From the NCBI RefSeq assembly GCF_007004665.1, contig NZ_ML660054.1:62001-126000 (forward strand): DNA of 64,000 nucleotides, written 5' to 3'. Under the pieces are notes generated by a model. It saw only the letters and a program-made list of their open reading frames with translations, was not told the origin of the DNA and searched no databases. Positions 1 to 64,000 of this stretch are shown here, piece after piece. This stretch comes from Denitrobaculum tricleocarpae (GTDB lineage Bacteria; Pseudomonadota; Alphaproteobacteria; Kiloniellales; Kiloniellaceae). How positions within the stretch are numbered: the first letter of the stretch is position 1; every line of letters begins with the position of its first letter. Position numbers and translations under genes: made by a program.

Positions 1-507
1 TTCGAAGTTAACACCGAGCGTCTCCATCATGCGGGGGAAATAGGTGTCGGACGTCGAACCCGCGGGGCCGAAACCGATACGGGCGCCATCGGGAATGTCC
101 TTGATCGATGCAATCCCGGAAGACGACAGCGTGGTGACCGAGAACGGTGTCTGATACATCGGGAACATTGCGCAGGCATTGGTCATCTGCAGGCCCGGAG
201 CAATCGGGTTTGTGCCCTGAATCGATTCTGCGGCAGGCCCCATGGTGGTCATGCCAAAGGCCGCGTCACCGGTGTGAACCAGCGCCATATTCTGCATGGG
301 ACCGCCGGTGACTTCGCCACCGCCGGAAATCCCCAGCTCGTCGGCCACAAGGTTGGCCCACCCCGAACCGTAAGCGAAGTAGGTTCCGCCCTGGGAAGCG
401 GTACCGACGGTAAAGCTGTCCGGCCAACCCGCCCGATCCTGGGCAAAGGCAGCTGATGCAGTGAGTGCAAGAGCGACGGCGCCGCTGGTGAGTGCTGTAA
501 ATCTCAT
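1..507 (-). CDS. TAXI-family TRAP transporter solute-binding protein (C-terminus cut by window edge)
   Basis: N-terminal 169 codons of a periplasmic solute-binding protein of the TAXI type, which delivers small organic acids or amino-acid-like solutes to a TRAP carrier. The start ATG at 507 is followed by a signal peptide (hydrophobic SGAVALALTASAAFA, cleavage before Q) and then the family's typical opening: VGTASQGGTYFAYG, a stretch giving AFGMTTMGPAAESIQG, and the later GARIGFGPAGSTSDTYFP. The family is usually about 320 residues, so roughly half is missing off the left edge. The TRAP membrane subunits, if adjacent, lie outside the window. Substrate cannot be read from the sequence. Confidence 0.82.
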   Translation of the reverse strand, partial: MRFTALTSGAVALALTASAAFAQDRAGWPDSFTVGTASQGGTYFAYGSGWANLVADELGISGGGEVTGGPMQNMALVHTGDAAFGMTTMGPAAESIQGTNPIAPGLQMTNACAMFPMYQTPFSVTTLSSSGIASIKDIPDGARIGFGPAGSTSDTYFPRMMETLGVNFE

Positions 508-731
508 TTGGAACTCCCTGTACTGTTTTGCGCAGCTTTCATGCTGAGCGTTTTGATTGATACGTCAGAATCGGCGATAGTTATATTCAAAAGTGTTCTG
601 TGCTTCCAGTTCAAGATAATCCGTCGTCGCATTCGTATCGGCGATCTTCCCGACCGCACTTCTACTCCGCGCTGTGCCAATGTCTCGATGTTTTCTATTT
701 TCAGAAAGCCCGGAGCCTGTATTCTGCGCGC

Positions 732-1121
732 ATGACAGCAAAAGCAATCATTCCGGACGATCTAAAGAGCTATTACGACGACTGGCATATGTCGCCCGGC
801 CTGGCCTGTAACGGTTTTGTCTTCTTTACCGGTTTCACTGGCACAAGGGCGGACGGCAGCCTCTCAAGCGACCCTGAAATGCAGATCCGCGATGCCTTTG
901 ACAAGGTTCAGTCCGTTCTCGAGGCAGGAGGAATGGGCTTCGGACACCTTGTCGAGATGACCAGTTATCATGTCGGCCTCCGGGATCATTTGGACATCTT
1001 CAAATCCGTGCGTGACAGCTTCGTCGTCGAGCCCTACCCGGCCTGGACGGCAATCGAGGTCGCGGGCTTTGTCCGTGAAGGCGCAATTGTCGAGATCCGG
1101 GTCATCGCACGCGCGCCCTGA
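732..1121 (+). CDS. Rid family (YjgF/YER057c/UK114) protein lacking the catalytic arginine
   Basis: A 129-residue single-domain Rid protein. RidA proper hydrolyses reactive enamine/imine intermediates from PLP enzymes and needs an arginine in a PAR-type motif. Here that place reads PAWTAIEV, so Arg is replaced by Trp, although the surrounding fold signature (VEIRVIARA at the C-terminus, internal DAFDKVQSVLEAGG) is kept. By established Rid subfamily logic this protein probably belongs to a group without imine-deaminase activity. Start ATG 732 chosen because the family begins a few residues before the first strand; the frame is open upstream to 600 but that extension has no Rid similarity. Divergent from the TAXI gene. 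Confidence 0.8.
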   Translation: MTAKAIIPDDLKSYYDDWHMSPGLACNGFVFFTGFTGTRADGSLSSDPEMQIRDAFDKVQSVLEAGGMGFGHLVEMTSYHVGLRDHLDIFKSVRDSFVVEPYPAWTAIEVAGFVREGAIVEIRVIARAP

Positions 1122-1149
1122 TCTCGCCACCTGAGCTGCAGAGACGCGG

Positions 1150-1983
1150 CTACTGCACGGTTATGGTCTGGGCGACAAAATTGGTGACGCGCTCGCGAAG
1201 GCCGAAATTGTAGAGATCGTTATGACCGGCTTGCGGGACAAAGATCCCTTCCTTGGGCGCTTGGATGGCATCCAATAGCTGCCGGCCGAAACGAACATTG
1301 GTCACAGCATCCTGTTCTCCATGGATCAGGAGCACCGGAGCTCTCAGCATGTCGGCCTTCGCCAATGAATTCCATTGATCCAGGATCAGCCAGCGGGCAG
1401 GAAGATACCAGTAGTGCGCCTGAGCAACATCGGCAACCGATGTAAAGGGAGCCTCTAGTACAACCGCCGCGAACTGCTGCTCGGCCGCCAGTTGGACGGC
1501 AACGCCGCTGCCGAGCGACTCGCCGTAAAGCACGGTTTTTTCTGGCGAAATTCCCTGATCCCTCATCCAGTTAAGAACGGTGGCGGCATCCTCCACCAGA
1601 TCACTTTGGGTCGGCGATCCTTCGTTGCCGCTGTAGCCGCGGTAACCGACAAAGAATACGCCGTATCCCGCGTCGGCAAAAAACGAGAATTTGGGCACGC
1701 GATCGGCCAGCTGTCCCGCATTTCCATGGAAAACAACGACTGTCGGCGCGCCGGGTTTGCGCGCCGGAACATACCAGTGCCGTTGAAGAAGGCCGTCTTT
1801 GGTCGTCAGCTCCACTTCACTCAAGCCAGGCAATCCAACGGCTTCAATCTCCGGGAGCGTTTGGCCGGCGGGGTACATCAGCGTGCGCTGGAACGCGAAC
1901 ATGAGTCCGGTCAGCAGCAGGTACCCGACCACACCCAACCACAAAATCGTCATGACACTTTCCCCGGCCGTTCGCTTCGCCAT
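1150..1983 (-). CDS. Membrane-anchored alpha/beta hydrolase (ABHD13/YfhR-like serine hydrolase)
   Basis: A 277-residue alpha/beta hydrolase. An N-terminal hydrophobic helix (about residues 12-32, ILWLGVVGYLLLTGLMFAF) should anchor it to the inner membrane. Visible fold landmarks: oxyanion region VVVFHGNAGQ, nucleophile elbow GESLGSG, acid loop HGEQDAVTN and C-terminal histidine in AGHNDLY, so the Ser-Asp-His triad is complete. This matches the ABHD13/Bem46/YfhR group, whose substrates are mostly unknown. ATG at 1983 is preceded by AAGGGGCG at good distance. It stands alone on its strand, ending just after the converging Rid gene. Confidence 0.85.
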   Translation of the reverse strand: MAKRTAGESVMTILWLGVVGYLLLTGLMFAFQRTLMYPAGQTLPEIEAVGLPGLSEVELTTKDGLLQRHWYVPARKPGAPTVVVFHGNAGQLADRVPKFSFFADAGYGVFFVGYRGYSGNEGSPTQSDLVEDAATVLNWMRDQGISPEKTVLYGESLGSGVAVQLAAEQQFAAVVLEAPFTSVADVAQAHYWYLPARWLILDQWNSLAKADMLRAPVLLIHGEQDAVTNVRFGRQLLDAIQAPKEGIFVPQAGHNDLYNFGLRERVTNFVAQTITVQ

Positions 1984-2223
1984 TATCTACGCCCCTTATT
2001 TCACGAGAGCGGCATCGGAGCAGCTTCAGGAGAGACACATGCGCAGTCCGCACTGTCGCGTCCCGGTGACTCTGCGCTCCATCCGACCTCAGTCACTCTC
2101 GATGTGGCTCTTCTTATTTAGCTGGCAATTGAAAATGTTTCGATAACGAATCTGGAACAACTCTGTGACCACCTAATTTCCCTTGCACGAGATGGGGAAT
2201 AATCCTATTTTACACTCTCTAAT

Positions 2224-2241
2224 GATATTTAATAAAATATC
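2224..2241. promoter_or_regulatory. AT-rich inverted repeat just upstream of the ATP-grasp gene
   Basis: A perfect 7-bp inverted repeat, GATATTT-AATA-AAATATC, ends 22 bp before the ATG at 2264. The position suggests an operator or a small 5'-UTR hairpin for the ATP-grasp gene; no regulator can be named. Confidence 0.3.
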
Positions 2242-2263
2242 ACACTTAAATTGGTGGTGTATT

Positions 2264-3232
2264 ATGTCGAAGATATACATTCTTCACGAAAATCCCGAGT
2301 GGGTTACGCCTTTGCATGCGGCGTTCGAAAAGCGCGGCATCCAGGCAGAAGAGTGGCTGCTTGACGAAGGCAGCGTCGCGTTCGACACACCGCCGCCGGC
2401 TGGCGTTTTTTACAATCGGATGAGTGCATCGTCCCACACCCGGGGACACCGCTTCGCGCCGGAATTGACCCACGCCGTGCTGAACTGGCTGACGCTTCAT
2501 GGAAGACGGGTCGTCAACGGACCGCGCGCGCTTTATCTGGAGGTCAGTAAGGTTGCGCAGTATGCCGCCCTGCAAGCAGCCGGGATCAGAACACCACGCA
2601 CGCGAGTGGCCGTTGGTCGCGACGCCGTTGTTGAAGCGGCGCGAAGCTTTGCGCCCGCACCTTTTATCCTGAAGCCAAATCGCGGGGGCAAAGGATTGGG
2701 AGTACGCCTCTTCTCGACCGCAGAAGAAGCAGAAGCCTACCTCGCGTCCGACGAAGCGGCCGGCGAGGCCCCAATCGACGGTCTTTGGCTTATCCAAGAC
2801 TACATCCGTTCGCCTGAGCCATTCATTACTCGCTGCGAGTTCGTCGACGGACGTTTCCACTACGCGGTCAGAGTCGAAACCGGCGGCAGTTTTGAGCTCT
2901 GCCCCGCCGACGTCTGCGCAATTGATAAAAAACCCAATTCATCGGCCCCCGCAGTTAACTTCACGATCACCGGTGACGTCGATTGCGCTCTCATTGCGTC
3001 TTACGAACGTTTTCTGCGGGCCAACGAGATCGAGATCGCGGGAATTGAGTTCATTCGCGACGCGAACGGCCAGGTCTTTACCTACGACGTGAACACCAAT
3101 ACCAACTACAATGCCGATGCAGAGCGAAAAGCCCATCTGGCCGAAACCGGAATGGAAGCGATTGCCCGTTTTCTTAGTAGCGAATTGGACGCTCTCTTGG
3201 AGACTTCGCAAGAAATCATCGCAGCAGAGTAA
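2264..3232 (+). CDS. Orphan ATP-grasp ligase (RimK-like alpha-L-glutamate ligase family)
   Basis: A 322-residue ATP-grasp enzyme. The fold is shown by FILKPNRGGKGLGVRLF (lysine and glycine-rich ATP lid, about residues 137-153), GLWLIQDYI (adenine pocket) and the metal-binding end GIEFIRDANG followed by VFTYDVNTNTNYN (Glu and Asn ligands). Members join a carboxylate to an amine using ATP, for example RimK adding glutamate. Start ATG 2264 follows TTGGTGGTG; the frame is open 27 codons upstream but that stretch is AT-rich and non-conserved in character. No peptide substrate gene, transporter or second biosynthetic enzyme lies beside it, so its acceptor is unknown. Confidence 0.75.
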   Translation: MSKIYILHENPEWVTPLHAAFEKRGIQAEEWLLDEGSVAFDTPPPAGVFYNRMSASSHTRGHRFAPELTHAVLNWLTLHGRRVVNGPRALYLEVSKVAQYAALQAAGIRTPRTRVAVGRDAVVEAARSFAPAPFILKPNRGGKGLGVRLFSTAEEAEAYLASDEAAGEAPIDGLWLIQDYIRSPEPFITRCEFVDGRFHYAVRVETGGSFELCPADVCAIDKKPNSSAPAVNFTITGDVDCALIASYERFLRANEIEIAGIEFIRDANGQVFTYDVNTNTNYNADAERKAHLAETGMEAIARFLSSELDALLETSQEIIAAE

Positions 3233-3714
3233 GTGCGATTACTTAAGATGGATTTTCCACGGGATCCAAAACAACTTAAGTAAGATTCATACCCCGACAG
3301 CCCGACCGGTTCCCCGGCCAAGTGGTCCGGGCTTTCCTGCTTCACTTGAGCTGTATTCCAAGAGCGCTACGCGCTCGTGGCCGATTCTCGATTAAGGTGT
3401 GTTTCGCTCTCTCGGAACGACACAGTAGGAATGCGGCTTATACACCGAACACCCCTCCCCTGGCCTCAACCAAACCTGTATTTAAGTCTAATTTTTATTT
3501 CCTGCTTCAGCTTTATAAATCTCTTTGCTTGCAATAGCCTTTCCCGCAGGACTCTATGTTAAATCAATATTTACAACTAACGGGCATTATTTGCCCGAAC
3601 TCTTGATCGAGGGATTATCGCAGAGTTCTGGACGTTTCGAGTTAGATCCGTTCGGCAAGCTGTTGTGGCGGCAGGTACGCGCCATCGCGTCAATTGAGAC
3701 TGGCAGGAAAAACG
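3233..3714. other. 482-bp intergenic region
   Basis: No credible gene. It holds a probable terminator for the ATP-grasp gene (3299-3336), a short inverted repeat CGGGCA-TTATT-TGCCCG near 3580-3597 within the likely 5' UTR of the chemoreceptor, and AT-rich stretches around 3480-3530 that could carry its promoter. Confidence 0.5.
3299..3336 (+). terminator. Probable rho-independent terminator after the ATP-grasp gene
   Basis: AGCCCG-ACC pairs with GGTCCGGGCT with a one-base bulge, and a short TTTCC follows. The T-run is weak. Confidence 0.4.
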
Positions 3715-5652
3715 ATGTATCAAAATTCGCTTTCAATGCGCATCGCTTCGAAAATCATCCTCCTGCTGATCGGCGGAATGGCCGTCCTGCTCTTTGTTCA
3801 AACATATCTCTCTCAGTCATTTTTCTCGGGTGAGTTGGCCCGGTTTTACGAGAAAGAGACGCTTCTTTTGGCGTCGCAAATGGACGGCGGCATCAAGTGG
3901 AAAAAGGCCGATAAGATCAACAGTGTTTATGAGAAACAGACTCTGAAGGAAGAGAACTCAAACCTCGCAAACGCTTTGATTACGGATGCGGAAAAGACCC
4001 CGTTGTCATCCTTTACATCGGAAATATACGAGTCCACCGATCTCGCGGCGGTTTTAGAGGACTTCGAGGTTCAGGAGAGCGCAACACCCTTTACGACCAA
4101 AATCATCGATCATCATGTCATCACCGTGACGGCGATCATCGACGCGAAATCGAAAAATACGATCGGTTACGTGGCCATGGCCTGGAGCAAACAGTCCGCA
4201 TTGGATTCGATGGCCGCCGTCCGGAACTCCTCGTTGGCTGCGTCCGCGGTAATAATTTTGATTATCGCCGCGTCTCTCATCTTCCTTCTCAAATCCATGG
4301 CGATCAAGCCGATCAGAAACATCAAGGACGTCATGTCACGGCTGGCCGACGGCCACCTCAAGACCGAGGTTCCCTACGTCAAAAACCAGGATGAGATCGG
4401 TCAGATGGCCCAGGCTCTGCTGATTTTCAAAGAGAACGCCGGCGAGATCGTCCGAATGAAGGAACAGGAAGACGCGCGCAACGCACAACTCGACGCCGAG
4501 AAGAAGTCCGATCTGCTGCGCATCGCCGACGTATTGGACAAGGAAGTCAAATCCGCCGTCAGTGACACCAACACACAAGCTGACAGCATGAAAAACAGCA
4601 GCGCCGAAATGCGCGACGTGATCGCTCAACTCGGTGATCAGACCTCAACCGTCGGCAAGGGCGCAGAACGGGCGTCCGGATCGATCCAGGCCGTGGCCTC
4701 CGCGACCGAAGAGCTCTCCGCCTCGATCAGTGAGATCACGCGGCAGGTCGAACAGGCGTCCAGCATCGCGCAGGACGCCTCGAAGGAAGCGGCACGGACC
4801 GACCAAACCGTCGGCGGGCTGTCTGAAGCGGCTCAGAAGATCGGCGATGTGATCAACATGATCCAGGACATTGCCAAGCAAACCAATCTGCTGGCTCTGA
4901 ATGCCACCATTGAGGCGGCCCGCGCGGGTGAAATGGGCAAGGGTTTTGCCGTTGTCGCGTCCGAGGTCAAGCACCTGGCCAGCCAGACCGCCAAGGCAAC
5001 GGAAGAGATCAGCACTCAGATCGGCGCGATACGGGAAGAAACCGACGGCGCGGTCGGGGCGATCCGCTCGATCAGCGGAACCATCGAAAAAATCAACGAA
5101 ATCTCCGAGAGCATTGCGGGCGCCGTGCAGCAGCAAAGCAACGCGACTCAGGAGATCAGTGCCAGCGTCCAGGATACGGTTCAGCATATGTCGGAAGTAT
5201 CCAGCCAGGTCGCCGATGTGATCGGCGGCACGGAACAGGTCAATCAGCACTCCAACACCGTTATGGAGAATGCGGAGCAAACCTCGACCAATATCGGCCG
5301 CTTGGAAACGCGCATGGGTACCGTGCTGAGCCAACTGCGGGAATCGGCCAATGTGGACCGGCGCGCGGACGATCGTAAGGACGGATCCTGGAGCGCGCAG
5401 GTAATCGACGGCGAACGGGCTCTGGATTGCGTGATCGCCAACGTCTCACTGGGCGGTGTTCTTCTCAAGAACTGCACAGGACTTCAGGAAGGTATCGTGG
5501 TGACGCTCGCCATCGACGGCTTTGGCGAAAACCTCTCGGGGCATGTCGTTTCCGTGTCGCCACAGGGGGCTCATCTGAAGTTTATTCTGGAAGAAGACCA
5601 GCGGGAGAAGGTCCGCAGCTTCTTCGAACTTTCGAAGAAACAGGCGGCTTAA
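3715..5652 (+). CDS. Methyl-accepting chemotaxis protein with C-terminal PilZ domain
   Basis: A 645-residue chemoreceptor. Order: TM helix 1 (about 10-32), a periplasmic sensor of some 135 residues, TM helix 2 (about 171-195), HAMP (about 196-250), and the cytoplasmic signalling hairpin with the CheA/CheW contact tip [20 protein letters not shown] (about residues 385-404). After the coiled coil comes a PilZ domain (from about 548): RADDR fits RxxxR and NVSLGG fits (D/N)xSxxG, so both c-di-GMP motifs are intact. The same architecture is known in Azospirillum Tlp1, where c-di-GMP tunes chemotaxis. Start ATG 3715 follows AGGA at a good distance. The periplasmic ligand is unknown. Confidence 0.92.
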
Positions 5653-5855
5653 ATCACCTGCAGCTCTCAAGTCTGCCGCGCACTGCTTCATCCCTGATAT
5701 CTCCGGCGCTCAGACGCCGCTCAGCGCTAGGCGCTCTCACGAGACTCACATCGGGCCCTCTTCCCTGCGTGATGGCTCGACGCTGCTTGCTGCGTCTCAT
5801 ACAGCTTCACTGAACCTATTAGACAAAGGGACAAGAGGTTTTCGCCTGCCAATGG

Positions 5856-5885
5856 TTGCGCCGCGCTCTGCGAACAAAGTATACC
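5856..5885 (+). promoter_or_regulatory. Candidate sigma70-type promoter for frmA-fghA
   Basis: TTGCGC and TATACC separated by 18 bp, about 40 bp before the frmA start. The fit is fair, not strong. Confidence 0.3.
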
Positions 5886-5923
5886 GTTAACAACGATAAT
5901 CGCTTTGTACGGAGAGAAGTCGC

Positions 5924-7033
5924 ATGGACGTGCGCGCCGCAGTTGCCCTTCAGGCAGGAAAACCACTTTCGATCGAGACAGTGCAGCTCGATGGCCCGAG
6001 GCAGGGCGAAGTCCTTGTCGAGATGAAGGCCACGGGCCTCTGTCACACTGACGCCTTTACGCTGTCGGGCGCCGACCCTGAGGGTATCTTCCCCGCCATC
6101 CTTGGCCATGAAGGCGCTGGCGTCGTGGTTGACGTCGGACCAGGGGTCAGTTCTTTGAAAAAAGGCGACCACGTCATCCCTCTCTACACACCGGAATGCC
6201 GCGAGTGTGAGTACTGCCTGAACCCGAAGACCAACCTCTGTCAGGCCATCCGCGAAACCCAGGGCAAGGGCCTGATGCCTGACGGGACCAGCCGCTTCTC
6301 GCTGAACGGTGATCCACTGTTCCATTACATGGGTTGCTCCACTTTTGCGAACTATTCGGTTCTGCCCGAAATCGCACTTGCGAAGATCCGTGAAGACGCC
6401 CCCTTCGACAAGGTCTGCTATATCGGTTGCGGTGTCACGACGGGCGTGGGCGCAGTCGTGAACACGGCAAAGGTCGAGCCTGGCTCAAACGTGGTCGTTT
6501 TCGGCTTAGGCGGTATCGGCCTCAATGTTTTGCAGGGCGCGCGCATGGTCGGTGCCGACAAGATCATCGGCGTCGATCTCAACAACGACCGCAAGGCGAT
6601 CGGCGAGAAGTTCGGTATGACCCACTTCGTCAATCCGAACGAGGTCGAGGGCGATCTGGTGCCCTATCTGGTTGATCTGACGGGAGGCGGCGCGGACTAC
6701 AGCTTCGAATGCATCGGCAACGTCAACGTCATGCGTCAGGCGCTGGAGTGCTGTCACAAAGGCTGGGGCGAGTCCGTCATCATCGGCGTCGCGGGTGCCG
6801 GACAGGAAATCGCCACCCGGCCCTTCCAGCTGGTCACCGGCCGGTCCTGGCGGGGCACGGCATTCGGCGGCGCCCGGGGACGAACCGACGTGCCGCGGAT
6901 TGTCGACTGGTACATGGACGGCAAGATCAACATCGACGATCTCATCACCCACACCATGCCCCTGGAAGACATCAACAAGGGCTTTGATCTGATGCATGGG
7001 GGCGAGTCCATCCGCGGTGTCGTGGTCTATTAA
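5924..7033 (+). CDS. frmA: S-(hydroxymethyl)glutathione dehydrogenase / class III alcohol dehydrogenase
   Basis: A 369-residue zinc alcohol dehydrogenase of class III, which oxidises S-hydroxymethylglutathione (from formaldehyde plus glutathione) to S-formylglutathione with NAD+. Seen: catalytic-zinc cysteine in [15 protein letters not shown] with the zinc His/Glu, the four-cysteine structural-zinc lobe ([15 protein letters not shown]), a second catalytic Cys in YIGCGVTTG, and the NAD fold GLGGIGLNV. Length is standard. ATG 5924 is preceded by GGAGAGA. The next gene completes the pathway, so the pair forms a formaldehyde detoxification operon; it may also serve methyl-group catabolism of betaine-like compounds. 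Confidence 0.96.
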
Positions 7034-7084
7034 CCCGCCCCAAAGGTCAGTCAGCAGCGATCACAGTCGGAAATAGGAAGCGTC

Positions 7085-7933
7085 ATGACCGATATCACGG
7101 TCCGGAGCGAACAGGTCTGCTTCGGCGGCACCCAGGGATTCTACAGCCACGAGTCCGAGGCCTGCGGCGGCTCCATGAATTTTGCGCTCTATCAGCCGCC
7201 CCAAGTGCGCAATAGTGGAAAGCTGCCGCTGGTGACCTTTCTTTCGGGTCTAACCTGCACGGACGAGAATTTTACCACCAAGGCCGGAGCTCAGCGGGTT
7301 GCAGCCGAACTCGGTGTGATGGTTCTGGCGCCAGATACCTCACCCAGGGGTGCGGGCTATCCCGGCGAAGACGACAGCTACGACTTCGGCACCGGCGCCG
7401 GTTTCTACCTGGATGCCACGGAATCCCCCTGGTCGGACCGCTACCGCATGTACAGCTATATCACCCGGGAGCTCCCTGCGCTGATCGCTGAACGCTTCCC
7501 GGCCGATATGTCGCGTCAGGGCATTATGGGGCATTCGATGGGCGGTCATGGCGCCCTCACCATCCACCTGAAAAATCCGGATACCTATCGTTCGGTCTCC
7601 GCCTTCTCTCCGATTTGTGCGCCGATGCAGTGCCCCTGGGGCGAGAAGGCCTTTACAGGCTATCTTGGCGGTGACCGGGAGACCTGGCGTCCCTACGACG
7701 CCACCGAACTGGTCAAAAGCAAGGCCTCAGGCGCGGGAATCCTGATCGATCAGGGGGCCGAGGATGATTTCCTGAAGGAACAACTTCTGCCGGAGGTCTT
7801 CGTCGAGGCCTGTAAACAAGCGGGTCAGGCCGTGGAGCTGCGCATGCAGCCCGGCTATGACCACAGTTATTACTTCATCCAAACTTTCATGGAAGACCAT
7901 TTGCGTCACCATGCGGCGACGCTCCTGGCCTGA
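7085..7933 (+). CDS. fghA: S-formylglutathione hydrolase
   Basis: A 282-residue esterase-D-type alpha/beta hydrolase that splits S-formylglutathione to formate and glutathione, the second step after FrmA. Seen: LSGLTCTDENF (oxyanion loop), nucleophile elbow GHSMGGHGAL, acid in DQGAEDDFL and C-terminal GYDHSYYFI with the catalytic histidine. Length matches the family. ATG at 7085 has AGGAAGC seven bases upstream. It lies 51 bp after frmA on the same strand, clearly one transcript, and converges on the bactofilin gene. Confidence 0.95.
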   Translation: MTDITVRSEQVCFGGTQGFYSHESEACGGSMNFALYQPPQVRNSGKLPLVTFLSGLTCTDENFTTKAGAQRVAAELGVMVLAPDTSPRGAGYPGEDDSYDFGTGAGFYLDATESPWSDRYRMYSYITRELPALIAERFPADMSRQGIMGHSMGGHGALTIHLKNPDTYRSVSAFSPICAPMQCPWGEKAFTGYLGGDRETWRPYDATELVKSKASGAGILIDQGAEDDFLKEQLLPEVFVEACKQAGQAVELRMQPGYDHSYYFIQTFMEDHLRHHAATLLA

Positions 7934-7959
7934 CGGGAACGTAAGGATCCACCCGGGCT

Positions 7960-8415
7960 TCAGGCCTGATCCCGCTCCTTCTGGTACTTCGCGTTTTTGA
8001 GAATGTCCGCGTCTCCGGCGATCTGGCCACCTTCCTCTATGGTCAGTTTGGCGTAACGGATCTTGCCGGACACCCGGCCGGTCGGCTTGATCGTCAGATG
8101 TTCCAGCACGTTCAGGTTGCCTTCGAACTTGCCGGCAACAATGGCGGTCTCGATCTCGGCATTTCCCACAAACGCGCCGTCTTTGCGGATCTTCAGGGTT
8201 TTTGCCTTGAGGCCCGAGGACTCGATCTTACCATCGACATGAAGAACTTCGCAGGCACTCACCTCGGCTTTCAGCTGAATACCGGCGCCCACAACCAGGG
8301 TTCCGGCAAGAGCTTCGGGTGAGCGTTCCTGTGCCGCTGAAACGACGCTGGGAGCGCGGGCGCCCGGAATACCGGCGAGACGAGCGGGTAAATGAGGAGT
8401 GCTCTGATGTGACAT
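7960..8415 (-). CDS. Bactofilin family cytoskeletal protein
   Basis: A 151-residue bactofilin. A short disordered N-terminus rich in Pro/Ser/Ala leads into the beta-helix core from about residue 40, where the hydrophobic ladder can be read as successive turns (GTLVVGAGIQLKAEV, VLHVDGKIESSGL, TLKIRKDGAFVGNAEI, AIVAGKFEGNL, HLTIKPTGRVSGKI, KLTIEEGGQIAGDA). Bactofilins polymerise into membrane-associated filaments that place cell-wall enzymes or determine shape. ATG 8415 is chosen over the longer open frame because AGAGGT precedes it and the extension is non-bactofilin. Monocistronic, convergent with fghA; no linked M23 peptidase gene is seen here. Confidence 0.9.
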   Translation of the reverse strand: MSHQSTPHLPARLAGIPGARAPSVVSAAQERSPEALAGTLVVGAGIQLKAEVSACEVLHVDGKIESSGLKAKTLKIRKDGAFVGNAEIETAIVAGKFEGNLNVLEHLTIKPTGRVSGKIRYAKLTIEEGGQIAGDADILKNAKYQKERDQA

Positions 8416-8722
8416 TGTTACCTCTGAGAAACCGAATCGGGTGGCACTGGAATCGTGTAACCGCTTCGCGTGGAACTTCGCAAATCTACGCAGGCGACTG
8501 GGGCATGACTTGGGACAAAAATCGGGCAAAAAGATGTCATTTGTTGCAGTTTCGCCTCTGCCAGCAGTCTTTCTTACCCTCCGGTGGCCAACCCGCATCC
8601 TCAGCCGTCCCAACCGCGGCGCTGCGTTCCGGAGTTGAACATGACTTTCTGAACGCTTGTATTCTCGGCAGAACTCGTCATATTGCACCGCAATATAGCT
8701 CTTGATCCGATGGAGAAGGCAC
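8416..8722. other. 307-bp divergent intergenic region (bactofilin / ppa)
   Basis: Must carry promoters in both directions. I see no RNA gene, repeat or convincing additional ORF. Confidence 0.5.
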
Positions 8723-9259
8723 GTGGATCTTAAAAAAATCGCGGTCGGCGAGAACCCGCCGTGGGACGTCAACGTCGTCATTGAGGTGCCGCTCGGCGGC
8801 GAACCGGTCAAATACGAGCTCGATAAGGAATCGGGCGCGATGTTCGTGGACCGCTTCCTGCACACCTCGATGAGCTATCCCTGCAACTACGGTTTCGTGC
8901 CGCATACGCTGTCCGACGACGGCGATCCCATAGATGTACTGGTGGCCGGCACCCACGCAGTCGTTCCTGGCGCCATCGTACGGGCCCGCCCAATCGGTGT
9001 GCTGATGATGGAAGATGAAGCCGGACACGACGAAAAAATCCTCTCGGTTCCCGTCGATGCGCTTCATCCCTTCTACTCGAACGTCACGTCATACCGCTCT
9101 CTGCCCGAGATCCTGCGCGAGCAGATTGCGCATTTCTTCGAGCATTACAAAGACCTTGAGCACGGTAAGTGGGTAAAGGTGACGGGCTGGGGCGAAGCTG
9201 AAGAGGCAAGCCGCATGATCGAAAGCGCGATGAAACGGGCCAAAGAACAAGAGGGCTGA
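8723..9259 (+). CDS. ppa: Inorganic pyrophosphatase
   Basis: A 178-residue family I soluble pyrophosphatase that hydrolyses pyrophosphate to phosphate and so drives biosynthetic polymerisations. Active-site landmarks: KYELDKESG, the signature [10 protein letters not shown] with its metal-binding aspartates, and [10 protein letters not shown], then SYRSLPEI and FFEHYKDLE. The start is a GTG at 8723 with GGAGAAGG just upstream; this matches the family N-terminus better than the first in-frame codon at 8702. Followed by a hairpin terminator, so apparently monocistronic. Confidence 0.96.
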
Positions 9260-9301
9260 GATGAGAAGCCAGGAACAGACCGGTAAGACCATTTGATGAA
9301 A

Positions 9302-9330
9302 AACCCGGAGAGTGAACAACTCTCCGGGTT
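9302..9330 (+). terminator. Hairpin terminator after ppa
   Basis: Perfect 11-bp stem AACCCGGAGAG / CTCTCCGGGTT with a 7-nt loop, 42 bp after the ppa stop. The following sequence has only short T runs. Confidence 0.65.
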
Positions 9331-9542
9331 AAGTTTATTCCAGGCCATTGCCGCATCGGGATAATCCCTTACCGCATTAGTATGTACCCTTGCGGACTTT
9401 ATCGTTACATTGACGGGAATGGACGCAAACACAAATACAAAAAGACAGCTGTGTCAGGTAGTTAACACATGAAGCTGTTGTATGAAGGCAAGAGGCCGGA
9501 TTGGGTGAAAACCTCTCGGTCGCTCACTTGAGGCAGACCTCT

Positions 9543-11465
9543 ATGCCCTTCCTTCGCCGCACACTTCCTACCATTGGTCTTTCCATCCTCTCGGCCATTC
9601 TTGTGCTGAGCCTTCCGGCTGGGCCAGCATTTTCGCAAAGTGCCGGGGAACGCGCCTACGAAGGCTATCAAGGCCCGGAGGCAGATTCGCCCTCCCGTAA
9701 CAGTGGCGGCGGCAACGGAGGGAGCCCCCCTCAAGATGACGAGAGCACCTCCAGCGAAATCGCTTATGCGCTGGAGTTCGAGGGCACCGAGGACAGTGCG
9801 ATCATTTCTCTACTGCGCGGCTCCTCGCAGTTGGAACGCCTTCAAGGCAAACCGCCGGCCAGTTTGCCGGCCCTGGAACGCCGGATCGAAAAGGATATCC
9901 AAGCCTTCGACAAGGCCCTGCGATCCGAGGGCTATTATGCCAACAAGGTGAGCTACCGCATTATCGAGGAGGATGCTGAGCAGCGCGTCGTCATCATGGT
10001 GACGACAGGCCCGCTCTTTCGCCTGGAGAGTTATAAAGTCGAATTCCAGACGCCGGCAAATACGCCCCTGCCAGCTACGATCGATCCGAGCGAACTCGGA
10101 ATCGAGCCGGGCATCGCCGCGAGAGCCGAGGAGATTGTCGCCGCGCAGCGCCAGGCCATCCGCCTGCTTGGCACGCGGGGCTTTCCACGGGCCGAAGTCA
10201 CCAAACAGCAAGCCGTGGTCGATCATGCGACCATGACCATGTCAGTTGTCCTGATGATCGACACCGGACCGGCAACGCGTTTCGGGGCCTTGGGCTTTTC
10301 AGGTCTCGAAGACGTGGAGGAAGACTATCTGCGCCGCATCGCGCGCTGGCCGCTGGGGCAGGTCTTCGACAGGACACAGCTGACGTCTTTACGTCGGGAA
10401 CTTTCCGGCACCGGCTTGTTCGAGTCGGTCAAGGTCAGTGAATCCGAGACCGTCGGTGCCGATGGTCAATTGCCGGTGAGCGCTGAAGTGAAGGAGCGTG
10501 AGCGCCGTTCGATTGGCGCGGGTGTTAACTACTCATCCAGTGAAGGTGCTGGAACCCAGTTCTACTGGGAACACCGCAATCTCTTCGGCCGTGCGGAACG
10601 CCTTCGGGGAGATCTGGTCGTCGCCGAGCTCAGGCAGGAACTCTCCGGCAGCTTTGTCAAACCGGATATCTGGCAGCTCGACCAGGACCTCCGTGTGAGC
10701 GCCGGCATCAAGTCCGAAGACACCGAGGCTTTCGAGGAACAGACGATCGAGAGTTTCGTGGGGCTCGAGCGCAAATGGCGGGACAACTGGACTCTCGGCG
10801 CCGGCACGTCTTTCGAGTATTCCATCATCGACGATCAGGAGGGGGAAGAGACCTTCGCACTGATCGGCCTGCCTCTCACGGCGCGCTATGACAACAGCGA
10901 CAGCCTCCTGGATCCCACACGCGGGTTCCGGGTCGGGACTTCGCTCACCCCTTATGCAGGCGTCCTGACGGAATCGACAAATTTCATTCGCGGGGAAGTC
11001 AACGCCTCGACCTACTATTCGGTCTTGGAGGAAGACCGGCTGGTCCTGGCCGCGCGCGGCACCGTGGGCTCGATCGCCGGGGAACAGACTGACGACATTC
11101 CGGCCACCAAACGCTTTTATTCCGGCGGCGGTGGTTCGGTACGTGGTTATGAGTTCCGCACGCTTGGCCCCCTTGACGAGGACGACGATCCGCTCGGCGG
11201 CCGCTCCGTTGTGGAACTGGGGTTCGAGTTGCGCGTTAAAGTCACCGAGGACATCGGGGTCGTTCCCTTCGTCGAGGGCGGAAATGTGTTCGACGACGAG
11301 ATACCCGACCTCTCGGAAGAGCTTCAGTGGGCAGCCGGCCTCGGGTTCCGTTACTATACAGCGGTCGGCCCCTTAAGGCTCGACGTCGCCGTTCCGGTCA
11401 ACCCCCGCAGTGACGATATAGATGACGCCTTCCAGTTCTACATCAGCCTCGGACAAGCCTTCTAG
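9543..11465 (+). CDS. tamA: TamA: outer-membrane BamA-family assembly factor
   Basis: A 640-residue Omp85 protein. A signal peptide (about 1-30, ending AFS-Q) precedes a low-complexity linker and three POTRA-like modules; the POTRA region includes LRSEGYYANKVSYRI and LGTRGFPRAEV, followed by RRSIGAGVNYSSSEGAG at the barrel start. The C-terminal half is a 16-stranded barrel containing RFYSGGGGSVRGYEFRTLGP (the conserved RGY loop) and ends with the outer-membrane signature FQFYISLGQAF. With TamB it moves lipids or outer-membrane proteins across the periplasm. ATG 9543 is chosen to keep the signal peptide; upstream codons are hydrophilic. One base separates its stop from tamB. Confidence 0.93.
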   Translation: MPFLRRTLPTIGLSILSAILVLSLPAGPAFSQSAGERAYEGYQGPEADSPSRNSGGGNGGSPPQDDESTSSEIAYALEFEGTEDSAIISLLRGSSQLERLQGKPPASLPALERRIEKDIQAFDKALRSEGYYANKVSYRIIEEDAEQRVVIMVTTGPLFRLESYKVEFQTPANTPLPATIDPSELGIEPGIAARAEEIVAAQRQAIRLLGTRGFPRAEVTKQQAVVDHATMTMSVVLMIDTGPATRFGALGFSGLEDVEEDYLRRIARWPLGQVFDRTQLTSLRRELSGTGLFESVKVSESETVGADGQLPVSAEVKERERRSIGAGVNYSSSEGAGTQFYWEHRNLFGRAERLRGDLVVAELRQELSGSFVKPDIWQLDQDLRVSAGIKSEDTEAFEEQTIESFVGLERKWRDNWTLGAGTSFEYSIIDDQEGEETFALIGLPLTARYDNSDSLLDPTRGFRVGTSLTPYAGVLTESTNFIRGEVNASTYYSVLEEDRLVLAARGTVGSIAGEQTDDIPATKRFYSGGGGSVRGYEFRTLGPLDEDDDPLGGRSVVELGFELRVKVTEDIGVVPFVEGGNVFDDEIPDLSEELQWAAGLGFRYYTAVGPLRLDVAVPVNPRSDDIDDAFQFYISLGQAF

Positions 11466-11466
11466 G

Positions 11467-14400
11467 ATGTCCCGTAAGCGCTTGCTCATCACATCGTTGC
11501 TTGCCCTGCCTCTCCTCGTTCTGGCGGCTGTTGGCGCACTGCTTTTCCTTGGAACCCAGACCGACCTAGGCCGGGATATGCTGCGTCAACAGGCGGAAGC
11601 CTTAATCAGTGAAGAAGATGGCCTGAAGCTGTCGCTGGGCAAAATCGACGGCAGTCTTCTCTCCGACTTCAAGGTTGCGCGCATCGCCCTGGCCGACAAA
11701 GACGGCGAATGGCTGATCGCCGAGGACCTGACGGTTGGCTGGTCGCCCTGGGAGCTCCTGAACAAGCGCCTTAGTATCGCTGAAGTCAAACTCGGAAGTC
11801 TCGAAATTCTGCGGGAGCCTCACCTGCCCCCTTCGCCAGCCTCATCGGATGACGGCAGCGGGGATACCATCCCCTCCCTGCCCGTCGATGTTGCGCTCCA
11901 GACGCTGCAGATTGACCGCATCCGGCTTCACGAGGCTCTTGCAGGTCAAGAGGCGGTGTTCCGGCTCGGACTGAGCTTGAATGCCCCAAGTGAAGACCGG
12001 ATCCGCAGCGAAATCGACCTACGGCAACTCGAAGGCGGCGAAGCCATGCTTGCCGGACTGGTCGAGTTTCATCCCGTAAAGGACACTCTGGGTGTCGATA
12101 TCACGCTGAGCGAACCGGAAAACGGCCTCCTTGCCCGGACTCTTGAATTGCCGGGCCTCCCGGCGGTCGAGCTCACGATCCTGGGCGACGGCGCGATTAC
12201 CTCCTGGCAGGGTCAGCTGCTCGCAAAGGCTGGAGACCTGCTCGAGAGTGAACTGATCGTCTCGACAGCGCTCGATGGAAGCCCGGAGGCGCGGGAAATC
12301 ACGATCGGCCTTCAAGGCAGTAGCGGCTTTGCTGCGCTTTTGCCCCCGGAGTTTGCCCCTCTCGTGGCGCCGCGTCTGAACATCGAGTCCGAACTGACCT
12401 GGTCGGAGAGTAACCGGACGCTCCAAGTCGCCTCCACGAGCCTGCAATCGCCTGCACTACGCGTGCGCCTCGAGGGTAGCTATGCGCTGGCGGAGGAAGC
12501 AATTGCAGCTAAGATCAGCCTGACGCCTCTGAACAATGAAGTTTTGGAGCCCCTGATCACGCCCGCCGAGTTTCAGACCGGACAGCTCGACATCACGGCG
12601 ACAGGTGACCTGCAATCGATAAAGGCCGATATCGAGTTCCTGTTCGAAGGTCCGGAACTCAACGAGCTTTCGGCCCAACGCCTGGATGGTCGTTTCCAAA
12701 CGATGCTGTCTCCCCTCCGTCCAGAGAAGCTGCCTCTCGAGGGTACGGCACGTCTCACGTCTCTCTCCGGCCTCCCGCCCGAAGCAAACGCTCTGCTCGG
12801 CGAGCAGGTCGACCTTGATTACCGGTTGCAGTTTGACGCCGTGGATAACCGGGTCGACCTCGCCGAAGTGAATGCCAGCGGCACGGGCTTTTCTTTGTCC
12901 GGCATGGGAGAGTTCGGCCTCGAGACACAGGCTGCGGATGCCGATATCTCGCTCCTTCTGACAGACCTCTCACTTCTCGCCCCGGCCGTGGGACAGGCGA
13001 TCGCGGGTCAGCTCAAAATCGATGCAAAGCTGAATGGCGAAGACATCACGCAACAGGCCGCGATCGAAATTCGTGCGGTCTCCGAGCAACTGAATCCGGG
13101 CGACCCGCAGTTGAAGGCACTGCTGGGCGAAAGCATCGAGATGGAGGCGACGCTCGATACAACGCCCGAAACTCTGGCGCTCAGATCCCTTGATCTCACG
13201 ACCGCCTCTGCGAGACTCGCGGCGACGGCAGAAGTCCCCCTGACCTTCGAGCGCGTCGCGGCTGACTTCCAGGTCAATGCGGATGATTTATCAAGCCTGG
13301 AGGCGCTTATCGGGACTGCCCTTTCAGGAAGCGCCAAAGTCTCCGGAAAGCTGAACGGCCCGCTAGACGACCCGGCTCTTACAGGTACGGCGAACCTCGA
13401 GCGCCTCAATGTCGACAGCATCGAGATCGGTAAGCTGAGTAACGAATACGAGATTCAGGACCTGGTGTCAGGTCCGAAGGGCGCGCTTCGATCCCGTCTG
13501 GAGCACCCGAAAACCGTCGCAGATCTCACAACCGACTTTGCCCTCACATCGCCTGATCGTTTGGACCTGAGCGGTCTATCGCTCTCGATCGCGGATGCAG
13601 CAGTCGTGAGCGGCAAGCTGACGGTTCCCCTGGACGGCATGCCGATCACCGGGGCGCTCAAGGGCGAGGTGTCTGACCTTTCTGCGCTCTCCGGACTTGC
13701 GGATCAGACAGCCGATGGGTCTCTCAACTTCACTGCCAATCTCTCAGGTGAAGAAAACCGGCAGAATGCGCAGGTGACTCTCGACGCTTCCGATCTGCAG
13801 GCAGACGCGCGGGATCCTGACAGTCTCACAGTCGCGGCATTGAAGGCGACGCTGAGCGGGCGGGACCTGCTTCGGACGGCAAGCTTCGACGTACAGGCCG
13901 AGGCGGCGGATTTGACCGCGGGAGACTTTATCCTGGACGCCTTGGAAGTCGACGCCCAAGGAACTCAGGAAACAGCCGACTTTACCTTTGGCCTTCGCAA
14001 GGCGGCCGAGCCCGCATTGGACTTCACCGGCGGCGGACGCTTGGAGCTCGCTGCTGACGCGACATTACTGACGCTCGCCGCTCTGGAGGGAAACTACGAA
14101 GACAGAGTGCTTCAACTGCTGCAGCCTCTTCGCGTGCGGCAGTCCGGATCAGACACGCGTGTCGAAGAGTTCAAGCTGCGCCTGGATGATGCAGAGTTAA
14201 CGGGATCGGCTGACATGAACACGACCGCGGCGGACGCTCAGCTCAGGATCAAAGAGCTTCCGCTCGATCTTCTTGCGCTCTTGGACCCGCAACTGGCTTC
14301 AGGCGGAGTGCTTGACGGTGAGGCGAAGTTTTCCTTCGCCGCTGGAAAAGCAGCAGGCCAATTCCAATTCGAAGCCACAGGCGCGAAGCCGAAGGACGAG

Positions 14401-15879
14401 AGTTTCTCAAACCTGCCTGCACTGAACGGTTTGCTCACGGGCGAGCTCGTAGGCGACCGCCTGGCGTTCAACGCAGAAATTGCGGGTCTGGAAGACACGT
14501 CTTTCGAAGCCCGCGCCTCCTTACCGCTCAGAGTGACTCTCGACCCGCTCACTGCCGCCATTCCGGACAGCGAACCGCTGGAGGCGGACGCCAAACTATC
14601 TGGCGATCTGGCCAAACTCTGGCCTCTCCTGGAGCTTGATGAACATCTGCTGGCCGGCCAACTGGCCGCCGACGCTCAGGCACGGGGCAATCTTGCCAAC
14701 CCGAAGCTCCAGGGAACGGCGACGCTTTCCGATGGCCGCTACGAGAGCCTGGAACTCGGAACACTATTGACGGACATGACGTTATCAGCGGAACTGGACG
14801 CGGTCGATCAAACGGCTTTCACCTTCGCAGCTCGTGACGGCGATGACGGAAGCCTCACGGCAGAGGGCTTGATCAGTCTGCCAGGCGGAAGCGGAGAACC
14901 GGTCATCGATATCTCGGCTAATCTGACTCGTGCCCGCCTACTCCGCCGGGATGACATCCTTGCTCAAGCCAGTGGCGACATTCAGGTGGAGGGACCGCTC
15001 AGTGCCATCGCCGTGACAGGCGACGTTGCGACAGATTTGGTAGAGATCAATATCGGCGGCGACCTGCCCGCCTCTATCGTCGAGCTTCCGGTTGAAGAAA
15101 GAAACGTCCCTGGCCAGGAAGCAGCCGAGCTTAACGGGAATCACGAGCAGGAAACTGCGCCCTCCACAACCAGATTAAATCTGGCGCTTTCTCTGCCGCG
15201 GCGGGTTTTTATTCGCGGCCGCGGTCTTGATTCGGAATGGTCGGGACAATTCAAAATCACCGGAACGGCCGACAACCCTCAGATCGAAGGCGCGCTCAGC
15301 CCCGTGCGCGGCAACTTCACGTTCGCCGGCAAGAGTTTCGCGTTGCAGAATGGCAAGGTCACGATTGCAGGCGACGATGAGATCGATCCGGAACTTGATC
15401 TTTCTGCCGTCTACGAGGCAAACGGCTTCAAGGCCATTGTGGCCATTACCGGAACCGCATCCAGCCCGGAAATCACTTTGAGCTCGGAACCCGAGTTGCC
15501 TCAAGACGAGATCCTCGCGCAGGTCCTCTTCGGAAAGTCCACCGGGCAGCTGTCGCCGGTTGAAGCACTCCAACTGGCTGAGGCCGTGGCTTCGGTCTCC
15601 GGGCAGCTCGGGTCTGGTGAAGGCATTCTCGGTCTCGTCCGCAAGACAATCGGTGTCGACGTGCTCACGGCGGGCACCAATGAGACAAGCGGCGAAGTGG
15701 AAGTCCGCGCCGGCAAATATGTCACCGACGATGTTTTCGTCGGCGTAAGCCAGGGCACGGACCCGACCAGCACCAAGGTTACGGTGGAGGTCGAGGTCAC
15801 CCCGAACATTTCCGTTGAGAGCGACGTAGGACAGGACGCCAGCGGCCGGGTCGGCGTATTCTGGAAATTCGATTACTGA
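11467..15879 (+). CDS. tamB: TamB: AsmA-like periplasm-spanning translocation protein
   Basis: A 1470-residue protein with an N-terminal signal-anchor helix (about 5-27), a very long repetitive beta-rich body of alternating hydrophobic strands (typical AsmA/bridge-like groove), and a C-terminal DUF490/TamB domain (about 1130-1470) containing SPVRGNFTFAGKSFALQNG, ILAQVLFGKSTGQLSPVEAL and the final GVFWKFDY. TamB spans the periplasm and docks to TamA; current models favour phospholipid transport to the outer membrane. Start ATG 11467 is one base after the tamA stop, so translation is coupled. Length is in the usual 1200-1500 range. Confidence 0.93.
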   Translation: MSRKRLLITSLLALPLLVLAAVGALLFLGTQTDLGRDMLRQQAEALISEEDGLKLSLGKIDGSLLSDFKVARIALADKDGEWLIAEDLTVGWSPWELLNKRLSIAEVKLGSLEILREPHLPPSPASSDDGSGDTIPSLPVDVALQTLQIDRIRLHEALAGQEAVFRLGLSLNAPSEDRIRSEIDLRQLEGGEAMLAGLVEFHPVKDTLGVDITLSEPENGLLARTLELPGLPAVELTILGDGAITSWQGQLLAKAGDLLESELIVSTALDGSPEAREITIGLQGSSGFAALLPPEFAPLVAPRLNIESELTWSESNRTLQVASTSLQSPALRVRLEGSYALAEEAIAAKISLTPLNNEVLEPLITPAEFQTGQLDITATGDLQSIKADIEFLFEGPELNELSAQRLDGRFQTMLSPLRPEKLPLEGTARLTSLSGLPPEANALLGEQVDLDYRLQFDAVDNRVDLAEVNASGTGFSLSGMGEFGLETQAADADISLLLTDLSLLAPAVGQAIAGQLKIDAKLNGEDITQQAAIEIRAVSEQLNPGDPQLKALLGESIEMEATLDTTPETLALRSLDLTTASARLAATAEVPLTFERVAADFQVNADDLSSLEALIGTALSGSAKVSGKLNGPLDDPALTGTANLERLNVDSIEIGKLSNEYEIQDLVSGPKGALRSRLEHPKTVADLTTDFALTSPDRLDLSGLSLSIADAAVVSGKLTVPLDGMPITGALKGEVSDLSALSGLADQTADGSLNFTANLSGEENRQNAQVTLDASDLQADARDPDSLTVAALKATLSGRDLLRTASFDVQAEAADLTAGDFILDALEVDAQGTQETADFTFGLRKAAEPALDFTGGGRLELAADATLLTLAALEGNYEDRVLQLLQPLRVRQSGSDTRVEEFKLRLDDAELTGSADMNTTAADAQLRIKELPLDLLALLDPQLASGGVLDGEAKFSFAAGKAAGQFQFEATGAKPKDESFSNLPALNGLLTGELVGDRLAFNAEIAGLEDTSFEARASLPLRVTLDPLTAAIPDSEPLEADAKLSGDLAKLWPLLELDEHLLAGQLAADAQARGNLANPKLQGTATLSDGRYESLELGTLLTDMTLSAELDAVDQTAFTFAARDGDDGSLTAEGLISLPGGSGEPVIDISANLTRARLLRRDDILAQASGDIQVEGPLSAIAVTGDVATDLVEINIGGDLPASIVELPVEERNVPGQEAAELNGNHEQETAPSTTRLNLALSLPRRVFIRGRGLDSEWSGQFKITGTADNPQIEGALSPVRGNFTFAGKSFALQNGKVTIAGDDEIDPELDLSAVYEANGFKAIVAITGTASSPEITLSSEPELPQDEILAQVLFGKSTGQLSPVEALQLAEAVASVSGQLGSGEGILGLVRKTIGVDVLTAGTNETSGEVEVRAGKYVTDDVFVGVSQGTDPTSTKVTVEVEVTPNISVESDVGQDASGRVGVFWKFDY

Positions 15880-15896
15880 GGCAACGGTCCGAAGCG

Positions 15897-16934
15897 TCAC
15901 TTTGCCTTGGGCAGCACACCACTGCTCAATTCCGGGAACACTTTGGAAACCTTGCCGAGCAGATAGTCTCCATAAGTGCCCTCAAACGCCTGGAGGTCCG
16001 CGCCGTCCCAACGGACAGTGCTGCTTTCGCCAACGTCACTCTGTGCCGCCTGCTTGGGCAGCGCGCGCATTTCAGCGGTGAAGTCCGGATCGAAGAAGAG
16101 CGGGAACGAGAGACGGCCCTGGCCACTGACGTTGCGCACTCGGTGCGGTGTCGAGCGGAACCAGCCGCCTGTCAAACGATCCAGCATATCACCGATGTTG
16201 CAGACCAGGGTTCCAGGAACCGGCGGCGCATCGATCCAGCCGGACGGTGTCTTGACCTGCAACCCGCCATGACGGTCCTGCGCCAGGAGAGTCAGCAGTC
16301 CGTAATCGGTATGCTCGCCCACGCCCCACGCAGATGCAGGTGTCGCCTTATCCGGAACCGGATAATGAAAGATCCGGAACAGGACAGTGGGATCCGCCGT
16401 ATAGTGGGACCTGAAGTAACCGGCCTCCAGATTGAGGCTCAGCGCTATGCCCTCCAGCAAGGCCGCGGCGGCACGCGTCGTCTCTGTCATGTAACCGGTC
16501 ACGAGTTCCTGCAGTTCAGGCACCTCGGCAGGCCAGAGATTTGCGCCATGCAAAGGCCAACCCGCTTGGACCCTGGGATGCGTCGCGGCGAGCTCGGAAC
16601 CGAAATAGAGACCCTCCTTGATATCCGGTTCGCCGGACGTAAGTTCGCCTCCCACGGCGAAGAACCCGCGCCAGGCATGGCCGCCCTTGGCCATTGCGAT
16701 GGCCATCTTTCGCTCCAAGGGCAGCGCAAAGAACGCATGGCTGACTCTCTCGAGATTCTCCAGAAGCTGCGGAGAGATCCCATGCCCGGCGATATAGAAA
16801 AAGCCACTCTCCCGGCAGGCCAGTTGAATCCTGGCGGCGACCTCGGCCCGCCCATCACTGCGTTCCGTAAAGAGCGGCGCCATATCGATGACGGGCAGTG
16901 TCACGTTCTCAAGTTGCCCGGCCAACTCATTCAT
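15897..16934 (-). CDS. 2-oxoglutarate/Fe(II)-dependent oxygenase, isopenicillin N synthase-like
   Basis: A 345-residue non-haem iron oxygenase of the IPNS/flavonoid oxygenase superfamily. N-terminal [15 protein letters not shown] and [11 protein letters not shown]. Iron ligands are seen as HTD in [12 protein letters not shown] and the distal His in STPHRVRNV, and [12 protein letters not shown] provides the RxS 2-oxoglutarate anchor. Substrate is unknown; the upstream partner resembles aromatic-degradation isomerases, so an aromatic or xenobiotic substrate is possible (inference). The start is probably ATG 16934 with GAGG eight bases upstream; an in-frame GTG at 16946 would overlap the upstream gene. 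Convergent with tamB, 17 bp apart. Confidence 0.85.
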
Positions 16935-16935
16935 T

Positions 16936-17550
16936 TCAGGCCTCACCTTCTCTCAACAACGCGTGCTTGACCAGCGGCAGCCGGTCGTTTCCCCAAAACA
17001 TCTCTTTACCCACCACAAAGCTCGGCACACCAAAGACCCCGTCGGTCATCGCACGCCTCAGGACGCTTTCATGTTTGGCTGCGGTTTCTTCCCCATCGAT
17101 CTCGTCCAGGAACATCTGCACATCCATACCGAGCTCGCGGGCCAGCGTTCCCAGCAAATCACGCGTGATAACGTGGCTTTTAACGAAGATCGCCTGAAAG
17201 ATCAGAACAGACATTTCCTTCAAGCAACCCTGCCCTTCGGCCACCCAACACGCGCGTGCCAGGTCCGCAGGATCGATCCGAAAAGCATGCGGCTCGTGGT
17301 AGGGCACACCATAGTATCGCGCCCAGGATTCAGCATCTCTCTGCCGAAAATTCCAGTCGTACTGCCCCGAGATGGGTGGCCCTGAAAAGGGCGACAACCC
17401 TTGATTTGCACGCCGGATCAATTCGCCCGATTGTAAGGGCAACCACTCAAAGCAGCAGGATGTCTCGCGCTCAATCCTCTCGAGCTGACTCGCGGCGAGA
17501 TAGGAATAGCGGCTTCCAAGGCCATAGTAAAAAGGCACTTCAAAGGACAT
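16936..17550 (-). CDS. DsbA-family isomerase (2-hydroxychromene-2-carboxylate isomerase-like)
   Basis: A 204-residue thioredoxin/DsbA-fold protein of the HCCA isomerase/GST-kappa group, glutathione-dependent enzymes of naphthalene-type catabolism. Seen: [15 protein letters not shown] at the N-terminus with a serine where DsbA has its catalytic cysteine, the helical insertion, and C-terminal [21 protein letters not shown] with the cis-proline VPSF and the substrate-contacting WGNDR. The ATG at 17550 is preferred over a TTG at 17565 because GGAG sits nine bases before it. It ends one base before the oxygenase start, so the two are translated together. Confidence 0.86.
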
Positions 17551-17811
17551 CAGCATCGGCTCCAATGCATCTAAAAATCCACCGGCACCCGTCCGGCTAG
17601 AAACCCACCCCTTACAAGATCACCCGTGACGCGCCCAACGCATCAACTCTACTCGCGCTCCTGATAAAAGTGCAGGCTTGCAACAGGCTGTCGTAAATTT
17701 AACACCTTCATTTTTTTGCATTTTTCCCGCCAAACTTGTTACACTTTCTGGACAGTTCATCGGCATCAAACAGCGCGTATCCTTTGTAACACTCATGGCC
17801 GGGGAGGTCAT

Positions 17812-18339
17812 ATGGTTGAAAGCAGCAGCGACAACCAGAAGAACAAGGCCAGTCCGCGTTACATCACCAGCCGGGCCCTTCTCGCCAACTGCCACCCAAA
17901 AATTGCCGAGATTTTTCATTATTGGAACCGGAAACGCGGCGATCGCCGCATGCCGAGCCGCAGCGAAATAGCGCCGGAAGATTTTGTATCGCACCTGCCG
18001 GGGATTCTTCTCGTTGACGTCGAGGGCCTTGATCGCAACGGCGTCGGGATCTTCAGGTACCGGGTGGTCGGTACGGAAGAAGTCGCCTTGCGTGGCTACG
18101 ATCCGACCGGAAGAGACGTGCGGGAAGGTTTTTTCGGCCCGAGCCTCGAAGATGTCATTGAGTGTTACGACTACGTCCGGCGCGAGGGTATTTTTATATA
18201 TGACCCTCTCGAATACGAAACACCGGACGGTCGTTGGCGTGATGAATCGACAATCTTTCTACCTTTGTCCGAAGACGGCGACACCGTCAGCCAAATCATG
18301 GTCTACTCCATCAAACGGGACTCCAAGTTCACTTTTTGA
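17812..18339 (+). CDS. Single-domain PAS (PAS_5-like) protein
   Basis: A 175-residue soluble protein: a short polar N-terminus, a helix HPKIAEIFHYWNRKRGDRRMP, then a PAS-type core containing HLPGILLVDVEG, FRYRVVGTEEVALRGYDPTGRDV and DGRWRDESTIFLPLSEDGD. The pattern (trp/arg-rich helix, DI-P motif, YRLVGT, D-TGR, final R--LPLS) is the alphaproteobacterial PAS_5 family, in which no output domain is attached and function is unknown. ATG 17812 has a very strong ribosome site, GGGGAGG. Two relatives occur in this window at 28516-29106 and 29166-29648. Convergent with the universal stress gene. Confidence 0.78.
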   Translation: MVESSSDNQKNKASPRYITSRALLANCHPKIAEIFHYWNRKRGDRRMPSRSEIAPEDFVSHLPGILLVDVEGLDRNGVGIFRYRVVGTEEVALRGYDPTGRDVREGFFGPSLEDVIECYDYVRREGIFIYDPLEYETPDGRWRDESTIFLPLSEDGDTVSQIMVYSIKRDSKFTF

Positions 18340-18423
18340 CGAGGGCCGTTCTCACCCGAGCCGCAACGCCGCCTGACCTTCAACAATTGCCCGACCTCCG
18401 TGGGGCGGCCGCACGGGGATACT

Positions 18424-18876
18424 TCAGATACGGATGACATTCACGGAACAAGTCGCGTGGCGCACAATGCGCGCCGTATTCGGACCCAGCAGGAAGTCAC
18501 CGAGGCCGGGACGATGCGCGCCCATTACGATTTGATCCGCTTTGATTTCTTCAGCCACATCCAAGACCTGCTCGTAAACCGAGCCATGACGGACGATCGT
18601 TTTAACCGTCATCCCCGCCGGTGTGTGCTCTGAAACAATCTGATTGAGCTTTTCGAGGCACTCCGAAACAACCTTGGACATATCGAACTCAGCGGAACCG
18701 CCGGTCTCCCCCCTGATCGCGTACCGCCAGTCCAGACCGCTCACGATGTCCGGCACCACGGTCATGACGTAGAGGTCTGCTTCCAGGGCCTTGGTTTGTG
18801 CCACCGCCGCCTCGAAGACCTTCTTCGTCGTCTCAATGTCCGTGATGTCGATCGGTGCGAGTACAATTGCTGTCAT
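18424..18876 (-). CDS. Universal stress protein (UspA family)
   Basis: A 150-residue UspA-fold protein: N-terminal MTAIVLAPIDITD, a hinge region, and the nucleotide-binding end VMGAHRPGLGDFLLGPNTARIVRHA, which approximates G-x2-G-x9-G(P/S/T). It is the third gene of a leftward group after the BCCT carrier and the double binding protein, 71 bp downstream of the latter. Usp proteins next to osmolyte carriers can be regulatory, as TeaD is for the ectoine TRAP system TeaABC in Halomonas; a similar role here is inference. ATG 18876 has AAGGAG seven bases before it. Confidence 0.88.
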   Translation of the reverse strand: MTAIVLAPIDITDIETTKKVFEAAVAQTKALEADLYVMTVVPDIVSGLDWRYAIRGETGGSAEFDMSKVVSECLEKLNQIVSEHTPAGMTVKTIVRHGSVYEQVLDVAEEIKADQIVMGAHRPGLGDFLLGPNTARIVRHATCSVNVIRI

Positions 18877-18893
18877 GGCAGTGTCTCCTTCAC

Positions 18894-18965
18894 GTGACAG
18901 TAGTGCGGCACATAACAGTAGTGCGGCACGTAACAGTAGTACGCCACTTAACGGTAGTCCGGTCG
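18894..18965. repeat. Four-copy 18-bp tandem repeat spanning the binding-protein stop codon
   Basis: Units at 18894-18911, 18912-18929, 18930-18947 and 18948-18965 share the core (a)cagtagt-cgg-cac. Copies 1 and 2 differ mainly at the first bases, copies 3 and 4 are more diverged. Unit 4 contains the last codons and TAA stop of the binding-protein gene (minus strand); in units 1-3 the corresponding triplet is CAC, TAT and TAC. Since 18 bp is six codons, the frame stays open through the array and would end on a TGA overlapping the usp ATG. Confidence 0.9.
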
Positions 18966-20786
18966 AATATAAAGCCAGGTCAACCAGACGAACATAGCCA
19001 CCACAATAAGGCTGAGAACAGACACGTCGGCGGCTGGATTGATTGACGCGGGCGGCTCCGGCAAGACCGGCGCAAGTGCAACTGCCTGCTTCAATGTCGG
19101 ATCGATCAGCGTCGCTCCCGGCAGTGTATCATTGAGCGCGATCACCGCGGCACTTGAGATCGGCGACAAACCGGTCGCGATCGCACTGGGCCCCTGATCG
19201 CCGACAATCGACTGCGTGTCAGGTGCCGGGCCGGCCAGCACCAGTTGCTGTCCAAGTGTTTCCACAGGATTAAACTGTCCCCGGTACACGCGTCTGGAAA
19301 TCCGATTCTGCCGGATGAAGGGGAAGCGCACAAGATTGGCGCCGTCGCTCCAGCCGTCGATCGGCAGAAGCCGAAAACTGGTATCGGCGAAACTGGCGAG
19401 CAAGGCGCTGTCGCCCTCAGGCGCCGAGACAAGCGCGGCGTCAGCGCCACCACTCGTCAGGTTTGCCAGCAAGGCGGACGTGGTATCGGCCTCGCCTGGG
19501 ACCAGTTCCGCAGTGAGGGACAGCCCCGCCTTCAGGACCGTCGCAAGACGGTGAGATGCCGAACCCTCGGGACCAGTCGCAATCCGCGTGATATCCGAGA
19601 GGGCTTCCGGTCCGCCCTGCGCGGTCACCAGATGGATGAGGTTCTGTCCGATTGCCGCGACCGCCTCGTAACTTTCGTCCCGCTCCGGTGCCGGTTTGGA
19701 GACGTCAAAGAAAGCGTCCGACGCCACAAGAGCCAGACGCGCCTCTCCACGGGCCACCGACTCCAGCGGCGCGTGGCTGGGCAGGATCTGAACATCCCGT
19801 CCCTGGAATGCGTTCCTGGCGGTTCGGAGGGCTGTGTTGGCAGCGGCGCTTTCACTGATAAAAGGCGACGCAGCGATGAAAAGGGGATCGTCTGCTTCGA
19901 CCGCACCGCTGTCGATCAGGCCGAGGCGCGCCAGGGCATCCCGTGCCACCGCGCGCGGCGCCCGGCTCTCGATATCGACCTTCCGGTTTAGGTCACGCAT
20001 AAGTTGGATGTCGATCTTACCGGCCAAGGCATCGAGAGCGCCGCCCAGGCCGTTGTGCGCGGCAAGCGATGAGGCACTCGCGAGCACAGCCGCCTCGTAG
20101 ACTGGAAAGAACGCCAGATCATCCTCCAGCAGGACCAGTCCATAGTCGGCAATCTGTCCGTCACTGGTATAGACCTCGATCAGATCGACCTGTCCATCAA
20201 GCAGTTTGTCGTAAAGCTGCGCGCGCTCGCCAAGCGGGACAACATCTGTCTCTGAGAACTCGTAGCTGTAACGCTGCGACATTGGCTGAAACCCGTCGAG
20301 CGGGCGTTTCAGGAAATCGTCTTCGATCCCTATAGTGAGCGCCCGCGCCTGCCCGACCAGCTGGCTCATCGTGGTCAAGCCGAGCTCAGCCGCTCGATCC
20401 GGTCTCATGGCCAGGCCGTAGTTGTTGGCGAAGCCTATCCGCGGACGCCACGAGAGTCCGAGCGGCTCGTAGAGTTCCTTCACACGGGCCATCGCAGCAT
20501 CGCCGTCGGCAGTTGGGTTCTGTCCCAGCATGACGAGCCCGGTGCCGTTGTATTCGGGATAGGCATCGATATCGCCTTGCTTCAAAGCCGCCTGGATTGC
20601 CTGCGTGTTGGGATAGTCCACGACACCGGAAACCGGTAGCCCCTGCTCGGACGCCAGTTCGGCCAGCATGTGGGCAAGAACACGGCTTTCCCCGAAGTTC
20701 TTCGCCCCGATCTTGATCTGGCTCTCGCTGTCCTCGCAGGCAGTGAGCGTCAAGGCGAGAAATGCAATGAGTAACGATCTAAACAT
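18948..20786 (-). CDS. Double substrate-binding lipoprotein: OpuAC-like half fused to TAXI-like half, C-terminal TM helix
   Basis: A 612-residue protein. Residues 1-17 form a lipoprotein signal with lipobox LTAC. Residues about 22-290 resemble the OpuAC/ProX glycine-betaine binding domain: IGAKNFGESRVLAHMLAEL, GDIDAYPEYNGTGLVMLG, and LLDGQVDLIEVYTSDGQI. Residues about 300-545 look like a TAXI-type binding domain: ATGPEGSASHRLATVLKAGL, LTSGGADAALVSAPEGDS and FRLLPIDGW. A single helix (VLSLIVVAMFVWLTWLY) lies close to the C-terminus. The protein would thus be held at both ends to the inner membrane. It starts 17 bp after the BCCT gene with GAGGAGGGAG upstream of ATG 20786, so they are co-transcribed. 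Domain assignment of the second half is by motif only. Confidence 0.8.
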   Translation of the reverse strand: MFRSLLIAFLALTLTACEDSESQIKIGAKNFGESRVLAHMLAELASEQGLPVSGVVDYPNTQAIQAALKQGDIDAYPEYNGTGLVMLGQNPTADGDAAMARVKELYEPLGLSWRPRIGFANNYGLAMRPDRAAELGLTTMSQLVGQARALTIGIEDDFLKRPLDGFQPMSQRYSYEFSETDVVPLGERAQLYDKLLDGQVDLIEVYTSDGQIADYGLVLLEDDLAFFPVYEAAVLASASSLAAHNGLGGALDALAGKIDIQLMRDLNRKVDIESRAPRAVARDALARLGLIDSGAVEADDPLFIAASPFISESAAANTALRTARNAFQGRDVQILPSHAPLESVARGEARLALVASDAFFDVSKPAPERDESYEAVAAIGQNLIHLVTAQGGPEALSDITRIATGPEGSASHRLATVLKAGLSLTAELVPGEADTTSALLANLTSGGADAALVSAPEGDSALLASFADTSFRLLPIDGWSDGANLVRFPFIRQNRISRRVYRGQFNPVETLGQQLVLAGPAPDTQSIVGDQGPSAIATGLSPISSAAVIALNDTLPGATLIDPTLKQAVALAPVLPEPPASINPAADVSVLSLIVVAMFVWLTWLYIRPDYR

Positions 20787-20803
20787 TTTGCTCCCTCCTC
20801 TGC

Positions 20804-22354
20804 TCAACTGGCGCCACTGCTGCCCACGGCCTCGCCACGGGCTTCGATCGGTTTCAGTGGTGCGCGTTCTTTTTTGATTTCCCTCATGAAGCCGACGATC
20901 TGCAGCAGCACGATCACCGTGAAGGGAATCGCGCCGGTGATCGCCATTGCTTTTGCAACAGCCACAGATTCCGAGAGGATCGTCCCAGTCGTAATCGCGG
21001 CAATCAGTGTGCCCCAGACCATCTTTTGCATGACCGGCGGATTGAGGTTTCCGTCGGTCGTCATCATGGACAGAACAAAGGTCCCCGAATCTGCGGAGGT
21101 CACCAGGAAGATAAACATCAGGGTGACGGCCAGGATGTTCAGGACATGTCCACCGGGAAAATATCCCAGAAAGGCAAAGAGCGCCTTGGTCGCATCCTCA
21201 AATATGATCTCCTGAAGACCGCCACCGGCGAACATTTCAATGTAAAACCCCGCACCGCCAAAGACCGCAAACCACAGCATGGAAAAAAGCGTCGGTACCA
21301 GGATCACGCCAACGCAGAATTCACGGATGGTACGCCCCCGGCTGATGCGGGCGACAAAGATCCCGATGAAGGGGCCCCAGGCGATCCACCAGATCAGATA
21401 GGTCAGGGTCCAGCCCGCGCTCCATCCGCCAAGATCCTCAAAGGGGAAGAGCTTAAACGACATGGTAATCATGCCGGCGAAATAGTTGCCGATGGAATCG
21501 ATGAAAGTCTCGAGCAGGAAGCGCGTCGGACCGGCAAAAAGCACCAGCAACATGATGAGGATGGCAATCACCATATTGACGTTCGAAAGGATCTTGATCC
21601 CTTTGTCCACGCCGGTCGTGGCGGACAGCATGTAGCAGACGAACAGGATCCCCAGAATGATGATGGCCGTCGTCACGCTCTCATCCGTGCCAAAGGCATA
21701 GAAGGACCCGGAGCGCACGGCCAGGGTCCCCATGGCCAAAGATCCGGCCAGACCGAACACAACAGATAGCACGGCGAGCGTGTCCGCCACGTTGCCCATG
21801 GCATCACCCGTGCGTCCGTTAAACAAAGCCTTGATCGGTGTCGAGATCATCGAGGGCTGACCCCGCCGGAAGGTGAAGTAAGCGATCACCAGCGCACAGA
21901 TGGCGTAGATTGCCCAGGCATGGAAGCCCCAGTGCAAATTCGTGATCACAAGCGCCTGCCGGGCCGCAGCAGCCGTGCCGCCTTCCATGCCGGGCGGACT
22001 GATGTAATGATACATCGGCTCGGCCGGCCCCCAGAGCAAAAGGCCGGAGCCCATGCCACCGGCGAAGAGCATCGCAATCCAGGACACCGTCGAGAACTCC
22101 GGCTCCTCGTCGTCTTTGCCAAGTCTGATGTGACCGTAGGGACCGAACGCCATGTAAATTGAAAGGAAGAGAAAGCTGGAACAGATGAAAAGCCAGGCCC
22201 AACTGACACCAGTCAGCGAATAATTGGTGAACCCAAGCATCGTTCCGGTCATTCCATCCGGACTGACGATCCCCCAGACTCCGATCCCTGCACAACATGC
22301 CATCGACACGGTGAACACCGTATTGATGGTCAACTTGGACGCGTTCGACGACAT
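20804..22354 (-). CDS. BCCT-family betaine/carnitine/choline transporter
   Basis: A 516-residue secondary carrier with about twelve membrane helices. Family landmarks: HWGFHAWAIYAICALVIAYF with the aromatic/tryptophan segment of TM4-5, FRRGQPSMIS, WWIAWGPFIGIFVARISRGRTIREF, and VTSADSGTFVLSMMTT. BCCT carriers import betaine, choline, carnitine or related quaternary amines with Na+ or H+. No long C-terminal osmosensory extension is present (the tail after the last helix is about 30 residues). ATG 22354 is preceded by GGGGGAGAG; an upstream in-frame start at 22372 lacks support. First gene of the carrier/binding-protein/Usp group and divergent from the hydantoinase gene. Confidence 0.94.
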   Translation of the reverse strand: MSSNASKLTINTVFTVSMACCAGIGVWGIVSPDGMTGTMLGFTNYSLTGVSWAWLFICSSFLFLSIYMAFGPYGHIRLGKDDEEPEFSTVSWIAMLFAGGMGSGLLLWGPAEPMYHYISPPGMEGGTAAAARQALVITNLHWGFHAWAIYAICALVIAYFTFRRGQPSMISTPIKALFNGRTGDAMGNVADTLAVLSVVFGLAGSLAMGTLAVRSGSFYAFGTDESVTTAIIILGILFVCYMLSATTGVDKGIKILSNVNMVIAILIMLLVLFAGPTRFLLETFIDSIGNYFAGMITMSFKLFPFEDLGGWSAGWTLTYLIWWIAWGPFIGIFVARISRGRTIREFCVGVILVPTLFSMLWFAVFGGAGFYIEMFAGGGLQEIIFEDATKALFAFLGYFPGGHVLNILAVTLMFIFLVTSADSGTFVLSMMTTDGNLNPPVMQKMVWGTLIAAITTGTILSESVAVAKAMAITGAIPFTVIVLLQIVGFMREIKKERAPLKPIEARGEAVGSSGAS

Positions 22355-22664
22355 CTGTCTCTCCCCCGGCACAAGACTGTTTTTTTATGTGAGCGGTAGA
22401 AAGAGTAACCTTTTTTTCTTTTTTCCGCTAATGCGAGCCGCACCTCTTTTGTCGTAATTATCCCAAAGTGCAATCCTACGGGCTGTTCTGTCGACGCCCC
22501 GGTTTTACAGGTCAGCCCCAAAAACCTGCGGCGCGGAAATCAAAAATCTTCACGACAGCAGCCTTATTCCCCAAGACATCCGCTTGCCGTTGGTGCTACA
22601 GGATTTGTGGGGACGACAAGAGGTAAAACCCACCTTCAGGGATCGAGTTTAGGAATGGACTTTC
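22355..22664. other. 310-bp divergent intergenic region (BCCT / hydantoinase)
   Basis: Contains T-rich runs at 22378-22386 and 22410-22426 and presumably promoters for both genes. No gene, repeat or clear operator seen. Confidence 0.5.
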
Positions 22665-24698
22665 ATGGCACAACTGCTTGGTATCGACACCGGCGGAACC
22701 TATACAGACGCGGTCCTTTTCAGCCGTGACAGCGGTGTGCTTGCCTCTGCCAAGGCCCTGACGACCAAGCACGATCTTTCAATCTGTATCGGTGAAGCCA
22801 TCGGCACCGTGCTTGATGGTCTCGCGGATCAGACCGCTATCGAGCTTGTTTCAATCTCGACCACCCTGGCAACGAACGCAGTGGTCGAGGGGCAAGGCAG
22901 TCCGGTTTGCCTGCTTTTGATCGGTCACGATGAAAAAGCCCTGGACCGGGCGGGCCTGGGCTCGGCCCTGGGTCAGGATCCGGTCGTCTTTCTGACCGGC
23001 GGTCACGATGCTTCGGGCGATGAAGCCGCGCCTCTGGATCTCGCAGCGGCACGGGAAGCTATCGAGCGCCATGCCCCCAATGTTTCGGCCTTCGCGGTCG
23101 CGGGTCTCTTCGCCGTTCGGAACCCGGCCCACGAAATTGAGGTTTGTGCATTGGTGCAGGAACTCACAGGACGGCCGGTCACAGCTGCGCACCAACTTGC
23201 CTCCAGCCTCGACGCGCCACGCCGCGCGTTGACCGCCGTTCTCAACGCCCGTCTGATTCCCCAGTTGCAGGACCTCATTCTCTCCGTCCGGAAACTGCTT
23301 GCCGAACGCCAGATCGGCGCGCCGCTCATGATCGTGAAGGGCGACGGATCCCTGATATCCGCAGAGGTCGCCCTGAAACGGCCGATTGAGACGGTTCTGT
23401 CGGGACCGGCCGCCAGCACGATCGGCGCGACCTATCTGGCCGGTCAATCCAATATGCTTGTGGTTGATATAGGCGGGACGACTTCGGATATCGCGGTTCT
23501 GCGCGACGGCCGCCCCCTGCTCAGTGAAGACGGGGCAACGATTGGCGGTCGGAAAACAATGGTGCAGGCCATCGCTGTAGAGACATTTGGATTAGGGGGA
23601 GACAGCGAGATCCGAATGGAGCGTGGCTCCGGTCTCCAATTGGGGCCAAGGCGCAACCTGCCGATTTCTCTCCTGGCGCACGAATTTCCGTCGGTGCTTG
23701 AGAGTCTCGAAGAGCAGCTCGCCGCCGAACGTCTGCCCGCCTATGCCGGCCTCTTTGCCATGCGGCAGCGCGCGCTGGACACCAGCGAGGCAGCCATGAC
23801 GTCGTCGGAACGCAGTCTGTGGCGGAGCTTGCAGGACGGTCCGGTTGCAGTTGCCGAACTCCTTTCCGGAGCCGCCATGGAAAGGCCCTTCAAACGCTTG
23901 CTCGACCGGGGTCTTGCCATTGTCTCGGGCTTTACCCCCAGCGACGCGTCGCACGTTCTGAACAGGCATGAAGGCTGGTCTCAAGCGGCGGCAGAGACAG
24001 CAGCGCGACTTTTCTCCCGGCGGGCTGATCTGCTCGGCATCACTTTACCGGAAGAACCAGCGCAACTGGCAGCAACCGTCCATGAGTCCATGGTGACGGC
24101 ATCGGCCAGGCTTTTGGTCATGGCCAGCCTCACCGAGAGCTTGCCTGCCGCTCTGGGCGACAAGCCGGACGAGCTTGGGCGCTACTTTCTTGATCAAGCC
24201 GTCAAGCGCCCTTGCGACTCCGGGTCACCGATACACGAGAGCCCGATCGATTTTACGCTCCGGCTGAAGCTGCCTGTTGTGGCGATCGGAGCGCCTGCGG
24301 CAAACTACTATCCTGATATTGCCGGGCGCCTCAACGCAGAGATCACAGTTCCCGGACATGCCGAAGTCTGCAATGCGATCGGCGCCGTGGTCAGCAGCGT
24401 CTCCCAGAGCGTGACGGCAACGGTGACGACACCTGGTGAAGGGCGTTATCGCGTACACCTGGTCACGACGATGCGCGAGTTTGCCTCATTGGAGCATGCC
24501 ATTGCCTTCGCGGACGAGGAATCGAAACGTCTTGCCCGTGAAGCAGCCGTTAGCGCAGGCGCCCGCGATCCGGAAATTCATTCAAACCGAAACGACACAC
24601 TGGTCGAGGATATCGGCGGCCGGCGTGTCTTCGTGGAAAGCAAGATTGACGCCGTGGCAATTGGACGCCCCGGATTGGGTCAGGCCGCGAAGAGTTAA
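22665..24698 (+). CDS. Hydantoinase/oxoprolinase family protein (HyuA-like ATPase), no HyuB partner
   Basis: A 677-residue protein of the ATP-dependent N-methylhydantoinase/5-oxoprolinase/acetone-carboxylase beta family. N-terminal phosphate loop GIDTGGTYTDAVLF, STTLATNAVVEG, the second actin-fold loop MLVVDIGGTTSDIAVL and the following ETFGLGGDSEI are all present. The usual partner HyuB is absent on either side, so this is one of the stand-alone HyuA-type proteins whose substrate is unknown. The neighbouring BCCT carrier imports methylated amines, which makes an N-methyl lactam or hydantoin substrate conceivable but unproven. Start ATG 22665; no strong Shine-Dalgarno (AGGA is 13 bases away). 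Convergent with the PilZ gene. Confidence 0.86.
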   Translation: MAQLLGIDTGGTYTDAVLFSRDSGVLASAKALTTKHDLSICIGEAIGTVLDGLADQTAIELVSISTTLATNAVVEGQGSPVCLLLIGHDEKALDRAGLGSALGQDPVVFLTGGHDASGDEAAPLDLAAAREAIERHAPNVSAFAVAGLFAVRNPAHEIEVCALVQELTGRPVTAAHQLASSLDAPRRALTAVLNARLIPQLQDLILSVRKLLAERQIGAPLMIVKGDGSLISAEVALKRPIETVLSGPAASTIGATYLAGQSNMLVVDIGGTTSDIAVLRDGRPLLSEDGATIGGRKTMVQAIAVETFGLGGDSEIRMERGSGLQLGPRRNLPISLLAHEFPSVLESLEEQLAAERLPAYAGLFAMRQRALDTSEAAMTSSERSLWRSLQDGPVAVAELLSGAAMERPFKRLLDRGLAIVSGFTPSDASHVLNRHEGWSQAAAETAARLFSRRADLLGITLPEEPAQLAATVHESMVTASARLLVMASLTESLPAALGDKPDELGRYFLDQAVKRPCDSGSPIHESPIDFTLRLKLPVVAIGAPAANYYPDIAGRLNAEITVPGHAEVCNAIGAVVSSVSQSVTATVTTPGEGRYRVHLVTTMREFASLEHAIAFADEESKRLAREAAVSAGARDPEIHSNRNDTLVEDIGGRRVFVESKIDAVAIGRPGLGQAAKS

Positions 24699-24716
24699 AC
24701 TGACTTTATTCAAAGG

Positions 24717-25139
24717 CTATTTTTTGATGGGGCGGCCCGTCACCAGACGTTCGATAACCCGATACTGTTCATCGGCGATATTGATAAATCTTGCGCCGAG
24801 GCTGTCGGCCTCGGGATCGAACCGGACAATCTCAATGGAAACGCTCAGAATACGGTCGCCGTCCTTTAAAACCGTAAGCGTAGCCTCACTCCCAACCTCA
24901 AAACTCCGCGCAGTGTCGTTGCCATGGGTATCGCTGCCATGGCTAGGAACGATCTCGATTTCATATCCCTCGTCGCCAACAGCCATTGGACCGGGCGTAT
25001 CCAGAACTCGAGCGCCAACACCGCTGGCACTGATGTCGATAACCGAGACCGGGCCGTCATTCACCAGGCCATCGAAACTGACGCTGCGGCGCAGATCGCG
25101 GCGGCGCTCTTTTTGCGTGATGGCAACGATTTTGGACAT
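24717..25139 (-). CDS. PilZ domain protein
   Basis: A 140-residue stand-alone PilZ protein. The N-terminal RRDLRRSVSF supplies RxxxR and DISASGVGARV supplies DxSxxG, so c-di-GMP binding should be possible; C-terminal DSLGARFINI is the usual closing strand followed by a helix. It has no fused effector and the target is unknown. Together with the PilZ-tailed chemoreceptor it shows that c-di-GMP signalling is used in this organism. Convergent with the hydantoinase gene (18 bp). Confidence 0.85.
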   Translation of the reverse strand: MSKIVAITQKERRRDLRRSVSFDGLVNDGPVSVIDISASGVGARVLDTPGPMAVGDEGYEIEIVPSHGSDTHGNDTARSFEVGSEATLTVLKDGDRILSVSIEIVRFDPEADSLGARFINIADEQYRVIERLVTGRPIKK

Positions 25140-25379
25140 GGCGCTTTTCCAAGCTGCTGATCAGAAGAGGTCTCTGCAACGGAATGCTGCAGCGGCCAAA
25201 GCGCGTTCTTCATTTCAGTACCGAGAACAGTCAGCACAGAAAAACGGCCGTTCTCCAATCTACTTCAGAGAAAATTTAAAAATGCTTTCGAGACAGCAGC
25301 CCTACCACTTATAGGGTCGTGCACACAGGCCTAATTCTACAGAAATTTCACCAACACGCGAGTTGTAAGTTGAAAATAG

Positions 25380-25388
25380 CACGATCGT
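25380..25388. promoter_or_regulatory. Candidate TetR operator upstream of the TetR gene
   Basis: The palindrome ACGATCGT (followed by TCGTTAAC) lies about 17 bp before the TetR-type gene's ATG, a usual place for self-regulation. Short and unproven. Confidence 0.3.
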
Positions 25389-25404
25389 TCGTTAACTTAT
25401 CAAC

Positions 25405-26091
25405 ATGATTAAAGGCAAGCAGACAAAGGCGGCAATTCTCGAGGCTGCGACCGATATCGCGAGTAAGGAAGGGCTCGGCGGATTGAGTATCGGTACCCTT
25501 GCAAAGAAGCTTGGCTTGTCAAAAAGTGGTTTGTTTGCGCACTTCGGCTCGAAAGACGCCTTGCTGATGGCTGTAACGGAGGCAGCGTCACAGCGCTTTG
25601 TTGCAGTGGTCATACGTCCCGCGTTTCAGGAGCCTGCAGGGCGCCCAAGGCTCGAGAGGCTGTTCGAAAACTGGCTCAACTGGTCAGAAAGCCGGGAGTT
25701 CCCGGGTGGATGCCCGATCATGGCCGCCACGCTTGAACTGGACGACCGGCCAGGTCCACTGCGCGACTACCTGCTTTCCCAACAGCGAAAATGGTTGGGC
25801 ACGATTGGGCAGGCGGCAGAGATCGCTATCGACATGGGTCATCTTGCCGACAGTTTTGATAGCGAGCAGTTTGCCTTTGAATTCAACGCCATTGGCTTCG
25901 GCTATCACTTCTCGAACAGATTTCTGCGTGAACCTCATGCGCGTCATCAAGCAAGAACGGCGTTTCAATCCCTCCTCGTAAAGAGGTCTAACGCCGGAAA
26001 GCCACAAGCCCCTGACCAATCCAACATTCCGTGTGAAAAGGAAACAGAAAGAGATGACCACCGAAATGCCTGTGGCCCCGCCCCCCAATAG
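25405..26091 (+). CDS. TetR-family transcriptional regulator
   Basis: A 228-residue TetR regulator. The N-terminal DNA-binding helix-turn-helix is clear: KAAILEAATDIASKEGLGGL, SIGTLAKKLGLSKSGLFAHF and GSKDALLMAV. The ligand domain includes WLNWSESREFPGGCPIMAATLE, a cysteine-containing motif typical of a TetR_C group (YcdC/AcrR-like). The last ~18 residues are strongly charged and overlap the next gene in another frame, so the functional protein may effectively end earlier. It overlaps the thioesterase start by 38 bp and probably controls that operon. Confidence 0.9.
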   Translation: MIKGKQTKAAILEAATDIASKEGLGGLSIGTLAKKLGLSKSGLFAHFGSKDALLMAVTEAASQRFVAVVIRPAFQEPAGRPRLERLFENWLNWSESREFPGGCPIMAATLELDDRPGPLRDYLLSQQRKWLGTIGQAAEIAIDMGHLADSFDSEQFAFEFNAIGFGYHFSNRFLREPHARHQARTAFQSLLVKRSNAGKPQAPDQSNIPCEKETERDDHRNACGPAPQ

Positions 26092-26554
26092 TGACGCGCC
26101 CAGTGTGATTGCTGCCAGTGAGATGAAGCATTTAAGCGGCTTTGACTTCCTGACGGCGATTGCAAAGGGTGAGCTGCCGCAGCCGCCGATTGCCACCTTG
26201 ATGGACTTTCGCCTCGTACAGGTCGAATCGGGAAAAGTGGTGTTCGAAGGCCAGCCGGGACCACAGCACTATAATCCGATTGGCTCTGTCCATGGCGGGT
26301 TCGCGGCGACCGTCCTGGATTCGGTCATGGCCTGCAGCGTCCACTCTACCCTTCCGGCCGGAACAGGCTACACCACGGTCGAATTGAAGGTGAATTTCGT
26401 AAGGGCAATTACGATCGAGACTGGTACCGTCCGCGCTGAGTCCCGTGTCATTCATCAGGGCTCGCGCATTGCGACAGCCGAGGGACAGCTCTACGGCGCT
26501 GATGGCAAGCTCGCGGCGCACGGCACAACCACCTGCCTGATTTTCGCCATGTAA
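26054..26554 (+). CDS. PaaI-family acyl-CoA thioesterase (hotdog fold)
   Basis: A 166-residue single hotdog-domain thioesterase, hydrolysing acyl-CoA (often aromatic) to free acid and CoA. The core NPIGSVHGGFAATVLDSVM carries the HGG motif and the helix aspartate; TTVELKVNFVRAI and ESRVIHQGSRIATAEGQLYG form the typical strands. ATG 26054 is chosen with AGAAAGAG upstream; an in-frame codon at 26033 gives a Lys-rich extension. It overlaps the TetR gene and is followed by a strong terminator, so the two form a complete transcription unit. Confidence 0.87.
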   Translation: MTTEMPVAPPPNSDAPSVIAASEMKHLSGFDFLTAIAKGELPQPPIATLMDFRLVQVESGKVVFEGQPGPQHYNPIGSVHGGFAATVLDSVMACSVHSTLPAGTGYTTVELKVNFVRAITIETGTVRAESRVIHQGSRIATAEGQLYGADGKLAAHGTTTCLIFAM

Positions 26555-26936
26555 CGTCAAAGTCTCTTTGGCGTTCTTGAGCCCCAAATAGGAAGACCCC
26601 CACGGTTCGGCGTATACCGTGGGGGTCTTTGCGAGGAATAGGCCTTGGGGAAGGCCGTTGTCGGTTGCGTTAACAACCAACCTCTCGGTGAACACACAGT
26701 GCCAAGATCCGATCGAAAACGGTGTGTTAAAACTGTGGCCAGTGAAATGTGCCGTAAGCCAATTCTTCGCTTCGGGGCAGTTGATCGCTAAAGTCATGGC
26801 GAAAAAGCCCGGAAACCTCTGTTTTTTCAGCATTACTTCCAGACTGCAAAACTCTCACTGAGTGATAAACTTTTCGCCAAACACACGAGAATGGTGAAAC
26901 AAACAACCACTTTCCATGACCTAAAAGGATGCGCCC
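26555..26936. other. 382-bp intergenic region
   Basis: Holds the terminator at 26593-26629 and a small hairpin GGCCTT-GGGG-AAGGCC at 26641-26656. The rest is AT-leaning and includes the ribosome site and promoter area of the next small gene; no other gene seen. Confidence 0.5.
26593..26629 (+). terminator. Strong rho-independent terminator after the thioesterase gene
   Basis: Perfect 14-bp stem AAGACCCCCACGGT / ACCGTGGGGGTCTT with a 9-nt loop, ending in TTT. It lies 38 bp after the stop codon. Confidence 0.85.
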
Positions 26937-27182
26937 ATGGATACCGTGATCCCAAACCTGGACCTCATTTTCGAGTTTGCCGGTAATGCCAGTACCGAAA
27001 TCGTGGTCGCGCTTGCCGGCATTCTGATTTGGATCAGAGTGGGTATGCTCGGCAGGGCCATGCGTCTGCAACAAAAAGCGAATCTCGCAAAGGCCGAACT
27101 CTTCATCGCCTCTGAACACAGCCTTCATGAACGGCTCGAGGCGGTTCTTACGGAGATCAGGGAGCAGAAAATCCGCTCATAG
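26937..27182 (+). CDS. Small single-helix membrane protein, unknown function
   Basis: An 81-residue protein not recognised as a named family. A hydrophobic helix (about 17-37, ASTEIVVALAGILIWIRVGM) is followed by a long amphipathic, charged helix to the C-terminus (RLQQKANLAKAELFIASEHS...). The topology suggests an inner-membrane anchor with a cytoplasmic coiled tail. ATG 26937 has AAAGGA nine bases upstream and coding composition is normal, so I consider it real. Nothing in it indicates a catalytic role. Confidence 0.6.
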   Translation: MDTVIPNLDLIFEFAGNASTEIVVALAGILIWIRVGMLGRAMRLQQKANLAKAELFIASEHSLHERLEAVLTEIREQKIRS

Positions 27183-27339
27183 CGCGAATGAAGCCGCATT
27201 TTGCGCCAGCCACTCCTTCCAAGCACGGACATACAGCAGCAATCCACGCCGCGGTTAACGATCGAGAAAGCAGAGTCAGGCTACATCTCTTGTTCTAAGA
27301 GCTTGCCATAAGACTACACCCGAACGTGAGGCTTCTATC

Positions 27340-27687
27340 GTGTTTAAATGGTTACCGGGAATTGCGGCGAAAAATCGTAATAGCCCACGTTTGATGGCGG
27401 CCAGCTATTTCATCGCAACCTGCCTCATTACATTGGCCGTCTTGGACATCGTGACCACAAATCTTGGTTTGGCAGTTGGTGCTTATGAAGCAAACAGGAT
27501 TATCCGTTGGTTCCAGAGCACTATGGGAGACTGGTGGTTCTTGCCTCGCCTCATAGGGCAACTCATTCCGGCCATGATGATCGTCTGGTACCCCCACCGC
27601 CTGGTTCTGCTGGTCATATCGCCCGTCGTTCCGATCCTAGGTTTCTATGTGTGGAACAATGCCAGAATTGTCGGCATGCTGTCTTGA
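27340..27687 (+). CDS. DUF5658-like small integral membrane protein
   Basis: A 115-residue protein with three to four membrane helices. The first helix carries an Asp-Thr pair (LAVLDIVTTNLGLAVGAYEAN) that matches the DUF5658 pattern of D...T and G.-EaN; the function of the family is unknown. The start is GTG at 27340 with GAGG about ten bases upstream. It lies on the same strand as the preceding small membrane protein, 157 bp apart, and converges on the next gene. Confidence 0.6.
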   Translation: MFKWLPGIAAKNRNSPRLMAASYFIATCLITLAVLDIVTTNLGLAVGAYEANRIIRWFQSTMGDWWFLPRLIGQLIPAMMIVWYPHRLVLLVISPVVPILGFYVWNNARIVGMLS

Positions 27688-27720
27688 AACCGAGAAACCG
27701 TACGACCACCCACGTCACAA

Positions 27721-28011
27721 TTACGATTTCACCACTAGGTTGAAATACTCCACAATCGGAGGATAGTCCAAGAAGGGCGATGCCTTGGCGATTTGCTGGC
27801 CGAGATACCCATTCTCCTCGCTCATAATTGCATCCGCTTCATTTTCGAAGACAACAAACGCAACCGCTTTTCCATTCTTATCGATTCCAAAGTTCGTTTC
27901 GACAAAACCTCGTTGCTCTCGCAACGCCGGTAAGATTGAGTTTCTGTAGAGAGCCTCGAGTTCATCCGCATTCCCGTGGGTTAAATGCATTGTTATCAAG
28001 CGCGCGTGCAT
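27721..28011 (-). CDS. Antibiotic-biosynthesis-monooxygenase-like (ABM) domain protein
   Basis: A 96-residue ferredoxin-like dimeric alpha/beta-barrel protein. The pattern HARLITMHLTHGNADELEALY...LPALREQRGFVETNF...AVAFVVFENEADA is typical of the ABM/YgiN superfamily (quinol monooxygenases, haem-degrading or regulatory proteins). Active residues are not diagnostic. The start is ATG 28011 because AGGAGGG lies five bases before it; the frame is open to 28149 but that extension is unsupported. Enzyme identity unknown. Confidence 0.65.
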   Translation of the reverse strand: MHARLITMHLTHGNADELEALYRNSILPALREQRGFVETNFGIDKNGKAVAFVVFENEADAIMSEENGYLGQQIAKASPFLDYPPIVEYFNLVVKS

Positions 28012-28515
28012 CGTTCCCTCCTCCCGCTCTGCAATTGCCGGAAGATAACATCTTTCAACACCTTGCGCGGGCATGAATTGGACAAAACCAAAATTCATCG
28101 GCCACTTTCGCCAGAACACCCGATCGACCCTCGGCACGAAAGTAACCACGCATACAAAGCCGATACTTTGACAGGTGGGAAGATCGCATTTGACTTGTCC
28201 GAGGATGCGGTCCCTAGGCTCCCCTCAGCGGGAGCCGACGGCGGAGCGGCCGCGGGTTTTTGGCTCAAGCGGGCGTAACGCACCGCCAACCGAGTGAAAG
28301 TCAACCTCGCTCCCAGGTCATTGAAGCACCGGAGGTCCCTGACGTACGTGGCACGTCAAATTTGAGCTGAATGCCATACGATAGCCGCATTCTCGTCGTG
28401 ACATATCGGCAACCTTGATATAATCTTCCTGCATTAATTTTGATCCCTTTGGTTGTATTTCTTTGCGGCACTCATAGTCTGGTTACCCTCTGTTTACATT
28501 CGGAGACCGCGTAAA
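28012..28515. other. 504-bp intergenic region with inverted repeats
   Basis: No convincing gene. Contains a perfect hairpin GGCTCCC-CTCAGC-GGGAGCC (28217-28236), a GC-rich GCGGCCGC palindrome and then TTTTT near 28256-28260. This may be an orphan terminator or a small RNA end. The rest is AT-rich near the PAS gene's promoter. Confidence 0.45.
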
Positions 28516-29106
28516 GTGTTGGATCTGATTTCGGTTCCTGAGGAGATCTCTAGCGAAGTTCACACTTCGCTCAGCAGCTTTTCTGACCAGATTATCGATG
28601 ATCGCCACAAAGCGCTTCTCGACTACTGGACCGGCAAACGCGCGCAGCGGCTTATGCCGGACAGATCTGATGTTGATCCGATCGATATCCCGAAGCTGTT
28701 GCCGGATATTGGGCTCCTTGATGTGATTGACGGAGGGCGGCGCTTCTATTTCCGGGTGGTGGGAAGCAACATCAACCGCTCGTTCGGACACGACTACACA
28801 GGACACTATCTCGACGACGTGGCCCCCATCGGATACAGCCAGTTCATTACTCTGCTGTATAGAAAGGTCGTTCAAACGCGGTGCCCGGTCTACTCGCTGG
28901 GCAAGTGCCGCTACCGGGATTCATCGGTCCGGAGTATCCAGCGGCTTCTCCTGCCGCTGACGAAAGGTCGTGAAGATGTCGACCAGATCTTCTACTCCAC
29001 CTGTCTCGGCGGCATTCAAGGGGATTTTCAGGATGCTTCCCAGACGGTAAATGACATCATTACCAACGACGGTCAGGTCCACATCCTGGGCGCTTCAGCG
29101 CGTTAA
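28516..29106 (+). CDS. Single-domain PAS (PAS_5-like) protein
   Basis: A 196-residue protein of the same family as 17812-18339: helix HKALLDYWTGKRAQRLMPDRSDVDP, then DIPKLLPDIGLLDVIDGG, FYFRVVGSNINRSFGHDYTGHYLDDV and RSIQRLLLPLTKG. In this family the PAS core is the whole protein and no kinase, cyclase or DNA-binding domain is attached. The start is probably GTG 28516 with GGAG eleven bases upstream; the frame extends to a TTG at 28453, whose added residues are hydrophobic and doubtful. It converges on a related gene 59 bp away. Confidence 0.75.
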   Translation: MLDLISVPEEISSEVHTSLSSFSDQIIDDRHKALLDYWTGKRAQRLMPDRSDVDPIDIPKLLPDIGLLDVIDGGRRFYFRVVGSNINRSFGHDYTGHYLDDVAPIGYSQFITLLYRKVVQTRCPVYSLGKCRYRDSSVRSIQRLLLPLTKGREDVDQIFYSTCLGGIQGDFQDASQTVNDIITNDGQVHILGASAR

Positions 29107-29165
29107 AGTCTGGTGAAATACCCAGTGGTTCCTGAAGAGAGGGCGAAAAGACCGGCTGCCCTCAC

Positions 29166-29648
29166 TCAGACGCCTCCAAATCCCCTCAGTGCCTGCAGCG
29201 GCGTTAGCGGCTCGACAACGGCCCCACCGAATATCATATCAACAGTCTTGCCGTCGCTGGAAAGCGGCAGGGCGAGGCGTTCGAACCAGATAAATTCGCC
29301 GCTTTGCTTTCTGAATTCGCGTGAAATAACAGAAGGTTGGAGTGTCGCAGCCAATTCATCATAAGTGCTGATGACCCAGCTTTTCATGTCGCCCAGGTCG
29401 ATTTCATCGACATAGCGGCCCGTCGTTTCTTCGCCATACTGTTTGTTGATTGCTGTCCCGACCAGACAGTACTTGTATCGGCGCGGGTTTTCTTCCACCT
29501 CGATCATCGCACAGTAGGGCAGTATCTTACCCGTTAATTCGACCGGCGGATCGATATCGGTACGAGAGGGAACCACACCGTCCCGGCATTTCGACTGCCA
29601 GTAGCGATAGATCTCTCTCAGTGGTTCAGTGCGAATTTGCTCAAGCAT
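29166..29648 (-). CDS. Single-domain PAS (PAS_5-like) protein
   Basis: A 160-residue relative of the convergent upstream PAS gene: REIYRYWQSKCRDGVVPSRTDIDPPVELTGKILPYCAMIEVE, YKYCLVGTAINKQYGEETTGRYVDEI and FIWFERLALPLSSDGK match its helices and PAS strands. The two sit tail to tail, 59 bp apart. The start is uncertain: ATG 29648 gives the family's usual length; an in-frame TTG at 29687 would add 13 polar residues. Function is unknown; a small-molecule or redox sensor acting on partner proteins is plausible but unproven. Confidence 0.72.
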   Translation of the reverse strand: MLEQIRTEPLREIYRYWQSKCRDGVVPSRTDIDPPVELTGKILPYCAMIEVEENPRRYKYCLVGTAINKQYGEETTGRYVDEIDLGDMKSWVISTYDELAATLQPSVISREFRKQSGEFIWFERLALPLSSDGKTVDMIFGGAVVEPLTPLQALRGFGGV

Positions 29649-30014
29649 AGATCTCGTATCGCTCCCCCGGTCCGGGCCAACGGCCAAAAGCTCGAACTCG
29701 CCTATAATTACGTCAAATCTGCTACAGAAAACAACCCATTCGCTGTGCTATTCGGCACTGTTTCAAGGATTTTTTTAAACAATCCTCAGATCTCAACTCT
29801 TTAAGCAAGATTTAACAGGCAGGCCCAACTATTAAAATCATACGCAGTCAAATAAATATTTCATCAATGCAATGAAACCCAAGGCTTTGTTCAAGGAATT
29901 CAGGCATCAGTCGCCGTTTTATGCCCAAACGCGTCAACGAGGACACAACTTTGGCACAACACCCAAATAGTTCGATTGGTAGCGTATTTCCGCAGATCAC
30001 GATGGGAGTGAAAA
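29649..30014. other. 366-bp AT-rich intergenic region
   Basis: Markedly AT-rich at 29740-29900. It includes the promoter area of the PAS gene and of the small ORF at 30015. I see no RNA gene or repeat. Confidence 0.45.
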
Positions 30015-30134
30015 ATGATTGCTCAATCGACAAGAGCCGCAAAGTGGCCAACCCGGCGCACCGCCGCAATTCTTCTGGTGGCATCTGTGGGTGTGTGGAG
30101 CATCGTGACCTGGGCCGTCCTCGTCATTACCTAG
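30015..30134 (+). CDS. Candidate 39-residue single-helix membrane protein
   Basis: ATG 30015 to TAG 30134 encodes 39 residues: a basic start (QSTRAAKWPTRRT) and one strong hydrophobic helix, AAILLVASVGVWSIVTWAVL. A good ribosome site, GGGAGTG, sits five bases upstream. The basic-then-hydrophobic layout is that of the small membrane proteins often missed in annotation. No homologue can be named. Confidence 0.45.
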   Translation: MIAQSTRAAKWPTRRTAAILLVASVGVWSIVTWAVLVIT

Positions 30135-30395
30135 GATGCCGCCACCTGTTACGGCGCAGCAGAATCGCCCCGCGTTTGCGTGACCATGAGATTCTACGCG
30201 CAGCTTTCCCGAGCTTTGATTTCTTCCGGCCACGTCTGTAGAGCTTGACGCTTGCCTGCGGTGCGGCAAGCGCTGCTTGCGATCTGCCATAGGCCTGACC
30301 CGCAGGGATTGAGAACCAATGGTCGCGGCGACAACCCGGCGCCCGGCAGGCGCGGTTTTCGTTTTGTCTAGAGTGTTTTTACTGCGGGAGAGAAA
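30135..30395. other. Intergenic region with a perfect hairpin
   Basis: CGCTTGCC-TGCGGTGC-GGCAAGCG at 30249-30272 forms a perfect 8-bp stem. It may terminate the small ORF upstream; no T-run follows. Otherwise no feature between the small ORF and tRNA-Glu. Confidence 0.4.
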
Positions 30396-30471
30396 TGGCG
30401 ACCCCAACGGGATTCGAACCCGTGTTGCCGGCGTGAAAGGCCGGTGTCCTAGGCCTCTAGACGATGGGGTC
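30396..30471 (-). tRNA. tRNA-Glu (anticodon TTC)
   Basis: Read on the minus strand: acceptor GACCCCA pairs with TGGGGTC, discriminator G, genomic CCA. The anticodon arm is CCGGC-CTTTCAC-GCCGG with anticodon TTC, and the T-loop GGTTCGAATCC is canonical. The 76-nt length and the TCGTCTAGAGGCCTAGGACA D-arm match bacterial tRNA-Glu. Confidence 0.97.
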
Positions 30472-30485
30472 GCTGTGTGAGGAGG

Positions 30486-30514
30486 GATTTAAAGGCTTCG
30501 CGTCTCTAATGCAA
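30486..30514 (-). promoter_or_regulatory. Promoter of tRNA-Glu
   Basis: On the minus strand TTGCAT (-35) and TAAATC (-10) are separated by 17 bp, with the -10 ending about 14 bp before the mature 5' end. Confidence 0.5.
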
Positions 30515-30533
30515 GCCCAACAGTTCCATAAAT

Positions 30534-31442
30534 TCAATTTTCCTCACTCGGGCCGCTTTTCTCAAGCCGATCAAGGTAGTGCGCTTCTTGCGTTGGGTGC
30601 GGCCCGGACAACTCTACAATTGGAACACCTGAAATTTCCTTAATCAGTTTTTCCAGCATTGCCGCCGAAAAATCCTCGTAATCTGTCGCTGTCATGACGA
30701 AGGCGCCGGTGCCTCCGATCACATTGTACCGATAGTAGGTGTCGATGGTCGGATCTTCGTTCAGGATCGCCAGGCCGTTGATGGTAATTCCCGAATCCAC
30801 CACCTGATCCCGTACCCGCTCCGGCCGCGTTCCCTGGTTTGTACGGCCGTCCCCCGACACGTCAATCACCTTGCGCCGGCCGGCATAGCTATTCTTCTCG
30901 AACTGGCGGGCTGCGAAAGTCAGTGCACCGCCCAGGGCCGTGCCGCCCCCGAAGAGAAAGCGGGGCGTATTATCGATCTCCTGAGCGAAGCGTTCCGCGG
31001 ATTCCTCGTCCTTAATCTCAAACCAGTCAATCGCCAGCAGTTGCTTGCGCGCGTCGGACCACTGCACCATCGCTACGACGATGCCCCGGTCGCCAGAGGC
31101 TCTGATGGCACCGATCACTGCTTCATTCCGAAACGCCTGGGACATTCCACGCATCTGGAGATCAAATTCCTGCGAGGAAACACTTGAAGAGGTGTCAATC
31201 GCCAGTATCAGCTCGAGATCGACGGTTCTTTCCTGCGCCGTTTGTTGAAGCGTTTCCGGTCCAAGGCTCTCCGAGAGCGATGCAGTTGCGGTCATCACCG
31301 ACGCGGCCAGGCCGGCAAAACCCAATCGCGCCGCCGACAGGGCGGCGGCTGAGAACCTGTTTCTGGGGGATTTTTTGTTCCGGTCCGCCGAAGCAAAGCT
31401 TGCCAGGAGAGTCCGGTCCGCCGAGTGATTTGGTCGCTTCAT
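30534..31442 (-). CDS. DUF1194 von Willebrand factor A-like secreted protein
   Basis: A 302-residue protein with a hydrophobic secretion segment (about 40-60) and a VWA domain of the DUF1194 kind. The MIDAS metal site DTSSSVS is at about residue 83, with later GGTALGGAL and VIDVSGDGRTNQG supplying the other metal-coordinating loops. VWA domains mediate metal-dependent protein binding; the partner is unknown. It is the last gene of the aminotransferase-hom-glpX-recJ operon, 15 bp after recJ. The ATG at 31442 has no clear ribosome site, so coupling to recJ is likely. Confidence 0.83.
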   Translation of the reverse strand: MKRPNHSADRTLLASFASADRNKKSPRNRFSAAALSAARLGFAGLAASVMTATASLSESLGPETLQQTAQERTVDLELILAIDTSSSVSSQEFDLQMRGMSQAFRNEAVIGAIRASGDRGIVVAMVQWSDARKQLLAIDWFEIKDEESAERFAQEIDNTPRFLFGGGTALGGALTFAARQFEKNSYAGRRKVIDVSGDGRTNQGTRPERVRDQVVDSGITINGLAILNEDPTIDTYYRYNVIGGTGAFVMTATDYEDFSAAMLEKLIKEISGVPIVELSGPHPTQEAHYLDRLEKSGPSEEN

Positions 31443-31457
31443 AAAGCGAGTGTAGAC

Positions 31458-33260
31458 TTATATGGAAGCGGCGTCTTCGATAATGATCTGAACCGCGTCC
31501 CGCCCGGTCCAGCTGTCGAGCTTGAGCTTTCCGGCCACATGAAGCGGCAAGGCGTTCGATTTCAGCAGCAATTCGCCCAGAGGATTGTCCAAAGCCCGGA
31601 AGGCGATCCCCTTGATCCGTTTGCCGTCCAGACCGACAAGGCTGCAGCGGACATGGTCCGCGCCAACCACGCCGGCATTAGCAACCTGCACCGAAGACAA
31701 GACGAACCGTGGTTGCGGATTGCCGACTCCAAAGGGCCCGCAACGCTCGATCTCACGCAGGAGTTCGGCGGTTGCTCCCCCTGGCTGCAGCGCGCCGTCG
31801 ATGCCCAGGGACGGAATATAGTTGGCCGCCGCCAGCTGCGCCCCGATCCGGTTTCTCAGGAAGGCTCTCAACGGCTCCAGTCCGCCGGCGGCAACCGTAA
31901 GTCCGGCCGCCATGGGGTGACCGCCTCCATTGACCAGCAGCCCCGCCTGCCGTGCCGCAATGACTGTCGCGCCCAGATCGACACCCGGCACGGACCGGCC
32001 CGAGCCTTTGCCGAGACCGGTCTCATCCAGCGCGATCACGATCGCAGGCACGTTATAGCGATCCTTGAGCCGGCTTGCGACAATGCCGATGACGCCGGGA
32101 TGCCAGCCAGGCGCAGCGGCAATCACGACACCGGATCCGACCTCCCCGTCCGCTTCCACCTGTTCAATGGCCTGATCGAGCACAAGGGCCTCGAGCTCCC
32201 GGCGCTCAGCATTGTGCCGGTCCAGACGCACGGCCAGATCGCGAGCCTGCGCCGCGTCATCGGTCGCCAGAAGCGTGGCCCCCAGTCCCGCCTCCCCGAC
32301 CCGGCCGCCCGCGTTGACCCTTGGCCCCAACATAAAGCCGAGATGGAAACTATCTGGACGCTCACTCAGTTTTGCGACGTCCGACAGCGCAACAATACCG
32401 CTGTTTCTGCGTTGCGCCATGACCTTCAGGCCCTGGCTGACGAACGCTCTGTTAAGCCCGTAGAGAGGCACCACATCGCAGACAGTGCCGAGCGCCACCA
32501 GATCTAGCCATTGCTTGAGATCCGGTTCCGCGATCCCTGCCTGCTGAAACCAGCCCGCCGTGCGCAGCCCCCGGTTGAGGGCAACCACCAGCAAAAAGGT
32601 CACGCCAACCGCAGCTAGATGGCCACAATCCGAGTCCTCGTCCTGCCGGTTGGGGTTCACGACGGCGGTGGCGATTGGCAGCCGCGGTTCGGCTGCATGG
32701 TGGTCCACAACGATCACCTCCAGCCCCTGCGTAGCTGCATCTTCGAGCGCATCGAACGCGGTAATGCCGCAATCCACCGTGATCACGACCTCGATACCTT
32801 CAGACTTCAACTGGCGCATAGCCGCTGCGTTGGGCCCGTAACCCTCTGAAATCCGGTCAGGAATGTAGACGCGAAGGTCTGCGCCAACCTGCTTGAGAAA
32901 CCGTTGAAGCAAGGCCGAGGAGGTCGCCCCATCAACGTCGTAGTCGCCGAACACAGCGATCGCTTCCCGGTTCCGGATCGCGGTTACGAGCCGTTCGACC
33001 GCCAGGTCCATATCCCTCAGATGAGAAGGGTCAGGCAGAAACTGACGCAAAGTCGGGTTCAGGTACGCTTCGGCGTCTTCCAGGCCGACGTCACGGGCCG
33101 CGAGAACCCGGCCGACAATCTCAGGCAGCCCCAGACGCTGAGACAAAGCGAGTCCGCGCCGCGGGTCGGCCAGGCGTTCCTCCCAGCGTTTCCCGGACGC
33201 GGAATTTTCGACATTCAGAAAGCTGGCACGCGGCGAATGCTGTTCTGGTGTCTGCCCCAT
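31458..33260 (-). CDS. recJ: Single-stranded-DNA-specific exonuclease RecJ
   Basis: A 600-residue DHH-family 5'-3' exonuclease for single-stranded DNA, used in recombination and mismatch repair. Motifs: FGDYDVDGATSSALL (I), TVDCGITAF (II), VVDHHAAEPRLP (DHH motif III), CDVVPL and DHHA1 motif GGGHPMAAGL. The C-terminal OB-fold region is present. ATG 33260 follows the glpX stop by 13 bp, within the hom operon, as is common in this group of alphaproteobacteria. Confidence 0.96.
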   Translation of the reverse strand: MGQTPEQHSPRASFLNVENSASGKRWEERLADPRRGLALSQRLGLPEIVGRVLAARDVGLEDAEAYLNPTLRQFLPDPSHLRDMDLAVERLVTAIRNREAIAVFGDYDVDGATSSALLQRFLKQVGADLRVYIPDRISEGYGPNAAAMRQLKSEGIEVVITVDCGITAFDALEDAATQGLEVIVVDHHAAEPRLPIATAVVNPNRQDEDSDCGHLAAVGVTFLLVVALNRGLRTAGWFQQAGIAEPDLKQWLDLVALGTVCDVVPLYGLNRAFVSQGLKVMAQRRNSGIVALSDVAKLSERPDSFHLGFMLGPRVNAGGRVGEAGLGATLLATDDAAQARDLAVRLDRHNAERRELEALVLDQAIEQVEADGEVGSGVVIAAAPGWHPGVIGIVASRLKDRYNVPAIVIALDETGLGKGSGRSVPGVDLGATVIAARQAGLLVNGGGHPMAAGLTVAAGGLEPLRAFLRNRIGAQLAAANYIPSLGIDGALQPGGATAELLREIERCGPFGVGNPQPRFVLSSVQVANAGVVGADHVRCSLVGLDGKRIKGIAFRALDNPLGELLLKSNALPLHVAGKLKLDSWTGRDAVQIIIEDAASI

Positions 33261-33273
33261 GCCTTCCTCTTTC

Positions 33274-34272
33274 CTATACGCCCAGCTTGTCGTACCAGGT
33301 CTTGCGGGTGAAATCGTGATGCGCCTCGACCATGCGAACCGTGCCCGTCTTGGAGCGCATCACCATGGAATGGGTGGTGGCCCCGCCGTGGTGACGCCGC
33401 ACGCCGCGCAACATGCTACCATCCGTGACGCCGGTCGCGACAAACATCACATCGCCGCCGGCAAGTTCATCCAGTTGATACTTACGGTCGAAGTCCTCGA
33501 TGCCCCAGCGCCGGCCCCGCTCCCGCTCGTCTTCATTGCGGAATACCAGACGCCCCTGGAACTGTCCGCCAATGCAGCGCAGGGCCGCAGCGGCCAGGAC
33601 GCCCTCGGGCGCTCCGCCGACGCCCATGTAGAGATCGACACCGCTTTCCGGACGGCTGGTCGCCATCGCGCCCGAGACATCGCCGTCGCCGATCAGCATA
33701 ATCCGCGCTCCGGCGGCACGCACCTCGGCGATCAGTTCGCTGTGCCTGGGGCGGTCAAGGATGCAGACGACCAGGTCCGAAACATCGGTCTTGGTCGCTT
33801 TGGAGAGATTTTTCAGGTTATTGGCGGGCGTCTCATCCAGATCGACAACCCCCTCGGGCAGGCCGCCGCCCACGGCAATCTTGCTCATGTAGGTATCGGG
33901 CGCGTTCAAAAAACCACCTGACTCGGCAAGCGCGATAACCGCAAGCGCGTTCGGACCGCCCTTTGCGGTCAGCGTCGTTCCCTCCAGCGGGTCAAGTGAA
34001 ATATCGATCTTGGGTCCGCCTTTGCCGACCTTCTCGCCGATGTAAAGCATGGGGGCTTCATCGCGTTCTCCTTCGCCGATCACGACCGTGCCGTCGATGG
34101 ACAACTCGTTGAGCGATTCGCGCATGGCATTGACCGCGGCCTGGTCCGCCGCCTTCTCATCGCCGCGGCCCATCAGTCTCGAGGCCGCCAGGGCCGCAGC
34201 CTCGGTAACACGGACCGTCTCAAGCGCAAGATTTCGATCCATTGCGCTCTCTGCTGCGTCGGAATTTGCCAT
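33274..34272 (-). CDS. glpX: Class II fructose-1,6-bisphosphatase GlpX
   Basis: A 332-residue Mn-dependent fructose-bisphosphatase for gluconeogenesis. Seen: GEGERDEAPMLYIGE, the metal/phosphate motif DPLEGTTLTAKG, IGDGDVSGAMA, GVGGAPEGVLAAAA and the substrate loop SMVMRSKTGTVR. Length is standard. It is third in the operon, 83 bp after hom and 13 bp before recJ. Confidence 0.95.
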   Translation of the reverse strand: MANSDAAESAMDRNLALETVRVTEAAALAASRLMGRGDEKAADQAAVNAMRESLNELSIDGTVVIGEGERDEAPMLYIGEKVGKGGPKIDISLDPLEGTTLTAKGGPNALAVIALAESGGFLNAPDTYMSKIAVGGGLPEGVVDLDETPANNLKNLSKATKTDVSDLVVCILDRPRHSELIAEVRAAGARIMLIGDGDVSGAMATSRPESGVDLYMGVGGAPEGVLAAAALRCIGGQFQGRLVFRNEDERERGRRWGIEDFDRKYQLDELAGGDVMFVATGVTDGSMLRGVRRHHGGATTHSMVMRSKTGTVRMVEAHHDFTRKTWYDKLGV

Positions 34273-34355
34273 CGTTCATCTACTCCAATTCAATCCTAAA
34301 AAACATCCATCGCCCGCTTTCCGGGCGCCGCTTCGCCAAACCTACAGCGGTTTGA

Positions 34356-35648
34356 TTACAGCGATTCAATTCTGATCATGCGCGGTGGTTCGAGCACCGC
34401 CTCCATCGCTTCGATGCGCTGCAGCGCGCTTGCGATATGCTGTTGTGTCGTCGCATGGGTCGTGATGACCACCGGTACCGGTTCACCGGGCGCATGGCCC
34501 CGTTGCAGCATTGCTTCCATGGATATTTCCTCATCGCGGAGTGCCGCAGCGACATCGGCAATCACGCCGGGACGGTCTGTCACCATCAAACGCACGTAGT
34601 GCGACGACACATGCGCGGCCATCGATGTCCCTTTGCTCGGCGCGAGTTGGGCCGCAGGGATCGCAAAGGTCGGCAGAGTGCTTCCACGCGCGATATCCAT
34701 CATATCGGCGACAACCGCCGAGGCCGTCGGTCCCGCCCCGGCACCTGCGCCTTCGGAGAGAATGCGACCGACAAAGTCGCCCTCGGCAACCACCGCGTTG
34801 AACACGCCCTCGACATTCGCGATCGGCGTCTCCTTCGCCACCATGCAGGGATGCACCCGCTGGAGGACTGCACCCTCGGACTGCTGCGCAATACCCAGCA
34901 GCTTGATTCGATACCCCAGTTCCTCAGCGTACGCGATATCCAGGGCAGAGATTTCCCGGATTCCCTCGACCGATACCGAGTCAAAATCGACTTCGCATCC
35001 GAATGCCAGGGCAGTCAGGATCGCAAGCTTGTGCGCGGCATCGACACCGTCGACGTCGAAGCTCGGATCCGCCTCGGCGTAACCAAGCGCCTGCGCTTCC
35101 TCGAGCACTTCGCTGAAATCCCGTCCACTCTCGCGCATCGCGGTCAGGATGTAATTGCAGGTACCGTTCAGGATACCGTAGACCCGGTCGATCGCGTTAC
35201 CGCCCAAGCCTTCCCGCAGGCTCTTGATGACCGGGATACCGCCGGCAACGGCCGCTTCGTAACCCAGGTAGACGCGGGCATCCTCAGCGGCGCGCGCCAA
35301 CTGTGTTCCGTGATGGGCCAACAAGGCCTTGTTTGCGGTCACCACATGCTTTCCGTTGGCGAGCGCGGTTTCGACGACCTCTTTCGCGATGCCGTCCGAA
35401 CCGCCGATCAACTCCAGAACCACGTCGATCTCACTGTCAGCTGCCAGTTCGACCGCGTTGTCGAACCAGCGAACCGCGGAAAGATCGACACCTCGGTCCC
35501 GCGTCCGGTCCCGCGCGGAAACGGCAGTCACATGAAATTCGCGGCCACAGCGGGCCGCAAGCAACTTTCCGTGCGCTTCAATGATGCTGAGTGTGCCGGC
35601 ACCCACTGTGCCCAGGCCGGCGATACCGATACGCAAGGGTTTCGTCAC
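34356..35648 (-). CDS. hom: Homoserine dehydrogenase
   Basis: A 430-residue enzyme reducing aspartate semialdehyde to homoserine for threonine and methionine synthesis. Rossmann start IAGLGTVGAGTLS, catalytic core GILNGTCNYILT, GYAEADPSFDVDGVDAAHK with the catalytic Asp/Lys, and a C-terminal ACT domain (VRLMVTDRPGVIADVAAALR) that usually mediates threonine feedback. The start is GTG at 35648 and its first four bases overlap the TGA of the upstream aminotransferase. O-acetylhomoserine sulfhydrylase, a later methionine enzyme, is encoded at 52593. Confidence 0.96.
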   Translation of the reverse strand: MTKPLRIGIAGLGTVGAGTLSIIEAHGKLLAARCGREFHVTAVSARDRTRDRGVDLSAVRWFDNAVELAADSEIDVVLELIGGSDGIAKEVVETALANGKHVVTANKALLAHHGTQLARAAEDARVYLGYEAAVAGGIPVIKSLREGLGGNAIDRVYGILNGTCNYILTAMRESGRDFSEVLEEAQALGYAEADPSFDVDGVDAAHKLAILTALAFGCEVDFDSVSVEGIREISALDIAYAEELGYRIKLLGIAQQSEGAVLQRVHPCMVAKETPIANVEGVFNAVVAEGDFVGRILSEGAGAGAGPTASAVVADMMDIARGSTLPTFAIPAAQLAPSKGTSMAAHVSSHYVRLMVTDRPGVIADVAAALRDEEISMEAMLQRGHAPGEPVPVVITTHATTQQHIASALQRIEAMEAVLEPPRMIRIESL

Positions 35649-36889
35649 GATGCTATTTTCCGCTCTTCTAAAAGGTTGCGCACTTTCTCAGTATCCTTGA
35701 ACAGCGCCTTGATATTGCGTACCGCCTGGCGGGTCCGGTGTTCGTTTTCGACCAGTCCCAGGCGCACATGACCATCGCCGTACTCACCGAATCCCACACC
35801 CGGTGCCACGGCGACCTTGGCATGCTGCAGAAGTATTTTTGAGAATTCCAGAGAGCCGAGGTCGGCAAAGGCCGGCGGCAAAGGCGCCCAGGCAAACATT
35901 GTCGCAGGTGGGCTGGGAACATCCCATCCAGCCGCCTCCAGGCCCGAAATCAAAACATCACGGCGGGACTTGTAGCGCGCCCGCATCTCATCGATGCAGC
36001 TTTGATCGCCATTCAGAGCCGTCGTGGCCGCAACCTGGATAGGTGTGAAAGCGCCATAGTCGACATAGGATTTCACCCGCATCAACGCCGCTACCAGCTT
36101 TTTGTTGCCGGTGCAGAAGCCAACGCGCCAGCCCGGCATCGAGTAGGTCTTGCTGAGGGATGTGAACTCGACAGCGATATCGCGCGCGCCGGGCACCTGC
36201 AGGATGGAAGGTGGCGGTTCACCCTCGAAATAGACCTCTGCGTAGGCGAGGTCGGAAATGATATAGATGCCCTGACGGCGGCAGAAGTCGACCACTTCCG
36301 CATAAAAATCGAGCCCCACCACTTCGGCCGTCGGATTGGCCGGGTAATTCAGAACCACCGCGGTTGGCTTGGGCACCGAGTGCTTCACCGCCCGCTCCAA
36401 CTGGGCCATGAAGTCGAAACCCTGTCCGGCCGGCATGCTTCGGATAGAGGCCCCGGCGATGATGAAGCCAAAGGCATGGATCGGATAACTGGGGTTGGGC
36501 ACCAGGATGATATCACCCGGCGAAGTGATCGCCTGCGCAAGGTTGGCAAGGCCTTCCTTCGAGCCGATGGTGACACAGGTCTCGCTCTCGGGGTCGACCT
36601 CAACCCCGAAACGGCGCTGATAATAGGCTGCAAGTGCCTTGCGAAGCCCGGGAATGCCGCGAGACGTGGAATAGCGGTGCGTTCTGGGATCCTGTGCGGC
36701 CTCGACCAGCTTCGCAATCACATGCGGCGGCGGCGGCTGGTCCGGATTTCCCATGCCGAAATCGATGATATCTTCACCAGCCGCCCGGGCCTTTGCTTTA
36801 AGAGCATTGACCTCCGCGAACACATAGGGCGGCAAACGCTTGATACGGTGAAATTCCTGCTCCATCTGAATCTCTTGGGATTGCGCCAT
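35645..36889 (-). CDS. alaC: PLP aminotransferase, AlaC / LL-DAP aminotransferase-like
   Basis: A 414-residue fold-type I aminotransferase. FGMGNPDQPPPPHVI, YSTSRGIPGLRKALAAYY, VLNYPANPTAEV, DLAYAEVYFEG and the PLP-lysine motif SLSKTYSMPGWRVGF are all present, with the final arginine region GHVRLGLVENEHR. This is the group annotated as alanine-synthesising transaminase AlaC, usually placed directly before hom in Rhodospirillales; some members accept other amino acids, so exact substrate is uncertain. First gene of the five-gene operon. Confidence 0.9.
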   Translation of the reverse strand: MAQSQEIQMEQEFHRIKRLPPYVFAEVNALKAKARAAGEDIIDFGMGNPDQPPPPHVIAKLVEAAQDPRTHRYSTSRGIPGLRKALAAYYQRRFGVEVDPESETCVTIGSKEGLANLAQAITSPGDIILVPNPSYPIHAFGFIIAGASIRSMPAGQGFDFMAQLERAVKHSVPKPTAVVLNYPANPTAEVVGLDFYAEVVDFCRRQGIYIISDLAYAEVYFEGEPPPSILQVPGARDIAVEFTSLSKTYSMPGWRVGFCTGNKKLVAALMRVKSYVDYGAFTPIQVAATTALNGDQSCIDEMRARYKSRRDVLISGLEAAGWDVPSPPATMFAWAPLPPAFADLGSLEFSKILLQHAKVAVAPGVGFGEYGDGHVRLGLVENEHRTRQAVRNIKALFKDTEKVRNLLEERKIAS

Positions 36890-37001
36890 CCCGGGGCGTG
36901 TGATCTGAAAAAGCCGGCCTCAAGGCAGGTGAAAAGCAGCGCGCTGCGCCCTCATCACGGCTGCAAAGCCGCCCACGTCCCGCTTTTTAGCGCTCCGCCG
37001 C

Positions 37002-38249
37002 CTAATATGCCAGATAGATCTCAGCCCGACGGTTGCCGGCTTCGCCTGTGGGCATGAATTCGTGGAAAACCGGCTGATTGTCGGCCCGGGCTTCCGTCAC
37101 GACCTGTCCTGCCGGCACGCCAAGCCGCCGCAGCGCTCTGGCGACGGAATCCGCGCGTTTCAGCGAGGTTTCAAGGTTTACCGCCCGATGGTTCACAGCG
37201 TCCGTCGAACCGGTCCGCGAACTCGAGTGCCCGACAACCAGGATGCGGGCGTTGTTTTGCCGCTGGATCGCGACAACATCACGCAAAACACTCAGATCGT
37301 TATTGTCCAGCCCCGTCGAGCCATGACCGAAGTAAATGACCGCCGTCAGCTGACCTGCTGCGCTTGGCACGGCCGCGCCGGGCGCACCCGGAACCTGGAC
37401 GCGTGGTGTTGCTTGCGCCTGTTGAGAACCTGCACCTGATGAGCCCGGAAGCTGGTAACGCGGTGGCTCAAAGGTGGGCGGAACGTAGTCAGACGTTGTC
37501 TCGTTTCCGGACCTGGCCGGAAAAGCAGGTGGCAGTTCCGTGCTCGATCCCGCAGCGGACGCAGTCCCTGACTGAGGGGCTGCCGGAGCTGGTGCTGCGG
37601 GTGCCGGGGCTGCGGGTGCCGGGGCTGCAGGTGTCGATGCGGAGGGTGTCGGCGCGGAGGGTGTCGCAGGTGAAGACGGTGCGACCTCCGCAACCGAAGT
37701 TCCGGCCGGCGCAGGTGCCGGCGGTGGCGGCGGTGGTGCTGCGGGCGCGGCTGCAGGCGCCGCGGGCGCTTGCGCCGCCTGAGGTGCGGCAGGTGCGGGT
37801 GTGGGTTGGGCCGCAGGCGCAGCCGGAGCTTGCTGAGCTGTAGCAGGCGTTGAAGGAGCTGGCGGCGCAGCAGGTGCCGGCTCCCGTCGCGGTGCGCTGG
37901 GCGGCGGCGGCGCAGGTGGGATCAGGGTCGATTCAGCCGTCAACGACTGATCGCTGTAGCGCGCGTTCGAGCGATCCGCCGACAAGCCCTCGCTCAGGCT
38001 CTCGCGCTCGGCGCGCGTCGATGCCGCTGGCGATTCGCCGGGAACACTCGATAGATTAGGAAAACCCTCAGCCGGCTCGGCTCCGTCAGGAGCAGTAACC
38101 GTCGTGCCTGGCTCATCATCGCTGGAGAACACCTCATCTATACCGGATGAACAGCCCGTTAAAATGATCGCAACGGCCAAGAACGCGGAGCTTCTGCACC
38201 AGAAACCACGACGTTTGTCTTCGAACGTATTATCGCTGGCCACAGTCAT
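37002..38249 (-). CDS. OmpA-family lipoprotein with long Pro/Ala linker
   Basis: A 415-residue protein. The lipobox is LTGC (Cys about 33). Residues about 100-230 are almost only Pro, Ala, Ser and Thr and include tandem APAAP units encoded by 15-bp DNA repeats. The C-terminal OmpA-like peptidoglycan-binding domain (about 300-415) is clear: AVIYFGHGSTGLDNNDLSVL, ILVVGHSSSRTGSTDAVNH and RADSVARALRRLGVPAGQV. It would anchor in the outer membrane with a long flexible spacer reaching the wall. Possible role in envelope stability; monocistronic. ATG 38249 follows AAGGCTGGA. Confidence 0.85.
   Translation of the reverse strand: MTVASDNTFEDKRRGFWCRSSAFLAVAIILTGCSSGIDEVFSSDDEPGTTVTAPDGAEPAEGFPNLSSVPGESPAASTRAERESLSEGLSADRSNARYSDQSLTAESTLIPPAPPPPSAPRREPAPAAPPAPSTPATAQQAPAAPAAQPTPAPAAPQAAQAPAAPAAAPAAPPPPPPAPAPAGTSVAEVAPSSPATPSAPTPSASTPAAPAPAAPAPAAPAPAAPQSGTASAAGSSTELPPAFPARSGNETTSDYVPPTFEPPRYQLPGSSGAGSQQAQATPRVQVPGAPGAAVPSAAGQLTAVIYFGHGSTGLDNNDLSVLRDVVAIQRQNNARILVVGHSSSRTGSTDAVNHRAVNLETSLKRADSVARALRRLGVPAGQVVTEARADNQPVFHEFMPTGEAGNRRAEIYLAY
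37594..37668. repeat. Five 15-bp tandem repeats in the OmpA lipoprotein linker
   Basis: Units of 15 bp at 37594, 37609, 37624, 37639 and 37654; the first two are identical (gctgcgggtgccggg), later ones diverge. Encoded protein unit is Ala-Pro-Ala-Ala-Pro-like. Being in multiples of three, slippage would change spacer length without shifting frame. Confidence 0.8.
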
Positions 38250-38486
38250 ATTCCAGCCTTATCCCCTAGATCCATTACGCATAATTGGCGCAAACTCAGT
38301 CCTTATAACGTTACGAAGCTTTAAAAATCCACAACAAGCATTGTTTGCCCCCTTATAGGGCCGTTAGAAGCTGTTATTCTGGATTTGAATAAGCATGTCT
38401 TTCATCGCAGTGTTGGATGAGATCATTATAACAGTTGCCGTTAGACCGCTTTACGTTCGATTCGCTGGAATCATAGGCAAGGCTTC

Positions 38487-40310
38487 ATGGTTGAGCAACC
38501 GTCCGCCGACGACACCTCAGAAGAAACACAGGATCTCGCGACCACGCTGAGCACCATTGCAGAGCAAAGCAGCGAGATGGTCAGTGATTTCCTGAAGGAG
38601 ACCTATGGCATCGATTATGCGTCACAGGTCGATCCCCTCAACATCGGCGGTGCCTTCCTGGAATTGACCACCCGCATGATGACCAATCCGGCGCTTCTGG
38701 TTCAAGCGCAGATGTCTCTGTGGAAAAGCCACATGGATCTCTGGCATTCGACAACCCAACGCATGCTGGGCCACGATGTAGAACCGACGATCGAACCTGA
38801 GCAGCATGACCGGCGGTTTCGCCATGAAGCCTGGGAAGACAACGAACTCTTCGACTACATCAAACAGTCTTATCTTCTTAGCGCGCGATGGCTGCGTTCG
38901 ACCGTGAAGACCCTGCACGGCAAAGACGAGCATGAAGCCGAGAAAATTGATTTCTTTACCCGACAGTTTGTTGACGCCCTTGCCCCGTCAAACTTCATGC
39001 TCACCAATCCTGAAGTTCTGGAGGCGACCATGGAAAGCGGGGGCCAGAACCTCTTGAAGGGCCTGGATCATCTGCTCCATGATCTCAGGCGCGGTGGCGG
39101 TCAGCTTAAAATCAGCATGACCGATGACGACGCTTTCGCTTTGGGTGAAAACGTTGCGATCACCCCGGGTAAAGTCATCTTCCAGAACGACCTGATCCAG
39201 CTTATCCAATACGAGCCCTCGACCAAAAAGGTGGCCGAGCGGCCGGTCCTGATCATCCCGCCGTGGATCAATAAATACTACATCCTCGATCTGCGGCCGG
39301 AGAACTCCTTTATCCAGTGGATGGTCGATCAGGGCCAGACCGTATTCTGTATCTCCTGGGTCAATCCTGACGAGACTTTGGCCCAGAAGACCTTTGAGGA
39401 CTACATGTTCGAAGGTCCCCTCGCTGCGATCGACGTCATACAAAAGGCAACAGGACGGAAGGATGTGAACGCCGTCGGCTACTGCCTGGGCGGGACGCTG
39501 CTTTCCGTGACACTGGCGTATCTGGCGGTGAAGAAAAAACCGCTGGTGCATGCAGCAACCTTCATCGCGACGCTGACCGATTTCTCAGAACCGGGCGAAC
39601 TGGGCGTCTTCATCGATGACGAACAGGTCACGTTGCTGGAAGAGAAGATGGCCGAAAAGGGTTATCTCGAAGGCAAAGACATGGCCGCGACCTTCAATCT
39701 CTTACGCGCCAACGATCTTATTTGGTCTTTCGTCGTGAACAACTACCTCCTCGGCAAGGAACCCTTTCCTTTCGATCTGCTTTATTGGAATGAAGACGCG
39801 ACCCGCATGCCCGCGGCCATGCATTCCTTTTACCTTCGAAAAATGTATCTGGAGAACCTGCTGGCGGTGCCGGGCGGCATTGAACTCGGGGGAGTTCCGA
39901 TCGATCTCGCAAAGATCAAGGTTCCCGTCTACATGGTTTCAGCCAGAGAAGACCACATCGCACCCTGGCGCTCCACTTATCTGGCCATTGACCTCTTTAA
40001 CGGACCGATCCGTTTTGTGCTCACGGCGGCGGGACACATCGCAGGCGTCGTCAATCCTCCCCATAAAAACAAATACGCCTACTGGACCAACAGCCGGCGC
40101 GCCAAACATCCCGAAGTCTGGTACAAAAACGCCAAGAAACATGATGGCTCCTGGTGGAACGATTGGGCGAAATGGCTGCATAAACACCAGGGCAAAGACG
40201 TCGCCGCCCGCAAACCGGGCGGCGGCAAAATCAAGGTGATCGAAGACGCACCAGGCAGTTACGTCAGGGTCAGCATTCTTCACGAACCCTCGGACGAACC
40301 CGAGTCCTGA
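38487..40310 (+). CDS. phaC: Class I polyhydroxyalkanoate synthase
   Basis: A 607-residue enzyme polymerising 3-hydroxyacyl-CoA (typically C3-C5) to polyester granules. N-terminal PHA-synthase domain (about 70-240), then the alpha/beta-hydrolase core with lipase-like box GYCLGG, catalytic Cys at about residue 333, acid in SAREDHIAPW and the histidine in TAAGHIAGVV. Length suits class I (about 590). Phasin and phaA/phaB are not adjacent; a depolymerase is encoded at 59854. The 3' end overlaps the converging carbonic anhydrase gene by 31 bp. Confidence 0.95.
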   Translation: MVEQPSADDTSEETQDLATTLSTIAEQSSEMVSDFLKETYGIDYASQVDPLNIGGAFLELTTRMMTNPALLVQAQMSLWKSHMDLWHSTTQRMLGHDVEPTIEPEQHDRRFRHEAWEDNELFDYIKQSYLLSARWLRSTVKTLHGKDEHEAEKIDFFTRQFVDALAPSNFMLTNPEVLEATMESGGQNLLKGLDHLLHDLRRGGGQLKISMTDDDAFALGENVAITPGKVIFQNDLIQLIQYEPSTKKVAERPVLIIPPWINKYYILDLRPENSFIQWMVDQGQTVFCISWVNPDETLAQKTFEDYMFEGPLAAIDVIQKATGRKDVNAVGYCLGGTLLSVTLAYLAVKKKPLVHAATFIATLTDFSEPGELGVFIDDEQVTLLEEKMAEKGYLEGKDMAATFNLLRANDLIWSFVVNNYLLGKEPFPFDLLYWNEDATRMPAAMHSFYLRKMYLENLLAVPGGIELGGVPIDLAKIKVPVYMVSAREDHIAPWRSTYLAIDLFNGPIRFVLTAAGHIAGVVNPPHKNKYAYWTNSRRAKHPEVWYKNAKKHDGSWWNDWAKWLHKHQGKDVAARKPGGGKIKVIEDAPGSYVRVSILHEPSDEPES

Positions 40311-40846
40311 TACGAAGCGGCAAGCTGAAGGTAGTTGTCCCGCAGGTAGGGGATCATGTCCACTTCCTCCGGTCTGAGACTGCGCATGAATGCCGCAGGT
40401 GTCCCGGACCAGAGCTCGCCTCCCGGAACGCGTTTTCCCGGCGTCACGACAGCCCCCGCGGCCACCATGGCCCCGCTCTCAACCACGGCTCTATCCATCA
40501 CCACGGAGCGCATGCCGATAAAAGCCCGGGACTGCACCTCGCAGGCATGCAGAAGCGCCATATGACCGACAGTCACGCCCTCCCCGATCAGCGTCGGCAC
40601 ACCGCCGCCGGTCTGCCTGTAGTCGCCGTTCCGGTCATGGGTTGCATGAACAACGCTGCCATCCTGGATGTTTGTTTCCGCGCCGATCCTGATGGCATTG
40701 ACATCGCCTCGGATGACGCAGCCATACCAGATCGAGGCGTGGGGGCCAATTTCGACATCGCCGATGATGATCGCGTTCTCAGCCACAAAAGCGGTCTCAT
40801 GGATCTTGGGCATAATGCCGCGATAAGGCCGAAGAACACCGCTCAC
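40280..40846 (-). CDS. Gamma-carbonic anhydrase family protein
   Basis: A 188-residue left-handed beta-helix protein. Hexapeptide turns run from HETAFVAENAIIIGDVEIG to AFIGMRSVVMDRAVVESG. Zinc-histidine candidates are in SVVHATHD and TVGHMALLHAC, fitting the gamma-CA/PaaY/YrdA pattern. The start is GTG 40846, which gives the family's normal N-terminus SGVLRPYRGIMPKIHE; an ATG at 40813 is shorter. Enzymatic activity is not certain in this subgroup. Convergent overlap with phaC. Confidence 0.88.
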   Translation of the reverse strand: MSGVLRPYRGIMPKIHETAFVAENAIIIGDVEIGPHASIWYGCVIRGDVNAIRIGAETNIQDGSVVHATHDRNGDYRQTGGGVPTLIGEGVTVGHMALLHACEVQSRAFIGMRSVVMDRAVVESGAMVAAGAVVTPGKRVPGGELWSGTPAAFMRSLRPEEVDMIPYLRDNYLQLAASYQDSGSSEGS

Positions 40847-40895
40847 GATCTTTCTACCCGCCCGCCGGCATTCACCTGAAAAATCCCGTCTGTGA

Positions 40896-42869
40896 TCACT
40901 GCATGATCATCCGGTACTTCGCGAAACCGTCATCGGCCTCCCCCGCCGCTTCGATCGGCAGGCTGCCGTCCAGCACCTTCGCTGCCGCGGGTGAGGAGGA
41001 GAAGGTGACGTTGACATCGCCCGATACCGGCTCGAAAGACCAGTTCATATCAGCCGAGGGGTTGAAGCTTTTGAGCTCGAAGATGTAGTTCGCCAAAACC
41101 GTGCGGTTTTCATCCGGTGCTTCGATAATGGTTGTCGTTCCATCAAGGGCCGGAAAATTACCGCCGCCACCGGCACGGTAGTTGTTGGTCGCCACGATGA
41201 ACTTCGCTTCGGGATCGATTGCGGCCCCCTGAAACTGCAGATCGACAATCCGCCGGGCGTCGGGATCCGTCAGGGACCCGTCCCTGGCATAGCGCGCAGG
41301 CTGTGTGAGATCGATCCGATAGGTTACGCCATCGATGACATCAAAATTGTATGAGGGAAATTCGGGGTTCAGAAGCGCCTGTTCAGACCTGGTGCCAGGA
41401 TCGATCTGGTTGAAAGCGCCCGCCGACATCTCCAGCCATTCCTGCACCTGGGCTCCCGTGAGAAGGACGGCGCGCAGTGTGTTGGGGTAGATATAGAGGT
41501 CGGCAACGTTGCGCAGTGCGATATCGCCGCTTTCGATCGCCGTATAGTATTCGGGGCCACCCCGCCCGCCGGCCTTGAAGGGCGCGCCCGCCGAGAGCAC
41601 GGGCAATCCGTCGTATTCCGTCCCTTTGATCAACCGCTCAACGTACCACTTCTGCGCGTTGGTCACGATCTGAATGGAAGGATCGTCGGCCACAAGCGCG
41701 AAGTAACTGTTGATCGGCGCTTCGGTTCTGCCCACCGCTTCGCTCATGTAAGCGATCGTCGCCTGATGCTCTTCGGCGATCGCCGCCATGATCTTCGGAT
41801 CCGCGTCGACCAGAGCGATTTTCTCGCGCCCCTCACGTTTATAGGTCGCGCGCACCTTGCCTTCGCCCCCGTTCACATACCATTTCCCGACCGTGCTGCG
41901 GCGAAGCTCAAGATCCACGAGCCCCAGGTGACTGCCCCAGAACCCGGGCATGGTCGCGGGAACGCCATTGATCGTTCCTGTCTTGACGTCCACACCTGGA
42001 AGATCGGCATAGGTTTCAGAGGGGAAAACCTGGTGCGCGTGACCGAAGAGAATGGCATCGATCCCGGGCACGAGACTCAACTCGTAGGTTGCGTTTTCAT
42101 CCAGGACTTTCGGACGTTCCGCGGTAAGTCCTGAATGCGGCACGGCCACAATGACGTCGGCGCCCATCGCCTCCATCTCAGGAACGTAACGATGGGCAGA
42201 ATCAATAATGTCGCGCGCGATCAGCTTGCCGGATAAATGAGCCTTATCCCACTGCATAATCTGAGGCGGCACAAAACCAATCACGCCAATTTTAATGGGA
42301 TAACGTTGGCCATCTGCGGCCAGAAGCTCACGCTCCAGAATCACGTAGGGTGCAAAGTAGGGTTTGTCGTTTGTCGGGTCCAGATCACCATCATCATAGA
42401 AAACGTTGGCGCTCACATAGGGAAACTTAGCGCCCGCAAGCGCTATCCCCAGGTATTCCAGGCCATAGTTGAACTCGTGATTTCCGATGTTGCCGACATC
42501 GTAATCAATCAGGTTCATGGCTTTGAAAACCGGATGAACCTCGTCCTTCTGCAAGCCGCGCCGCTTCGCCATGTAGTCGCCAAGCGGATTGCCCTGAATG
42601 AGATCTCCGTTATCGATCATCAGGTGATTAGGATTTTCCGCGCGGGCCTGCTCGATCAGGGTCGCAACCTTGGCCAGACCGACCGATGCCGACTGTTTAT
42701 TGGCGTAATAATCGTAATCGGCCACATGAACATGAATGTCCGTGGTTTGCATGATCCTCAGCGTCGCGGTCGTCTCGCTCAGTGCAGAGCCAGAAAATGC
42801 CATGAACCCGAGGCAGAATGCGGCGACGGCAATTGTGGGGCGCGGACTTCTTCCGATGGACGCAGACAT
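40896..42869 (-). CDS. cpdB: Periplasmic 2',3'-cyclic-nucleotide 2'-phosphodiesterase/3'-nucleotidase
   Basis: A 657-residue calcineurin-like phosphoesterase plus 5'-nucleotidase C-terminal domain. A signal peptide (about 1-30) directs it to the periplasm. Metal-site motifs: MQTTDIHVHVADYDYY, IDNGDLIQGNPLG, GNIGNHEFNYGLEYL, VAVPHSGL and LFGHAHQVFP. The C-terminal half (about 400-657) binds the base with NNYRAGGGGNFPAL. It scavenges extracellular nucleotides for phosphate and nucleosides. Monocistronic as far as visible. Confidence 0.92.
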   Translation of the reverse strand: MSASIGRSPRPTIAVAAFCLGFMAFSGSALSETTATLRIMQTTDIHVHVADYDYYANKQSASVGLAKVATLIEQARAENPNHLMIDNGDLIQGNPLGDYMAKRRGLQKDEVHPVFKAMNLIDYDVGNIGNHEFNYGLEYLGIALAGAKFPYVSANVFYDDGDLDPTNDKPYFAPYVILERELLAADGQRYPIKIGVIGFVPPQIMQWDKAHLSGKLIARDIIDSAHRYVPEMEAMGADVIVAVPHSGLTAERPKVLDENATYELSLVPGIDAILFGHAHQVFPSETYADLPGVDVKTGTINGVPATMPGFWGSHLGLVDLELRRSTVGKWYVNGGEGKVRATYKREGREKIALVDADPKIMAAIAEEHQATIAYMSEAVGRTEAPINSYFALVADDPSIQIVTNAQKWYVERLIKGTEYDGLPVLSAGAPFKAGGRGGPEYYTAIESGDIALRNVADLYIYPNTLRAVLLTGAQVQEWLEMSAGAFNQIDPGTRSEQALLNPEFPSYNFDVIDGVTYRIDLTQPARYARDGSLTDPDARRIVDLQFQGAAIDPEAKFIVATNNYRAGGGGNFPALDGTTTIIEAPDENRTVLANYIFELKSFNPSADMNWSFEPVSGDVNVTFSSSPAAAKVLDGSLPIEAAGEADDGFAKYRMIMQ

Positions 42870-43002
42870 TTCGACTCTCCCGCTTGGTCACAGACTCACG
42901 CCGAACGACTCGCCTCGCCGGGATTCTCCTCGGCATGCGATCCTTTACGATACGCTTGAAATTAAAGTGGGAAAAGAAGTTACGAGCGATGAAATGCGGG
43001 AT

Positions 43003-43548
43003 CTACCGGGGCGAGTGCCAGAGCGCACCAAGAGGCCCGTCTGCGCCGTAAATCGGATCGGAGGCCGGGACCCGGGCGGCTTCACGAGACGATAGCCGGA
43101 CACCATCGCCGGGCCGCGCAAACCCGATGTCCTCCTGCCCTTCAGGATAGGCCCCAACCACAGTAAAGCCCCGCGTCGCTTCCACAAGCCTGTGGCCGAA
43201 CCCGGCTGGAAGAATGACCACGTCACCCTCCCTCACCTCATGGCAAGGGCCATCCTGGCCGCCGAGTTGAAGGGTCGCTTGACCGGCGATGACCGCGAGA
43301 ACCTCGTGCGCCGCGTAGTGGTAGTGGTGAAAGTCGAAAATCCCGTAAACCCATGCTTTGTCCCAGTGGTTCACGGCATAGAGCGCGATGATATCGCCGC
43401 TGACGAGCTCACCGCCAAGGGCTTGAGGATAAATCAGCGCCGGCAGATCAGGATTATTGGGTATCCCGTTGTTCGCATTCACTTTGACTTGAACGACATC
43501 CGCCGTTTCGATCCTGCCGCCGTTTTGCAAAATTCTACTAAAAGTCAC
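43003..43548 (-). CDS. YjlB-like cupin protein
   Basis: A 181-residue single cupin. The core WVYGIFDFHHYHYAAHEVLAV contains the H-H-Y-H...HE metal cluster, and VREGDVVILPAGFGHRL forms the second cupin motif; the ending DPIYGADGPLGALW is characteristic of the YjlB group. The metal site looks complete but no reaction is established for the family. Start ATG 43548. No operon partner on this strand. Confidence 0.78.
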   Translation of the reverse strand: MTFSRILQNGGRIETADVVQVKVNANNGIPNNPDLPALIYPQALGGELVSGDIIALYAVNHWDKAWVYGIFDFHHYHYAAHEVLAVIAGQATLQLGGQDGPCHEVREGDVVILPAGFGHRLVEATRGFTVVGAYPEGQEDIGFARPGDGVRLSSREAARVPASDPIYGADGPLGALWHSPR

Positions 43549-43665
43549 TCTTTATCATTTTGTGAACAACTTTAACGGAACGTCGGTTGTAGGCGCGGGC
43601 CCGCTTGAACGCAGAGAGTTCACTCTCCGTCGTGGCGAACCTGCAATGATCGAAAGGAGACTATC

Positions 43666-44061
43666 GTGGAAAGCATTACGAGTACCGATCTTTTGATCTT
43701 TTTCGGCTTTGGACTCGCGATATTAACCGTCTCGATCCTCGCTGTTCTGTTCGAGGAGTCAGATAAGACGATAGGCCGTTTGCCTTTCCTGGGTTGGATG
43801 GCGGCCTTGCTCTTGCTACCGGGTATCGGCAACCTCGCAGGCGGATTATTTGCAGGTTTGGCCGTTTCCCTCGCGCTGACTTATCCTGTTATGCAACGTT
43901 ACGTTCAGCGGGCCCGTGATGCCGGCATGAGCAAGACAATCGCGTTCCTCTCAATCATCCCACTCGTAAGCCTGATCACGAGCCTGATACTGCTCATTGC
44001 GCCCGGTGTCTCGGCACGGATCTCGTCCGAAGCCCCGGCGGTTTTCAGCAACGCGGGCTAA
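43666..44061 (+). CDS. DUF805-like small integral membrane protein
   Basis: A 131-residue protein with three or four membrane helices. The segment RYVQRARDAGMSKTIAFLSIIPLVSLI resembles the DUF805 signature (R-R-hydrophilic DIG-K/S followed by a long hydrophobic helix). Function of the family is unknown. The start is GTG 43666, with an excellent AAGGAG six bases upstream. Convergent with the DUF2867 gene. Confidence 0.6.
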   Translation: MESITSTDLLIFFGFGLAILTVSILAVLFEESDKTIGRLPFLGWMAALLLLPGIGNLAGGLFAGLAVSLALTYPVMQRYVQRARDAGMSKTIAFLSIIPLVSLITSLILLIAPGVSARISSEAPAVFSNAG

Positions 44062-44161
44062 CTGCGTTCGCGCCACTGATGCAGCAAGACGATCAAGGCT
44101 GTTTGGAAAAGAGCGGTTCGTTGACCTTGAACGGCAACGGGCGCTCTTCACTTCGAACCGA

Positions 44162-44674
44162 TTAACCTGCAAGCTCGCGCGATAGCGCCCTCAGCCTTGA
44201 TTTGACGATCATGACGTGAAATCGGTAAATGCCGCGCAGGTAAACCCTGCCGAGCGGGTTGTGGGTGTGAACCCAGGTTGCGAGCGAAATCTGTTTGGAA
44301 TCCTCGCTCTCCCGGAAGACCGAAATCTTAAAGTCCAAATGCGCGTCATCTTCTCCGAGAATGATTTCATTCTCAGTGATACTGCGCACACAGAAGAAGT
44401 TGATGGGCTCACCGACCTGAACCGGAGACCGGCGGTCGTTGTCGGTGGGCAATTGTGCGGTTGATTTCAGGCCAAAGGCCTTGACCCCTAAATCGCGCGT
44501 TGCCAGCAGCGCTCTAATCCAGCCGGGCAGTCCGGTAAAAATCCGTTGCGCGATGTCTCCTATCGGCAGGCCCGTGCGTTCGATGTCGGTGGCGTAGCAG
44601 TCCAGAAAATCGCCCGCTCTTACAAAACGATGCAGTTCACTGCCTGCCGCCAGATTTGTCTTTCTGACTGTCAT
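44162..44674 (-). CDS. DUF2867 family protein
   Basis: A 170-residue soluble protein. The pattern of an N-terminal FLDCYAT, central LATRDLGVKAFGL, an IILGEDDAHLDFKISVF strand and the closing WVHTHNPLGRVYLRGIYRFHVMIVKS is characteristic of DUF2867, a SRPBCC-like fold of unknown function. ATG 44674. No metabolic context is given by its neighbours. Confidence 0.75.
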   Translation of the reverse strand: MTVRKTNLAAGSELHRFVRAGDFLDCYATDIERTGLPIGDIAQRIFTGLPGWIRALLATRDLGVKAFGLKSTAQLPTDNDRRSPVQVGEPINFFCVRSITENEIILGEDDAHLDFKISVFRESEDSKQISLATWVHTHNPLGRVYLRGIYRFHVMIVKSRLRALSRELAG

Positions 44675-44849
44675 AGCAATTGCAGGCTATTCGGAACGGT
44701 CTGCGAACTGCAAACGCAAACCGGGCGAGCGACAACATGCCACTCCCCCGTCGAATAGGTGCCGCCGAAAAGGGCTCATCTAATCCTGGAGTTTTACACT
44801 TCTGAAGATTTGTCCGTAAAAAGAGGTCGTAGGACTTTGGGGCCGAATT

Positions 44850-46199
44850 CTACTTCGTCGAATACAATTCAAGCGGTTCTGCAACGCCCCGGATCTCAAA
44901 TGTCCCTAAAGGTTCGCATTTCAGCACCCCTTTGATTGCATCGGCAGTTGCCGCTGTCATCAGGATTTGCGTGTTGGTCCGCTTGTTAAGCTGTTCAAGC
45001 CTCGATGCGATATTAACGCACTCACCGTAGATCGTGTATGTAAGCCGATTACCGCCACCCACGGCACCCGCCGCAACGTCTCCGGTGTTAATTCCGATCC
45101 GAACCCGCAAAGTCACATCTTCGAACGCTCTCGATGCAACCAATAACACGAGAGACTTCGCCGCGCTGACTGCATGAAACGCGTGCTTCTCGTCGGTGAT
45201 CGGTACGTTAAAGCTGGCGAGCAAGGCATCCCCCTGAAACTGGGTAATAGTCCCACCATGTTTGGTTATGATTGCGCCAGCTGCCTCGAAAAATTCGTTC
45301 AGGACACGCAAAAGCTTTTCCGGCGGGACGCGTTTACTCAGTTCTGTAAAGCCTTCCAGGTCTGCAAAAAGAACAGTCGCGAGCCGCTTTTTAGGCAGCA
45401 ACTGACCACGATCGCGCAGAATCTCTGTAACGACTGTATCCGGCACGAACTTGCCGAACGTCTCGCGAATGAAGTGCTGCTGCTCAAGTGCGTCTTTGCG
45501 TTGTTGCTCGGCAAATAAGACTCGGTAGACTAAAGTCCGAGAGCGCCACACCGTAAGAGCTAAAACAACAGTGACGGCAGAAAGAAACGCGATCTGGTTC
45601 AAAAAGAAGTTCGGGCGGACCACGTGCGGATCCAGATATCGATCGATGAACTCCTCCGAGTTTATGCCCTCGTTCAGCAAATCCAATGGCCACATAGGGA
45701 TGGTGTCAGGCAGGTTTGCGATCCAAAGATAGCCGGCCGACCAGGCAAGTATTGACGCCGCGCCAGCCCAAATCACGAGCGCAGGTGAGTAGCTCAAGCC
45801 AATCGAGACGAGGAACACCCCCAGATACAAAAAACCGGGCAAGCGAAGATTCAGTTGCCGTGTCCAGCTCTCGATTTCGAAGGGCATTGGAATTGTGACG
45901 ATGTAACTCAGCGCGCCGGCTTCCAACACCAAAAGTGCGGCGATGATGACAAATCCGCCGCTGCCTTTGCGGGCAAGCAGGTAAGGCAAGGTCCCGAGAA
46001 ATGCAAAGACCGCTATCAACGCGAGATATGTGCCCGCACGTTCCCCGGAAACAGTCACCAGCACCCAGATCGCCAAAAGGCCCAGCACCGCCAGCCGCCC
46101 CCAGAGCATGAAGGACAAACCAATGCGTTGCTCCCGCGCTATCGCTTCGGTCGCAATACGAGACTTATCTGAAGCACCCTCTGCCGACGACCTCTGCAA
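44850..46199 (-). CDS. Membrane-bound class III adenylate/guanylate cyclase
   Basis: A cyclase with about six membrane helices in its N-terminal half and a cytoplasmic class III catalytic domain. Metal-binding Asp are in LFADLEGFTEL and FQGDALLASF; the transition-state residues are in YGECVNIASRLEQL. At the purine-selecting position the usual Asp is Glu (GECVN), so ATP versus GTP use is not certain. Start is uncertain: TTG 46199 has GGGAG nine bases upstream; a GTG at 46289 would overlap the preceding gene and an ATG lies at 46109. It follows the DUF4437 gene on the same strand. Confidence 0.85.
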   Translation of the reverse strand: MQRSSAEGASDKSRIATEAIAREQRIGLSFMLWGRLAVLGLLAIWVLVTVSGERAGTYLALIAVFAFLGTLPYLLARKGSGGFVIIAALLVLEAGALSYIVTIPMPFEIESWTRQLNLRLPGFLYLGVFLVSIGLSYSPALVIWAGAASILAWSAGYLWIANLPDTIPMWPLDLLNEGINSEEFIDRYLDPHVVRPNFFLNQIAFLSAVTVVLALTVWRSRTLVYRVLFAEQQRKDALEQQHFIRETFGKFVPDTVVTEILRDRGQLLPKKRLATVLFADLEGFTELSKRVPPEKLLRVLNEFFEAAGAIITKHGGTITQFQGDALLASFNVPITDEKHAFHAVSAAKSLVLLVASRAFEDVTLRVRIGINTGDVAAGAVGGGNRLTYTIYGECVNIASRLEQLNKRTNTQILMTAATADAIKGVLKCEPLGTFEIRGVAEPLELYSTK

Positions 46200-46254
46200 T
46201 CGCTTGTTCTCCCAAACTCTTCTCGTGTCTCGGCGCCCCTGCAAAGGCGCCCTG

Positions 46255-47100
46255 TTATCGAGACGAGAAGGCAAACTTCCCTTTGGCACTTACATACAAC
46301 AAGCATCCAGCCGAAGAATCGCAGGCAAGCGCGTGGTCGATGTCTGTGGGCGTACCGAAGTAACTCCCCGGTTCCAGGCGCGTTCGAGTTTTGCTATCGG
46401 TCCGTTGATGGGTGATGATCCCCTCAATGACGACTGCCTTAAGCCAGTCTCCCGCGCTACTCAGGATCCCGTCAAATCCGGCCGGCAGCCGAAGAAATGT
46501 ACCGTTGCGTCCGTTGTCTCCCGGTTCACCCCACAGAAACGCCATTTGAGGTCCGAGCGCGTCGCGCGGGGCATCGATCCAGGAAACATCCGATGGATCT
46601 AACCAAACAACGTTGCGGGCTTCGATATTGACAGGACGTTCGCCGTTGTCGAAGGCCTCCTCCTTAGGTCGAACCAGATACGGTCCCTCCAGGATCTCGA
46701 GAAATATCTTGGTCGCCTCGCCTTGAGCTGACGTGACATGCGTTTCGCCGGCGGGCTGCGTCCAAAACGACCCCGGTCCCATCCACAGCTGTGCGGCTTC
46801 GGGATCATCGTTATGAACTTCACCACTGATAACGACCGCCCGATAGGTGATGTTGTGGATATGCGGTGGTGACGAAAATCCGTCGCGGAACTGGACCAGG
46901 GTTCCGGTCGCAGCCGGATTCCTGATATCCCCCCAGAGCACACCCGCTTTTGGGCTCGCCTCCCCCCGAAGCGGATTGAGAGCCTGAAAAGAGACGTCGG
47001 GCCGGGCAACCAGCTCAAAGTCCGGCTGCGCCTGGGCCACGCCCGATGCGGCTAATAAAGCGGCGGCGACTGAAACAGCAGTTCTTCCAAGCACGTTCAA
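46255..47100 (-). CDS. Secreted DUF4437 double-cupin protein
   Basis: A 281-residue protein with a signal peptide (about 1-24, VAQA-Q). Two similar cupin halves can be read: LWGDIRNPAATGTLVQF with HIHNITYRAVVISGEVHN, and FLWGEPGDNGRNGTFLRL with VVIEGIITHQ. The first half keeps histidines able to bind metal (PPHIHN, ETHVTS). This is the DUF4437 pattern; role unknown. It is divergent from a LysR regulator, so it may be that regulator's target. Confidence 0.75.
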   Translation of the reverse strand: MNVLGRTAVSVAAALLAASGVAQAQPDFELVARPDVSFQALNPLRGEASPKAGVLWGDIRNPAATGTLVQFRDGFSSPPHIHNITYRAVVISGEVHNDDPEAAQLWMGPGSFWTQPAGETHVTSAQGEATKIFLEILEGPYLVRPKEEAFDNGERPVNIEARNVVWLDPSDVSWIDAPRDALGPQMAFLWGEPGDNGRNGTFLRLPAGFDGILSSAGDWLKAVVIEGIITHQRTDSKTRTRLEPGSYFGTPTDIDHALACDSSAGCLLYVSAKGKFAFSSR

Positions 47101-47206
47101 CTCCGGTGTATTTGATCGACATTCAGGTTCGGAACCCGCATCTTACTGACCGGAAAAAACAAATAATCACCTTATTGATAAAAAGAGTATTTGGAAATTC
47201 GGAACA

Positions 47207-48106
47207 ATGTCGCTTGATTTAAAATCCCTGGAGCTTTTCGTAAGAGCCGCCTTTTTAGGGGCCATAGGCAAGGCGGGCGCAGAAGTTGGATTGTCTCGGA
47301 CAGCAGCGACTCAGCGTATCCAATCCCTGGAAACAGACGTAGGGGTTCAGCTCTTTCATCGAACGACCCGCAGGTTGTCCTTAACCAGCGACGGCGAGAC
47401 GTTCCTTGGACATGCGAAACGCATCCTCGATAACGTCGACGAGGCACTCTCGGAAACGCAGAGAGACCCACGGGCGATCAAGGGAGAACTGCGGATCGCC
47501 AGTTCCGCGTCCTTCGGCCGACGGCACATAGCTCCCTATGTCTCTGAGTTTTTGGACGAACACCCTGGTGTTTCGATCCAACTCAGCCTGAACGATATGG
47601 TGGTCGACCTTGTGAACGGCGGTTTTGACCTCTCTATTCGCTTGGGTGAACTCGCGCCCTCTTCGTTGAAGGCACGGCGGCTCGCGGCAAGCCCAAGGAT
47701 CGTCGTCGCGGCACCCACGTACCTGGCCGGTCACGATATGCCCAAGGCTCCCGAGGAACTGATCAACCACAACTGTCTCGTGCGCGGCGATGCAAGAGCA
47801 TGGAAGTTGCGAGATCCTGATGGAAAAGTGCGGGACTACAAAGCCACCGGCAACTTTGCCAGCAACAGCGCCGAGGCAATAACCGAAGCTGCCCGGGCTG
47901 GCCTGGGCATCGCCAGAAAATGCAAATGGGAGGTCACGGAAGAGCTTGCAGCCGGAACACTGATCCAGATTTTTGAGGAATACACTGTCATGCCCGAGTG
48001 GAGTGTTTTTGCAGTGCGTTCTCCATCTCGCCACCTGCCGGCGCGGGTTCGCGAATTCATAGAATTTCTGAGAGAGAAACTGCAATCCGAGCCATCGCTG
48101 ACTTAG
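47207..48106 (+). CDS. LysR-family transcriptional regulator
   Basis: A 299-residue LTTR. N-terminal winged HTH (about 5-62) in KSLELFVRAAFLGAIGKAGA, GLSRTAATQRIQSLETDVG and LFHRTTRRLSLT; the C-terminal ligand domain spans about 90-295, with a CrgA/PBP2-like pattern (GELRIASSASFGRRHIAPYV, GGFDLSIRLGEL). Length is standard. Its 106-bp upstream gap is shared with the divergent DUF4437 cupin gene, the classical arrangement for LysR control. Confidence 0.92.
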   Translation: MSLDLKSLELFVRAAFLGAIGKAGAEVGLSRTAATQRIQSLETDVGVQLFHRTTRRLSLTSDGETFLGHAKRILDNVDEALSETQRDPRAIKGELRIASSASFGRRHIAPYVSEFLDEHPGVSIQLSLNDMVVDLVNGGFDLSIRLGELAPSSLKARRLAASPRIVVAAPTYLAGHDMPKAPEELINHNCLVRGDARAWKLRDPDGKVRDYKATGNFASNSAEAITEAARAGLGIARKCKWEVTEELAAGTLIQIFEEYTVMPEWSVFAVRSPSRHLPARVREFIEFLREKLQSEPSLT

Positions 48107-48178
48107 ATTGGAAGCGGCCTGAAACGGACATATCTGGTGACTGGCGCTTGGAGAGTCACCTTACGGACGTGCATATGA

Positions 48179-48211
48179 ATTCGGCGTTTCCAGCAGTTGG
48201 AAACGCCGAAT
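48179..48211. terminator. Strong hairpin between the convergent LysR and rpsI genes
   Basis: Perfect 14-bp stem ATTCGGCGTTTCCA / TGGAAACGCCGAAT with a 5-nt GCAGT loop, 31 bp downstream of rpsI and about 72 bp after LysR. A T-run is absent on both strands, so it may be a bidirectional RNA-stabilising or attenuating hairpin. Confidence 0.55.
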
Positions 48212-48241
48212 AAAAAACTGAAACTGAAGCGCTGTTCCAGA

Positions 48242-48730
48242 TTAACGCTTGGAGAACTGGAAGCTCCGGCGTGCTTTCGCCCGGCCGTACTTCTTACGTT
48301 CGACGACACGCGAATCGCGGGTCAGGAAGCCGCCGGCCTTCAGGACCGGACGCAGGCCCGGCTCGAAGAGGGTCAGAGCTTTCGAGATACCGTGACGTAC
48401 GGCGCCGGCCTGACCGGAGAGACCGCCACCGGTCGCCGTGCAGACCACGTCGAACTGGTTGGTGCGATCGGTAACCGTGAAAGGCTGGGCGATCATCATC
48501 CGCAGCACTGCGCGGGCGAAGTACTTCTCCTGATCGCGGCCGTTAACGGTGACCTTGCCGGTTCCGGGCATGATCCAGACACGGGCAACCGCGTCTTTCC
48601 GCTTGCCGGTAGCATAGGAGCGACCTTGAGCATCCTTCTTCGGCTCTGCCGTGGTTTCGACTGCCGCTTCCGCCGTGGCTACGTCGCCAAGCTGGCTCAA
48701 ATCGGTCAGGGTCTGAGTTTCCTCGGCCAT
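48242..48730 (-). CDS. rpsI: 30S ribosomal protein S9
   Basis: A 162-residue S9. After an acidic N-terminal extension of about 35 residues (longer than in E. coli) the conserved body starts with [15 protein letters not shown] and continues through [19 protein letters not shown] to the basic tail [17 protein letters not shown], which reaches the P-site tRNA. It is three bases downstream of rplM, the conserved bacterial pair. Confidence 0.98.
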
Positions 48731-48733
48731 GAC

Positions 48734-49198
48734 TTACGCGCTCCTCTTGTTCTTCGGGTTCTGCGACGCGAAGTCGAGAACGACCGGGCTCTGTGCCTCA
48801 TGCGGATGCTCGGTTCCGGCATAGACGCGGAGATTTTTCATCTGCTGACGGCCGAGCGGTCCACGGGGAACCATGCGCTCGACGGCCTTGGTGACAACAC
48901 GCTCGGGGTGGGCACCGGCGAGGATCTGACCAGCAGTACGCTGCTTGATGCCGCCCGGGTGACCGGTGTGCCAATAGTAGGTCTTGTCGGTGAGCTTCTT
49001 GCCCGTCAACTTGATCTTCCCGGCATTGATCACGATGACGTTGTCACCGCAATCCATATGAGGGGTATAGGTCGGCTTGTTCTTGCCGCGCAGGATCCGG
49101 GCGACTTCGACGGCCAGGCGACCAAGCACGACGCCGTCGGCGTCAATGATGATCCACTTTTTCTCGATATCCGCCGGTTTGGCTGAAAAAGTCTTCAT
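48734..49198 (-). CDS. rplM: 50S ribosomal protein L13
   Basis: A 154-residue L13, typical for the family: [59 protein letters not shown] and [21 protein letters not shown]. Start ATG 49198 matches the family; the open frame continues upstream but is not L13. Co-transcribed with rpsI. Confidence 0.98.
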
Positions 49199-49487
49199 TG
49201 GTTTATCCACTCGTCGTGAAGGCCATGGGCTTCCCACACAAGGAAAACGGGGCTTCACACAAAAGAGAAAATGAACGCACGGGCGATACCCGTCCGTAAC
49301 GCGGCGGTTTCTAGTGCAGCGATCTTGGCCTGTCAACGCCGAAAAAGCGTGTTTTTCGAATATTTTAGCATTGCGGTATCATAATACCGCTTTGTTAACC
49401 TCATGATTTAAAGGTTATTTCCGGTAACTTCATAGCATGTCTGACAGGATCTGCCAAAAATCTCCCGGAATTTGAGGGATTTAGCGG

Positions 49488-49910
49488 CTATCTGGGGGGC
49501 AGCGAATAGGTGCTGGTCACATGAGCTACCGGACCTTCGTCCTCTTCTCCCTCGGAAAAGAGCGAAACCTCGCCATAAGCCAGTCTCTTGCCCGCCTTGA
49601 GAACGCGGCACTCGACGATCAGCGCGACCGGCTTGGGACGCTTGAGGAAATTGATGTTGAGGCTGGTGGTGACCGCCATCTCCGCCTTGCCGACCACGGA
49701 CATCACCGCGATCCACATGGCGCAATCGGCAACCCCCATCATGGTCGGACCGCTGATAGTTCCGCCAGGCCGCACGAAAGCCTCCCGGTAGGGCTGCCTC
49801 AAGCGGCAGGTCCCCTCACCGATATCCTGAATTTCAAGCCCCAGATCCAGCACCAGGGGCATTTCCGCCCGGCAGATCTCGAATATCTCTTCGGCGGTAA
49901 TCAGCGCCAT
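49488..49910 (-). CDS. PaaI-family thioesterase (hotdog fold)
   Basis: A 140-residue hotdog thioesterase. Core RPGGTISGPTMMGVADCAMW has the helix aspartate but serine-glycine in place of the usual HGG, and TTSLNINFLKRPKPVALIV and GKRLAYGEVSLFS form the later strands. The substrate is an acyl-CoA of unknown type. Divergent from the CaiB-type gene, so it may share its catabolic theme. Confidence 0.82.
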   Translation of the reverse strand: MALITAEEIFEICRAEMPLVLDLGLEIQDIGEGTCRLRQPYREAFVRPGGTISGPTMMGVADCAMWIAVMSVVGKAEMAVTTSLNINFLKRPKPVALIVECRVLKAGKRLAYGEVSLFSEGEEDEGPVAHVTSTYSLPPR

Positions 49911-50038
49911 CCTCTATCATTCCCCTCTCTCAAAGGCCCTTGCGGACGTTACCCGTCCTGATGCATACCAAACATTCGTTAGGCACGCACCATCAGAGTC
50001 CGTCCGACCTTGAAAGTGCCAGAAGGGACCCTTGATCG

Positions 50039-51163
50039 ATGATCAGTTTTTTAGCGGGCGTCCGCGTTCTGGACATGGGCCAGTTTCTACCCGGTCCCTA
50101 TTGCGCGCAGATTCTCTCGGATATGGGTGCGGACGTCGTGAAGCTGGAGCCTCCCGGGGGCGACCCCATGCGGGAATTTGGCCCCCTTGGGATAGACGGG
50201 CTCTCGCTGTTCTATAAAGGCATCAACGCCGGGAAGAAGGTCATCAGCCTCGATCTGAAATCGCCGGACGGCAAAACCGCCTTCACGGCGCTTATCAAAC
50301 GCACAGACGTCCTCATCGAATCCTTTCGCCCGGGCGCCCTTGAGCGGCTTGGCTTCGCGCACGACCATATTAAAATACTCAATCCCCGCCTCATTCACTG
50401 CGCCCTTTCCGGCTTCGGACAGTCCGGACCTTACCGGAAGCGCGCGGGGCATGACATCAACTACATGGCGATGGCGGGCGGTCTTGCGGCCTCGGGGACG
50501 ACTGACAAGCCGGTTTTCGCCGCCCCACCTGTCGCCGACTTCGCAAGCGGCAGTCAGGCGGCATCGGCGGTGCTCGCGGCGCTCTTCGGACGCGAGCGCG
50601 GGAGTACAGGCTGCTATCTCGACATGAGCATCGCCGAGTCCGTCTTGGCATGGCAAGGCATGAACCTGACCGCCTGCAACACGGAAAACCATCGGCCGGA
50701 ACGCGCGAGAAACCTGCTCAACGGAGGTGCGGCCTGCTATCAGATTTACAGGACCCGCGACGGGCGTTTTGTCAGCCTGGGGGCGATCGAGCCGAAGTTC
50801 TGGGCGAATTTCTGCCAAACACTCGCCCGTCCCGACTGGATCGCGCGGCAAGCCGAAAACCTGCCGCAAACCGCTTTGATCGATGAAGTCGCCGCAGCCA
50901 TCGCACAGCAGGATCTGTCGCACTGGCAGGAGCGGCTCGATCCTGTCGATTGCTGCTTTCACACGGTCGTCGAAATCGCTGAGATCGCCGAACATCCCCA
51001 GATTAGGGCACGCGGGATGCTGGCGTCCGATCCTGAGGCGCCCGGCGTGGTTCAGGCGCTCTATCCGGCGTGGCTCGACGGCAGCCCACCCGAACAGCGC
51101 AGACCCGTGAAGACAGCCAGTTGTGAAGAGGTGCTTGCCGCCTGGCACTCCGACGAAGCCTGA
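50039..51163 (+). CDS. CaiB/BaiF (family III) CoA-transferase
   Basis: A 374-residue protein: GVRVLDMGQFLPGPYCAQIL, GADVVKLEPPGGDPMR, SLDLKSPDGKTAF, and the middle VADFASGSQAASAVLAALFGRE with the aspartate that forms the acyl-enzyme anhydride in this family. Such enzymes move CoA between carboxylic acids or act as alpha-methylacyl-CoA racemases. Substrate unknown. First of a rightward run with a crotonase-like and a CoA-binding gene, suggesting an acyl-CoA catabolic unit. Confidence 0.9.
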   Translation: MISFLAGVRVLDMGQFLPGPYCAQILSDMGADVVKLEPPGGDPMREFGPLGIDGLSLFYKGINAGKKVISLDLKSPDGKTAFTALIKRTDVLIESFRPGALERLGFAHDHIKILNPRLIHCALSGFGQSGPYRKRAGHDINYMAMAGGLAASGTTDKPVFAAPPVADFASGSQAASAVLAALFGRERGSTGCYLDMSIAESVLAWQGMNLTACNTENHRPERARNLLNGGAACYQIYRTRDGRFVSLGAIEPKFWANFCQTLARPDWIARQAENLPQTALIDEVAAAIAQQDLSHWQERLDPVDCCFHTVVEIAEIAEHPQIRARGMLASDPEAPGVVQALYPAWLDGSPPEQRRPVKTASCEEVLAAWHSDEA

Positions 51164-51252
51164 AAGGACAAACCCCGATGCGGCTGGACTTAAGCCGCAT
51201 CAGCAGGAATAGTTAAGTTGATAAACCATTTCGCACCGGAGGCCTTGGTCCC

Positions 51253-52080
51253 ATGAGCGCAGTATCCGCATCAGACGCCGTGAGCAATGGCACTGCAAGC
51301 AATGACGAGGCCATTCTGCTGCGCAGCGATTCCGATGGCATTGCCACGCTCACCCTGAACCGGCCCAAACAGTATAACGCCCTCTCAACCGGCTTGATGA
51401 GCGAGGTTCAGGCTGCGCTGGATGACCTACGCGAAGACCACTCGGTGAAAGTCGCCATCCTGGAAGCATCCGGCAAGGGCTTCTGTGCCGGGCACGACCT
51501 GAAGGAAATGCGGGCCGGTGATGGCCGCACCTACTTCGAAGCTGTCTTCAAGCAGTGCAGCCGCATGATGCTCGCCATCACCCGCCTGCCCCAGCCGGTC
51601 ATCGCGAAGGTCCACGGCATCGCAACCGCAGCCGGCTGCCAGCTTGTGGCGACCTGCGACCTGGCGGTCGCCTCCAATGACGCACACTTCGCCACACCGG
51701 GCGTGAACATCGGGCTCTTTTGCTCGACCCCCATGGTCGCGCTCTCGCGCGCCGTGGGTCGAAAGACCGCCATGGAGATGCTGCTGACCGGCGAAGGCAT
51801 CGACGCCGCGACGGCGGAACGCATGGGCCTGATAAACCGGGCGGTACCCCCGGGCGAGCTTGACCGGATAACTCTGGAGTACGCCGAGAAGATCGCGAGT
51901 AAATCACCGCTGACCTTGAAGATCGGCAAGGAAGCCTTTTACCGGCAGATCGAAATGGATCTCGAGCAAGCCTACAATTACGCCAGCGAAGTCATGACAA
52001 CCAACATGCTTGCGCGCGATGCGGAAGAAGGCATCGATGCCTTCATCGAAAAGCGCGATCCAAAATGGACCGGCGAATAA
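51253..52080 (+). CDS. Crotonase-like protein resembling ECHDC3, lacking both catalytic glutamates
   Basis: A 275-residue enoyl-CoA hydratase/isomerase superfamily protein. AGHDLKEMRAGD and GIATAAGCQLVATCDLAVAS give the oxyanion hole, and PGVNIGLFCSTPMVALSRAV follows. In hydratases the two catalytic residues are Glu; here the positions are Gln (GCQL) and Val (PGVN). The same sequence character is found in ECHDC3, a mitochondrial protein without clear hydratase activity, so hydratase function is unlikely. It lies 89 bp after the CaiB-type gene and three bases before the CoA-binding protein. Confidence 0.88.
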   Translation: MSAVSASDAVSNGTASNDEAILLRSDSDGIATLTLNRPKQYNALSTGLMSEVQAALDDLREDHSVKVAILEASGKGFCAGHDLKEMRAGDGRTYFEAVFKQCSRMMLAITRLPQPVIAKVHGIATAAGCQLVATCDLAVASNDAHFATPGVNIGLFCSTPMVALSRAVGRKTAMEMLLTGEGIDAATAERMGLINRAVPPGELDRITLEYAEKIASKSPLTLKIGKEAFYRQIEMDLEQAYNYASEVMTTNMLARDAEEGIDAFIEKRDPKWTGE

Positions 52081-52083
52081 GTC

Positions 52084-52596
52084 ATGAGCGGAAAGATCGA
52101 TCACGACAGTTACAGCGACGCCAGCCTGCGCAATCTCCTGAACAGCGTGAAGAGCGTCGCCGTCGTGGGTGCCAGCCCCAACTGGAACCGCCCCAGTTAC
52201 TTCGTCATGAAGTATCTTCAGGATAAGGGCTATCGGATCCTGCCGGTCAATCCCCGGGCGGCCGGCGAAGAGATCCTGGGCGAAAAGGTCTATGCATCTC
52301 TCGCTGAAATTCCCGAAAACTTCGACATGGTCGATGTCTTCCGCAACTCCGAGGTCGCCGGGGCCGTTACCGACGAAGCGATCGCGCTCAAAGACAGCAA
52401 AGACATCAAGGCCATCTGGATGCAGCTGACCGTGCGCAACGACGCGGCGGCGGCGCGTGCCGAAGCCGCCGGACTTCAGGTCGTCATGGACCGCTGTCCC
52501 AAGATCGAGTTCGGCCGCCTGAACAGCGAGCTCTCGTGGGGCGGTTTCAATTCCAAGGTCATTTCAGCGAAACGCCGCAAGGTACGGATCGGATGA
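52084..52596 (+). CDS. CoA-binding (YccU-like) Rossmann protein
   Basis: A 170-residue Rossmann-like CoA-binding protein. SVAVVGASPNWNRPSYFVMKYL is the first nucleotide loop; PVNPRAAGEEILGEKVYASL, MVDVFRNSE and KAIWMQLTVRN follow, and CPKIEFGRL closes the fold. No catalytic domain is attached. Its last codons overlap the metY start as ATGA, so the two are translationally coupled. Confidence 0.88.
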   Translation: MSGKIDHDSYSDASLRNLLNSVKSVAVVGASPNWNRPSYFVMKYLQDKGYRILPVNPRAAGEEILGEKVYASLAEIPENFDMVDVFRNSEVAGAVTDEAIALKDSKDIKAIWMQLTVRNDAAAARAEAAGLQVVMDRCPKIEFGRLNSELSWGGFNSKVISAKRRKVRIG

Positions 52597-53897
52597 ACCC
52601 CAAAGAGGAAAAGGCCGCTGCACCGAAGTTCGGCTTCGAGACCCGCATGATCCACGCAGGGGCGCAGCCGGAGCCGGTCACCGGCGCGCGCCAGACACCG
52701 ATCCACCAGAATACTTCCTACGTTTTTCACGACGCCGAGCACGCGGCCTCGCTTTTCAATCTGCAGACCTTCGGCTTTATCTATTCGCGCCTTACCAACC
52801 CGACAGTGGCCGTGCTGGAAGAACGCATTGCCAGTCTGGAGGACGGGCGCGGCAGCACCTGTTGCGCGTCTGGACACGCCGCGCAGTTGCTCGCCTTCTT
52901 CGCATTGATGGAACCAGGCGACAGCTTTATCGCTTCCAACCGGCTCTATGGCGGTTCAATTACCCAGTTCGGCAAGACCTTCAAGAAGTTTGACTGGCGC
53001 GTGAAGTTCGTCGACGTGGACGATCCGCAAAACGTTCGCGACGCCCTGTCACCCGACTGCAAGGCGATCTTCGTGGAAAGCCTCGCCAACCCCGGCGGCG
53101 TGGTCAGCGACCTGGAGGCCCTCTCGAACATTGCAAAAGAAGCAGGCATCCCCCTGATCGTCGACAACACCATGGCAACGCCCTACCTCTGCCGCCCGAT
53201 CGAGTGGGGCGCGGATCTGGTCGTGCACTCCACGACCAAGTTCCTCTCGGGCAACGGTACTTCGCTGGGGGGATGTGTTGTCGACAGCGGCAACTTCGAC
53301 TGGGCCCAGAACGATAAATTCCCCGGTCTCGCCGCGCCCGAGCCCGCTTATCACGGGCTGAACTTTTACGAGACCTTCGGCGACATGGCCTTCACCACCC
53401 ATGCCCATGCCATCGGCCTGCGGGATCTGGGTTCGACCATGGCGCCCATGAATGCCTTTCAGACCATCCTCGGCTGCGAGACCCTGGCCCTGCGCATGGA
53501 ACGGCATTGCGAGAATGCCAGGAAAGTCGCCGAGTTCCTGGAAGCACATCCGGCGGTTGCCTGGGTCTCCTGCGCCGCCCTGCCCTCCAGCCCCTATCAC
53601 GCCCTGGCGCAGAAGTATCTGCCCAAGGGTGCCGGTGCGGTCTTCACCTTCGGCGTGAAAGGCGGTTATGAGGCGGGCACAAAAGTCGTCGAGAACTGCG
53701 AAATCTTCTCGCATCTCGCCAACATCGGCGACGCCCGTTCACTGATCCTGCATCCTGCGTCGACCACCCATCGGCAGCTCAGCGAAGAGCAACAGCAGGC
53801 CGCCGGCGCGGGGCCGGATGTCATCCGTCTCTCAATCGGTCTGGAAACCCTCGAGGATCTGATCGCCGACTTGGATCAGGCTATCTCGAACCCCTGA
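52593..53897 (+). CDS. metY: O-acetylhomoserine sulfhydrylase
   Basis: A 434-residue gamma-family PLP enzyme converting O-acetylhomoserine plus sulfide to homocysteine for methionine. Seen: PIHQNTSYVFHDAEHAA, YSRLTNPTVAVLEERIASLE, VDNTMATPYLCRPIEWGAD and PLP-lysine region HSTTKFLSGNGTSLGG, then SLILHPASTTHRQL near the end. Length fits MetY rather than the shorter cystathionine enzymes. ATG 52593 overlaps the upstream stop (ATGA). Its precursor is made by Hom at 34356. Confidence 0.94.
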   Translation: MNPKEEKAAAPKFGFETRMIHAGAQPEPVTGARQTPIHQNTSYVFHDAEHAASLFNLQTFGFIYSRLTNPTVAVLEERIASLEDGRGSTCCASGHAAQLLAFFALMEPGDSFIASNRLYGGSITQFGKTFKKFDWRVKFVDVDDPQNVRDALSPDCKAIFVESLANPGGVVSDLEALSNIAKEAGIPLIVDNTMATPYLCRPIEWGADLVVHSTTKFLSGNGTSLGGCVVDSGNFDWAQNDKFPGLAAPEPAYHGLNFYETFGDMAFTTHAHAIGLRDLGSTMAPMNAFQTILGCETLALRMERHCENARKVAEFLEAHPAVAWVSCAALPSSPYHALAQKYLPKGAGAVFTFGVKGGYEAGTKVVENCEIFSHLANIGDARSLILHPASTTHRQLSEEQQQAAGAGPDVIRLSIGLETLEDLIADLDQAISNP

Positions 53898-53911
53898 TCG
53901 CGTACCCTGAG

Positions 53912-55123
53912 CTACTCCGCCGGAACCGAGATCACGACCTCATCCGAGACGGCACCACGATCCTTGGGCAGCATCAATGCGGCAAAACAGGCGACGAGCG
54001 CCGCGCCACCCAGAACATAGTAGAGCCAGATGAATTCGCCGGTGCGTTCCTGAACGAAAGCCACCAGCTGCAGAGCGACCGGCGCGATGGTGAAGGCCAG
54101 AACGAACTTGATCCCGAAGGCCAGACTGCGGTGCTTTTGGGGGGCGTAACGGGCGAGCAGCATATTCTCCGCGGGCAAGGCAGCCACGTTTACCAGAACC
54201 GCCAGCATGGCCACGAAGATCAACGGAAGACCGGACATGGCACCGACCGCGATCAGGAGGGGAACCTGCAACAGGAATGCGCAGACGTAGATCGGCTTCA
54301 AAGGATAACGGTCGGCAAGGTGTCCGCCGTAAACCTGCATCACGGAGCTGACGGTGTAGACGGCGGCTATGGCGAAGCCAATGCCGAAGGCCCCGTCCCC
54401 GGCCAGGTCGCGCAAGCGCAGATCAAAAACCTTCGGCAGCGAGACCTGGGTCGATTGATAGAGCAGCCCCGTCAAGAGCATGGTCATCAGAAGAATCACG
54501 AAGACCCGGACCATATCGCCCCGCGCCACCGGCGCACTCTGGACCCGGTCTTCTCCATCGTCCACGACTAGGCCACGATGAACGCAGTACCATAGCGCCA
54601 GACCCGTCGCGACGCAGGCCACTCCGGGTACGAAGAAGGCCGCGCGCCAGGAATGGAAATCGATCAGCAGGCCCGCGATGAGACCGGCTCCGGCAACACC
54701 CAGGCCACCGAAGATCCCGTTGATGCCGAGCGCCTTGCCGCGCGATTCCGCATTGCGGACCAGCCAGGCGATGCCGACGGGATGATAAATCGCGGCGAAG
54801 AGACCAATGGCGGCAAGACCGACGGCCATCGCCATCGGCGCGGCCATGAAGCTGCAGGCAATCGCCGCGCCGCCCAGACCGATGTGATAGACCACCATCA
54901 TACCCGGCGCCGACCAGCGGTCCGCCAGCCATCCGGCGGGAATAGCGCAGACACCCACCAGAATAGACCCGACCGTCCAGAGCCCGATGAGATTGTGATA
55001 AGGGATCGACCAATCGATCTCAATGGCCAGCACGACAACGAAATAGAGCGCCATGAAGAGATGAACGAAGGCATGCCCGATGCAGGAAAAAACCAGCGAT
55101 AACTGGGCGGAAGCCTTGGTCAC
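53912..55123 (-). CDS. Major facilitator superfamily transporter
   Basis: A roughly 403-residue MFS carrier with twelve membrane helices. The loop after TM2 reads PAGWLADRWS, and HPVGIAWLVRNAESRGKALG covers the TM4/5 region. The substrate is unknown. The start is uncertain: GTG 55123 has GAGGA nine bases upstream, while TTG 55129 would be too close to it. Convergent with metY, 14 bp apart. Confidence 0.87.
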   Translation of the reverse strand: MTKASAQLSLVFSCIGHAFVHLFMALYFVVVLAIEIDWSIPYHNLIGLWTVGSILVGVCAIPAGWLADRWSAPGMMVVYHIGLGGAAIACSFMAAPMAMAVGLAAIGLFAAIYHPVGIAWLVRNAESRGKALGINGIFGGLGVAGAGLIAGLLIDFHSWRAAFFVPGVACVATGLALWYCVHRGLVVDDGEDRVQSAPVARGDMVRVFVILLMTMLLTGLLYQSTQVSLPKVFDLRLRDLAGDGAFGIGFAIAAVYTVSSVMQVYGGHLADRYPLKPIYVCAFLLQVPLLIAVGAMSGLPLIFVAMLAVLVNVAALPAENMLLARYAPQKHRSLAFGIKFVLAFTIAPVALQLVAFVQERTGEFIWLYYVLGGAALVACFAALMLPKDRGAVSDEVVISVPAE

Positions 55124-55343
55124 AATCAATCGTCCTCAGAGATTTCTGCGTTTCTGATACGCGCGGTCAGAACGTCGAAGACTATGGCTATACACGCCTG
55201 CGGTAGGCCCTACAAGCGGTCGAACTGCATGGCAGCTTTGCAGTCTTCCTTCCGGCACCCTGCCTCGGTTATGCCCAATTCCCGCCTGAATATCCCCATT
55301 CGCGGCCCCATTCAGGTCCAACTGTCCCGCCAGCATAGCCAGC

Positions 55344-55580
55344 ATGGACGCCCCAGATCGACCAAAAGCCATGCGAGGAAAGACAGTGCAACAGAGCTTC
55401 GAGACCAGCGACAAGATTCCGCAAAATACCGGCCCCGGCCTGCCGCTCGGCAATCTCATCGAACCTATCGCAACCACCCTCGACGATATTGATCTTGAGC
55501 GCGTGGTTTGGGATCAGGAATACCGCGCCCAGGTCCGACACCTGCTCACGGGAGGGGCATTTGGCAGCAACGAGCGTTAA
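55344..55580 (+). CDS. Hypothetical 78-residue protein
   Basis: Not recognised. An in-frame alternative ATG occurs ten codons in (55371). The predicted chain is soluble, with polar N-terminus, then LPLGNLIEPIATTLDDIDLERVVWDQEYRAQVRHLL, which would form amphipathic helices. There is no strong ribosome site, and an open frame lies antisense to it, so reality is uncertain. Confidence 0.4.
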   Translation: MDAPDRPKAMRGKTVQQSFETSDKIPQNTGPGLPLGNLIEPIATTLDDIDLERVVWDQEYRAQVRHLLTGGAFGSNER

Positions 55581-55657
55581 AGGCGACTGAGTGAGTATGC
55601 GGAGCCCCCCACCGAGTCACAGGCCGCCTCTTCCATGATCCAGTCCCGGAAATCCCG

Positions 55658-55822
55658 CTAGGCTGAATTCTCGAGTGCGCCTTGCGGGTAAGTCAGAGAG
55701 TAACCGTAGTCTTCAAGCTTGATATCGGAGATCGCGAAAAGCTGGCCCGCCGCCAGCTCGTTTTCGGCCAGAGCATCGTTCAGGGCAATCCCCTGCCCGT
55801 CAATCACCGCCTGGTCGCACCG
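55658..55822 (-). pseudogene. C-terminal remnant of a LysR-type regulator
   Basis: The last ~50 residues of this frame read MRCDQAVIDGQGIALNDALAE, then LAAGQLFAISDIKLEDYGYSLTYP before a TAG. This is the typical end of a GcvA-like LysR ligand domain (aidGqGial ... L--G-L--). The upstream part, which should hold the HTH and most of the ligand domain, is missing; immediately upstream sequence is unrelated in composition and the GNAT gene starts at 56019. Most likely an old deletion remnant. Confidence 0.6.
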
Positions 55823-56018
55823 CATGAAGAAACCCCTCGCACTGGTGCACCTGCACCCGGATGCCGCGGCGCCCGGAACCCGTCTGTCCGTTGCAGGTAA
55901 AGACTTCTCCTGCGAGGCGATCGTCGAGCCCATCCCATTTTTTGATCGCGACAAGTCTCGGACACAGGCTTAAAACCAGTTCCTCTATCTCTACATCAGA
56001 GACGAGGTCGCCGGTTCG

Positions 56019-56504
56019 ATGATTATCCGCCCTTACCAGAAAAGAGACGCGGTGGCGCTCGCCGAGATCTTTCTGCGGGCCGTCGAACAGATCGGCAGCC
56101 GGCACTACACCCCTGATCAGGTCGCAGTCTGGGCCGCCCGCTGCCCGACACCAGAAGGTCTGGAGGAAATCATGCGGGATGGCCGCGCAAGGTTTGTCGC
56201 AATCGACGACGCACGTGGCCCTGTCGCCTTTAGCGACCTCAAGCCGGATGGGCATATCCACTTCCTCTACTGCGCGCCGGAGGCTGCAGGCAAAGGCATC
56301 ACCACAGCCCTCTTCAGCGCTCTGGAGGAGTATGCACGCTTGCAGGGCATGACACGGCTAACCAGCGAAGCCAGTGAAGCCGCACGTCGGTTCTTTTTGA
56401 AACAAGGCTTCGTTGTGATGGAACGGCGCGACTTCGAACTGTCCGGCGTGGCGATCCACAACTATGCGGTCGAGAAAGTTCTTTCCAACGAGACGTCCGG
56501 CTGA
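56019..56504 (+). CDS. GNAT-family N-acetyltransferase
   Basis: A 161-residue GNAT: IRPYQKRDAVALAEIFLRAV at the N-terminus, then HIHFLYCAPEAAGKGITTALF containing the acetyl-CoA pyrophosphate loop, and EAARRFFLKQGFVVMERRDF at the end. Similar to the YafP-type acetyltransferases. The acceptor is unknown. ATG 56019; convergent with the VOC gene. Confidence 0.87.
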   Translation: MIIRPYQKRDAVALAEIFLRAVEQIGSRHYTPDQVAVWAARCPTPEGLEEIMRDGRARFVAIDDARGPVAFSDLKPDGHIHFLYCAPEAAGKGITTALFSALEEYARLQGMTRLTSEASEAARRFFLKQGFVVMERRDFELSGVAIHNYAVEKVLSNETSG

Positions 56505-56576
56505 TCTTCTCGGATCGTCAGGCACTGATCTTCAAGCACTGGCCGAAAAGGCGAGCCTGCGGACCTTCTCGAGGCT

Positions 56577-56996
56577 TCAGCCCGTTGGTGGCGGCCCTTC
56601 CGGCGTCCCGACACAGATAACGTAGCCATCCGGATCGCGGAAATAGAGCTCCATCATGCCATACCACTGCAACGTCGGTCCTTTTACGAGTTGGTCTTCA
56701 GGGATCCGGTCGATGACATCTTTCGGGTGAAGGTCGCGAAAATAGATCGTGCCGGAGGCAGAGGGCGTTTGATCCGCGTTATAGACGGAAAGCTCATCAG
56801 CCAGCGAAGCCGCCGTCTGCAGCATCAGCTGTCCGCCGTTCCATTCCAGGATCGCAAAGGCCGCGCCCGCGGCGTCACTGCCGGACAGGATTTCCCGCTC
56901 CTGCGACACGGCCATGACGAGGGTCATGTCCAGCATATCGCGATAGAACGCAAGCGAGCGCTGCATATCTGTGACAAGTAGATTCGGAATGATCAT
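56577..56996 (-). CDS. VOC-family (glyoxalase/bleomycin-resistance fold) protein
   Basis: A 139-residue vicinal-oxygen-chelate protein: VTDMQRSLAFYRDMLDMTLV, AFAILEWNGGQLMLQTA and the final MMELYFRDPDGYVICVGTPEG with a metal-binding Glu. Many such proteins are dioxygenases, lyases or antibiotic-binding proteins; the assignment cannot be narrowed. ATG 56996. Confidence 0.85.
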   Translation of the reverse strand: MIIPNLLVTDMQRSLAFYRDMLDMTLVMAVSQEREILSGSDAAGAAFAILEWNGGQLMLQTAASLADELSVYNADQTPSASGTIYFRDLHPKDVIDRIPEDQLVKGPTLQWYGMMELYFRDPDGYVICVGTPEGPPPTG

Positions 56997-57123
56997 AGCT
57001 GTCCTTGCACTGCTGGCTCCGAGACTAGAGCCTCTGCAACTGCGGTCAAATCAAGTATCACATATCGCAAAAAGCAACCAGCCGGACAAGTCGATGAGCC
57101 GGCTTCGCGCAAGACCAGCCCGT

Positions 57124-57372
57124 TTAGTAGGCCTTTGGTTTGCGGGCCGGTTCTTTTTTCGGTGCGGACGGCTTTTTAGCTTTGGCCGGCCCGGCGGTCG
57201 CCTCGGCGGCTTCTTTGTCGGCTGCTTCTTTCGCCAGACGTAAGGCGCGCAGCTTGGCGACGTGATCCGCCTCTGCTTTCCTCGCCTTTTCCTTATCTTT
57301 ACCGGCTTGCGCTGCCTTCTTCTGCGTCGCGGCGAAGTGCTGCTCCGCCTGAGATCGAAGTGATTTTTGCAT
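57124..57372 (-). CDS. Small Lys/Ala-rich charged protein, unknown function
   Basis: An 82-residue highly charged protein. Residues 1-60 are probably one long helix (LRSQAEQHFAATQKKAA, LRALRLAKEAADKEAAE), and the rest is Pro/Lys-rich (KKPSAPKKEPARKP). ATG 57372 has AGAGGA nine bases upstream. It lies downstream of cspA on the same strand; similar small charged proteins are often found beside cold-shock genes. Nucleic-acid contact is plausible but not shown. Confidence 0.6.
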   Translation of the reverse strand: MQKSLRSQAEQHFAATQKKAAQAGKDKEKARKAEADHVAKLRALRLAKEAADKEAAEATAGPAKAKKPSAPKKEPARKPKAY

Positions 57373-57678
57373 GACGGCTGTCCTCTGCGCTATTCGAGAG
57401 ATACGGGCGGAGGGATCGTCCCGCAGCACCGACGCGGGACCGCTCGCAGATAAGTGCAAAAATCCTGTGGCGGCCAGACTTGCCGCATGTTTGATCGTAT
57501 TTGCGTGCCGCTTTTACCGATCGACTGAAAAACAGAATGCGCTGTTTCCAGGATCGTTCTTTGCGTGATTTCAGGAGGTCACGAAACCGGTGCCTTGTCC
57601 TGCCTCGCGGGCTGCAATCGCCCTTTCTTTCGTGTGATGATCGCTCCCGACCTAAGCCGGAAGCGATCACCCGTATCT
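57373..57678. other. 306-bp gap between cspA and the Lys/Ala-rich gene
   Basis: Contains an imperfect hairpin GATCGCT-...-AGCGATC (57639-57668), the probable end of the cspA transcript. Otherwise no gene seen. Confidence 0.45.
57639..57668 (-). terminator. Possible terminator after cspA
   Basis: Seven-base stem GATCGCT/AGCGATC with additional CC/GG pairing inside, just downstream of the cspA stop. No clear T-run. Confidence 0.35.
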
Positions 57679-57888
57679 TCAGTCGATTACAGAGAGGTTC
57701 TCTGCAGAAGACTTGCCGTTCTGACCGGTCTGGACCTCGAACGAGACCTTCTGGCCTTCGTTGAGTGAGCTGAGACCAGCGCGCTCGACAGCAGAAATAT
57801 GAACAAATGCGTCTTTCGAACCATCATCAGGCTCGATGAAACCATAACCCTTCGTCGGGTTGAACCACTTTACGGTGCCTTGGGCCAT
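57679..57888 (-). CDS. cspA: Cold-shock protein (CspA family)
   Basis: A 69-residue cold-shock domain: [20 protein letters not shown] includes RNP1, [14 protein letters not shown] includes RNP2, and the C-terminus ends [13 protein letters not shown]. It binds single-stranded RNA/DNA and melts RNA structure. The long untranslated stretch upstream (57889 to about 58000) is as expected for a cold-regulated 5' UTR. Which paralogue this is cannot be told. Confidence 0.95.
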
Positions 57889-58107
57889 CGTCGTCTTCCT
57901 CTAACAGAAACAGTGATCTCGCATGCCGGATGCGGCAGTGACGTGATCGGGATAACGCTCACATTGTTAGGGGATAAAGAGGCTAATCGGCGAACCGGTT
58001 ATTCAAATAACACAAAACAGATGCAACACGCTCGGACCACAATCATTGGGAATGGCCGGAAAGTCAACGCAACACTTGTTTTAAGTGGTATTTCGAGAGC
58101 GACGTCT

Positions 58108-58647
58108 TTAGCGAAGCTGTAAAACCGCGAAGGTTTCCGAGAGGCGTTTCAAAGCCAGCCTCTGCTCATCCGAAGGGCTGTCGTCCTCGACTGCAGCCAC
58201 CCGCTCCGCCATCACCAGGAGCTCTTGGCGCTGCGCGTCGGAAATGCTCTTGGCCAGTCCTCTCGAGAGCCGCCGGATGACCTCATCGGGGTTGGCCAGT
58301 TGATGGGCCAGCCACCGGCCATAAGCGGTCATCTGCTCGGCATCCTTTTCCGACGCTTCAAAAACGCGCGCGCACTCGTCCTGGATCACCTTCATCTGCT
58401 CTCGCGTATAGTCACCATCCATTTTGGCGAACGCCACCAGTATACCCGCCGCCGCCAGGCGCGAATCTTCGACAACGTCGAGTGGATGTTTACCGGCAAC
58501 GCGACGATAGCCGAAACGGCGCACCGCAGCGCGCGCATCATCCGCCACATCAATGAATTCCCGCGCCACCGAAGCGGCATTCCGCGTCCGCCAGACCCAG
58601 AAGGCAATTCCGCCAACAAGGGTCAAAATCCCTATCAGAATGTGCAC
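58108..58647 (-). CDS. TerB-like protein with N-terminal membrane anchor
   Basis: A 179-residue protein. One N-terminal helix (ILIGILTLVGGIAFWVW) anchors it, followed by a TerB-like all-helical domain (about 55-178): AAAGILVAFAKMDGDYTREQMKVI and LLVMAERVAAVEDDSPSDEQRLAL are the typical paired acidic segments. TerB domains occur in tellurite-resistance and metal-sensing complexes; no ter genes are nearby. The start is GTG 58647. Confidence 0.75.
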   Translation of the reverse strand: MHILIGILTLVGGIAFWVWRTRNAASVAREFIDVADDARAAVRRFGYRRVAGKHPLDVVEDSRLAAAGILVAFAKMDGDYTREQMKVIQDECARVFEASEKDAEQMTAYGRWLAHQLANPDEVIRRLSRGLAKSISDAQRQELLVMAERVAAVEDDSPSDEQRLALKRLSETFAVLQLR

Positions 58648-58997
58648 GCCAACCCCAAAATCTACTCTGAATAAATTAAGTCCGGAACTTACCGAACAAC
58701 CATTGATTTAGAAAGCGGGCTCTCCGGCAAAAGAATTTTCAGAAATCCGACCAGGCAGAAGCACCTTATTTTCAGATAACTGTCGGACAATCATGATGTT
58801 TTGAACCAGGAGAGACCCCTAAACTCAGTCGGTAGACACTTCGATTCGGGAAATCAACTATTTAGGTCTCCCCAAAGGCCGGAGCACCAACAAAACGGTG
58901 CAATTAAGCTGGGTTTTCTGCCCGCGCCACTCTTTCTAAACGCCTTAATATCTCTTAACATGTCCCTACGAACATAAGACTTTTGGGGATACTTCAT
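58648..58997. other. 350-bp intergenic region
   Basis: AT-rich. An imperfect inverted repeat pairs GAGACCCCTAAA (near 58811) with TTTAGGTCTCC (58861-58871), with a two-base bulge. No gene recognised. Confidence 0.45.
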
Positions 58998-59075
58998 ATG
59001 GCGGATGAAGAAACACGGGCTGAAGCGAACAGCCGTTGCATGCTCGAGACGGGAGCTCTCCGGAATGTTGCTTAA
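58998..59075 (+). CDS. Possible 25-codon leader ORF overlapping the next gene
   Basis: ATG 58998, preceded by GGGGA, encodes 25 acidic/polar residues (MADEETRAEANSRCMLETGA...) and its TAA overlaps the next gene's ATG by 11 bases in another frame. It may be a coupling leader or the original N-terminus lost by a frameshift. Confidence 0.3.
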   Translation: MADEETRAEANSRCMLETGALRNVA

Positions 59076-59397
59076 ACGCCCACAACGCCCATCTCGCGCG
59101 CAAAAAGCCTGGCTTCGTCGCGGGCTCGACCAGCCTGGCGGCAAACTGCCGTTGTTCAATCGCGAGGGCCAGGAGTACTCCTCGAGAACCATCAAAAGCT
59201 GTATCGAGCAGGGCTGGGCCGAACCCTGGTTTAACAATCCTCTCAAGCCCGACTGGCTGGTCTGCAAGCTGACCGACTCGGGACGCCTGATCGTTTCGCT
59301 GCCTGATGCCAAATCCGACAAAACGAGATCTGAAGTCTCAAAAAATCAAGCGCAGGCCATAAATGGCACAACACAATCTCAGATATCTCTCATCTAG
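59065..59397 (+). CDS. Conserved-looking hypothetical basic protein
   Basis: A 110-residue soluble protein, function unknown. Basic N-terminus LLKRPQRPSRAQKAWLRRGL, then DQPGGKLPLFNREGQEY, a helix RTIKSCIEQGWAEPWF and LVCKLTDSGRLIV, which looks like a small winged-helix-like fold. The ATG at 59065 has GGAG nine bases upstream; the same frame is open from 59005, but the extension is poor. Trp-rich and not similar to its neighbours. Confidence 0.6.
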   Translation: MLLKRPQRPSRAQKAWLRRGLDQPGGKLPLFNREGQEYSSRTIKSCIEQGWAEPWFNNPLKPDWLVCKLTDSGRLIVSLPDAKSDKTRSEVSKNQAQAINGTTQSQISLI

Positions 59398-59853
59398 GAT
59401 TTTTCTCGTTAAAACGACCTATATTGAATGCCAAACAACGCGCACAGAATATTGATATTAAACGCCTCAATAGCTTTCAGTCATCGCCCAAACAAATTGG
59501 TCTTATAAAAATACCATAAGACCAAACACACCCGAATCTATTGATTCTGTAGCGTTCAAGCTGCAGGCAACCAATTGTTTTACTTGCCATTGATCGCAAA
59601 ATTTCGTCTAACTTGGGTCCGTGTTCAATGAGTTGCTTTCTTTAATACACAAACACAGTATTAACCCCAATATGCTAGCCTGCAGCATTCGTGGTATCGA
59701 AGACGACAAAGATATCTGCTTAGGGGACCCGGGAGGAGACAGCATCGGACTCTGTTCGATAGGCCTGCTGAACGGCATTAAGATATGCCTCAGGGGCTTT
59801 GCGGGAAGATCCGATGGGACGCCAACAACGAGGTCAACGCGGAGTCGATCGTA
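59398..59853. other. 456-bp intergenic region before phaZ
   Basis: AT-rich at 59400-59560, containing a perfect inverted repeat at 59497-59525. The right part (59680-59850) has coding-like composition in the phaZ frame but no supported start. No other gene seen. Confidence 0.45.
59497..59525. promoter_or_regulatory. Perfect 10-bp inverted repeat upstream of phaZ
   Basis: TTGGTCTTAT and ATAAGACCAA are separated by 9 bp. It has no T-run on the plus side and is 330 bp before phaZ and 100 bp after the hypothetical gene; it could be an operator or a terminator-like hairpin. Confidence 0.4.
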
Positions 59854-61080
59854 ATGCTTTATGCATACCATGAGATGAACAACGCTGCGCTCGCGCCGAT
59901 GCGGGCGTTCGCCAAAGCGACACGCAGCATGTTCCAGCATCCCATGGTGCCCCTCTCCTACACCAGTATTGGTCAGGCCTTCGCTGCCGGCGCGGATGTC
60001 CTGGACGGAGCCATCAAGCACCGTGGAAAACCTGCCTGGGGCATTCAGGACACCGAAATCAATGGAAGCCGCGTTGCAGTGACCGAGAAGGTTGTGCTGC
60101 ACCGGAGCTTTGGCGATCTGCTGCACTTCGAGCGCAAGACCAAAGTGAAATCCCCGAAAGTTCTTCTTGTCGCCCCGATGTCCGGACATCACGCCACGCT
60201 GCTCAGAGGCACGGTGAAGGCTTTGCTGCCCGAGCATGAGGTTTACATCACGGATTGGACGGACGCACGGATCGTGCCCGAGAGCGAGGGACGTTTTGGG
60301 CTCGATGACTATATTGCTTATCTGATGGAATTTATCCAAACACTCGGCGATGACGTGCATGTCATTGCGGTCTGCCAACCCGCCCCGATCGTGCTGGCAA
60401 CCGTTGCCTTGATGGCGGCGAACGACGACGCCTGTCAGCCCCTTTCGATGACCCTAATGGGCGGTCCTGTCGATGCGGCAGCGTCCGAGACCGAAGTGAC
60501 CCGTCTGGCCGCAAGCCGTCCTCTGGGTTGGTTCAAGCGCAATATGATCGCCAAGGTGCCACTCTATTACCCCGGAGCGACCCGGTCGGTTTATCCCGGC
60601 TTCATGCAACTGGGCGCCTTTATCTCCATGAATGCCATGCGGCACGTCAATGCCCACGTCCAGATGTTTCACCACCTCATCGAGGGCGACGGCGACTCAG
60701 CCGAAGCGCACCGGCGCTTCTACGACGAGTATCTCTCGGTTATGGATATTACGGCTGAGTTTTACCTGGAGACCCTGGATTGCGTCTTCCAGAAGCACAG
60801 CCTCGCCAACGGAACCATGAAATGGCGTGATCAGCTGGTTGAGCCCGCGAAGATCAAGAAAACCGCGCTGATGACGGTGGAGGGTGAACTCGACGACATC
60901 TCTTCGCCGGCTCAAACCGAGGCCGCGCATGATCTCTGCTCGAGCATTCCGGAAGAAAAACGCGCCCATCATCTTCAAAAGAAGGTCGGTCACTACGGCA
61001 TCTTCAATGGCCGCCGCTGGCGTGAGAATATCCGTCCGAAGATCACCGAGTTCATCCGCAAGAACGACCCGGCATTTTAA
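59854..61080 (+). CDS. phaZ: Intracellular polyhydroxyalkanoate depolymerase
   Basis: A 408-residue PHB depolymerase of the intracellular type, mobilising the polymer made by PhaC. The catalytic cysteine lies in VIAVCQPAPIV, the lipase-like box used by intracellular PhaZ in place of serine. FHHLIEGDGDSAEAH and LMTVEGELDDISSPAQ (acid) and QKKVGHYGIFNGRRW (histidine) complete the triad. ATG 59854 with GGAG nine bases upstream is preferred; the frame is open to 59785. It is not linked to phaC in this window. Confidence 0.9.
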   Translation: MLYAYHEMNNAALAPMRAFAKATRSMFQHPMVPLSYTSIGQAFAAGADVLDGAIKHRGKPAWGIQDTEINGSRVAVTEKVVLHRSFGDLLHFERKTKVKSPKVLLVAPMSGHHATLLRGTVKALLPEHEVYITDWTDARIVPESEGRFGLDDYIAYLMEFIQTLGDDVHVIAVCQPAPIVLATVALMAANDDACQPLSMTLMGGPVDAAASETEVTRLAASRPLGWFKRNMIAKVPLYYPGATRSVYPGFMQLGAFISMNAMRHVNAHVQMFHHLIEGDGDSAEAHRRFYDEYLSVMDITAEFYLETLDCVFQKHSLANGTMKWRDQLVEPAKIKKTALMTVEGELDDISSPAQTEAAHDLCSSIPEEKRAHHLQKKVGHYGIFNGRRWRENIRPKITEFIRKNDPAF

Positions 61081-61338
61081 CGCCTGAAAAATCGCAACCA
61101 GGCCGCGGTGAGGCTATCGCTCCCCTACCGGACGCTACCATACGCGTGCTTGAGTTTCCGTTCCTTGCGAAGCGCCGGACAGCCTGCGATCCCCCGTTAA
61201 AGTTTCCTACACCATAATGCGAATACCCTACCGCTGTGAGTTGACAGGGCGCTTCGCCCTTTCCGGCCCGCGCCTTCATGTCTTCCTCCGGAAACACCAG
61301 GCGCCGAACCCGGAACAAAAACCGGTGGTAGAGACAAA

Positions 61339-62190
61339 ATGACCTTTGCAGAGAAATCGAGAGCTATCCGGCCCTTTGCGCTGATTTCGCTCCTGACCCT
61401 TGGCGGCCTGACAGGCTGTCAGCAGACCTACGACGACACCAAAGGCTGGGGAAACGACGTCGAGGCCTGGTTCCGCGAAGATTTCATAAAGGATGTCAAG
61501 GCCTCCATCGATGATATCGGCGAGGAAATCTCAGGTCTTTCGGGCGCTGAAACGGCACAGAGCACAGCCACGCCAGACTCTGTGGCCGTGCCACAAACGG
61601 CTGATGCCGAAAAGTCCGCAGCGGAAACCCTAAGCGAGGGGATGACTGCAAGCCCCGAGACCATTAGCGAACAAGGCCGCGAGACACAGGTTGCAAGCAC
61701 AGCGCCTGAAATTCCCTCGGTCACCACGGATGCGCCCGCGCAGGAAACCCCTAAACCTGCCGCCACCAGCCAGACCGCACGGCCGAACCTCTATCCGCAA
61801 ACCGCAGGCAAACCACCTGCCGAAACCGCGAAGGCCGAGACCGCACCGGCAAAACCGAAACCTGCCGTCAAGCAGGTGGCAGGCAAGCAGAAAGCCGATA
61901 TGGCGCTGCACCTCTCCTCGAACAAAACCAAGGAGTCGGCAATGCGGGAGTGGACCGAGCTGAAGAAGGCCTTCCCTGATCAGTTAGGTGGCTTGAACCT
62001 CGAGATTGCCCGCACGGACCTGGGCAAAAAAGGCGTCTTTTTCCGGGTGATGGCCGGCCCTTTTGCTGACAAACCTGCTGCCGCCCGTGTCTGCTCCGAG
62101 TTGAAGAAAAAAGAGCAGTACTGCGCTGTGATGCAGGCGCCTGCGGGGCAATCACAAGCCCAGAGCGCCCGAATCGAGAGCCAGGGTTAG
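61339..62190 (+). CDS. SPOR-domain lipoprotein
   Basis: A 283-residue lipoprotein. The lipobox is LTGC (Cys27). The middle is a Pro/Ala/Thr-rich linker, and the C-terminal SPOR domain (about 205-275) has ALHLSSNKTKESAMREWTEL, VFFRVMAGPFADKPAA and CSELKKKEQYCAVM. SPOR domains bind denuded septal glycan, so a role at the division site is likely. ATG 61339. Convergent with the alpha/beta hydrolase gene. Confidence 0.86.
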   Translation: MTFAEKSRAIRPFALISLLTLGGLTGCQQTYDDTKGWGNDVEAWFREDFIKDVKASIDDIGEEISGLSGAETAQSTATPDSVAVPQTADAEKSAAETLSEGMTASPETISEQGRETQVASTAPEIPSVTTDAPAQETPKPAATSQTARPNLYPQTAGKPPAETAKAETAPAKPKPAVKQVAGKQKADMALHLSSNKTKESAMREWTELKKAFPDQLGGLNLEIARTDLGKKGVFFRVMAGPFADKPAAARVCSELKKKEQYCAVMQAPAGQSQAQSARIESQG

Positions 62191-62199
62191 CACTCGTCC

Positions 62200-63015
62200 T
62201 TAGTGGTTTTCCAAGAAGGAAATGATCGCATCTTTTGCCCGCTCCGCATTTTTCAGGATCGGCGAATTGACGATGGCGTGACCGTTTCCCGGCAGAACCA
62301 GTGACGTGGCATCCGGGCGGCCATTAAAGACCTGGCCGCAGTGCTCCCCGCGTTTCGCGGCATACCAGGGATCTTCACCGCCCAAAATAGCCAAGACCGG
62401 CACCGTGACATCGGATTTGATCCCAATGTTGGGCGGCCGGCCCTGACAGTGCCACCCGGTGATGACCAACCCGGCTAGACCATTCCCCGGATAGTTCGCG
62501 ACCGCCATGCCGCCCTCGCTGAAGCCCATGACAAAGACCCGTGACTGATCGATCCAAGGCAGGCCGCGCACCTGCTCCAAAGCATAGCGGATCTCCTCCA
62601 CCCGATAGCTGTGGGCTTCGGGCGCCAGCGAAGTGCGATGCTCTTCCAGTGAGCAATTGGAGCGGCGGCGCGCGCGGGCAAAGCTGTCTGGAAAAAAGGT
62701 GGCGTAGCCGGCTTCCATAAACATCAGACGGGCGGCTTCTTCTTCACGGGCAATGCCGCTGCAGCCGTGCAGAAAAATGATGGCGGCCATATCCGTACCG
62801 TCGGGTATCCTTTGAAGTCCTCTCTGAACTAAGGTGTCCCGCCACTTGCCGAGGATCGGACGCCCGCCAAAGATATGGCCGGGGATAGACACATATGCAC
62901 GTTGCCATGTCGCGCTGACGTCGGCGTGGGCCTGCGGTGACCCATAGAGCATACCCAAGACTAATCCGGCGACGACTCCCATCATCCGCCTGCATCTCGT
63001 CTCCCACCGACCCAT
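62200..63015 (-). CDS. Secreted alpha/beta hydrolase (dienelactone-hydrolase-like)
   Basis: A 271-residue protein with an N-terminal hydrophobic segment (about 10-30, Ala-His-Ala at the likely cleavage). The fold shows AAIIFLHGCSGIAREE (oxyanion), nucleophile elbow MGFSEGGMAV, acid in GGEDPWYAAK and histidine in LPGNGHAIV. Several cysteines, including NCSLEEH and GWHCQG, may form disulfides in the periplasm. ATG 63015 has AGAGGCGG just upstream; a longer frame is not supported. Substrate unknown. Confidence 0.83.
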   Translation of the reverse strand: MGRWETRCRRMMGVVAGLVLGMLYGSPQAHADVSATWQRAYVSIPGHIFGGRPILGKWRDTLVQRGLQRIPDGTDMAAIIFLHGCSGIAREEEAARLMFMEAGYATFFPDSFARARRRSNCSLEEHRTSLAPEAHSYRVEEIRYALEQVRGLPWIDQSRVFVMGFSEGGMAVANYPGNGLAGLVITGWHCQGRPPNIGIKSDVTVPVLAILGGEDPWYAAKRGEHCGQVFNGRPDATSLVLPGNGHAIVNSPILKNAERAKDAIISFLENH

Positions 63016-63127
63016 ACTGCCGCCTCTACCGCTTCGCTTGCCTGAAATTGTATGCGTGATTACAATAACAGCTGATTCGGTGAATGCGGTGTTAAAACGC
63101 AGCGTATTGAATTTGGGGGCAGAATTT

Positions 63128-64000
63128 ATGACTTTTCGACGTGATGCAGCCACAGTCTCAGGGTTTGTCGGCGCTGCCATTGTGATGTCGTCTCCGGCCT
63201 GGTCTCAAATGACCCCGCCCCCAGCGGGCGCCAAGTACACCTTCGAGTGTTCATCGAGCGTGAATGCAAACTACGAAGAAGTCTATTCGATCCTGTCCAG
63301 TGATGGCTCAACGCTCCGCGTAGAGGTCGACGATGGTATCGAACGCAACTGGTATGAAAAGCCCCTCTATCTGCTGAATACGACCATCGCATCGAAGCAG
63401 ATGATTCGAGGCCAGGAATCCTCGATGTTCAACATTCCCAGTGAGTTCAAGCAACTGCAATCGCTGGAAGTCGGCGGCAAATACTCGGGTTACGTCATTG
63501 AACGGCGGCCTAGGGAACGGCTTGAGTGGGACTACACCCTATCGGTCCTCGGCCGCGAGACCGTATATAACCGTGCTTTCGGCGACCTCAAGGTCATCAC
63601 CCTGTCGGAGGCCCGCTGGGTGAACGTCTATTCTTCAAATCTCGATGTGCGTTATGCCCCGGAGCTGAGCTTTCCTCTGAGCTGGGAGTACAAGGATTCG
63701 AACGGCGCAGAGATCACCTGCGAACTTGCCGCGGCGGAAGGTCTTGACGGTATTCCGGTCGTGGCCCGGCCCGAGGCGCCCGGGACAGTGGTCGGTTCAC
63801 AGATCGCGGTTGTCAAGAGCCCGCAGCGAATGCGTTCAATAGTCAATGCAAACGTCCGCGAGGAGCCCTCCCGCGCCGCCGCCCGGATCGGCCGTCTCGG
63901 CAATGGAACCCGAATTTCCGTTTCGGGTTATGTCGACGTCAGTGGTGAGCGCTGGTACGCCCTTCCCCTGGACAATGGCACCACCGGTTATGTCTTCAGC
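63128..64000 (+). CDS. Secreted SH3-domain protein (C-terminus cut by window edge)
   Basis: The frame is open from ATG 63128 to the window end (291 codons). A signal peptide (about 1-26, ending AWS-Q) is followed by an unnamed beta-rich domain (about 30-205) and a bacterial SH3 domain from about 235 (VNANVREEPSRAAARIGRL, TRISVSGYVDVSGERWYAL). GGGGGC lies eight bases before the ATG. Bacterial SH3 domains bind wall glycan or peptides. It is divergent from the hydrolase gene, with 112 bp between them. Confidence 0.8.
   Translation, partial: MTFRRDAATVSGFVGAAIVMSSPAWSQMTPPPAGAKYTFECSSSVNANYEEVYSILSSDGSTLRVEVDDGIERNWYEKPLYLLNTTIASKQMIRGQESSMFNIPSEFKQLQSLEVGGKYSGYVIERRPRERLEWDYTLSVLGRETVYNRAFGDLKVITLSEARWVNVYSSNLDVRYAPELSFPLSWEYKDSNGAEITCELAAAEGLDGIPVVARPEAPGTVVGSQIAVVKSPQRMRSIVNANVREEPSRAAARIGRLGNGTRISVSGYVDVSGERWYALPLDNGTTGYVFS

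Follow-up and report, generated by a model that had tools for sequence, protein, structure and literature searches.

The window, by which we mean the whole 64,000-nucleotide stretch of Denitrobaculum tricleocarpae DNA analysed here, contains three consecutive reverse-strand genes encoding a BCCT family carrier, a lipoprotein in which two types of substrate-binding domain are fused, and a universal stress protein (Usp). This arrangement had been proposed in a preliminary description of the DNA and is confirmed by the gene coordinates and by profile matches (Pfam E values of 1.7e-160 for BCCT, 1.3e-39 for OpuAC and 1.7e-21 for Usp). The features, in plain terms, are:

20804..22354, reverse strand: BCCT family carrier of 516 aa, assigned by a family profile match and by alignment with BetP
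18948..20786, reverse strand: two-domain substrate-binding lipoprotein of 612 aa, starting 17 bp past the BCCT stop
20736..20786, reverse strand: lipoprotein signal peptide, with a lipobox ending LTAC (Cys17)
19902..20729, reverse strand: OpuAC/ProX-type choline-betaine binding domain, residues 20-295, with aromatics Y79, Y123, Y206 and Y230
19059..19895, reverse strand: TAXI-fold substrate-binding domain, residues 298-576, without the known glutamate-pocket residues
18966..19031, reverse strand: predicted transmembrane helix at the C-terminus, residues 586-607, with a short tail containing arginine after it
18424..18876, reverse strand: universal stress protein of 150 aa, UspF-like
18897..18962, no strand assigned: 18-bp tandem repeat in 3.7 copies, in the stretch separating the lipoprotein stop from the Usp start

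A scan of positions 18200-22700 found no sigma-70 promoters and seven terminator-like sites, compared to 4.0 expected, and PADLOC gave no match on this DNA. Three single-domain small PAS_5 proteins are encoded near the operon (17716-18339 and 28453-29106 on the forward strand, 29166-29687 on the reverse), and a hydantoinase/oxoprolinase-type gene lies divergently at 22665-24698 (forward strand), its ORF cluster being shared by the window and two near relatives only.

Among named relatives of the lipoprotein, the closest are those of an uncultured Kiloniellaceae (97%) and of Pelagibius sp. Alg239-R121 (84%). Its N-terminal half belongs to the OpuAC family (PF04069) by profile and by fold. Alignment with OpuBC revealed that it retains the positions matching the OpuBC tyrosines, i.e. 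Y79, Y123, Y206 and Y230, which we take to form a four-aromatic quaternary-ammonium cage, and the window protein carries all four residues of this predicted site. Conservation was followed in alignments of 34 rows; L036, a copy 97% identical to that of the window, was dropped from them, as were L040 and L071 because the contig start truncates them, L052 because the start of its lipoprotein could not be read, and L070 because it is no fusion. Among these copies Y79 is found in 34, Y123 in 32, a tyrosine or phenylalanine at position 206 in 29, and Y230 in 32; the Thioalkalivibrio-type copies L066 and L067 lack aromatics at three of the four cage positions (123, 206 and 230), and L021, L060 and L069 have no aromatic at 206.

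The second half had been described as TAXI-like from motifs, with a contrary profile result named as its refutation; both profile search and fold comparison uphold the assignment, and the possibility that it is not a TAXI domain was rejected on the same evidence. TIGR02122 scores the window protein at 26.6 to 28.2 bits, which does not reach the curated cut-off of 84.35 bits, and matches 29 of the 34 C-terminal halves at E 0.01 or better, while 253 of 297 residues align by fold, covering most of the two-lobed structure. In the accessible part of PMC11574862, the glutamate-binding residues of VcGluP are given as Y45, S75, Q93, E125 and Y200. In all 34 C-terminal halves, other residues stand at the positions equivalent to Q93, E125 and Y200, and the first-loop stretch, which lies outside the profile alignment, has no tyrosine in any of the 34. 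A serine occupies the S75 position in 14 of 34, and serine is also frequent at the two positions mapped to the G156-D157 loop (29/34 and 28/34). F359, W479, Q514, P520 and P533 are invariant, and the strongest conservation in this half follows the pattern YxGQ...ETLxxQxVLAGP...GxQGP at residues 501-533 (window 19188-19286). Mean Kimura-type similarity over 27 loci is 0.35 for the C-terminal half, 0.49 for the N-terminal half and 0.64 for the BCCT, so the C-terminal half changes fastest. Judged by its sequence, the TAXI half probably serves for docking, or for binding of something other than glutamate. The suggestion of a two-lobed receptor stands in that both lobes are present, but since the known glutamate-pocket residues are missing from the TAXI half throughout the 34 copies, it is less likely that both pockets bind a ligand.

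The tethering of the lipoprotein at both ends, also suggested beforehand, is borne out at the level of prediction, with both a lipobox and a C-terminal helix; the tail past the helix runs from a few to about 30 residues, and no signalling domain was found in the lipoprotein. An initial AlphaFold2 model built on 13 sequences (pLDDT 72.7), for which the matches listed by Foldseek (50) were of OpuAC type only, was superseded by a 34-sequence model of the lipoprotein alone, with a pTM of 0.61, in which the domain arrangement is not to be trusted. A viral library search returned nothing useful.

The clearest indication that the lipoprotein and the carrier belong together comes from other genomes. 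A collection scan with the 13-sequence alignment returned 36 loci, among them L070, where the OpuAC part lies on a protein that by eye runs into an ABC permease and has no TAXI half; with L040 and L071 cut at the contig start, 33 public fusion loci with upstream DNA are left. In all 33, a same-strand BCCT gene immediately precedes the fusion (of these BCCTs, three are cut by a contig edge and one is split in two frames), and a Usp gene lies downstream at 28 of them, none being found at the other five. The window and L012 hold all three genes; next to the most distant copy, L021, the BCCT is at 45% and a Usp was not found. Three plasmid records were matched and two of them examined: on the Martelella sp. 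NC18 plasmid (L119) the BCCT and lipoprotein genes overlap by 4 bp and no Usp was found, and on the Paracoccus aminovorans plasmid (L118) the BCCT (4377-5908) is in two frames, with the adjoining lipoprotein and Usp intact. With script-chosen starts, the BCCT and lipoprotein genes are -52 to +27 bp apart at all but one of 34 loci, the outlier being L069 (343), where the BCCT is split. The preliminary description had held that a fusion away from any BCCT gene would speak against the idea, and none was found at any locus with upstream DNA, the window, L012, L021, L118 and L119 included; the gene for the binding protein is thus strictly coupled to that of a secondary carrier. At L038, a Minwuiaceae MAG, a second, distant BCCT gene (4739-6265, 34% identity) lies directly upstream of the linked one.

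Going by the record titles, the hosts of the fusion belong to the Kiloniellales, Rhodobacterales, Rhizobiales and Rhodospirillales, and to the Gammaproteobacteria. A broad spread was nevertheless rejected and the fusion is rare in the class, since among 385 evenly drawn class genomes (E limit 1e-50, at most three candidates scored per genome) only the window's own has it in full, 11 others giving OpuAC-only matches. The same 385 genomes contain no BCCT above 42% identity other than the window's (E limit 1e-110). Among 58 genomes including the window's, the 12 with a BCCT of at least 62% identity are the same 12 that have a full-length fusion beside a BCCT; G049 has a fusion truncated by the contig start, and a BCCT of this kind was not found there, while G036 contains the distant BCCT-fusion pair. 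Pairwise distances of the binding protein correlate with those of the BCCT at 0.964 and with those of the Usp at 0.889 over the 27 loci where all three genes were long enough, a correlation that partly reflects shared descent.

Whether the surroundings alone could account for this pairing was judged from the neighbourhoods and from control loci, in counts that exclude order-wide family searches. At 34 loci, the widely shared neighbours among ORFs of at least 150 aa are the BCCT (34), the lipoprotein (34) and the Usp (27), together with one antisense frame of the BCCT. The next ORF cluster occurs at only nine loci, the same nine as scattered ABC ATPase-like stretches, so the trio is kept together while most of its surroundings vary, and chance linkage of BCCT and fusion was rejected on the contrast between the 33/33 pairing and these changing neighbours. 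An ATPase-like stretch at L042 (2775-3494), on the strand opposite to the BCCT and about 2.9 kb upstream of it, matches an osmolyte-type ATPase at E 1e-54. Searching with a TAXI-type TRAP membrane protein gave a single weak match (L049, more than 2 kb upstream of the BCCT) among the 34 loci; no TRAP membrane genes adjoin the lipoprotein gene, whose neighbour is the BCCT. Conversely, none of 20 OpuAC loci without a TAXI half has a BCCT in the available flanking DNA, several of them being fused by eye to ABC permeases, and none of 24 BCCT genes outside the linked set has an OpuAC- or TAXI-like neighbour within about 1.5 kb, in a scan where two of the six OpuAC queries from the window's genome (122 and 125) were wrong frames; a BCCT beside a lone OpuAC or TAXI protein was accordingly discarded as a general pattern for these 24. 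Two of these unlinked BCCTs do have binding-protein genes of other types nearby, SBP_bac_3 at L099 (368-1207, reverse strand) and SBP_bac_8 at L105 (280-1404, forward strand), so some such neighbours may be due to chance, or these may be further carriers linked to binding proteins.

The carrier itself is an unambiguous family member, the window protein matching PF02028 end to end (1-485 of 485). BCCT carriers are a LeuT-fold family, with the structure of BetP well known, and are not elevator carriers; those such as BetP function alone, and no binding protein is known for BetP, BetT or CaiT. In alignment with BetP the window BCCT retains the aromatic segments HWxxHxWAIY and WWIxW, which in BetP line the substrate site. 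Linked BCCTs (n=31) have 19-39 residues beyond the last helix, and the osmosensing tail of BetP is longer. Compared to other BCCTs they show no enlarged periplasmic loop and no clear periplasmic docking patch, and only five of 28 link-specific residues fall in periplasmic loops, as drawn by hand. The comparison, and a tree containing 31 linked BCCTs and 23 others, omit L036, L040, L052, L057, L067, L069 and L071 (near-copy, cut or split) from the linked loci and L111, L004 and L005 from the others. In this tree, where several long branches were flagged, 30 of the 31 linked BCCTs fall into a single clade (98/99) that contains no unlinked ones and in which orders and classes are mixed, with Mesorhizobium among Kiloniellales rows and Thioalkalivibrio, on a long branch, with Rhodobacterales; this mixing of lineages suggests that the module spread horizontally as a unit. 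The most distant linked BCCT, L021, lies outside the clade and joins the base of nine unlinked BCCTs (100/99), a placement which suggests either an older association that was lost there or a second gain.

Several known systems share part of this design. Like BetP, BetT and CaiT, the carrier has the full BCCT family match and the aromatic box, and it differs from them in the adjoining binding-protein gene. The OpuAC half is of the same binding-protein type as those of the OpuB, OpuC and OsmF ABC systems, with matching aromatic positions, but here a TAXI-fold domain and a membrane helix follow it in the same protein, and no OpuB-type permease accompanies it at 34 loci. TeaA is a DctP-type protein, and the membrane part of the TeaABC TRAP system is DctQM-type rather than BCCT. 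As described in the accessible part of PMC2964678, TeaABC with the Usp TeaD is similar in combining a binding protein, a secondary carrier and a Usp for an osmolyte. This parallel, drawn in the preliminary description, has a real precedent behind it, though the Usp is not essential to the module because none was found at five of the 33 loci, nor at L021 and L119.

The nearest precedent is TAXI-GltS, in which an enlarged TAXI lipoprotein adjoins a non-TRAP carrier. As far as the accessible part of PMC12344293 describes it, TAXI-GltS of Bordetella pertussis consists of BP0403 and BP0402, an association proposed from gene context, and has in common with our module a lipid-anchored multi-domain protein with a TAXI domain on the C-terminal side, encoded right after a secondary carrier and without TRAP membrane genes. 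In the same text its partner, GltS, is a glutamate carrier whose model is of the elevator type, the domain on the N-terminal side resembles PilO and is not a second binding protein, BP0403 binds glutamate, and a C-terminal membrane helix goes unmentioned. The authors (PMC12344293, 2025, in the part accessible) also suggested that an elevator mechanism may be necessary for secondary transport dependent on substrate-binding proteins (SBPs), of which the examples named there are thought to be elevator carriers, and wanted further classes as a test. An elevator-type membrane component is not what is found here, the carrier being homologous to BetP. A BCCT-linked receptor would allow the question why binding proteins serve some secondary carriers and not others to be addressed directly on a rocking-bundle carrier; because a BCCT is a LeuT-fold carrier, the module is a test case for the elevator rule. 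Titles and abstract openings in a body of literature with few subscription papers gave no earlier description of a BCCT-linked fused binding protein, which does not prove its absence from print.

We lean towards the view that the three genes form a self-contained uptake module in which the lipoprotein assists the BCCT with a quaternary-ammonium osmolyte. The lipoprotein would be held over the inner membrane by its N-terminal lipid and C-terminal helix, its OpuAC half catching the solute (glycine betaine, choline or similar) in the aromatic cage and passing it to the adjoining BCCT. The TAXI half, no longer a glutamate receptor, might act mainly as a spacer and docking element or bind a second ligand, and the Usp may be a cytoplasmic tuner of carrier activity, in line with the proposal made for TeaD and TeaABC. 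Because of the linkage, the binding protein likely has a role specific to the BCCT. The module is real and conserved, and stands a reasonable chance of being the first binding-protein-linked LeuT-fold carrier; the stronger claim, that it is the first binding-protein-dependent LeuT-fold (BCCT) transporter, with a doubly tethered fusion of ABC-type and TRAP-type receptors delivering osmolytes in breach of the suggested elevator-only rule, we put forward tentatively, as something we hold to be quite possible. The BCCT may not need a receptor because it has kept its own aromatic substrate site, and this complete site favours a helper or regulator role as much as strict dependence. Other points that tell against delivery are the non-elevator nature of BCCTs, the absence of a clear docking patch or larger periplasmic loop on the linked carriers, the cage aromatics missing from L066, L067, L021, L060 and L069, and the position of L021 outside the clade.

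The main rival to delivery is that the lipoprotein is a ligand-sensing regulator of the BCCT, binding external betaine and switching or limiting the carrier by contact, with the Usp as its cytoplasmic counterpart. The carrier's complete site and the predicted two-ended tether are compatible with this, as are the BCCT tails, short enough beside that of BetP to make another regulator conceivable, and the accessible part of PMC2964678 provides in TeaD a precedent for activity control. Set against these points, the lipoprotein has no recognisable signalling domain and at most about 30 residues past its helix, and such solute-binding domains are best known as uptake receptors, and we regard a sensing role as rather unlikely. 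A dual-input receptor, in which the two halves bind different solutes for one carrier, e.g. betaine and an organic acid, would suit the extent of the TAXI-like fold (253 of 297 aligned), the loop serines (29/34 and 28/34) and the five invariant residues; the replacement of the Q93, E125 and Y200 equivalents and absence of the first-loop tyrosine in 34/34, and the rapid change of this half (0.35 compared to 0.49 and 0.64), make it improbable in our judgement.

Two further explanations were considered. The lipoprotein could serve an ABC permease elsewhere in the genome, the BCCT being merely co-regulated, and the conserved gene order could indeed be read as co-regulation; six further strong OpuAC proteins are encoded in the window's genome, which makes it probable that ABC osmolyte systems are present, and a crude motif scan found Walker A or LSGGQ signs next to five of these proteins. 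This seems very unlikely to us, given that the lipoprotein stays with the BCCT in different orders and in two classes while the remaining neighbours vary, that an OpuB-type permease was found at none of the 34 loci and that searching the window's genome with the window protein gave no second OsmF-type SBP at E 1e-3. Equally hard to credit is an ordinary stress-gene operon whose products make no direct contact: all three families are general stress or osmolyte genes and the Usp was not found at five of 33 loci, but BCCT and lipoprotein are unseparated at every locus with upstream DNA, and the main BCCT clade has linked members only.

Returning to the preferred reading of an uptake module, the pairing of the carrier with a tethered two-part binding protein points to a novel route by which cells could take up protective solutes when these are scarce. 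The receptor occurs in several orders of Alphaproteobacteria and in some Gammaproteobacteria and, if the reading is true, would account for an ability of these bacteria to collect betaines at low concentration without spending ATP. The proteins of the L118 and L119 plasmids, annotated as glycine betaine ABC transporter substrate-binding proteins, would then be misnamed. On the latter, Martelella, plasmid a mechanosensitive channel gene (8506-9501) lies downstream of the module.
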